Assembly (NCBI GenBank): GCA_947167235.1 | Contig: CAMVHF010000008.1 | Location: 1-36,415, forward strand | Direction: 5' to 3' | DNA from: an uncultured Alphaproteobacteria bacterium | GTDB taxonomy: Bacteria; Pseudomonadota; Alphaproteobacteria; RF32; CAG-239 | Length of the DNA: 36,415 nucleotides | Part shown: piece by piece, positions 1-36,415 of the stretch | Layout of the letters: each line of letters opens with the position of its first letter | Numbering within the stretch: the stretch's first letter is position 1 | The notes under the pieces: generated by a model | Told to the model about the DNA's origin: nothing | Database searches by the model: none | The model's input: only the letters and a program-made list of their open reading frames with translations | Position numbers and translations under genes: made by a program

Positions 1-30
1 AGCGGTATGTTTGTTAAATCAGAAACCGAT

Positions 31-1350
31 TTATAACGGTAACAACGGCGACCAAGCCGGATCGGAAGCTTCCGACGGCGTAATGATCCTGCGCTCATTA
101 TAACCGGTCAAATCAATCGTATACAATCTGACAGGACTGCCGCGATCTTGTCTGAAAAACATCAAGACGCGCCCGTTCGGCGACCATGTCGGACCTTCAA
201 CCAAAAAGCCGTCAGCCAACAAACGCTCACCGCTGCCGTCCGGTGCCATAACACCTATATAGAAAGCACCGTTAGCCATTTTAGTAAAGGCGATATAATC
301 GCCGCGCGGTGACCATACCGGCGTTGCATAACGACCTTTGCCGAAACTGATACGTTCAACATTGCTGCCATCGGCATCCATAACATAAAGTTGCTGATTA
401 CCGCCCCTATCTGAATTAAACACGATTTTTGAACCGTCCGGCGAATAACTTGCCGAAGTATCAATCGCATTACCGTAAGTAATTTGTTTAATACTCTTGG
501 TACGCAAATTCATTTCATAAATATGGGTTGCACCTTTGTTTGCATAACTCATCAAAACTTTAGAGCTGTCCGGTGAGAATACCGGTGCAAACGTCATTCC
601 CGGGAAATTACCCAAAACCTGACGACTGTTATTGGTTAAATCCATTAAATAAACACGCGGATTATGACCGACATATTCCAAATAGGTAATTTTTTGCATA
701 TTCGGTGAAAAACGCGGCGTTAACACCAAATTACGACCATCGGTTAAAAACTTATGATTTTCGCCATCCTGATCCATCATCGCCAAACGTTTAACTTTAC
801 GCGTCGCCGGACCGCTTTCGGAAACATAAACGACACGCGTATTGAAATAACCTTTATCGCCGGTTAATCTTTCGTAAATTGCATCGGCGACAACATGCGC
901 GATTCGACGCCAGTTGTCTTTGGTTGACGTAAATGATTTACCGATCATCTGTTGCGAAGCCGGAACATTCCATAATCTGAAATCAACCTTGAGCTTTTCA
1001 CCCGGTAGTTCGGTAATTTGGCTCTGAACCAACGCCTGAGCCTTAATAGCCTGCCAGTCCACAAACTGCGGCTGTTGATCAATCGAAGTCAGCTTTTCGA
1101 TATAGCTGTTTTGCGGAATAATTTTAAACAAACCGCTTCTATCCAAATCCGCGGTAATAACTTCATGAATTTTACTGGCGTAATCTCTGCCGACCAATTT
1201 TGTAAATAAATTAGCACTCGATCCGATCATTTCCGGAACGGCTATCGGCATCGGATTACGCGATGCACCGTTGACATCGATTTCCAATTCGGCATACGCC
1301 GGCGAAGCCAACAGCATCATAATTGCAGTCAGTAAGCATTTGATTTTCAT
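31..1350 (-). CDS. tolB: Tol-Pal system beta-propeller protein TolB
   Basis: ORF with signal peptide [20 protein letters not shown] and repeated [26 protein letters not shown]-type WD40-like TolB repeats; start moved to the ATG at 1350 after a GAGG-type RBS. Confidence 0.97.
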
Positions 1351-1496
1351 TGTACAACACCTCAAATAAATTTAAGAATTGATTCACATTACTATTGATT
1401 AGCCGAATAGTAAAGTAAAAAAAAGTTTATAGTCAACATATAATTTCGTTGACTTTTAACTTAAATCGTTTAACTCTGAATTTAAAGAGAGGACAA

Positions 1497-1958
1497 ATGA
1501 ATTTATCTGATTTTAACGCACAATTAAAGCCATACCGAGCCGTTTTAGGAATTGATTACGGCTCAAAACGTATGGGACTGGCCGTATCTGATTTATTGCG
1601 CAGTATTGCCACCTCTTACAAAATTTTGTATCGCAGCTCATGGCAAAACGATGTGGCCGAGCTCAAAAAAATTATAGCAGAAAAAGAAATCGGCGGCATT
1701 GTTTACGGTTTACCGCTGCAAATGAACGGCGAAGAAGGTGATATTGCCCGTGAGGTTAAATCATTTGCCGAAAAACTGTCTGCCGAAATTCCCTTACCTT
1801 ACGCTTTTTGGGATGAAAGATTATCGTCTTCCGCCGTTGAAAGATTTTTAATCGACGAAGTTGACATGTCACGTCAAAAACGCAAAAAAATACTGGACGC
1901 ATCCGCTGCCGCTTACATTCTGCAAGGAGCTTTGGATGCGCTGCAATATCAAAAATAA
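1497..1958 (+). CDS. ruvX: Holliday junction resolvase-like / pre-16S rRNA processing nuclease YqgF (RuvX)
   Basis: LGIDYGSKRMGLAVSD, GLPLQMNGEEG and WDERLSSSAVER motifs; ATG at 1497 after gagagg. Confidence 0.95.
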   Translation: MNLSDFNAQLKPYRAVLGIDYGSKRMGLAVSDLLRSIATSYKILYRSSWQNDVAELKKIIAEKEIGGIVYGLPLQMNGEEGDIAREVKSFAEKLSAEIPLPYAFWDERLSSSAVERFLIDEVDMSRQKRKKILDASAAAYILQGALDALQYQK

Positions 1959-1959
1959 C

Positions 1960-4089
1960 CTAGCGACAAATTGCTTTACGCGCATTGACAAATTCGGCAC
2001 TGCCTTCGATATCTTCCAAACAAACCGGAAGTTTACGACGCCAGTTCGGATGTTTATCGATATCCGTTCCCGGCAGATTTTGTAAAACTTCTACGCCGAA
2101 AATATCTTCGATTTGTGCCAAATAAACTTCACTGGCACTGGATGAAACAAACTTTTCAACCGCTTCCGTAATCCCGTTCGGATAACCTTCACCATAAAGA
2201 CAATCGCCCTGACGCGGTTTATCTGTCGGCCAAACGCCGGCAGCATCCAAAGCGTTGAGCAAACGACGGCGTTCATCTTCGCGCCCCTTGTATTGTTCAT
2301 GGCGTTCTGCTTCGTCAAGCATCCCCAACTTATACATCGTTTCGATATCATAGCCGAACCAACGCATTTTAAGTGGTGCCATATCATGCGTACCGACCGA
2401 GCTGAAAGTTTTGGCTTCAAAATCCCACGGCATTTTAAAATCACCGAAGCCGTTCCAGCGTTCTGCCCATAATACGCTCAACGAATAGATACCGCGTTCA
2501 TGAATCTTATCAATAAAGCCGTCCGGTACATTACCGATACTTTCCCCGACAATCATACACTTATTCAGATAACTCTCCAACGCAACAATGCCGAGCATAT
2601 CATCAAAATTGTAATAAATGTAAGTACCGTCATCTTCTTTATCCGGTATGATATATAAGCGCATTAAGCTCATAACATGGTCAATACGCAAAGCACCGGC
2701 ACCTTCCATAGCCGCCCGCAATACCTTGATAAACGGCCGATAGGCATTGGCCTTTAAGGTAAACGGATTAAAGGCACCCAAACACCATTTTTGTCCTTTA
2801 GGGAAAAAGACATCCGGCGGCGCACCGGCACCGCAATCTTTAATAAACAAATCATGGCCGCTCCATAACTCGGCACTGTCTTTACATAAACCGACCGGTA
2901 AGTCACGATACAAACCGATACTTAAACCGCAGTTTGTAACTTCATCATAAATTTTCTGCAATTGCTCGGAAGCAACAAATTGCAAAAACTTGAAATAGCC
3001 GATTTCTTTTTGATGTGTTTGCTTAAATTCCGCAACCGTCTTGGATTCCGGATTCTGCAACTCGGCCGGCCATGTGCTCAAACCGAAACTGTATTGATGA
3101 CAATATACCGAATGCAAAGCCTGATAAGTGGCAAGATTTTCCAATTCGGCACCTTGTTTCTTACAATAATCCGTAAACTTTTTATAAGCTGCCGATTTTG
3201 TATTTTCAATAAATCTGATATACAATTTTTGCAATATTTCCGTTTTCAGATTGTAAACACCGACATAATCAATATCGACCGTTGCCCGCAAACGCTCGAT
3301 TTCGGCTTTTTTATCTTTGATATCATCAGCATTAAATCCGGCAACTTTTTCAACATCAATATAAATCGGATTTAAGTATAAGCGACTGATCGAGGCGTAT
3401 GGGCTGGCATTTTCCGGATAGTCATGGATTAAAACGTTCAACGGATTAACCCCTATTACATCGGCACCCTGATTTTTGCACAAACGCACAAAATTGATTA
3501 AATCGGTAAAGTCACCGACGCCCCAGTTACGATGGCTCTTCAGCGAATAAACCTGAACGGCAAATCCCCAAATTTTTCTTTGGTTTAAAACTTCCGGTAC
3601 ATAACACTTATCCGGCGTGACCGCTAAAATACCGCGGCTTTGCTTTTTACCGCTTTTAATTTCCAAATTATAATATTGCGGAGCCATATCGGTTGTAATC
3701 GTTATTTGTAAGCGCTTATAATTAACCGAAGATTTTTCTTTACGCTCAAGCTCGGTTGTCGTATATTCAACCGGAACATCTTTACCGGCAACATCCGTAA
3801 CATACAGTTCAAAATCATTTGCCTCATCGGCTTTTAAGACAACATCAAACGATTTATTATTTTGACGTACGACATACACGGCTTCCAAAGCATATTGCCA
3901 CCGCTTGTTTTCGATTTTTTCCAAAAGTTTTGCGCTATCTGATATATTGTGCAGCGGATACCCTAAATAATTGACCATTTTGCGCAATACTTCGTCATCG
4001 ACCGCATATTGTTTCTGATTTTGAGCCGCGTCGCTGAAAGTTTTAGCAATGCCGAGTTTTTTTAATAATAAATCCCAACTGTTATCCAT
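1960..4089 (-). CDS. malQ: 4-alpha-glucanotransferase (amylomaltase)
   Basis: 709 aa; GVGDFTDL, ENASPYASISRLYLNPIYID, ALRIDHVMSLMRLYIIP, GTHDMAPLKMRW motifs of the GH77 family. Confidence 0.93.
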   Translation of the reverse strand: MDNSWDLLLKKLGIAKTFSDAAQNQKQYAVDDEVLRKMVNYLGYPLHNISDSAKLLEKIENKRWQYALEAVYVVRQNNKSFDVVLKADEANDFELYVTDVAGKDVPVEYTTTELERKEKSSVNYKRLQITITTDMAPQYYNLEIKSGKKQSRGILAVTPDKCYVPEVLNQRKIWGFAVQVYSLKSHRNWGVGDFTDLINFVRLCKNQGADVIGVNPLNVLIHDYPENASPYASISRLYLNPIYIDVEKVAGFNADDIKDKKAEIERLRATVDIDYVGVYNLKTEILQKLYIRFIENTKSAAYKKFTDYCKKQGAELENLATYQALHSVYCHQYSFGLSTWPAELQNPESKTVAEFKQTHQKEIGYFKFLQFVASEQLQKIYDEVTNCGLSIGLYRDLPVGLCKDSAELWSGHDLFIKDCGAGAPPDVFFPKGQKWCLGAFNPFTLKANAYRPFIKVLRAAMEGAGALRIDHVMSLMRLYIIPDKEDDGTYIYYNFDDMLGIVALESYLNKCMIVGESIGNVPDGFIDKIHERGIYSLSVLWAERWNGFGDFKMPWDFEAKTFSSVGTHDMAPLKMRWFGYDIETMYKLGMLDEAERHEQYKGREDERRRLLNALDAAGVWPTDKPRQGDCLYGEGYPNGITEAVEKFVSSSASEVYLAQIEDIFGVEVLQNLPGTDIDKHPNWRRKLPVCLEDIEGSAEFVNARKAICR

Positions 4090-4090
4090 T

Positions 4091-6175
4091 TTATTTCTCC
4101 GGTTGACTTATTTTTAATAATACAACACTCCATGCCGGCACCTCAAAAGGCTGAGCGGCATCGATTTTCATATCATAATCCAGTGTTTCACTGCTATCCA
4201 ATAAAAGTTCCACTTTAAGTTTTTTCAGTGACGGCGATAATTTCCATTTGATACTTTGCGCCTCGCCGTTAAAAATAATCTGATACGAACATTCTTCATT
4301 AAAAGCTAAAGCGGCCAAGCACTTACGATTTTCAGTCAGCCAATCCTGACCTGTAAATTCGACACCGTCCTGTGTCAGCCAAACCAAATCTTTTACCTTA
4401 TAATTACCGTAATGCATAATTTCTCCGGTAAAAAATTTCGTGCGTTCAAAAATTTTCATTTTCTTGCGCAAAGCAATCAGCTTTTTGATATAGCGTACCA
4501 AATTGCGATCGGTTTTATTAATTGCTTCCCAGACGATCCATGTAATCACATTATCCTGACAATACGGATTGTTATTGCCGAACTGCGTATTGCCGAATTC
4601 ATCGCCGGCAACCAACATCGGTGTTCCGAAGGAAAAGAATAACGAAGCCAGCATCGCTCTTAATCTCAATAATCGGTTATCTTTAACATCCTGATTATCG
4701 GTAAAACCTTCATCACCGGAATTCCATGTCCAGTTGGCATCATTACCGTCACGGTTATTTTCACCGTTAACCATATTATGTTTATTGTTGTAACTGACGG
4801 CATCACGCAAATTCAAACCGTCGTGCGAGGTCAAAAAATTGATACTGCTCCAGATATCGCGATTACTGTACCCGAAGATATCACTCGAACCGGTAATACG
4901 GCTGGCAAATTCACCGACCTGTTTAGGATCTCCGCGCCAAAAACGACGAACAACATCACGGTATCTGTCATTCCACTCAGCCCATCCCGGCGGATAAGCT
5001 CCGATACGATATCCGTCCATTGTCGCATCCCAAGGTTCGGCAATCATTTTAACCTGACGCAAAGTTTCATCTTGTCGGGCGGCAAGTAAAAAACCGCTGT
5101 CTTGCGTAAATTTACCGCGAACTCGGCTCAAACTCGTCGCCAAATCCAAACGGAACCCGTCAACGTGCATAGTATTAACCCAATAGCGCATTGAATCCAA
5201 AACCAGTGTCAGCACATACGGATTTTGCAAATTAAACGATGCCCCGCAACCGGTGCTGTCATAATAAAAGCGCTTATTTTCTTGCAATGTATAATAGCTC
5301 TCGTTATCGATACCGCGGTAGCATAAAGTCGGACCGAGCTGATTTCCCTCAATGGTATGATTATACACAACGTCCAAAATAACTTCTTTATTGTTGGCAT
5401 GCAGAGTTTTCACCATCTGCTTAAACTCATCAATATCATTACCGACCAAATATTTGGATTCCGGTACAAAATATGACAGAGTTTCATAGCCCCAATAGTT
5501 ATCAATATACATGCCGTGCTTTTCGCCGAAAAACGAAAAAACCGGCAGCAATTCGATGGCCGTAACCCCGAGCCAATTTAAGTAGTTTATGACACTCGGT
5601 GATGCCAAACCGGCAAATTTTCCGCGTTGACATGTTTCAACTTTCGGATGCAGCATTGTATACCCGCGAACGTGAGTTTCATAGATTATCGTATCTTCAA
5701 AGCGCGTATTCGGGCGTTTTTCATCACCCCAATCGAAAGTATCTTCAACCACAACCGATTTTGGAACATACGGTGCACTGTCAAGCGTACTGAAAGATAA
5801 ATCTTTATCTTCACTGCTGATATCATACCCAAACAAAGCCTTATGCCAAATCAGCTGACCGATAATCTTTTTGGCATACGGATCCAACAGCAATTTATTG
5901 GGATTAAATCTTTTGCCCTCTTCCGGTTTATAAGGTCCGTAAACACGATATCCGTAAACCTGTCCCGGTTTAACGCCCTCTAAATATATATGCCAAATAT
6001 TGTTATCATTGATATCAATGGTATAGCGACCGGTTTCTTTGGTACCGTCTTCATTAAACAGACACAATTCCACCTTTTCGGCATGCGCCGAAAATAAGGC
6101 AAAATTAACGCCGTTACCGTCAAAGGTTGAACCTAACGGGAAATATCTGCCGAATGTAGCCTTAAATTCGCTCAT
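4091..6175 (-). CDS. glgX: Glycogen debranching enzyme GlgX
   Basis: 694 aa GH13; GxxFDGNGVNFALFSAHAEKVELCLF, DVVYNHT, VDGFRLDLA, NFLTSHDGLNLRDAVSYNNKHN, GDEFGNTQFGNNNPYCQDN. Confidence 0.95.
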   Translation of the reverse strand: MSEFKATFGRYFPLGSTFDGNGVNFALFSAHAEKVELCLFNEDGTKETGRYTIDINDNNIWHIYLEGVKPGQVYGYRVYGPYKPEEGKRFNPNKLLLDPYAKKIIGQLIWHKALFGYDISSEDKDLSFSTLDSAPYVPKSVVVEDTFDWGDEKRPNTRFEDTIIYETHVRGYTMLHPKVETCQRGKFAGLASPSVINYLNWLGVTAIELLPVFSFFGEKHGMYIDNYWGYETLSYFVPESKYLVGNDIDEFKQMVKTLHANNKEVILDVVYNHTIEGNQLGPTLCYRGIDNESYYTLQENKRFYYDSTGCGASFNLQNPYVLTLVLDSMRYWVNTMHVDGFRLDLATSLSRVRGKFTQDSGFLLAARQDETLRQVKMIAEPWDATMDGYRIGAYPPGWAEWNDRYRDVVRRFWRGDPKQVGEFASRITGSSDIFGYSNRDIWSSINFLTSHDGLNLRDAVSYNNKHNMVNGENNRDGNDANWTWNSGDEGFTDNQDVKDNRLLRLRAMLASLFFSFGTPMLVAGDEFGNTQFGNNNPYCQDNVITWIVWEAINKTDRNLVRYIKKLIALRKKMKIFERTKFFTGEIMHYGNYKVKDLVWLTQDGVEFTGQDWLTENRKCLAALAFNEECSYQIIFNGEAQSIKWKLSPSLKKLKVELLLDSSETLDYDMKIDAAQPFEVPAWSVVLLKISQPEK

Positions 6176-6189
6176 TCTCTTAAACCCTA

Positions 6190-8388
6190 TTATCTGATCG
6201 GTTTAAGAACGATGGTTGATAACGGCGGCAAAACAATTTCAATAGAATACGGTTTGCCGTTTACCCCGTAATTTTGAGCTTGTTGCGGTCCTTCATTACG
6301 GATACCGCTGCCCCAGTAATTTTTATCATCACTGTTAAAGATTTCCTGATATGCACAAGCCTCATAAACACCTAAGCGATAACCGTGACGGACAACCGGT
6401 GTGAAATTACTTATAACCAGTAAATAGTCATCCGGATTATGACCGCGACGAATATACGAAATAACACTGTCATCGCAATCGGCATAATCAATCCATTCAA
6501 AACCGCGTGAGTCAAAATCTTCTTCAAACAGCGGCGCATTACCTTTATACATCAGGTTCAAATCGCGTACGCAATTTTGCATACCTTTGTACATCGGATA
6601 TTCCAATAAATGCCAACGCAAACTTTCAGCACAGTTCCATTCCCAATCCTGTCCGAATTCGCATCCCATAAACAAGAGTTTCTTACCCGGATGTGTCCAC
6701 ATAAATCCGTAATAAGCACGCAAGTTGGCAAACTTTTGCCATTCATCACCCGGCATTTTAGAGAGCATTGAACCTTTACCGTGAACCACTTCATCATGCG
6801 AAATCGGCAAGATAAAGTTTTCATTAAACGCATATAATAGTCCGAAAGTCAAAAGTCCGTGATGGTACTTACGGTGTATCGGTTCATGACTGATATAGCG
6901 AAGCGTATCATTCATCCATCCCATATTCCATTTATAGCCGAAGCCTAAACCACCGGCCGACACCGGACGCGAAACCATCGGCCATGCCGTAGATTCTTCG
7001 GCACAGGTGTATCCGCCGCGAGATTGCGTATAAATAAGTTCATTCATTTTGCGAATAAAGGCAATTGCTTCCAGATTTTCGTTACCGCCGTAGACATTCG
7101 GGATCCACTCACCGGCTTTACGCGAATAATCCAGATACAACATCGAGGCAACGGCATCAACACGCAAACCATCGATATGAAATTCTTTTAACCAATACAA
7201 AGCACTGACGCATAAGAAATTGCAAACTTCGGTGCGTCCGAAATTATAAATTTTGGTACCCCAATCTTTTTGTTCGCCTTTACGCGGATCGGCATGTTCA
7301 TACAAGCATGTTCCGTCAAATTCGCACAAACCGTGTCCGTCCTTCGGGAAGTGCGCCGGAACCCAATCCATAATAACACTGATACCGGCCTGATGAAATT
7401 TATCAATCATATAACGAAAATCATCCGGATTCCCGAAACGCGATGTCGGTGCAAACAAACCGGTAATCTGGTAGCCCCAAGAAGCATCTAGCGGGTGTTC
7501 ACACAAAGGCATAAATTCGACATGCGTAAAGCCCATATTGCACACATACGGAACCAATCTGTCGGCAATTTCACGATACGTTAAAAACTCACAGCCGTTA
7601 TCACCTTTACGACGCCATGAACCTAAATGGACTTCATAAATTGACATCGGTTTATCATAGGTATTGGTATTTTGGCGATACACCATCCAATCGGCATCGT
7701 TCCACTGGTAATTATCGATATTGAAAACGACCGAAGCGTTATGCGGACGAACCTCGGAATATGTTGCCATCGGATCGGCTTTTTGCAAAATGTAATTTTC
7801 TTGTGTTTTAATTTCAAATTTATAGTACTCGCCTTCAACCAACCCCGGAATAAAAATATCCCAAATACCGCAGCTGATATGTTTGCGCATAACATTAACA
7901 CGACCGTCCCAATTATTAAAACTGCCGACGACGGATACGCGTTTGGCATTCGGTGCCCATACGGCAAAGGCCACACCTTTGACGCCGTCCATTTGCATAA
8001 CATGTGCGCCGAGTTTTTTATAAATTTCGTAGTGATTTCCCTGAGCAAACAAATACTCATCTATATCGCCGATGGTTGCCGGAAAACGATATACATCTTC
8101 AGCCTCATATGTATGTCCCTGATCATTGACGATTCTGAATTTGTAATTAAATTCCGAAGTTTCATTACTGTTAAATTGGAAGAAACCTCTGTCATCAACC
8201 TTAACCATTTTCCCAAGGGAATTTCCGTCGATATCAATGACTTCAATGGAAGAAGCAAACGGTTGAAATGTACGGATAAAAATCTTTTTAGAGCCTTTAT
8301 CCCGATGGATTCCCAACACAGCAAAAACATTGCCGTGATCCCCGTTTACGATTGCATCGATTTCTTCTTTTGATAACATATTATCCAT
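6190..8388 (-). CDS. glgB: 1,4-alpha-glucan branching enzyme GlgB
   Basis: 732 aa; VWAPNAKRVSVVGSFNNWDGR, EVHLGSWRR, GLRVDAVASMLYLDYSRK, EESTAWP, LPISHDEVVHGKGS. Confidence 0.97.
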   Translation of the reverse strand: MDNMLSKEEIDAIVNGDHGNVFAVLGIHRDKGSKKIFIRTFQPFASSIEVIDIDGNSLGKMVKVDDRGFFQFNSNETSEFNYKFRIVNDQGHTYEAEDVYRFPATIGDIDEYLFAQGNHYEIYKKLGAHVMQMDGVKGVAFAVWAPNAKRVSVVGSFNNWDGRVNVMRKHISCGIWDIFIPGLVEGEYYKFEIKTQENYILQKADPMATYSEVRPHNASVVFNIDNYQWNDADWMVYRQNTNTYDKPMSIYEVHLGSWRRKGDNGCEFLTYREIADRLVPYVCNMGFTHVEFMPLCEHPLDASWGYQITGLFAPTSRFGNPDDFRYMIDKFHQAGISVIMDWVPAHFPKDGHGLCEFDGTCLYEHADPRKGEQKDWGTKIYNFGRTEVCNFLCVSALYWLKEFHIDGLRVDAVASMLYLDYSRKAGEWIPNVYGGNENLEAIAFIRKMNELIYTQSRGGYTCAEESTAWPMVSRPVSAGGLGFGYKWNMGWMNDTLRYISHEPIHRKYHHGLLTFGLLYAFNENFILPISHDEVVHGKGSMLSKMPGDEWQKFANLRAYYGFMWTHPGKKLLFMGCEFGQDWEWNCAESLRWHLLEYPMYKGMQNCVRDLNLMYKGNAPLFEEDFDSRGFEWIDYADCDDSVISYIRRGHNPDDYLLVISNFTPVVRHGYRLGVYEACAYQEIFNSDDKNYWGSGIRNEGPQQAQNYGVNGKPYSIEIVLPPLSTIVLKPIR

Positions 8389-8589
8389 AATAAACTCCTG
8401 TGTACATAAAAAAATAATATCTGTTTGCTGATTTAAAACTTACACTTATATCTATATAAATTAATCTTTAAAAAAGCAAGTAAAATAAATTCTTCCGAAG
8501 TTTTTTTTAGCAGATTGATTTTTTAAATAGCATACCAAAAATCTTTTATATTTTTTTGCAATAAAATACAACTTTCTCAAATTTTGGTA

Positions 8590-8617
8590 TTGACGATATA
8601 AAAAAAAAGATTATACT
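8590..8617 (+). promoter_or_regulatory. sigma70-type promoter for the DUF2934-like gene
   Basis: TTGACG (8590-8595), 16-nt spacer, TATACT (8612-8617), upstream of the ATG at 8657. Confidence 0.7.
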
Positions 8618-8656
8618 TTGTAATGTTGTTAAACTAAATTATTGGAGAAATTTAAA

Positions 8657-8935
8657 ATGACTAAAAATTATAACGAAAACTACATTCGTGAAGCTGCTTA
8701 CTACAACTGGCAAAATGCAGGTTGTCCTTCCGGACAAGATGAATACTTCTGGAATCAAGCAATTTGCCAACTTTATGGTTCTAATTCTTCTTGCGGTTGC
8801 TCCAAGAGTTCTTCTTCGAAATCTTGCTCAACAAAGTCAAGTTCTTGCTCAACTAAATCAAGTTCTTCTTGCTCAAGCAAAAAATCTTCTTCTAGTTCTA
8901 GCTCTTCAAGCACATCCAGCAAAAGCAAGAAATAA
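8657..8935 (+). CDS. DUF2934-like small protein with Ser/Cys/Lys low-complexity tail
   Basis: ATG 8657 after ggag; N-terminus YIREAAYYNWQNAGCPSGQDEYFWNQAICQL resembles DUF2934 (from memory); tail of Ser/Cys/Lys runs; promoter and terminator flank it. Confidence 0.75.
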   Translation: MTKNYNENYIREAAYYNWQNAGCPSGQDEYFWNQAICQLYGSNSSCGCSKSSSSKSCSTKSSSCSTKSSSSCSSKKSSSSSSSSSTSSKSKK

Positions 8936-8967
8936 TAACATATAAGAAATAATTTCTGTTTATTTCT

Positions 8968-9000
8968 GAAAAATACTCGCAAATTTGCGGGTATTTTTTT
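8968..9000 (+). terminator. Intrinsic terminator after the DUF2934-like gene
   Basis: ATACTCGCAAATTTGCGGGTAT hairpin followed by TTTTTTT. Confidence 0.8.
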
Positions 9001-9017
9001 GCACCAAATTTTCCGTT

Positions 9018-9054
9018 CAAAAAAATGTCCGCTGATTACATGGTAATCGCGGAC
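9018..9054 (-). terminator. Intrinsic terminator for the 9082-9429 minus gene
   Basis: GTCCGC..GATTACATGGTAATC..GCGGAC stem; on the minus strand followed by ATTTTTTTG. Confidence 0.75.
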
Positions 9055-9081
9055 ACTTTCTTCAATTCTACTTAAAATCTG

Positions 9082-9423
9082 CTAAGCAACATCCAACTTA
9101 TACAATACGCTTTCTAACTTCTTGGTCGTCGGAAGCGCACAATCCATAGATGTCACAACACACGCATCCCCGCAGCGTTCCACATAAAGCGTCAAATTCG
9201 CTCCGGTTGTCACGGCTCGAAGCCATTTGGCATTTTTGGAAGAATGCGGAATACACATCCTGAAGACCAGACGTTGTTCTTCGGGATATGTATAAGTAAT
9301 TTTTTTGGGCCTGTTAACCGTAAACGAAGTCACATCAACATGGATGAAATAATCATCTCTGGCATTGGATGCAACACGCACGGCGATACCTTTTAAAACG
9401 GCATAAATTTTTTTCTTAGCCAT
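9082..9423 (-). CDS. Hypothetical protein (about 113 aa)
   Basis: Open frame with own terminator; no family recognised; MAKKKIYAV start preferred over MTMAKKK. Confidence 0.6.
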   Translation of the reverse strand: MAKKKIYAVLKGIAVRVASNARDDYFIHVDVTSFTVNRPKKITYTYPEEQRLVFRMCIPHSSKNAKWLRAVTTGANLTLYVERCGDACVVTSMDCALPTTKKLESVLYKLDVA

Positions 9424-9522
9424 AGTCAATAATGATTAAATTCTACAATAAATATTTAAATGATTTTAATTTAGAGGGATTGTATCAAATATGGTCCTAA
9501 ATGTCAATATTTTAGTGTAATC

Positions 9523-9812
9523 GCACAGCGTACGAGGAAAGCTCGGATAATGCGTTTAATACGATAGTTCGTCCTTTTGCGCGGTGTACAGATTAATCCT
9601 CGTAAACTGCTTAGAATGCGTCTAATAGAAAAAGGTTTTTTCCCGCGGTGTACAAAACAGTAAAAAACAACAGGCACAGCGTACGAGGAAAGCTCGAATA
9701 ATGCGGTTAATACGCAGAAAGTCCTTTTGCGCGGTGTACAGATTAATCCTCGTAAACCGCTTAGAATGCGTCTAATAGAAAAAGGTTTTTTCCCGTGGTG
9801 TACAAAGCAGTA
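9523..9812. repeat. Tandem repeat, two copies of a 150/151-bp unit, each made of two related half-units
   Basis: GCACAGCGTACGAGGAAAGCTCG at 9523 and again at 9674; AATGCG anchors at 9549, 9615, 9700, 9765; (C)GGTGTACA at 9583, 9647, 9733, 9797. Confidence 0.9.
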
Positions 9813-9858
9813 CATAAGGGAAAAAACCTTTGATTAGTAGACCGTTATAAGCGGTTTA
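9753..9858 (-). terminator. Long hairpin / probable rpsA terminator formed by repeat half-unit and its inverted partial copy
   Basis: Perfect 14-bp AAAGGTTTTTTCCC (9781-9794) / GGGAAAAAACCTTT (9818-9831), plus perfect 11-bp TAAACCGCTTA (9753-9763) / TAAGCGGTTTA (9848-9858); on the minus strand the inner stem is followed by UUUU. Confidence 0.7.
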
Positions 9859-9862
9859 TTAA

Positions 9863-11545
9863 TTAGTTGGCTTTTTTCAAAGCTTCACCCAAAGCCTCTC
9901 CGAGAGAAGAACCAGAAGCGGTGTTGGAATATTCTTCCAAAACTTTCTTTTCTTCATCTAATTCAAGAGCTTTAATAGATAAACCGATTTTAACATTCTT
10001 TTTATCTACGGAAGTGATTTTAGCTTCAACAACATCACCTTCTTTGAAGTTTTCCGGATTTTGAGAAGCTTTATCTTTAGAAAGATCAGCTTTCTTGATA
10101 ACGGCGGTTAAACCTTCAACATCAACGGTAACACCTTTGTCGTCGGTAGATTTAACGATAGCTTTAACAACTTCGCCTTTTTTCAAGTTAGCCAAAGCTT
10201 GAGAAACATTGTCTTCGGACAATTGTTTGATGCCCAAGCTGATACGTTCTTTTTCAACATCAACATCGATGATTTTAGCTTCGATTTCTTGGCCTTTAGA
10301 ATAATCTTTAACAGCTTCTTCGCCGGATTTTTCCCAAGAAATATCAGACAAGTGAATCATACCGTCGATTTCATCTGTCAAACCGATAAACAAACCGAAT
10401 TCGGTAATGTTTTTAATTTTACCGGTAATAACGGATCCGACCGGATGTTCTTCGATGTAAGCGGCCCATGGGTTAGGCATACATTGCTTAATACCGAGGC
10501 TGATACGTCTCTTATCACCGTCTACTTCGAGAACGCGAACGGTAACTTCTTCAGAAGTAGAAACGATCTTACCCGGATGAACATTTTTACGAGTCCAGCT
10601 CATTTCGGAAACGTGTACCAAACCTTCGATACCGTCTTCCAATTCAACAAACGCACCGTAATCGGTAATGTTGGTAACTTTACCTTTGTAAACTTCACCG
10701 ACTTTATATTTATCGGCAACAGCTTGCCACGGATCGTTTTCAAGTTGTTTCATACCCAAGCTGATACGTTGTGTATCTTCATTAAAGCGAATGACTTGAA
10801 CTTTGATTGTTTGACCTACTGTCAAAACTTCGGCCGGATGGTTAATACGTTTCCAAGAAATATCGGTAACGTGTAACAAACCGTCAACACCACCCAAATC
10901 AACGAATGCGCCGTAATCTGTGATGTTTTTAACAACACCGTCCAGAATAGCACCTTCTTTAATGCCGTCGATTAATTCGGCACGAGCTTCGGCTCTGGTT
11001 TCTTCCAAAACGATACGGCGAGAAACAACGATGTTGCCTCTTACTTTATCCATTTTCAAAATTTGGAACGGTTGAGAAATACCCATCAACGGAGAAATAT
11101 CTCTGATCGGACGAATATCGATTTGAGACCCCGGTAAGAAAGCGATGGCACCGTTCAAATCAACGGTGAAGCCGCCCTTAACGCGACCGAAAATAACACC
11201 GTTAACACGTTCGCCGGCATTCATAGATTTCTCTAAGTCGGCCCAAACTTCTTCACGGCGGGCTTTTTCGCGAGACAATACGATATTACCGTCTTTGTCT
11301 TCATAGCGATCAACCAAAACTTCAACAACATCACCGACTTTCAATTCAGCATTGGTGCCGAATTCGCGAACCGGAATATTGCCTTCGGATTTCAAACCGA
11401 CATCAACGGTAACGAAATCCGGTGTAACTTTAACGATAGTACCTTTAACGACACTGCCGAGAATACCTTTATCACCGAATTGTTCATTTAACAAATCAGC
11501 AAAGTTTTCTGTCATTTCCGGCATTGTAAATTCTGTATTAGACAT
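9863..11545 (-). CDS. rpsA: 30S ribosomal protein S1
   Basis: 560 aa with multiple S1 domains (ITDYGAFVDLGGVDGLLHVTDISWKRINHP, ITDYGAFVELEDGIEGLVHVSEMSW). Confidence 0.98.
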   Translation of the reverse strand: MSNTEFTMPEMTENFADLLNEQFGDKGILGSVVKGTIVKVTPDFVTVDVGLKSEGNIPVREFGTNAELKVGDVVEVLVDRYEDKDGNIVLSREKARREEVWADLEKSMNAGERVNGVIFGRVKGGFTVDLNGAIAFLPGSQIDIRPIRDISPLMGISQPFQILKMDKVRGNIVVSRRIVLEETRAEARAELIDGIKEGAILDGVVKNITDYGAFVDLGGVDGLLHVTDISWKRINHPAEVLTVGQTIKVQVIRFNEDTQRISLGMKQLENDPWQAVADKYKVGEVYKGKVTNITDYGAFVELEDGIEGLVHVSEMSWTRKNVHPGKIVSTSEEVTVRVLEVDGDKRRISLGIKQCMPNPWAAYIEEHPVGSVITGKIKNITEFGLFIGLTDEIDGMIHLSDISWEKSGEEAVKDYSKGQEIEAKIIDVDVEKERISLGIKQLSEDNVSQALANLKKGEVVKAIVKSTDDKGVTVDVEGLTAVIKKADLSKDKASQNPENFKEGDVVEAKITSVDKKNVKIGLSIKALELDEEKKVLEEYSNTASGSSLGEALGEALKKAN

Positions 11546-11648
11546 ATAAATTTAATTTTCAAAAAATGCCAACCCGATAGATTGGGCGGACTTGTGCGAG
11601 GTTACAAAAAACAGCTGCAAAAAGCGCACCCTTTAAGCAACTGCATTC

Positions 11649-11686
11649 GTTATAACCGAAAAATATTATTTTTCAAGCATTTTTTT
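11649..11686 (-). promoter_or_regulatory. Putative rpsA promoter
   Basis: Minus strand AAAAAAATGCTTGAAA - 16 nt - TATAAC. Confidence 0.6.
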
Positions 11687-11979
11687 GCATCAAGCCGCCT
11701 ATTTTTGATAAAAAGACTGTATTGAATAATTTTTTTGAAAATCTTTCGCAATTATCATCCTAAACGAATGTGAAATATCCAGCAATACCAAATTTGCTTA
11801 TTTTTAACTTCTTGGTATCAAGAACCAGAGGTTGATATATATGCAAACAAATACTTACATTTAATAAATAATATCATATATTTATTTTAACTGGATACAT
11901 TGACAGTATCTATAATGAATTTCTTCATTGTTGCTTTAACTTCGGCATTAAATATAAATTATGAAATAATAATTTATTT

Positions 11980-12477
11980 CTATTTTGCCAACCAAAAATC
12001 TGCAATCATTTCAGCAGTACGGTTGTATATATCTCCCGGACAATATGCACACGGCTTTGTTCCTCCTCTAGATACGCCACTGAAAACGACTTCCTTAGTG
12101 TTTAAATCTGTTATTTCCACAAACACTTCATAATATTTAGTACCTATATTTGTCGGACATGAATAATCCCTCTGATATTCATAATTGGTACTAAGATAAT
12201 AACGTCCATCAACCTCGTTATAAAATTGTTTTTTAGAATGTATAGTATTTTTATCTATTGTCTCTTTTTTTTCTATGGTTTCTGTTTCTGCATATTTAAG
12301 AACTTTAATGCCGTGTTTATGTAATGCAGCACGCAACTTACTATTATTTAGCGAATTATCTTCAAAAATCAAAATTTTATTTTCAGGCTTAAAATCAGGT
12401 TCGGCAAGTAGTATTTCCGTTCCATTATAACAGCATCCACTAAGTAAACAAGTAAAAGCAAATATTATTTTTTTCAT
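11980..12477 (-). CDS. Hypothetical lipoprotein
   Basis: MKKIIFAFTCLLSGCCYNG lipobox (LLSGC); RBS ggagatgcc; upstream TTGCAA-17-TATACT on the minus strand. Confidence 0.75.
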   Translation of the reverse strand: MKKIIFAFTCLLSGCCYNGTEILLAEPDFKPENKILIFEDNSLNNSKLRAALHKHGIKVLKYAETETIEKKETIDKNTIHSKKQFYNEVDGRYYLSTNYEYQRDYSCPTNIGTKYYEVFVEITDLNTKEVVFSGVSRGGTKPCAYCPGDIYNRTAEMIADFWLAK

Positions 12478-12645
12478 TTGGCATCTCCAATGTCTGAACA
12501 AAAACAGCATGTTCGCAATTTTAATAGAGTATAATATTTTTACCTTTTTATTGCAATACAAATTTATTTTAACAAAAGTAACAAAGAAAACTGGATGCTA
12601 TTCGAACTTAACTTGTTGATTGTGTTAGCTTCTTGATAAAATTAG

Positions 12646-12690
12646 TTCGAAGATTATCCGGTGTAAGGTATTATGCGCCTAATCTTCGAA
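12646..12690 (+). promoter_or_regulatory. Hairpin enclosing the start codon of a small ORF
   Basis: TTCGAAGATTA (12646-12656) / TAATCTTCGAA (12680-12690), 11-bp perfect inverted repeat; loop holds AAGG and ATG. Confidence 0.6.
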
Positions 12691-12753
12691 TATGATTGGC
12701 AAAATTACAATGGAGATTTGTCATTAGAAGTTAAATATCCAAAAGACTGGTAA
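12673..12753 (+). CDS. Possible 26-aa small protein MRLIFEYDWQNYNGDLSLEVKYPKDW
   Basis: ATG preceded by AAGG; followed at once by a strong hairpin/terminator; could also be a gene remnant. Confidence 0.4.
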   Translation: MRLIFEYDWQNYNGDLSLEVKYPKDW

Positions 12754-12759
12754 TCAGAT

Positions 12760-12799
12760 AAAAAGAGCAAGGGAATGTAAAAAAACTCTTGCTCTTTTT
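12760..12799 (+). terminator. Intrinsic terminator
   Basis: AAAAAGAGCAAG / CTTGCTCTTTTT, 12-bp perfect stem with terminal T run. Confidence 0.8.
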
Positions 12800-12849
12800 A
12801 AAACCTTAATGTATTATTAATTAAATACAACCTGTAATTAGTTAATACT

Positions 12850-13206
12850 ATGATGCAAAATATTTTAGAATTGATAAGAAAAAACAAAAAACATGTATTC
12901 ACACAGACTGTTTCTTTGTATATTTATGTATTGTATATACGCATTATTTATTTATCTTGCAAAGATATCAATACACAAATTAACAACGATTATTACAGCT
13001 ATTTACTTAATAAAAAGCAATGGCTGTTTGATAACTCTTTCATCCTTATAGATATATTTACCATACCACTTTTTTCCATCATTATCCTAACATCGTTATA
13101 TGCGTTATACAGAAAGAGCCGTTATTTTTATGTGATTCTATTGGCTCCTATATTTTTAGGGTTAGGCGTAATGGTCTTGACACCACTGTATGTATTATCA
13201 AATTAA
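12850..13206 (+). CDS. Small integral membrane protein, unknown function
   Basis: 118 aa with several hydrophobic segments; no clear RBS. Confidence 0.55.
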   Translation: MMQNILELIRKNKKHVFTQTVSLYIYVLYIRIIYLSCKDINTQINNDYYSYLLNKKQWLFDNSFILIDIFTIPLFSIIILTSLYALYRKSRYFYVILLAPIFLGLGVMVLTPLYVLSN

Positions 13207-13216
13207 AGAGGAACTG

Positions 13217-13573
13217 ATGTTTATAAAAAATTTACCTGTTAAAATTTGGATGAAGCGTGAAAAGATTATTATCTTATGTTGTTTTTGGAGTGTGCTTTGT
13301 TTTAACATTTTGAATGTGCTTGCGGCCATATATTCTTTATTTACCTATGATGGAGGAACTAATGATCCTAAAACATATTATGAAATAAAAACGATTATAG
13401 TTGCTCAAAAAACATTTCAGAAAAATATATTTGAGCATTTGTGTTATGGCTTGTTTTTCTGTTTTCCGCTTATATGGAGTTATTTTTTTACCAAACACAT
13501 TAATATTAATGCTATACTAATACAGTTATTGCCGTTTTTAATTGTGCTGGGAATTGCGCTATTCGGTATATAA
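13217..13573 (+). CDS. Small integral membrane protein, unknown function
   Basis: Start ATG 13217 after agagg; hydrophobic segments; immediately downstream of the previous ORF. Confidence 0.6.
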   Translation: MFIKNLPVKIWMKREKIIILCCFWSVLCFNILNVLAAIYSLFTYDGGTNDPKTYYEIKTIIVAQKTFQKNIFEHLCYGLFFCFPLIWSYFFTKHININAILIQLLPFLIVLGIALFGI

Positions 13574-13643
13574 AAGCAGTTCGGTCAAAAATGATTTCAT
13601 TTCATCATTTTTGACCGACAAAAACGTCTGTAATTTTTCTTAC

Positions 13644-14138
13644 TTATTCTTTTATAAATCTTTTTGCCATTTCCAAATCGGCGACAAAATCTTCCAGTTC
13701 CTGTTCGTGCTCGAGTTCTTCTTTTAAGATTTTTTCGGCAATACGGAAAGTTTCATAATCGTGTCCGTCGGTTTCGATGCACAATCCTTCATAACGACCG
13801 ATGGCACATCGCTCGGAATCTAAATTATCATGCAACAAAGACGCCACGTCAAAATTATCCGGCGCCAGATACTTGCAGTGTGCCTTAGCCTCCCATTCCG
13901 ACGGTCGAATGAGCGGTGTACCGCCGAGCTGAATAATACGATCTGCCAACCAACCGGCATGTTTTAATTCTTCATTGGCATGCTCAATAAATTCGCCAAC
14001 CAAATCCGAACGCTGCAACCCGATGGCAACTTTTGAACCGAGCCAATATTGATAAAAAGCCAACCATTCCTCAGCATACGCTTCATTTAAGGTATTGATT
14101 AAACTTTCCAAATCGATTTTCACAATTTTTTTTGCCAT
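13644..14138 (-). CDS. Ferritin-like / bacterioferritin-type diiron protein
   Basis: Four-helix-type sequence with EEW, EHANEELKHAGWLADRI, DLDSE..and EELEHEQELEDF carboxylate/His motifs; MAKKIVK start likely. Confidence 0.85.
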   Translation of the reverse strand: MAKKIVKIDLESLINTLNEAYAEEWLAFYQYWLGSKVAIGLQRSDLVGEFIEHANEELKHAGWLADRIIQLGGTPLIRPSEWEAKAHCKYLAPDNFDVASLLHDNLDSERCAIGRYEGLCIETDGHDYETFRIAEKILKEELEHEQELEDFVADLEMAKRFIKE

Positions 14139-14169
14139 TTCGCCCATATTTTTTCTCCTTATATATCAA

Positions 14170-14691
14170 TTAATGAACTGTTGTCGAATGTGAATGACCG
14201 TCTTTTTCGGTATGATGCTTGCGGCACCCGTTACAGCAGCAATCATCGCTTTCAAACAATGCATCGTGCACATCCTCGGCCGCTTCTTTAGTGATTGTCC
14301 AAGCATCGGCGCCCATTTCTTTGGTGGTATGCCATACTTTGGCCGAACCCTCTTTTGTTACCGTCCATGCCTCACTGCCGAATTCTTTGGTTTTATCCCA
14401 AGCCTTAGCCGTTCCGTCTTTGGTCGCCGTCCACACATCTTCACTCATATTTTTAGTCTTATTCCATATATGAGCGGATGTCTCTTTACCGGATTTCACG
14501 GATGAAACGGGAACTTCTTGTACATCATCCGTATTTTGCATATTTTCGTCAGACATATTTTCCTCTCCCTCTGTTAATTGATTACTTTGCAAAGCCTCGG
14601 CATTGGAAGCATCGGCAACCGCAACCTGATAAATGCAAAAACAAATCATTGCCGTAAAAGCCGTTACCGATACAAAAGCCGATTGTTGCAT
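14170..14691 (-). CDS. Membrane-anchored Trp/Thr-Lys repeat protein with Cys/His-rich C-terminus
   Basis: ATG 14691 after gaggaaaaa; N-terminal hydrophobic segment; three 22-aa repeats; tail DDCCCNGCRKHHTEKDGHSHSTTVH. Confidence 0.8.
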   Translation of the reverse strand: MQQSAFVSVTAFTAMICFCIYQVAVADASNAEALQSNQLTEGEENMSDENMQNTDDVQEVPVSSVKSGKETSAHIWNKTKNMSEDVWTATKDGTAKAWDKTKEFGSEAWTVTKEGSAKVWHTTKEMGADAWTITKEAAEDVHDALFESDDCCCNGCRKHHTEKDGHSHSTTVH

Positions 14692-14783
14692 TTTTTCCTC
14701 ACTGTTATTGGTTATCACCGATTGACATAATCAATCGAAACATGATTAACAATACAACTTTGGAATAATAAGCGCATAAAAGC

Positions 14784-14813
14784 AAAGACCGCCCTTTTAT
14801 AAGGGCGGTCTTT
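14784..14813. terminator. Intrinsic terminator hairpin
   Basis: AAAGACCGCCCTT-TTAT-AAGGGCGGTCTTT, 13-bp perfect stem. Confidence 0.8.
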
Positions 14814-14833
14814 ACAGACAATAGTCTTTCGGA

Positions 14834-15763
14834 TTATTGAACACATTTCGGATTGGACAACAACCAGAAACGCACTAACCAATTAGAATGGTTCCACAAA
14901 AATTCGGAACACTCACGAACCTCAAGATGAGCATAAGCTTTTTCTTTGAGATACTTCTTGGTCGACTTGCTTCTGCTTTGCTTCCACAAATCTTCCCAGT
15001 TGACTTCCTGCGGATAATTTTCCAAAAATGCCGGATAAAAACTGTGATGTTCCTTGAACACGTCAAAAGCTCCAAGTTTCAGCAGCTCATCTTTGTATCC
15101 GCTTTTGAATACTTCTTCGATGAAGCCCTTATCCACGCAATACTTGATTATATCCGTAACAGGTTCCAAGCCGCCGAGTGTCAGAAATTTCATCAACCAA
15201 TTCACGGCACCATGATCAACCAGATATTTCCATCCTTTTTCCGACAGCAGAAAAGCGCCGTAATAGCCTTTACCGAACACAAGAGGTGCATACTTATCAA
15301 AATTAAGCTCCAATAAAGCTTGATAAGCCGCAACGTTATCTTGAGCGGATAAAATACCATACGGATCGGAAGCATTCTGAGCCACAAGCGTAAACTCTTT
15401 TCGTTCACACAGAGTATTCCACAACCCAAGCTTAACGCAAACATCATTTTCGGGATAATCCTTTGGCAGATTTCCTTCAAACTCCGGCAGAACATCCGTC
15501 AGCTCATCAACAGCAAAGAAGCTTTGCATCCATTTGACAACGCCATCACTTTCGATATTTGTCGCTTCAATCAGAACACGTTTAATATCCTTCTTGTCAT
15601 ACTTCAACACAACCATGCTCGTCAGCATGAAAGCCGTCAGAGGCATACCGCTTTTGAGCAATTCCAGAAACGTCTGTAAATCGTTCCTTTCCAGACAGTT
15701 CAAGGCCAGCAGCTCATTTTGTTGCGTTGAATTCAATTCCAGAATTTTTTTGTAGTTCTCCAT
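14834..15763 (-). CDS. Hypothetical protein, likely alpha-helical solenoid
   Basis: About 309 aa, Leu-rich helical pattern; no family recognised. Confidence 0.75.
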   Translation of the reverse strand: MENYKKILELNSTQQNELLALNCLERNDLQTFLELLKSGMPLTAFMLTSMVVLKYDKKDIKRVLIEATNIESDGVVKWMQSFFAVDELTDVLPEFEGNLPKDYPENDVCVKLGLWNTLCERKEFTLVAQNASDPYGILSAQDNVAAYQALLELNFDKYAPLVFGKGYYGAFLLSEKGWKYLVDHGAVNWLMKFLTLGGLEPVTDIIKYCVDKGFIEEVFKSGYKDELLKLGAFDVFKEHHSFYPAFLENYPQEVNWEDLWKQSRSKSTKKYLKEKAYAHLEVRECSEFLWNHSNWLVRFWLLSNPKCVQ

Positions 15764-15929
15764 ACGCAATAATTATTTAATGTTAATAATAGTCTTAATA
15801 GCAATCAGTAAGAAATAAGATACTTTTTTTAACTTTTTTTGTCAATAATTTTTTGTTTTTTAATATTAACCGTATCTTCAATATTTATTGCTAAATATTA
15901 TGTATTAATCATCAACAACGGAGACTGAA

Positions 15930-16967
15930 GTGTTTAGTATTTCTGAGTTTATTCGCGTTAACCGATTTTATTTTATTTGGACGGCATTTCTGGGAATTTT
16001 ATATATGTTCCGCAGTATGTTCGGTTTGGTATTTATGACATTTATCATGTGCTTTATCTTTGCCGGACTTGCGCACAAATTAAGACGCAAATTTCACTGG
16101 AACCGCCGAGTTATCGTTGTCTGTATTTATACGTTGTTTTTATCTTGCGAAATTGCATTTTTAGCCTTCGTTCCGCGCGAGTTATTGTCTGAAACAATCA
16201 GTTTTACCGAGCAACTTCCGAAAAGTATTAATTCACTCAGATCTTGGGTAGACACGACTTTTGCCGACAATGATTTTGCACAGCCTGTTATTCAACAAAT
16301 AGAAACCGGCATATCTCCGGAAAAAACGGTTATTCAGGCTTGGAACATTCTGCGCGGTGTTTTGGAAAAAGGTTTACATTATATCGGTTGGTTTTTCTTG
16401 GCAATGTTGTTTAGTTTTCTTATATTGCTTGATTTACCGGAACTCTCACTCGGTACGCGCCGCCTGCGTTATACCAAGTTGGCCGAAACTTACAAAGAAA
16501 CAGCCGACAGTATTATTTTATTTGCCAATGTTGTCGGCGAAAATTTCCGCGCTCAATTAATAATATCGGCCATTAACACGACCTTAACGGCAATCGGCTT
16601 ATATTTATTGGGTGTTAAAGCCGTTGCCTTGTTATGTACTATTGTATTTATCTGCGGACTGATTCCGGTTTTAGGAATGATTATATCGTCAGTACCGATT
16701 GTCTTAACGGCTGTCAATACAGGCGGCATCAGTTTAGGTTTATGGGCTTTACTGATGATTATTTTAATCCATATGCTCGAAGCTTACGTTTTAAATCCGC
16801 GCATTGTATCATCGGTTATGCACATTAATCCGGTTATGACACTCATCATCTTGTACATTGCCCATGCTCTTTTAGGTATATGGGGTATGCTGCTCGGTGT
16901 ACCGGTTACGGTATATTTTTATCGCAAAATCAGTATTTCTAGTGCCAAAGCTGAAAAGAGCAATTAG
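15930..16967 (+). CDS. AI-2E family transporter
   Basis: 345 aa, GTG start; multiple TM segments; C-terminal GLIPVLGMIISSVPIVLTAV, LEAYVLNPRIVSSVMHINPVMTLIILYIAHALLGIWGMLLGVPV. Confidence 0.88.
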   Translation: MFSISEFIRVNRFYFIWTAFLGILYMFRSMFGLVFMTFIMCFIFAGLAHKLRRKFHWNRRVIVVCIYTLFLSCEIAFLAFVPRELLSETISFTEQLPKSINSLRSWVDTTFADNDFAQPVIQQIETGISPEKTVIQAWNILRGVLEKGLHYIGWFFLAMLFSFLILLDLPELSLGTRRLRYTKLAETYKETADSIILFANVVGENFRAQLIISAINTTLTAIGLYLLGVKAVALLCTIVFICGLIPVLGMIISSVPIVLTAVNTGGISLGLWALLMIILIHMLEAYVLNPRIVSSVMHINPVMTLIILYIAHALLGIWGMLLGVPVTVYFYRKISISSAKAEKSN

Positions 16968-16968
16968 T

Positions 16969-17601
16969 ATGTCGTACTGCAATTGGGGAAACACTTCGGA
17001 GGCTAACCTCAAATATCACGATGAGGAATGGGGAATTCCGGTTCATGATGACCGCAAACAATTTGAATTCTTGATGATGGAAGTTATGCAATGCGGTTTG
17101 AATTGGAATATGATGATAAATAAACGCGACACATTCCGCCGGTGCTTTGATAATTTCGACTACAATAAAATCGCCGCTTATACCGAAAATGATATTGACC
17201 GCATTATGAATACGCCAAATATGATTAAAAGTCCGCGCAAAATCGCAGCCATTATTCACAATGCCCGTTGCTTTCAAAAAATTTGCCATGAATTCGGCAG
17301 TTTTTGCGATTATTTATGGCAGTACAGCAACGGTAAAACCATTTGCTATGACAAACACGGTTACGGTTTTATACCGGTCAGTAACGGTTTATCCGATGCT
17401 ATTTCAAAAGATTTGAAAAAACGCGGTTTTAAGTATTTGGGAACAATTACCGTTTATTCGCACTTGCAAGCCTGCGGCCTCATCAATGACCACGGCTCGG
17501 ACTGTCCGCGTTATGCTTATATTAATGCACATTTTCCGACGGTTCGTAAACGCCGCGATAAAGAGAAAAACGTGCAGAATTTTAATCTGTCCGCCAAATA
17601 A
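16969..17601 (+). CDS. tag: DNA-3-methyladenine glycosylase I
   Basis: CNWGN, YHDEEWGIPVHDDRKQFEFLMMEVMQCGLNW, SPRKIAAIIHNARCF, HGSDCPRY; start ATG 16969. Confidence 0.9.
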   Translation: MSYCNWGNTSEANLKYHDEEWGIPVHDDRKQFEFLMMEVMQCGLNWNMMINKRDTFRRCFDNFDYNKIAAYTENDIDRIMNTPNMIKSPRKIAAIIHNARCFQKICHEFGSFCDYLWQYSNGKTICYDKHGYGFIPVSNGLSDAISKDLKKRGFKYLGTITVYSHLQACGLINDHGSDCPRYAYINAHFPTVRKRRDKEKNVQNFNLSAK

Positions 17602-17603
17602 CC

Positions 17604-18725
17604 TTATTGTTTTTGCAAATTAATAATCACAAATTCCGACTTAGTTCCGGTCTTAAATTTAATCGCCCAGTCGGATATCCCCGAAGTAACGATAAAATCC
17701 GTTTTACCATGCCGTTCATAGCCGTATATGGCATCATTGGCACCGATCCACTTACCGACATAGTTAAACGGAAACAACTGCCCGCCGTGCGTATGTCCTG
17801 AAACGACTAAATCAGCTTCGGCTTCAGCTTGATTTTTATAATCCGTCGGCTGGTGATCTAACACCAAAACATATTTATTTTTATCTAACCCTTGCGTTAA
17901 TTCATCCATACTTTTACGTTGTCCGCCCTGCTCTTTTTCGACCGAAAAATCACGCCGACCGATTACATAAAGCATATCATTAATCAACGCTGTTTCATCG
18001 CGCAAAACCTTGACACCGTTTTTCTCTAACTCGGCTATCAACTCACCGCTGGCAAACCCTCGTCGTTCGGCACCGTAATAGCCTTTATCGTGATTACCGA
18101 ACACAAAATATACACCGTATTTGGTCTGTAAGGTACCGAGTACTTTACTAGAATCAATCATATTTTTCAGCGTCGTATCATCATCGACAAAGTCGCCAAC
18201 AATCACAACCATATCCGGCTTCTGCTTTTGAATTTTTGCAATATGCTCAGCAAAACCGTCGGCATCAAAAGTCGTTCCGATGTGTGAATCGGCAAACATG
18301 GCAATTTTAATATTTTCAATATTTTTATTTGTTGTCAAAACATAATCCGTCTGCCATACATGATGATCAAGATACCAGCCGTAAGACAATGCGGCAACAC
18401 TTAATACCAATGCGGTACCGCCGGCATAATAACACTTAAAAGTGCGGTGACATATTTTTTGCCCTAACCCAAAGCACAAATCCGAAACCATCCAAATCAT
18501 CGCAAAATAAACGGCACATACAATCGCATTCATAAAATGCATTGCCATCCCGATAAGCGCAAAAATTCCGAACACGGTTATCCCGCAAATCATAGCCTGA
18601 CGCTTCGGATTATCGCCGGTCAACTTTAAGATGCAGCCGAATTTAATCATGCGACCGCACAAATACACAAGTGCCATTCCGGTTATCACCAATGTTACCC
18701 ACATAATGATAAGCCACATTGTCAT
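17604..18725 (-). CDS. Membrane metallophosphoesterase (YkuE-like)
   Basis: N-terminal TM helices; DSHIG, GDFVDDDT, GNHD, SGHTHGGQLFPFN. Confidence 0.92.
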   Translation of the reverse strand: MTMWLIIMWVTLVITGMALVYLCGRMIKFGCILKLTGDNPKRQAMICGITVFGIFALIGMAMHFMNAIVCAVYFAMIWMVSDLCFGLGQKICHRTFKCYYAGGTALVLSVAALSYGWYLDHHVWQTDYVLTTNKNIENIKIAMFADSHIGTTFDADGFAEHIAKIQKQKPDMVVIVGDFVDDDTTLKNMIDSSKVLGTLQTKYGVYFVFGNHDKGYYGAERRGFASGELIAELEKNGVKVLRDETALINDMLYVIGRRDFSVEKEQGGQRKSMDELTQGLDKNKYVLVLDHQPTDYKNQAEAEADLVVSGHTHGGQLFPFNYVGKWIGANDAIYGYERHGKTDFIVTSGISDWAIKFKTGTKSEFVIINLQKQ

Positions 18726-18861
18726 AACATATTTTCCTTTTCATGCAATTAATTATTCTTTACAACATTGTCACTTTAAACATTAGACTTCACTCTAAGT
18801 CAAGACTTTTTTTTCTTTACATGCACCCGACATTATAATACGTTATATAAAAAGGAGAAAG

Positions 18862-19644
18862 ATGATGAATTTGAAAAGTTATGTATTCGTCGCTGCCATT
18901 TTAATCCCGATGCAGGCGCACGCCGTCAAAAACATACCGATTACCCCGATGCAGGATTTTAACGGATTAAGCCGCACCGAAATTTTAGATAAACGCACCC
19001 AAGCCGTCAAAAATTCTATTTTCAATGATCTGCAACCGTCTTATTATCCAAACAGCTCTGTTTTTCAGATAGAAGACGGTTTACCTTGGATCAGTGCTTA
19101 TGAAATTACCTGCCACGGCAAGGGCGTGAAAGGTCTGTCTCGTGAAAGTTTTGCCATCTTGAACCCGCCTGTTATGTATTACCCGCTGATGGCTATGTAT
19201 AATTTTTCCGAAAATTACGGTTGTTCCGAAGTTGACTATTTGTTAGTTAATCGCCTGACATATAATGAATCGCAAAAACGCATTACCGCACACATTGATT
19301 ACACTTCTTTTTATAAAAAGAATAAATATTTTTACAACATACATTTATCCGACACCAACGCGCGCGATTTAGGTTATAATTATGTATTTGCTTCCAAAGC
19401 CGACAATATCAAGTTCAAATCGAATAATAATATCTCGACCGGTATTGTACCGACACGCGGTTTTTATCACCGCGGCGGCAGCTGCGGCGAACCGGAAGGA
19501 TGTAATAATTATTCGCCGTATCAACCGGAATTGGAATTTTACATTACGGCATTGCCGGCTGAAATAGAATTTAAGTTATGGAAATATCAACCTCTGAACA
19601 AAGAAGATAAAGCCGATATCGAATATCGCCTGATTTTTGATTAA
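18862..19644 (+). CDS. Hypothetical secreted protein
   Basis: Signal peptide MNLKSYVFVAAILIPMQAHA; TATAAT at about 18834; aaggag RBS; terminator downstream. Confidence 0.8.
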   Translation: MMNLKSYVFVAAILIPMQAHAVKNIPITPMQDFNGLSRTEILDKRTQAVKNSIFNDLQPSYYPNSSVFQIEDGLPWISAYEITCHGKGVKGLSRESFAILNPPVMYYPLMAMYNFSENYGCSEVDYLLVNRLTYNESQKRITAHIDYTSFYKKNKYFYNIHLSDTNARDLGYNYVFASKADNIKFKSNNNISTGIVPTRGFYHRGGSCGEPEGCNNYSPYQPELEFYITALPAEIEFKLWKYQPLNKEDKADIEYRLIFD

Positions 19645-19660
19645 TTTAATTATTCAACAT

Positions 19661-19689
19661 AAAAAATCCCCGACTTCGGGGATTTTTTT
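19661..19689 (+). terminator. Intrinsic terminator
   Basis: AAAAAATCCCCGA-CTT-CGGGGATTTTTTT. Confidence 0.85.
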
Positions 19690-19699
19690 GATAAATGAT

Positions 19700-20125
19700 T
19701 TACAAATTCGAAAGTTTTTTTCGCAACTCTTTTAAAGCATCAACAGCATCCGCCACCTGCGATAATACCGCTTTATTAAATTGCGGTGCCGACTGTGTTA
19801 TTTGAGGTTCAGCTGCTTCGGTAACTTTTTCTTCAAAGAAATCCTTTTGAATTTCACCGTTACCTAAAAGGTTTTTAAGCCCCTTTTCTTTGATATAACG
19901 CTGCGCACCTTCTATTGTATAGCGATTATCATACAATAAACTTTTGATGAGTTTCAAAATCTCAACATCATCCGGACGATAATAACGACGTCCGCCGGTT
20001 GCTTTCATCGGTCGAATTTGATTAAATTTGGTTTCCCAAAAGCGCAAAACATGCGTTGCAACCCCAAGCTCCTCAGCAACTTCGGCAATGGTCTTGAACG
20101 CAGATTTTGACTTATTGATAATCAT
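19700..20125 (-). CDS. MerR family transcriptional regulator
   Basis: [46 protein letters not shown]; directly downstream of ihfA. Confidence 0.93.
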
Positions 20126-20142
20126 TCGTATCCTTTATGCTA

Positions 20143-20433
20143 TTATTGTTCGCCGTTAACAGCTTTTCTCAACAACTGTGAAGGCTTAAACGAAATAACC
20201 GTACGCGGTGTAATTGTGGCTTCTTTACCGGTTTTCGGATTACGTCCGATACGTTCATTTTTCTTGCGTAAGCTGAATGTACCGAACGAAGATATTTTAA
20301 CATCATGACCGCTTGCAAGTTCTTTCTTGATTTCTTCGATTATCATATCCAAGATATCGCCGGAATCTTTGCGTGACAATCCGATTTCTTCATAAATCGC
20401 CTCAGTAATACTAACACGAGTAACAGTTTTCAT
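20143..20433 (-). CDS. ihfA: Integration host factor subunit alpha
   Basis: 96 aa DNABII: SSFGTFSLRKKNERIGRNPKTGKEATITPRTVISFKPSQLLRKAVNG. Confidence 0.94.
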   Translation of the reverse strand: MKTVTRVSITEAIYEEIGLSRKDSGDILDMIIEEIKKELASGHDVKISSFGTFSLRKKNERIGRNPKTGKEATITPRTVISFKPSQLLRKAVNGEQ

Positions 20434-20522
20434 TTTTCCCTTCCTGATAAAATTAACAATTGCTTAAACATAACCCGTTCGAAGAGAAAACAAAACCCTT
20501 TTAATAAAGAAATTCACAAGTT

Positions 20523-20571
20523 TTTAAAAAAACAACGGGTGATTTCTTCTTTATGAAGATATCACCCGACG
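20523..20571 (-). terminator. Intrinsic terminator for the 20585-21058 minus gene
   Basis: CGGGTGAT..TCTTC/GAAGA..ATCACCCG stem followed on the minus strand by GTTGTTTTTTT. Confidence 0.8.
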
Positions 20572-20584
20572 GATAACATCGTCG

Positions 20585-21058
20585 CTAAGACAGCTTAATG
20601 GCAATCTCGGCGACAAGATTTTGGAACAGTTCCTTATGCTCTTCCGGCCACATAACTTTGTTAAAGTCATATTTCTCCTGATAGCAACGGAACACTTCAG
20701 CGACCTTCTTATTGTCGATATCAGTCTTAAGATATGCGACCATGGCCATCAGTGCAGACATCTGCAGCGGAGCGTCATTGATCAGCACCAGAATCTTGTT
20801 CCAGTTACGGCTCAAAACAACTTCGGCCTCATACTGCTCGACATACTGTGTAAGCTTGGCCGTACTGCCTGTAAAACCGCCGCGCTGCAAAATCACTCGA
20901 ATGACTTCACAAACGTACGGAACGTGGGGAGCCATAGCCTCCAAAGTAAATTGCGTCGAAGGCGTAATGTCTTCATACAGAGCTGCCTCTTTGGCACCGC
21001 AAAGATTACCGGCATTAATACATCCGATAAGCTTAGATGAAAAATGATTTCTTTTCAT
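20585..21058 (-). CDS. Hypothetical protein (157 aa)
   Basis: Own terminator; no family recognised. Confidence 0.7.
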   Translation of the reverse strand: MKRNHFSSKLIGCINAGNLCGAKEAALYEDITPSTQFTLEAMAPHVPYVCEVIRVILQRGGFTGSTAKLTQYVEQYEAEVVLSRNWNKILVLINDAPLQMSALMAMVAYLKTDIDNKKVAEVFRCYQEKYDFNKVMWPEEHKELFQNLVAEIAIKLS

Positions 21059-21157
21059 AAGGCTGAGTATTTAATTATTAGAAGAATGGATATCTCAATG
21101 ATTTTTAAGTGCTGATATGGTAACATACCGCAACTGTAAAATCAATACAAAAAATGC

Positions 21158-21186
21158 TTGTCAAACAAGATGTTATTATTTATGAT
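21158..21186 (+). promoter_or_regulatory. sigma70-type promoter upstream of SemiSWEET gene
   Basis: TTGTCA (21158-21163), 17 nt, TATGAT (21181-21186). Confidence 0.65.
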
Positions 21187-21213
21187 TGAGCATAAATAAT
21201 AAGGAGATTAAAA

Positions 21214-21474
21214 ATGAATATTATCGGAGAATTATTCGGCTACATTGCCGGCATCTGCACGGCAATATGTTTTTTACCGCAAACATTACAAACCATTCGC
21301 ACCAAAAATGTCGACGGTTTGTCATTGCTTAGTTACATAATTTACTGTACCGGTTTAATTTCGTGGATTCTGTACGGTTTATACATCCATTCTCTGCAGA
21401 TGCTTATATTCAACGGTATCGGTCTTGTTTTCGGCGGCATCATTTTGTATATGATCATCCGTCGTCAAAAATAA
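21214..21474 (+). CDS. SemiSWEET-type sugar transporter (PQ-loop/MtN3 family)
   Basis: 86 aa, 3 TM; CFLPQTLQTIRTKNVDGLSLLSYIIY motif. Confidence 0.9.
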   Translation: MNIIGELFGYIAGICTAICFLPQTLQTIRTKNVDGLSLLSYIIYCTGLISWILYGLYIHSLQMLIFNGIGLVFGGIILYMIIRRQK

Positions 21475-21490
21475 AGCCGGTACGCTAGCA

Positions 21491-22606
21491 TTAATCCAAA
21501 ACGTAAGTTCTCTTAAATCTGGTATTTTTACCGATTCTCGAAACGATTTCGTAGCTGATCGTGCCGGCATCACGGGCGATATCATCAAGTGTATAGACAT
21601 CATTAATCATATCGGCAAACATACCGACTTTTAACCCTTCGATACCGGTAACATCGCAAATAATATTATCCATGGAAATACGGCCGACAATACGCGCCTC
21701 ACACATTTTTCCGCCAACGCTGAAAAATACCCGACCGACATTGGAAAGCGAGCGCGGTATGCCGTCGCCGTAACCGATGGATATAATGGCAAGCCGTCTT
21801 TGCGCCGGTGCCCGATAGGTTGCCGAATAGCCGACAAATTCTCCCTTTGCCAAATCGGCAATTTGCAAAATCGGCGCTTTAACCGTCACCACATTTTTCA
21901 TCTGATTCGGACGATACGGTGCCGTATTGATACCATAAACGGCCGCTCCCAAACGTACCATATCAAAAGCATAATCCGCCCCCAAAAACGCACCGTCGGA
22001 AGCCGACAGACATGCCGGAACGTCAGCAAAATACTTCTCGCGAATTTTTTTGAAATTATCCAACTGATGCTGATTCATAAAATGGTCTTTTTCATCGGCA
22101 CATGCCAAATGGCTCATAACCATCGAAAATGACTTACGATCTGCCCGAGCCATATCGGCTAATTCATTCTCGCGAAAGCCTAATCTGTTCAATCCGGTTT
22201 CAACATGAATGACCGGTGCAACACCTTCGATTTTATGAGCCTTCCAGTAGGCCAGCATTTCCGGCGAACTGATAACCGGTATCAATTTATATTGCTCAAA
22301 CAATTCTATACTGTCTGCACCGATTCCCTGTAAAACGCGGATATCGGCATCCGGAAGCGCCATAGCAATCTTTTGTCCTTCTACGGCATGAGCCACCCAA
22401 AAGTCACGACAACCGGCTTTTTCATACAAAGCCCTGGCAACCATTACAGCCCCCAAACCGTAAGCATCGTCTTTAATAACCGCCGACGGCTTTGCCGGTG
22501 CAATAATCTGACAAAGTTGCTTGTAATTATCAACTAAACGGTTTAAATTAATTTCCAATACAGGTTGCGTAAAAACATCTGCCGCGGATTTTTTAAAAAT
22601 GCTCAT
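21491..22606 (-). CDS. alr: Alanine racemase
   Basis: VIKDDAYGLGAVMVARAL PLP-lysine motif, HVETGLNRLGF, VRLGAAVYGINTAP, ISIGYGDGIPR, VGRISMDNI. Confidence 0.95.
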   Translation of the reverse strand: MSIFKKSAADVFTQPVLEINLNRLVDNYKQLCQIIAPAKPSAVIKDDAYGLGAVMVARALYEKAGCRDFWVAHAVEGQKIAMALPDADIRVLQGIGADSIELFEQYKLIPVISSPEMLAYWKAHKIEGVAPVIHVETGLNRLGFRENELADMARADRKSFSMVMSHLACADEKDHFMNQHQLDNFKKIREKYFADVPACLSASDGAFLGADYAFDMVRLGAAVYGINTAPYRPNQMKNVVTVKAPILQIADLAKGEFVGYSATYRAPAQRRLAIISIGYGDGIPRSLSNVGRVFFSVGGKMCEARIVGRISMDNIICDVTGIEGLKVGMFADMINDVYTLDDIARDAGTISYEIVSRIGKNTRFKRTYVLD

Positions 22607-22639
22607 GAGCTTGCCTCCGAAATCTAAAGGAATTTATTA

Positions 22640-23377
22640 ATGGAATTTATCGATTCACACATTCATTTACAAGACTATAAAACCAAAGATATTAATAATG
22701 TCATAAAAAATGCGATTTTAAACGGTGTTACAAAATTCATCAATGTTTCGGCACACCCGAGCGACTGGAATACAATAGATATCATAGCATCTGAGCATTC
22801 GCCAATCATACCGGCTTACGGTATTCATCCGTGGTATATTAACGATGCGCCGGCAAATTGGCTGACCGAATTGGAACACCGCCTGCAAAGAAATCCGCAA
22901 GCTTTTGTCGGTGAATGCGGTATTGATCGGATAAAAAACACCGATACCGATGCTCAAATCAAAATCTTAATACCGCAAATCGAGTTGGCACAAAAATATC
23001 ATCGCCCGCTGATTATCCATTCGGTCAAAGCAGATTCGGTAATGCAAAAACTGTTTTCTTTATTACCCCAAAAAACAATTTTTCACTCATTTACCGGTTC
23101 CGCCGAATGGGGAAAAAACATTCAAAAGCACGGATTCTATCTCGGCTTGAATTTTTCTGTTTTACGCAAAAAAAACAGAGTTGAAATTTTACAAAATACG
23201 GATATAAATCAAATATTGTTGGAAACAGATGGTCCGTACCAAAATATCGACAACAGCGAAACTCTGCCGGAAAACTTACCTTTGTTGGCAGCACAGATTG
23301 CCCCGATATTTAACTTGTCAACCGAAACATTTATACTTAAAATAATGCAAAATTGGGCAAATTTCATAGGAGAATAA
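22640..23377 (+). CDS. TatD family hydrolase
   Basis: FIDSHIHLQ, GIHPWYIN, FVGECGIDR, PLIIHSVKA, HSFTGSAEW, LLETDGPY. Confidence 0.92.
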   Translation: MEFIDSHIHLQDYKTKDINNVIKNAILNGVTKFINVSAHPSDWNTIDIIASEHSPIIPAYGIHPWYINDAPANWLTELEHRLQRNPQAFVGECGIDRIKNTDTDAQIKILIPQIELAQKYHRPLIIHSVKADSVMQKLFSLLPQKTIFHSFTGSAEWGKNIQKHGFYLGLNFSVLRKKNRVEILQNTDINQILLETDGPYQNIDNSETLPENLPLLAAQIAPIFNLSTETFILKIMQNWANFIGE

Positions 23378-23378
23378 A

Positions 23379-24566
23379 ATGACCTCAGCACCTAAATCTT
23401 TACGTTTACAAATCGCCCTTCTCGGACGTGTCAATGCCGGAAAATCCAGTTTTTTGAACTTAGTGACGGGGCAGGATTTTGCCATCACTTCCGATATTGC
23501 CGGCACCACCACCGACGTTGTTGAAAAAGCCCAAGAACTGCAACCGCTCGGTCCGGTTTTGTGGATTGATACGGCCGGTTTCGGCGATGCTTCGGAACTT
23601 TCCGATAAACGCTTGGAAAGAACCGTAAAAACTTTTGACCGTGCCGATGTTATTATGCTTATCTGTCAGGGAGACAAAATCGGCTTGGAAGAACAACAAA
23701 TTATATCCATGGCTAATGAGCGCAACATTCCGCTTATCAAAATTTATAATCAGGCCGATAAATATAGTATCAGCGCAACCGACGGAATTATCGTCAATTC
23801 GACCGATAAAAATTCTCGCAACCGCGTTCTTAATCAAATCAAAGCCGAGTTGATTAAAGTATGCCCCGATGAATTTATCAACAATCCACCTTTGCTCGGT
23901 GATTTGGCACCTGCACACAGCACGGTAATGATGATTATTCCGATTGATTACGGCGCACCGAAAGGTCGTCTGATTATGCCGCAGGTTCAGGCTATTCGCG
24001 ATTGCTTGGATCATGAGCAGAATATTCTGGTGGTTAAAGAAAATGATTACCTTGCCGCGTTGGATAATTTCAAAAATCCGCCGGCACTGGTTGTGTGTGA
24101 TTCGCAAATTGTCGACCGTATGGTCGCCGAAACTCCCAAAAATATCAAATGCACCACATTTTCGATTTTGATGGCTCGTTTCAAGGGGGATTTATTGAAA
24201 ATGGTTAAAGGTGCGGAAATGATTAACAAACTGCAAGACGGCGATAAAGTATTAATTGCCGAATCATGTACGCACCATGCCACCGAAGATGATATCGGTA
24301 AGGTTAAAATTCCGAATTGGCTGAAGAAGAAAACGCAAAAAGATTTACAAATAGACCATGTTTCCGGTTGCGACTTCGGTACACATCTTGAAGATTATAA
24401 ACTGGTCATTCAGTGCGGCGGTTGCACCATCAACCGACGTGAAATTCTATCGCGCATTTATAAATGCGAACAAGCCGGTGTTGCCATCACCAACTACGGT
24501 GTTTGCATCTCCGAATTAAAAGGTGTTTTATCTCGCGTGATAGAACCGTTTGATTTAAAATTTTAA
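23379..24566 (+). CDS. hydF: [FeFe] hydrogenase H-cluster maturation GTPase HydF
   Basis: GTPase motifs GRVNAGKSS, DIAGTTTD, DTAGFGD; C-terminal CTHH..(45 aa)..QCGGC Fe-S motif, NYGVCISELKGVLSRVIEPF. Confidence 0.95.
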   Translation: MTSAPKSLRLQIALLGRVNAGKSSFLNLVTGQDFAITSDIAGTTTDVVEKAQELQPLGPVLWIDTAGFGDASELSDKRLERTVKTFDRADVIMLICQGDKIGLEEQQIISMANERNIPLIKIYNQADKYSISATDGIIVNSTDKNSRNRVLNQIKAELIKVCPDEFINNPPLLGDLAPAHSTVMMIIPIDYGAPKGRLIMPQVQAIRDCLDHEQNILVVKENDYLAALDNFKNPPALVVCDSQIVDRMVAETPKNIKCTTFSILMARFKGDLLKMVKGAEMINKLQDGDKVLIAESCTHHATEDDIGKVKIPNWLKKKTQKDLQIDHVSGCDFGTHLEDYKLVIQCGGCTINRREILSRIYKCEQAGVAITNYGVCISELKGVLSRVIEPFDLKF

Positions 24567-24588
24567 GTATAACCGAACCAGAGGAACC

Positions 24589-25590
24589 ATGTTTAACAAA
24601 AGCAACATCATTCTTATTTTAGCGTCCGTATCGCTGATTTTCACCGGATACATCGGATATCTGCAATACAAGAAATATTATCCGAAAGTTTCGGTTATTT
24701 TAACAACTTACAATGCCGAAAAATACGTTGATAGCGTTATTCCGATGTTTTTGCAATCCGAACTTGATGATTTTGAACTGGTAGTCATTGACGATCAATC
24801 GTCAGATAAAACTTGGAACATGTTGCAAGAATGGAAAAAAGAAGACGGAAGAATTCGGATTTATCGCAATGCGAAAAATTTAGGAATTTGCGGCAACCGC
24901 AACCGTGGCTTAGAGCTGGCACGCGGCAAATATATTGCGATGATGGATCCGGATGATATATCTCTGCCACGACGCTTAAAAGTATCGGCCAAATATCTCG
25001 ATGCACACCCCGAAACGGATGTTGTTGATGTCGATACAATTCTGAAATTAGATTATGAAAGAGGGATTAAAAACAAGCGCGCCCACGTTTTCGATTATGT
25101 CTTAAGTCGCTTAAATAAAAGCACAGATGTTTATACCGAGGCTGAAAAAGATGAAAACATCAAACTCGGCTTATTATTTTCACTCGCCGTTCCGACACAC
25201 TCGGCCTCAATGATGCGTAAAGAATTTCTTGATAAACACAATATACATTACAACAAAAACGTTATTGCCGATGATTATTACTTGTACCTCGACATGGTTA
25301 AAGCCGGCGCCAAATTTCATCATATACCGGAAATTTTAGCCATCTACAATGATACCCCGCATCACAGCGATACTTTTAATCAAAGACAATATGATGAAAC
25401 GCAGGCAGCAAAACGCGAACTCTATAATTGGGTCGGTTTGGATTACTCATTATATGAACCGTTGGAAAAAGATTTATCCGAACAACAATTTGTTTGTTTG
25501 TTACTAAAAGATTTAATTCCGGTCAACCAAAAATCGCACCGGTTTTCTGAGGCTTTGTTACAAAAGGATTATCACTTATTATGTGAATAA
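24589..25590 (+). CDS. Membrane-anchored family 2 glycosyltransferase
   Basis: N-terminal TM; VSVILTTYNAEKYVDSVI, VVIDDQSSDKTW, GNRNRGLELARGKYIAMMDPDDISLPRRL. Confidence 0.9.
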   Translation: MFNKSNIILILASVSLIFTGYIGYLQYKKYYPKVSVILTTYNAEKYVDSVIPMFLQSELDDFELVVIDDQSSDKTWNMLQEWKKEDGRIRIYRNAKNLGICGNRNRGLELARGKYIAMMDPDDISLPRRLKVSAKYLDAHPETDVVDVDTILKLDYERGIKNKRAHVFDYVLSRLNKSTDVYTEAEKDENIKLGLLFSLAVPTHSASMMRKEFLDKHNIHYNKNVIADDYYLYLDMVKAGAKFHHIPEILAIYNDTPHHSDTFNQRQYDETQAAKRELYNWVGLDYSLYEPLEKDLSEQQFVCLLLKDLIPVNQKSHRFSEALLQKDYHLLCE

Positions 25591-25707
25591 AACCGCTTCA
25601 ACAAGATTTTGCATCACAAGATATTTTCAGGTGTTTGGTATGCGATTAAAATGAAATGTTATAAACATATTTCCAAAACAATATTCTTTTACTTAAGATT
25701 AATACGC

Positions 25708-25742
25708 AAAAAAGAAGGCAGTTTACACTGCCTTCTTTTTTT
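25708..25742. terminator. Bidirectional terminator
   Basis: AAAAAAGAAGGCAGT / ACTGCCTTCTTTTTT, 15-bp perfect stem between convergent genes. Confidence 0.88.
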
Positions 25743-25769
25743 CAGAAAATCATCTGCTAAACCGCCGGA

Positions 25770-26150
25770 TTACATCGGACGAGATGAAACCAAACGCGGA
25801 TCACCGCAGTTTCCGCTTTCACAAGCTTCTGCTCTGTTATACGGACGGGTTTCAAAAGATGTTGTTTCAAATGTACGCGGTTCATATACTGTACGGTATG
25901 TTGTGTTCTTGTAAACAACTTTTACCGGTGTTCTTACAGTATATTCTCTGGCTTGGCAACCACCGCAGGCAGGAGCCATCGGAGCCGGTTGATATCTGAC
26001 TTGCGGAGCCGGTGCTGGTTTTACCAATGTATCACTGCAGCCATCTTCTCCGGCATATTGATAGTTTGCTCCGTCTGTACCTTCATTGCTGGCGCAAGCC
26101 GATAAACCGGCAATTAAAACCAACGCAAAGATATAATATAAATTTTTCAT
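25770..26150 (-). CDS. Hypothetical lipoprotein
   Basis: MKNLYYIFALVLIAGLSACASNEG lipobox; aggag RBS upstream. Confidence 0.85.
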   Translation of the reverse strand: MKNLYYIFALVLIAGLSACASNEGTDGANYQYAGEDGCSDTLVKPAPAPQVRYQPAPMAPACGGCQAREYTVRTPVKVVYKNTTYRTVYEPRTFETTSFETRPYNRAEACESGNCGDPRLVSSRPM

Positions 26151-26440
26151 AAAATCCTCCAGTTAATTTTCTGAAAATTGGAATATTCATAACTCTGAGA
26201 TTATTATTAACAGAAAATTAATCATTTGTTAAGTATTTTTTTACTTTTTGTTAAAAAATATACAAAAAAGCCTTAAAAACCACATTTTTAGACATAATTT
26301 ATTTTAACGGCTTTACAAGTGCCTTTTAGCGAAATATTTTTCATAAATTACTAACATATTGATTTTACAAGATATTATTTTAAAATCCCGATTCGCAATA
26401 TTTTTAAGAAAAATCTAAAAACCGTCAACAGTAAAATCTG

Positions 26441-26941
26441 TTAATTTTCTAATTGTTTAAGCTCATCTTCCGTCAAGGCAATCTGATTATCGTCAACCAC
26501 CGTAAATCCTTTAACGGCTTTACCGTTTTCATAAGTAATTTCAACAATCAGCTCTCCGTTCTCATCATAAGTTTTTTGCGCACCGTGCAGCACGCCGTTT
26601 ACATAAACCAATTCGTTATGAACCTGCCCGTCCGGATAATAATTATATAAGATACCATCGGTTATACCGTCTTTAAAAGTGGTTTGATTAACCAAAACGC
26701 CGTCTTCGCCGTAAAACTTACCTACCCCGTTCGGCAAACCGTTTTTACTTTCGATTTCCATCCGAACGGCCCCGTTCGGATAATAGATTTTGTACAAACC
26801 GTTAATCGGCTTTTCGTGCATATCATAAACCACACCGTTAACGACACTGGTATTATTTTCGTTATAAACCAAAACCTGTTCCGATTCTCCGCATGCCGTA
26901 ATCGCCAACAAAATAAACAATGCCGATAAGCCGATTTTCAT
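26441..26941 (-). CDS. MORN-repeat (YwqK-like) lipoprotein
   Basis: Lipobox ITAC; repeats GLYKIYYPNGAVRMEIESKNGLPNGVGKFYGEDG, GILYNYYPDGQVHNELVYVNGVLHG; TTGACA-17-TAAAAT on the minus strand. Confidence 0.85.
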   Translation of the reverse strand: MKIGLSALFILLAITACGESEQVLVYNENNTSVVNGVVYDMHEKPINGLYKIYYPNGAVRMEIESKNGLPNGVGKFYGEDGVLVNQTTFKDGITDGILYNYYPDGQVHNELVYVNGVLHGAQKTYDENGELIVEITYENGKAVKGFTVVDDNQIALTEDELKQLEN

Positions 26942-27162
26942 AAGATTCTCCTTTAACTCACTCGGTCATTTTAATAAAATCGAAACTCAATGTCAAATAC
27001 GAATAAATTTGACTCACAATTTGCAAAAAACCGCTGTAAGCGTATTATTTTGGGGATTTGATACGTTTTTTTGTTTGACATTAAAAAAACAAATAGACTA
27101 CTATAACAGGCGAGAAGATAATTCTCATATTACAATATAACCTATATATAAGGAATAACAAA

Positions 27163-27444
27163 ATGAATAAAAGTGAATTGATTGACAGCATTGCTAAAAC
27201 ATCAGGTTTAACAAAAACTGATTCTGCTAAAGCTTTAGATGCATTTGTTTCTTCTGTATGCAGTGCATTAAAATCCGGCGATGACATTCGTTTAGTTGGT
27301 TTCGGTACTTTCTCTACATCTAAGAGAGCTGCGACCACAGCTATTAATCCGCGTACACGTCAACCGGTAAAAGTTGCTGCTCGCAAAGTTGCTAAATTCA
27401 AAGCTGGTAAAACTCTTCAAAGTGTTGTAAACAGCAAGAAATAA
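27163..27444 (+). CDS. hup: DNA-binding protein HU
   Basis: MNKSELIDSIAKTSGLTKTDSAKALDAF..GFGTFSTSKRAATTAINPRTRQPVKVAARKVAKFKAGKTL; RBS aaggaa. Confidence 0.95.
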   Translation: MNKSELIDSIAKTSGLTKTDSAKALDAFVSSVCSALKSGDDIRLVGFGTFSTSKRAATTAINPRTRQPVKVAARKVAKFKAGKTLQSVVNSKK

Positions 27445-27516
27445 TTTTTTCTTATATTAAAATAAGGCGGGATAATTTCCTGCCTTATTTTTTTATTTTG
27501 AATATAATACTACCGG

Positions 27517-28569
27517 TTATCCGTTTACAAAATATTTCAAAGCCTTATCTAAACTTTTACCGACTTGTTCCAAAGTATATTTTTCAATACATAAATCATA
27601 CCCGCTGCGGGCAACCTCTTGCGTTTGCGAAAAATTACCCAAAGCCTCGGAAATTTTTTGAGCCATTTCTTGAGGATTATTAATCGGGAAAAGATATGCA
27701 CTTTGCGTATTTGTTGCAAAGATTTCCGCCGGACCTTCAGCCAAAGATGCCACAACAGGCTTAGAATGAATCATTGCTTCCAGCAAAACAATTCCAAACG
27801 GTTCAAAACGGGAAGGCAAAACAAAAATATCGATTCCGTTAAAGAAAGCATCCTTATCGTTTACCCAACCGCAAAACGTCACATCATCTTGCAAACCTAA
27901 CTCTTTAACCATTTTTTGCATTGTTATAAATTCATCAGGATAACTCTTTTGCTGACCTCCGCCGATAACTGCCTTAAATGATATATTTTTTTGTTTTAAT
28001 ATACCGAGCGCCTCAATAAAATCGGTAAAACCTTTCATCGGATCAAATCTGCCCATTGTTCCGATAATCGGCGGCGTCCTAAATTCTTCTTGCCGCTGAA
28101 ACGGAATTACCTTCGCAATCAAATTCGGAATAACGAAAATTCTATCATCAGGAAATCCCTTATCTGCAAAAAGTTTTTTTTGATAATTCGTAATTGTAAA
28201 TATTCCGTCGCATTTATCAACAAGCTTAAACTTAGGATTATGTGATACTCCTATGATTTTAACATGCAAAAGTCGTGCCAAAATCTTAAATATAGGTATT
28301 GCTTTTTTATTATGCACAATAATCACATCGGGATTGAAACGACGTAATTTTGCATAAAGTGTTATTAATAAAAAGTAATTATAATGGATAAAGTGTGTTT
28401 TAACAACATTTTCAATATTCTGACGAGCTAAAAAAGGCTCAATCTTAGCATTTTGATTAATAACGGCACACACCGTATGTCCATATAAAGTCAGCGCTTG
28501 ATTGTAATCTAAAAATGCCTGTTCTATACCGCCCAATTCGCGACCGATCATTACATTAACAACTCTCAT
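27517..28569 (-). CDS. Family 4 glycosyltransferase
   Basis: MRVVNVMIGRELGGIEQAFLDYNQAL, GTMGRFDPMKGFTDFIEAL, FVLPSRFEPFGIVLLEAMIHSKPVVAS. Confidence 0.9.
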   Translation of the reverse strand: MRVVNVMIGRELGGIEQAFLDYNQALTLYGHTVCAVINQNAKIEPFLARQNIENVVKTHFIHYNYFLLITLYAKLRRFNPDVIIVHNKKAIPIFKILARLLHVKIIGVSHNPKFKLVDKCDGIFTITNYQKKLFADKGFPDDRIFVIPNLIAKVIPFQRQEEFRTPPIIGTMGRFDPMKGFTDFIEALGILKQKNISFKAVIGGGQQKSYPDEFITMQKMVKELGLQDDVTFCGWVNDKDAFFNGIDIFVLPSRFEPFGIVLLEAMIHSKPVVASLAEGPAEIFATNTQSAYLFPINNPQEMAQKISEALGNFSQTQEVARSGYDLCIEKYTLEQVGKSLDKALKYFVNG

Positions 28570-28839
28570 ACTTTTTATCTTCCAGTTTTCCGGCATTTGT
28601 ACACTACAGCAAAAACATAACATACCATTGCGCACATTTCACACTAAATCCAGAATATTATTAAATCATCAAATGTCAATATTTATATAAGCAGTGTACA
28701 ATTTCACCGCTACGCCTTTAACTCTTAACTCCTTTTTAAGAAAATTATTTTATTTTCAAATAAGCAAGTACATACTGTATCCTGAGCATTTTCGGTATGT
28801 ATGAATTAAATATAATGAATCTGTGAAAAGGAAGGATTT

Positions 28840-29784
28840 ATGGACATTTTTAAGAAAAAGGTAAAACCTCATAAAACCACTTATTTCTTCTGTGGAATTC
28901 CTGTATTTCGAACCACCCCCAGAATAAAGGACATCACTTGGGATACTCTGCAACGTATTCGTAAATTGGAGTATTGTGCCATGCCCGATATTACCGAGCA
29001 AAAACCGGCACAAGGTCTGCGACGCGAATTCCAACTGGCTAATATGAAATTACTCAAAGTTATTGTTGATTTCTGCAACAAACACAAAATAAGATATTGG
29101 CTCGCATACGGCAGTTTATTGGGAGCGGTTCGTCACGGCGATTTTATTCCGTGGGATGATGATATCGATATCTGCATGATGCGTGAAGATTACTCTAAAA
29201 TTGTAGATTTGTTCAATAAAGAAAATGCCGATACCGATTATGAAATTGTTTATTACAGTTCTCCTAACGGTTTATGCAATTTATATAAAGTCAAGAATAA
29301 AAACATCCCTGAATTATGGGTAGATATTTTCCCTTACGATTTTTATTCACGCAAAATCGAAACTTGGGATGAACGGATAAAGTTAACAAGTAGAAGACGG
29401 AAAATCATACGGAGAAACCGAGTTTTTTACACCGGACAAGATGTTAAAAAATTTCACGAAAGAATTTTCAATACTTGCCATCCTAAAATTATGGACGGAC
29501 AGCAAAGTGCACCGGAAAGCTCCAAACCTGATCTGGTAGCCGGCTGCGAATTTATGCACTCGCCTAAATACAGTATATTTTTGGGTTATGACACTATCTT
29601 TCCGCTAAAGACCATTAAATTCGGTGATTTGGAGGTATCTTGCCCGAATGATATTGACACCTATCTGACCAGTTGCTACGGTGATTATATGGCATATCCT
29701 ACCTATATCGATAACATCCATACAGATATTTCAAACATGCCGATTGATGATATTCTCAAAATCAAAAAATTCATCAAAGAGTAA
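28840..29784 (+). CDS. LicD family protein (phosphocholine/ phosphotransferase-type)
   Basis: YWLAYGSLLGAVRHGDFIPWDDDIDICMMREDY; WVDIFPYDFYSR. Confidence 0.9.
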   Translation: MDIFKKKVKPHKTTYFFCGIPVFRTTPRIKDITWDTLQRIRKLEYCAMPDITEQKPAQGLRREFQLANMKLLKVIVDFCNKHKIRYWLAYGSLLGAVRHGDFIPWDDDIDICMMREDYSKIVDLFNKENADTDYEIVYYSSPNGLCNLYKVKNKNIPELWVDIFPYDFYSRKIETWDERIKLTSRRRKIIRRNRVFYTGQDVKKFHERIFNTCHPKIMDGQQSAPESSKPDLVAGCEFMHSPKYSIFLGYDTIFPLKTIKFGDLEVSCPNDIDTYLTSCYGDYMAYPTYIDNIHTDISNMPIDDILKIKKFIKE

Positions 29785-29820
29785 AGAAAAAGCCCCGATA
29801 TAAAATCGGGGTTTTCTTTG
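29783..29820. terminator. Bidirectional terminator
   Basis: AAAGCCCCGATATAAAATCGGGGTTTTCTTT between convergent genes. Confidence 0.8.
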
Positions 29821-29821
29821 A

Positions 29822-31279
29822 TTATTGCTCAACCCATTTAATCTGCTGCCCGTAAAGTGCCGAATTTCTATCAATGGTATAAACCGTATTATCAACATCC
29901 GGGCGATTATAATACAAATACATCACATTGGAAAGCGACGCATTATACGGATTAAATGTTTTAATAATCTGGCGCGAAATATAATTTTTGAACACATAGT
30001 GTAATGTATTATCAATCCGGCGAGAGAATTCATTTTCAAACGATGCCGAAGTAATAATATTGGCTGCCATAATACCGTTTTCAACCAAATGATCTTTAAC
30101 GAGCTTAAAGAAATCAGCCGTTACAAAATTTTCCGGAATACTCTGAACGGCAGAATACACATCAACTACAATTAAATCGTATTTTTCTTTGGAATTCAGC
30201 ATATACAAATAAGCATCGGCAAATTCAAACTTCTTATTTTCCGTCAGCGGTTGTTCCAAAAATCTTTCTTCTGTCACGGTCGGCAGATTTTTTTCAATAT
30301 CGACGAATATATATTGATTTTGTGTATCATGCAGACCGACCGTAAACCCGCCGGCACCTAAGACCAAGATTTTATGTATTTTATCTTTCGGCATTGTATC
30401 GACCAGATTATCGTTAATAAAACGGACATAATCCGACGTATATTTTTCGCCGGTTGAATAAACCGAAGCAATTTGTCCGTTAATGTACATGGTATTGGTT
30501 TTAATACCTTCATCATCGGTCATCGAAACAACTTCCATACGCGATATGGCATCATCTTTAATCAGCGTATCGGCCTGCGGCAATACAAAGCGACTGTTTA
30601 AAATCAGTCCCAACGTGGCAAAACATCCGAATTTCACCCAATTTATCCAAATTTTTTCACAACCGACCAATAATGAAGCAAACGCCGTAATGATGCTCAA
30701 AACAACGACTGTATGCGCCACCCCGATCATCGGCATCAAGAACAGCGTTGTCAATAGCGATCCGCCGACACTGCCGATTGTATCTACGGCCATAAAACGA
30801 CCGGTATAATCGGCATTAAAATGGTGTATTACTCTACCGATTGATGCCGTAATAAAGCCGAGAGCCACCGACGGCAAAGTTAAAAATAACGCCGAAAACA
30901 TAAAGACCATATGCACCGATGAACGCATTCCCATATTATACATGGCATAAAAACTGCCGCCGACAGTTTCATAAGTACAAGCCAACAAATACCATAAAGC
31001 CAACGTATCCAATAATTGTACGATACGAATTCTGATCGGTGTTTTAGCAAAAGAAATCACCGAGCCGAGATAATAACCGAGCGACAAAAACAGCAGTATA
31101 AAAGACATCACGACAGATGTAATAATTGTGTTTGAACCGACAAAGTTAATCAATTGCCGTAAAATAATCAGCTCAAACGACATACTGGTAAAACCGAGCA
31201 TACAAATTACTGCCAGTAACGTCCATTTCATCTTTGCTGTCATGCCATACCTCATATAAAAATTCAGGCTTTCTCGCAA
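29822..31279 (-). CDS. Multi-TM protein with C-terminal spermidine synthase-like domain
   Basis: N-terminal TM helices; C-terminal ILVLGAGGFTVGLHDTQNQYIFVDIEKNL..YDLIVVDVYSAVQSIPENFVTADFFKLVKDHLVENGIM. Confidence 0.8.
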   Translation of the reverse strand: MRESLNFYMRYGMTAKMKWTLLAVICMLGFTSMSFELIILRQLINFVGSNTIITSVVMSFILLFLSLGYYLGSVISFAKTPIRIRIVQLLDTLALWYLLACTYETVGGSFYAMYNMGMRSSVHMVFMFSALFLTLPSVALGFITASIGRVIHHFNADYTGRFMAVDTIGSVGGSLLTTLFLMPMIGVAHTVVVLSIITAFASLLVGCEKIWINWVKFGCFATLGLILNSRFVLPQADTLIKDDAISRMEVVSMTDDEGIKTNTMYINGQIASVYSTGEKYTSDYVRFINDNLVDTMPKDKIHKILVLGAGGFTVGLHDTQNQYIFVDIEKNLPTVTEERFLEQPLTENKKFEFADAYLYMLNSKEKYDLIVVDVYSAVQSIPENFVTADFFKLVKDHLVENGIMAANIITSASFENEFSRRIDNTLHYVFKNYISRQIIKTFNPYNASLSNVMYLYYNRPDVDNTVYTIDRNSALYGQQIKWVEQ

Positions 31280-31296
31280 GAAAGCCTGTCAAAAAC

Positions 31297-32271
31297 TTAC
31301 AAACGAATAACCGCTCCGCCCCAGGTAAATCCGGCCCCCATTGCGGTCAGAACAATCACATCGCCTTTTTTAATGCGACCGTTTTCGGTATTTTCGGACA
31401 GCGCCAACGGAATTGATGCCGCCGATGTATTACCGTGATGGTCCAGCGTCACAACAACTTTTTCCGGCTCCAAGCCCAAACGTTCGCCGACACTCTCGAT
31501 AATGCGCACATTTGCCTGATGCGGTACCAACCAATTAATCTGCTCTTTTTCGATACCGGCCTGTTTCAATGCTGTTTCCGCAGCTTCGGCCAAACTGACA
31601 ACGGCGTGTTTAAACACCTCTTTACCGTTCATACTAACAAATCCGGCATTTTGAGTTGAAGAAACACCACCGGTTGTTTTCAAAAATTCGGCATTATGAC
31701 CGTCGGAGAAAATGCAGGTGCTTAAAACGCCGACATCGGTACTGTCGCCCTTACCTGCCGTGGCACGAAGCACCGCTGCACCGGCACCGTCACCGAATAA
31801 AACGCAGGTATTTCGATCGGTCCAATCTACGATTTTAGATAAGCATTCGGCACCGACAACCACCGCGGTTTTAACCTGTCCCAAACGAATCATATTATCG
31901 GCTAATGTCAAAGCATATACAAAACCCGAACAAGCTGCCGATATATCAAACGCCGGTACGCCCGGTCTGAATCCTAAATCTGCAGCCACTAACGTCGCGG
32001 TCGACGGGGTTGTCAAATCCGGTGTAACGGAAGCAACAATCAATAAATCGATATCTTGCGGTGTCATATCGGCATTTTTGATAGCCATAGCAACAGCCCT
32101 TCCGGCAATAACGGAAGTTGTTTCATCACTCACAATATGACGGCTTCTGATACCCGTACGGGTTCTGATCCACTCATCGTTGGTTTCAACCATAGTCGAC
32201 AAGTCATCGTTGGTCAGTACTTTTTCCGGCAGATAACGACCGAAACCGACCACTTCACTTCTAATAAACAT
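31297..32271 (-). CDS. fabH: Beta-ketoacyl-ACP synthase III
   Basis: VETNDEWIRTRTGIRSRH, DISAACSGFVYAL, VPHQANVRIIESV, GNTSAASIPLAL. Confidence 0.97.
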   Translation of the reverse strand: MFIRSEVVGFGRYLPEKVLTNDDLSTMVETNDEWIRTRTGIRSRHIVSDETTSVIAGRAVAMAIKNADMTPQDIDLLIVASVTPDLTTPSTATLVAADLGFRPGVPAFDISAACSGFVYALTLADNMIRLGQVKTAVVVGAECLSKIVDWTDRNTCVLFGDGAGAAVLRATAGKGDSTDVGVLSTCIFSDGHNAEFLKTTGGVSSTQNAGFVSMNGKEVFKHAVVSLAEAAETALKQAGIEKEQINWLVPHQANVRIIESVGERLGLEPEKVVVTLDHHGNTSAASIPLALSENTENGRIKKGDVIVLTAMGAGFTWGGAVIRL

Positions 32272-33325
32272 CGTATAAAATATCCTGAGATAATTCGTCT
32301 AAATCAACGTGTTCCACTTCATCACGAATCGTTTGAACAAAATCCTGACGCACCAATTTTGCGGCATTATCAATAGCATAAGAGTAGCCCAAAGAATCGG
32401 TACCGCCGTGGCTCTTAACCGACAAGCCGTTCAAACCGACAAACATGGCGCCGTTATATTTGCGCGGATCCATTTTCTTCTTTAAGGTAAAAACAACCGG
32501 CAACAAAAACGGCAAACCGATCTTGGCGACAATAGATTTTTTGATAGAATCTTTAACCAACCCGGAAACAAGCTTAGCCGTACCTTCCATGGTTTTAAGC
32601 GCAATATTTCCGGTAAAACCGTCAGAAACGATCACATCGGCATAACCTTCGGCAATTTGATGCGGCTCGATGTAGCCGATAAAATTCAAATCCAGATGAG
32701 TATTTTTAATCATCTTGGCGGCCTGATGAATTTCTTCACGACCTTTCATTTCTTCGGCACCGATATTCAATAAAGCGATTCGCGGCCGCTCGATACCAAG
32801 CGTATGGCGCGCCAAAATATTACCTATAATGGCAAATTCTGCCAAATTGACGGCACTGCATTCGGTATTAGCGCCCAAATCAAGCATAACGCACATTCCG
32901 TTTTTATGCGGAATATTGGTACATATTGCCGGACGATGAATACGTTGAATGGTTTTTAAAATCATTTTGGATATAGCCATCAATGCGCCGGTATTGCCTG
33001 CAGAAATGATTGCTTTGGCATCCCCTTTGCGCACGGCATCGATAGCCATATACATACTTGTATTTTTGTTACGAATAACTTGAGAAGGCTTGTCCTCATT
33101 TTTGACGACTTCGGTAGCATGTATCAGCGTACAATACTCTCTAAGCTGCGGAAATTTTTTCATTTCCTCGCTTACCTTTATTTCATCGCCAAATAACAAA
33201 AACTTGATATCCGGATTATTTTTATGAGCGATATTTATACCCTCAACTACAATGCGAGGGGAATTATCTCCCCCCATTGCATCTACGGATATGACCAGAT
33301 TACTATCAGACACAACCTGCTCCAT
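32261..33325 (-). CDS. plsX: Phosphate acyltransferase PlsX
   Basis: ISVDAMGGDNSPRIVVEGI, ISAGNTGALMA, VSDGFTGNIALKTMEG, AMFVGLNGLSVKSHGGTDSLGYSYAI. Confidence 0.97.
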   Translation of the reverse strand: MEQVVSDSNLVISVDAMGGDNSPRIVVEGINIAHKNNPDIKFLLFGDEIKVSEEMKKFPQLREYCTLIHATEVVKNEDKPSQVIRNKNTSMYMAIDAVRKGDAKAIISAGNTGALMAISKMILKTIQRIHRPAICTNIPHKNGMCVMLDLGANTECSAVNLAEFAIIGNILARHTLGIERPRIALLNIGAEEMKGREEIHQAAKMIKNTHLDLNFIGYIEPHQIAEGYADVIVSDGFTGNIALKTMEGTAKLVSGLVKDSIKKSIVAKIGLPFLLPVVFTLKKKMDPRKYNGAMFVGLNGLSVKSHGGTDSLGYSYAIDNAAKLVRQDFVQTIRDEVEHVDLDELSQDILYDVY

Positions 33326-33345
33326 ATTCTAAAATATTAAAAGAC

Positions 33346-33531
33346 TTATTTTGCTTCCTTGTGAGAAACAACTTCTTTACCATCATATTGACCGCATTTG
33401 GTGCAAACATGATGAGGTCTCTTGAGTTCACCGCAGTTCGGACATTCTTGATAAGCGTTAGAGCTTAATGCATCATGAGAACGGCGCATATCGCGGCGAG
33501 ATTTTGATACTTTTTTCTTAGGTGTAGCCAT
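33346..33531 (-). CDS. rpmF: 50S ribosomal protein L32
   Basis: [44 protein letters not shown]. Confidence 0.97.
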
Positions 33532-33807
33532 TTTTCTTCTCTTTATTGTTAATTAATTACACAAACATTCGGCGATATGTTTAGCACAGCTTTATTTAAA
33601 AAGCAAGCAAAAACAATTCACCCGAACGAATAGTTGTGTTGTATATACATTTTTTTCAATTTGCAAGCATTTTTTTCAATTTATTTAGAATATTCGGCAA
33701 TAACGACCGAAACACACAGAATATAAAATAGGTTTGACATTTTTTATCAGATTTGCTAGTACGGAAAAATCATATTGAACATTTATGGACTAATTCTGCG
33801 AATAATT

Positions 33808-33969
33808 ATGGAAACAATCAAAACTACTCCCGCAATCAATGAGTACGCTGACGATTTCCTCGGTAAGAACAGTTCGCGCCGCACCGTCAATGTTGCCGCC
33901 ACCGAACCGCACACCGACAGTAAGCAGCTGCTCCGTAAGCGTACTGAAGATTTAGGGGACAGTCTCTAA
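33808..33969 (+). CDS. Possible small protein (53 aa), unknown function
   Basis: METIKTTPAINEYADDFLGKNSSRRTVNVAATEPHTDSKQLLRKRTEDLGDSL; upstream TTGACA at 33734, downstream terminator; no clear RBS. Confidence 0.5.
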   Translation: METIKTTPAINEYADDFLGKNSSRRTVNVAATEPHTDSKQLLRKRTEDLGDSL

Positions 33970-33994
33970 ATCTTGATAACCTTTTACCCTAATC

Positions 33995-34040
33995 AAAGCG
34001 CACTCTCCGATTTTAACATCCGAAAGTGTGCTTTTTTATT
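33995..34040 (+). terminator. Intrinsic terminator
   Basis: AAAGCGCACT..AGTGTGCTTT stem (one G-T) followed by TTTATTTTTT. Confidence 0.7.
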
Positions 34041-34107
34041 TTTTAGGTTGTTTTTTCACCGTATGTCGGATATTATACATCAATCTGAAATTATTAAGAG
34101 GTGTCAA

Positions 34108-34794
34108 ATGTTGGATTATAAACTTTATAAAACTGCAGATAACCCTAAATCATTGGTCGTTTTTTTGCATGGATATAACGGCAATCTCGATGACCACAAA
34201 TATGCCATAGATTGGTTAAAGGATTCGCTTAATTCTGCTTATCTGGCTACCCCGATTGCACCTGAAAATTGCGATAAAAATCCCGAAAAACGCCAATGGT
34301 TCGGCATGTTGAAATACGATCCGGAATATAAACGCAGTGATCCCGATACTTCCGCAAAAGAGATTTTTAAAATTTACAGCGGTGCGCAGCACGATTTAGA
34401 CCACCGCGCCGATGATATCAATGAGTTTATTACCCAATTGCAGCAAAAATTAAATATAAATAATGCCCACACTTATTTAGTCGGTTTTTCGCAAGGGGCC
34501 ATGCTGACAATTTACACTTCTCTGACGCGTAGCGAACCGCTTGCCGGCGCTTTTGCCGTTGCCGGTTTGGTTGCCGGTGCAGATTTATTGGAAAAAAGAA
34601 TATCCGCCAAACCGCCTCTTTATATGCTGCACGGCGAAGATGATTTGCGCGTCCAATATAAAACCCTGCCGGATAGTCTGAATTGGCTTAAATCGCACGG
34701 CGTTAACGTAAACAGCAGCACTTATGCACATCTGGCTCATCGTGTCAACGAAGATGAGATTTCAAAAATCAGCTCAATTATCAATAACGCTTAG
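34108..34794 (+). CDS. Phospholipase/carboxylesterase-type alpha/beta hydrolase
   Basis: VVFLHGYNGNLDD, TYLVGFSQGAML, LHGEDDLRVQY, AHLAHRVNEDEI; RBS aagagg before ATG 34108. Confidence 0.9.
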   Translation: MLDYKLYKTADNPKSLVVFLHGYNGNLDDHKYAIDWLKDSLNSAYLATPIAPENCDKNPEKRQWFGMLKYDPEYKRSDPDTSAKEIFKIYSGAQHDLDHRADDINEFITQLQQKLNINNAHTYLVGFSQGAMLTIYTSLTRSEPLAGAFAVAGLVAGADLLEKRISAKPPLYMLHGEDDLRVQYKTLPDSLNWLKSHGVNVNSSTYAHLAHRVNEDEISKISSIINNA

Positions 34795-35503
34795 AAAATT
34801 TATAAGCGCATGCTTTTAAATGCGGTAAATACTCTTTCGGAAGCACAAAGTTTTCCGGATAGATATCGGTTATAATACGGTGCGTATCATGCTGTTTCGC
34901 CACCAGTTCCGGTAAAAAATGCCGACAAAAAGCATAACTTGCCGCCGGCAAATTATCGGTATTATATCCGATCTGCCGCAAAAGCTTCTCAACATCATTT
35001 TCCGCGACTTTACCGGCATCATTTAAATCATACCATAACCCTATTCCGTATTGAGCAAACTGTTGCCACGGGAACGCCTTTCCCGGATCAGGTTTTCTGG
35101 TCGGTGCAATATCCGAATGAGCCACAATATTTTGCGCCGGTATATTATAGCGACGAATTAAATCAAGGCATAAACTTCTAGCACTCGCCAACTGTTGCGG
35201 CGTGTAAGCTTCCTCTCCCATACTCGATGAACTCAGTTCAATACCGATAGAATAATGATTTAAATTATTCATACCGCGCCAAGAACTCACGCCGGCATGA
35301 AAAGCACGCTTTGCTTCCGGCACCGGTTGGAAAATGCGTCCGTCAGAACCGATAACAAAATGCGAGCTCAAATGCAATTTACGCAATAATTTAATCATCG
35401 GCACGCCCTCTTGTGCGCTGCAATGCAACACAATGGCTTTAACGGCACATTTTTTCGGACGTTCATTCCAGTATGGCAGAGGGATTTGAATAATCTTTTT
35501 CAT
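34781..35503 (-). CDS. N-acetylmuramoyl-L-alanine amidase (Amidase_2/AmpD-like)
   Basis: AIVLHCSAQEG, SSHFVIGSDGRIFQPVPEAKRAFHAGVSSWRG, NHYSIGIELSS, VAHSDIAPTRKPDPGKAFPW. Confidence 0.93.
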   Translation of the reverse strand: MKKIIQIPLPYWNERPKKCAVKAIVLHCSAQEGVPMIKLLRKLHLSSHFVIGSDGRIFQPVPEAKRAFHAGVSSWRGMNNLNHYSIGIELSSSSMGEEAYTPQQLASARSLCLDLIRRYNIPAQNIVAHSDIAPTRKPDPGKAFPWQQFAQYGIGLWYDLNDAGKVAENDVEKLLRQIGYNTDNLPAASYAFCRHFLPELVAKQHDTHRIITDIYPENFVLPKEYLPHLKACAYKFSKRY

Positions 35504-35511
35504 TTTACTTC

Positions 35512-36270
35512 CTATAATCTGATGCATGAGTACTGTGTCGGATAATCTTTTGGCGCATCAATCAGATGCAAATGCGTATTGCGCCGAAAGCTGAAATACT
35601 TCTGAAGCTCACTGTATGTATCGATATGTGAATTTTCAACGTTCGTCATTCCCATATTGTGTAATTTATCTTCCAAATAACCGCTTAAATCGAACAAATA
35701 TGTTGCATCGGTATTTTTAATGAAATACTTACCATTGAACGCGGATTGCGCTAAAAACTCATCACGCATATCATCTTTGACTTCAAACGAGCGCTGTTGC
35801 ATACACGGTCCGATTGCGGCGGCAATATTTTCACGCACGGCACCTTTTTTCTCCATCAAAGCAACAACATTTTCGACAATACCGCGAACGGCCCCGCGCC
35901 AACCGGCATGCGCCGCACCGATAACACCATGTTTATAATCAGCCAATAAAACCGGTGCACAGTCGGCCGTTTTAATGCCGAGTAAAATATCCGGATTATC
36001 GGTCACAATGCCATCGGCATAAACCTCAAACCACGACGGCTTATCCGTAATAACGGCGACATCACTGACACCTTGCCGAATAGTAAACATATTACCGCGC
36101 GTCATACCGAAAGTTGCGGCAATAATATCAAAATTTTTATACATATCCGCCTTATCATCGCGACTGGATAAATTCGTATTCAGCGTTGCATATTTTCCTG
36201 TTGAAACACCACCCTCCGAGCCAAAGAAGCAATGTTGATCGGCAATTAAATTTGATGCTTTCCAACTCAT
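35512..36270 (-). CDS. pgeF: Peptidoglycan editing factor PgeF / purine nucleoside phosphorylase LACC1-like (YfiH/YlmD family)
   Basis: LGIKTADCAPVLLAD, GAAHAGWRGAVRGIVENVV, AAIGPCMQQRSFEV; ATG overlaps preceding stop. Confidence 0.94.
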   Translation of the reverse strand: MSWKASNLIADQHCFFGSEGGVSTGKYATLNTNLSSRDDKADMYKNFDIIAATFGMTRGNMFTIRQGVSDVAVITDKPSWFEVYADGIVTDNPDILLGIKTADCAPVLLADYKHGVIGAAHAGWRGAVRGIVENVVALMEKKGAVRENIAAAIGPCMQQRSFEVKDDMRDEFLAQSAFNGKYFIKNTDATYLFDLSGYLEDKLHNMGMTNVENSHIDTYSELQKYFSFRRNTHLHLIDAPKDYPTQYSCIRL

Positions 36271-36415
36271 AAGAAACTCTTCCCGTATTTCATCGGTTCC
36301 AACCCGAAATAAGCACAAATTGTCTGTGCTATATCGGCGTATGTTTCACGCTGTCCGATATTTTCGGTTTTAACATTTTTACCAAACATAATGACCGGTA
36401 CCTGCTCACGGGTAT
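36267..36415 (-). CDS. deoB: Phosphopentomutase, C-terminal fragment (truncated by window edge)
   Basis: Translated by eye: TREQVPVIMFGKNVKTENIGQRETYADIAQTICAYFGLEPMKYGKSFL*, matching the DeoB C-terminus. Confidence 0.88.
   Translation of the reverse strand, partial: TREQVPVIMFGKNVKTENIGQRETYADIAQTICAYFGLEPMKYGKSFL

Follow-up and report, generated by a model that had tools for sequence, protein, structure and literature searches.

Among the closest described systems to the element reported here are the Correia repeats (CREE/NEMIS) of Neisseria, likewise dispersed hairpin elements of about 100 bp. CREE have TATAG inverted ends, and the mechanism that mobilises them has been reported as undetermined (PMC2649163). 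No such ends were found here, and copies of the present family are anchored at stop codons and lie on one strand. REP and BIME sequences, which are associated with RAYT, also form many palindromic copies in 3′ UTRs and mosaic arrays, but the hairpins described below are much longer, and their conserved head is not that of REPs. Rickettsia palindromic elements, RUP, ERIC and CIR are hairpin repeats of roughly 100–200 bp as well (PMC2229807); they are not known to show stop-codon anchoring or arm swapping, both of which are features of this family. Intrinsic (rho-independent) terminators share with it a hairpin and a U-run past the stop codon, and it occupies the place of the plain terminator found in most relatives. 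Unlike such terminators, it is 113 nt long, has four helices and a conserved asymmetric head, and is dispersed with shared stems and orphan 3′ halves. We found no description of this hairpin family in the literature searched, which covers few subscription journals.

The array behind rpsA

The window, the whole stretch of 36,415 nucleotides analysed here, comes from an uncultured alphaproteobacterium. It carries rpsA on the minus strand (9863–11545), identified as ribosomal protein S1 by its reading frame and six S1 domains in Pfam. The stop codon of rpsA abuts a complete hairpin of 113 nt with a type A stem (9747–9859), which begins a few bases past the stop on the same strand and runs in the order 5′ arm, head, 3′ arm. 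Both its fold and a covariance model match of 106.6 bits delimit it, although it is itself one of the 62 copies used to build that model. The 5′ arm (9818–9858) has an outer part that occurs nowhere else in this genome or in that of the sister species. It is followed by the head, TTATGTAC-TGCTT-TGTACAC-CACG (9794–9817), common to relatives, and by the 3′ arm (A1, 9754–9793), which ends in TTT only. Behind the hairpin, still on the minus strand, lie three orphan 3′ halves: one with a type B stem (CAAAAGGACTTTC; 9674–9753), which is the stem type of the complete rpsA hairpin in the sister species G008, one with a type A stem (9604–9673) and one with a type B′ stem (CAAAAGGACGAACTATCG; 9523–9603). 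As in the complete hairpin, only TTT (UUU) follows the stems of these halves, and a consensus scan found no U-run on the minus strand. Right behind the array begins a promoter-like site, TTGACA-17-TACAAT (9479–9507, minus strand, 11 of 12 consensus bases), followed by the next ORF (9082–9429, minus strand), 115 aa long and without a Pfam match. On the plus strand, positions 8642–8935 hold a 97-aa ORF with a tail very rich in serine and cysteine (SSCSTKSSSSCSSKKSSSS); in the genome G014, rpsA seems to be followed by a coding stretch resembling it.

The initial annotation had described this region as a tandem repeat. Its two near-identical units at 9523 and 9674, with their shift between 150 and 151 bp, are indeed present, as are the inverted arms TACGAGGA/TCCTCGTA and the related half-units. 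With no more than one mismatch allowed, the window contains the block GCGGTGTACA six times, where 1.3 occurrences would be expected; the repeat accounts for four of the six. The 150-bp repeat itself consists of the 3′ half of the hairpin together with the three orphan halves (types B, A and B′) and amounts, on the minus strand, to an A–B pair, repeated. The inverted piece at 9818–9858, taken at the time for a degenerate half-unit, is there, but it is the 5′ arm of the sole complete hairpin; what had been overlooked is that a single long hairpin, read on the strand of rpsA, is anchored at the stop of that gene and trailed by truncated 3′ halves. A 103-aa ORF had been judged merely to read through the repeat. 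It has no Pfam match and the same reading ends after 14 codons in the sister species, and a protein-coding repeat was rejected on these grounds.

A dispersed family of hairpins

The same annotation had suspected a structured dispersed element rather than a gene, and both a search for copies and the base-pair changes bear this out. BLAST with the repeat found matches on seven other contigs of the same genome (E ≤ 1.8e-6), and relatives have copies too. The head pattern GTGTACAN{3,9}GTACATAA occurs 19 times in this genome against none in a reversed control, and it is present in 23 of the 56 genomes searched. A covariance model built on 62 complete hairpins from the genus matches 28 places in the genome (about 28 copies). 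With this model, copies were found in all seven sampled genera of the family and two in another genus of the order, while 23 genomes from other families of the class gave one weak match.

Several further observations concern the surroundings and the make-up of the arrays. In the genome G000, arrays lie near the ends of five contigs (C10, C11, C23, C103 and C126), where the repeats are a probable cause of assembly breaks, and the assembly may lack further copies. Another dispersed repeat, of the GTCATTCTTG..GAGAATCTCGGC type, adjoins the arrays at L033, L061, L096, L101 and L134. A second type of head, TCGTGTAC..GTACACGTCG, with a stem type of its own (AAATCCCCC), occurs at L265 (rpsA of G002) and in half-units at L035 and L092. 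In three genomes (G015, G024 and G029), many model matches fall directly before or within the N-terminal part of genes that by reading resemble pilins (GRSMIEMLGVLAIIG); those at L309, L318, L325, L326, L329, L333 and L335 are perhaps a protein-coding palindrome.

Several known kinds of element were considered and rejected. Rfam covariance models at gathering score place no family over the repeats, which speaks against a known Rfam RNA, and viral contigs and phages gave no match, which speaks against a phage or viral origin. An integron attC-like site had been prompted by a TCTAAC box and was dropped, since the box is not conserved between copies.

RNAalifold on the family gives 34 pairs, 26 of them with changes on both sides. 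Because copies were picked by their inner stem, that part is biased, but the 15 outer pairs played no part in the selection. In these, pairing cells make up 94.4%, compared with 74.9 ± 0.8% after shuffling, 188 cells show double changes against 55.8 ± 6.9, and the covariation score is 0.558 against 0.200; the signal is destroyed when the partners are slid by 1–3 columns. In the relative G021, the head is compensated (TGTAG/CTACA). The family is real and strong as a set of structured, dispersed, stop-anchored hairpins of a group of gut bacteria.

Placement at stop codons and probable role at gene ends

The genus has 69 full hairpins, and 56 of them start close to the stop of a sense ORF, at −11 to +8 nt from it, with a mode of +2; a single one of the 69 shows the mirror arrangement, with the stop on the antisense strand. 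The genes upstream are mostly core genes (rpoA, rpoC, nusG, rplA, rpsA, rpsD, eno, pgk, dnaK, ileS, mutL, kdsB and nadE). From its C-terminal sequence, we take a further carrier gene to be tuf. Past the stem, the longest T-run is 5 in the median and reaches at least 4 in 60 of the 62 copies. At the level of the family, these features are those of an intrinsic terminator: a stable hairpin and then a U-run, in the sense direction, after a gene. Termination is therefore a likely function of most copies of the genus, judged from their sequences. The window copy carries TTT in place of a longer U-run, and hence its reading as a terminator is drawn from the family.

At the rpsA locus, the element is present in 8 of 20 members of the genus, in two clades, a distribution for which 2 changes on the tree suffice. 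Where it is absent, most species have an ordinary terminator instead, and a few have no clear one in our test. We also considered that the element had been inserted into the loop of an ordinary terminator and dropped this idea, because ordinary rpsA terminators lie farther from the stop and have different stems. In another genus (g3), the hairpins are not anchored at stops and the copies shown have no U-run, so that termination cannot be the sole role of the wider family.

Swapped stems and units shared between loci

Stems differ even between close species, whereas the presence of the element at rpsA needs so few changes on the tree. In our genome, the order at rpsA is A-B-A-B′ and the 5′ arm matches A; in the sister species G008, the order is B-A-B′-A-B′ and the 5′ arm matches B. 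The loci rpoA, kdsB, rpsD, rplA and an outer-membrane gene show comparable reversals. Reciprocal swaps are seen in six ortholog pairs. We compared 146 ordered ortholog pairs with differing proximal stems, which are not independent given that the species are related. In 22 of them (15.1%), the distal halves at the locus in one species include the proximal stem that the other species has there. When locus labels were shuffled, this was the case for 5.0 ± 1.9% of pairs, and none of 5000 shuffles reached the observed value. Stop-proximal heads pair with their own 5′ arm practically always, and most distal halves are unpaired; the few low-scoring "proximal" heads look like halves within arrays beside spurious ORFs.

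A stretch of 65 bp in the full unit at rpoA of G008 recurs without any difference in a half-unit of the kdsB array, and does so in both species. The 5′ arm of this rpoA unit has no second occurrence in either genome. Units are thus shared between loci, with the matching arm arising in place or coming from a donor since lost; the genomes being drafts, such a loss is possible. By eye, one half at tuf resembles what a deletion between GTACTA repeats would leave of a full copy. The 5′ arm also has features (TTA and CTAC) not expected from plain copying of the 3′ arm. Fold-back template switching could write a 5′ arm but should erase these asymmetric features; gene conversion would preserve them but requires a donor.

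Possible relatives in other phyla

We searched 84,980 species genomes with the head pattern TTATGTACN{4,8}TGTACACYGCG. The matches listed come mostly from alphaproteobacteria of gut, rumen and ponds, but also include Moraxella, Alysiella, Pasteurella testudinis, Neisseriales, Burkholderiales and an Elusimicrobiota genome. Nearly all of them lie within hairpins, whose stems differ. The covariance model finds 84 copies in Moraxella, 36 in Alysiella and 40 in the Elusimicrobiota genome, numbers that are only partly independent since these genomes were picked by the head. The head, TTATGTAC-N-TGTACACYGCG, sits in stop-anchored hairpins of the Elusimicrobiota genome, where each of the 15 readable copies has it 41–72 nt past a sense stop, and a T6 tail is present in most of them. 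It was found in 7 of 150 Elusimicrobiota genomes, often in two of them, and not at all in the control. In Moraxella, the orientation of copies is mixed. The head is also part of Correia-type repeats of Alysiella: the element at L204 fits the published CREE patterns (PMC2649163) and carries TTATGTACTATGTGTACACTGCGG. Alysiella and Moraxella elements with this head have TATAGT inverted ends. By comparison, the window gave no match to two of the four published CREE patterns (PMC2649163) at up to 3 mismatches. Descent, transfer and convergence are each possible sources of the shared head.

Discussion

We put the probability at about two in three that these hairpins are dispersed, strand-specific RNA 3′-end elements, copied and exchangeable, and mainly terminators. 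In an mRNA, the element directly past the stop codon folds into one hairpin with four helices and the conserved asymmetric head. The U-run at the end of most copies would make it the transcription terminator of its gene, and the hairpin should additionally shield the 3′ end of the mRNA. Units are copied between loci and duplicated in tandem, with a matching 5′ arm kept solely by the 3′ half next to the stop and displaced halves persisting as orphans. Whenever the proximal half changes, the 5′ arm would be rewritten to match, presumably by fold-back template switching or gene conversion.

Protection of the 3′ end or effects on ribosomes (PMC12306157) may be added roles of such an element, or a rival account of it. 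That paper, citing its ref. 17, reports that REPs near stop codons slow ribosomes or block 3′ exonucleases. If it lies no more than 15 nt from the stop, a hairpin might likewise slow terminating ribosomes or stop exonucleases, with termination a by-product; the mode of +2 nt, the UUU of the window copy and the g3 copies shown without a U-run favour this view. The retention of at least 4 T after the stem in 60 of 62 copies and the plain terminator at the same place in most element-free relatives speak against it, and we regard a translation or mRNA-stability element as the less likely account, if still a possible one. It is rather improbable that the arrays are static, ordinary terminators that have merely diverged and undergone local tandem duplication by no special process. 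Terminators close to stops are common and (AB)n arrays do resemble plain tandem duplication, yet whole stems change together between sister species, an identical unit occurs at different loci and the head hardly varies from phylum to phylum.

The identical unit at two loci, together with the patchy spread across phyla and the TATAGT ends of Alysiella and Moraxella elements with the same head, could come from a MITE-like DNA element of Correia type, moved by a transposase and found after stops merely because insertion is tolerated there. Tolerated insertion, however, predicts both orientations, whereas 56 hairpins against 1 follow the sense strand; the window lacks TATAG ends for the two of four CREE patterns tested, and the rpsA locus is inherited in place. 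Nor does our genome encode a RAYT/Y1 transposase. Neither it nor the copy-rich G001, G008 and G017 contain Y1 (PF01797), and a RAYT-mobilised REP was rejected. We consider a transposase-moved element unlikely. A broader proposal is tentative and also fairly unlikely: mobile RNA/DNA hairpins marked by the head would cross phyla, settle as the 3′ ends of genes and, wherever they arrive, rebuild their 5′ arm using the 3′ half, orphan halves recording earlier occupants and Correia repeats forming a DNA-transposon-like branch.

A terminator is usually viewed as a fixed signal private to each gene. If these hairpins are indeed exchangeable 3′-end elements, the core operons of a whole bacterial family would share a copied hairpin in which replacement of one arm goes with that of the other, and past terminators would become readable as a record at each locus. 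Correia repeats would, in turn, gain a structural relative in distant phyla.
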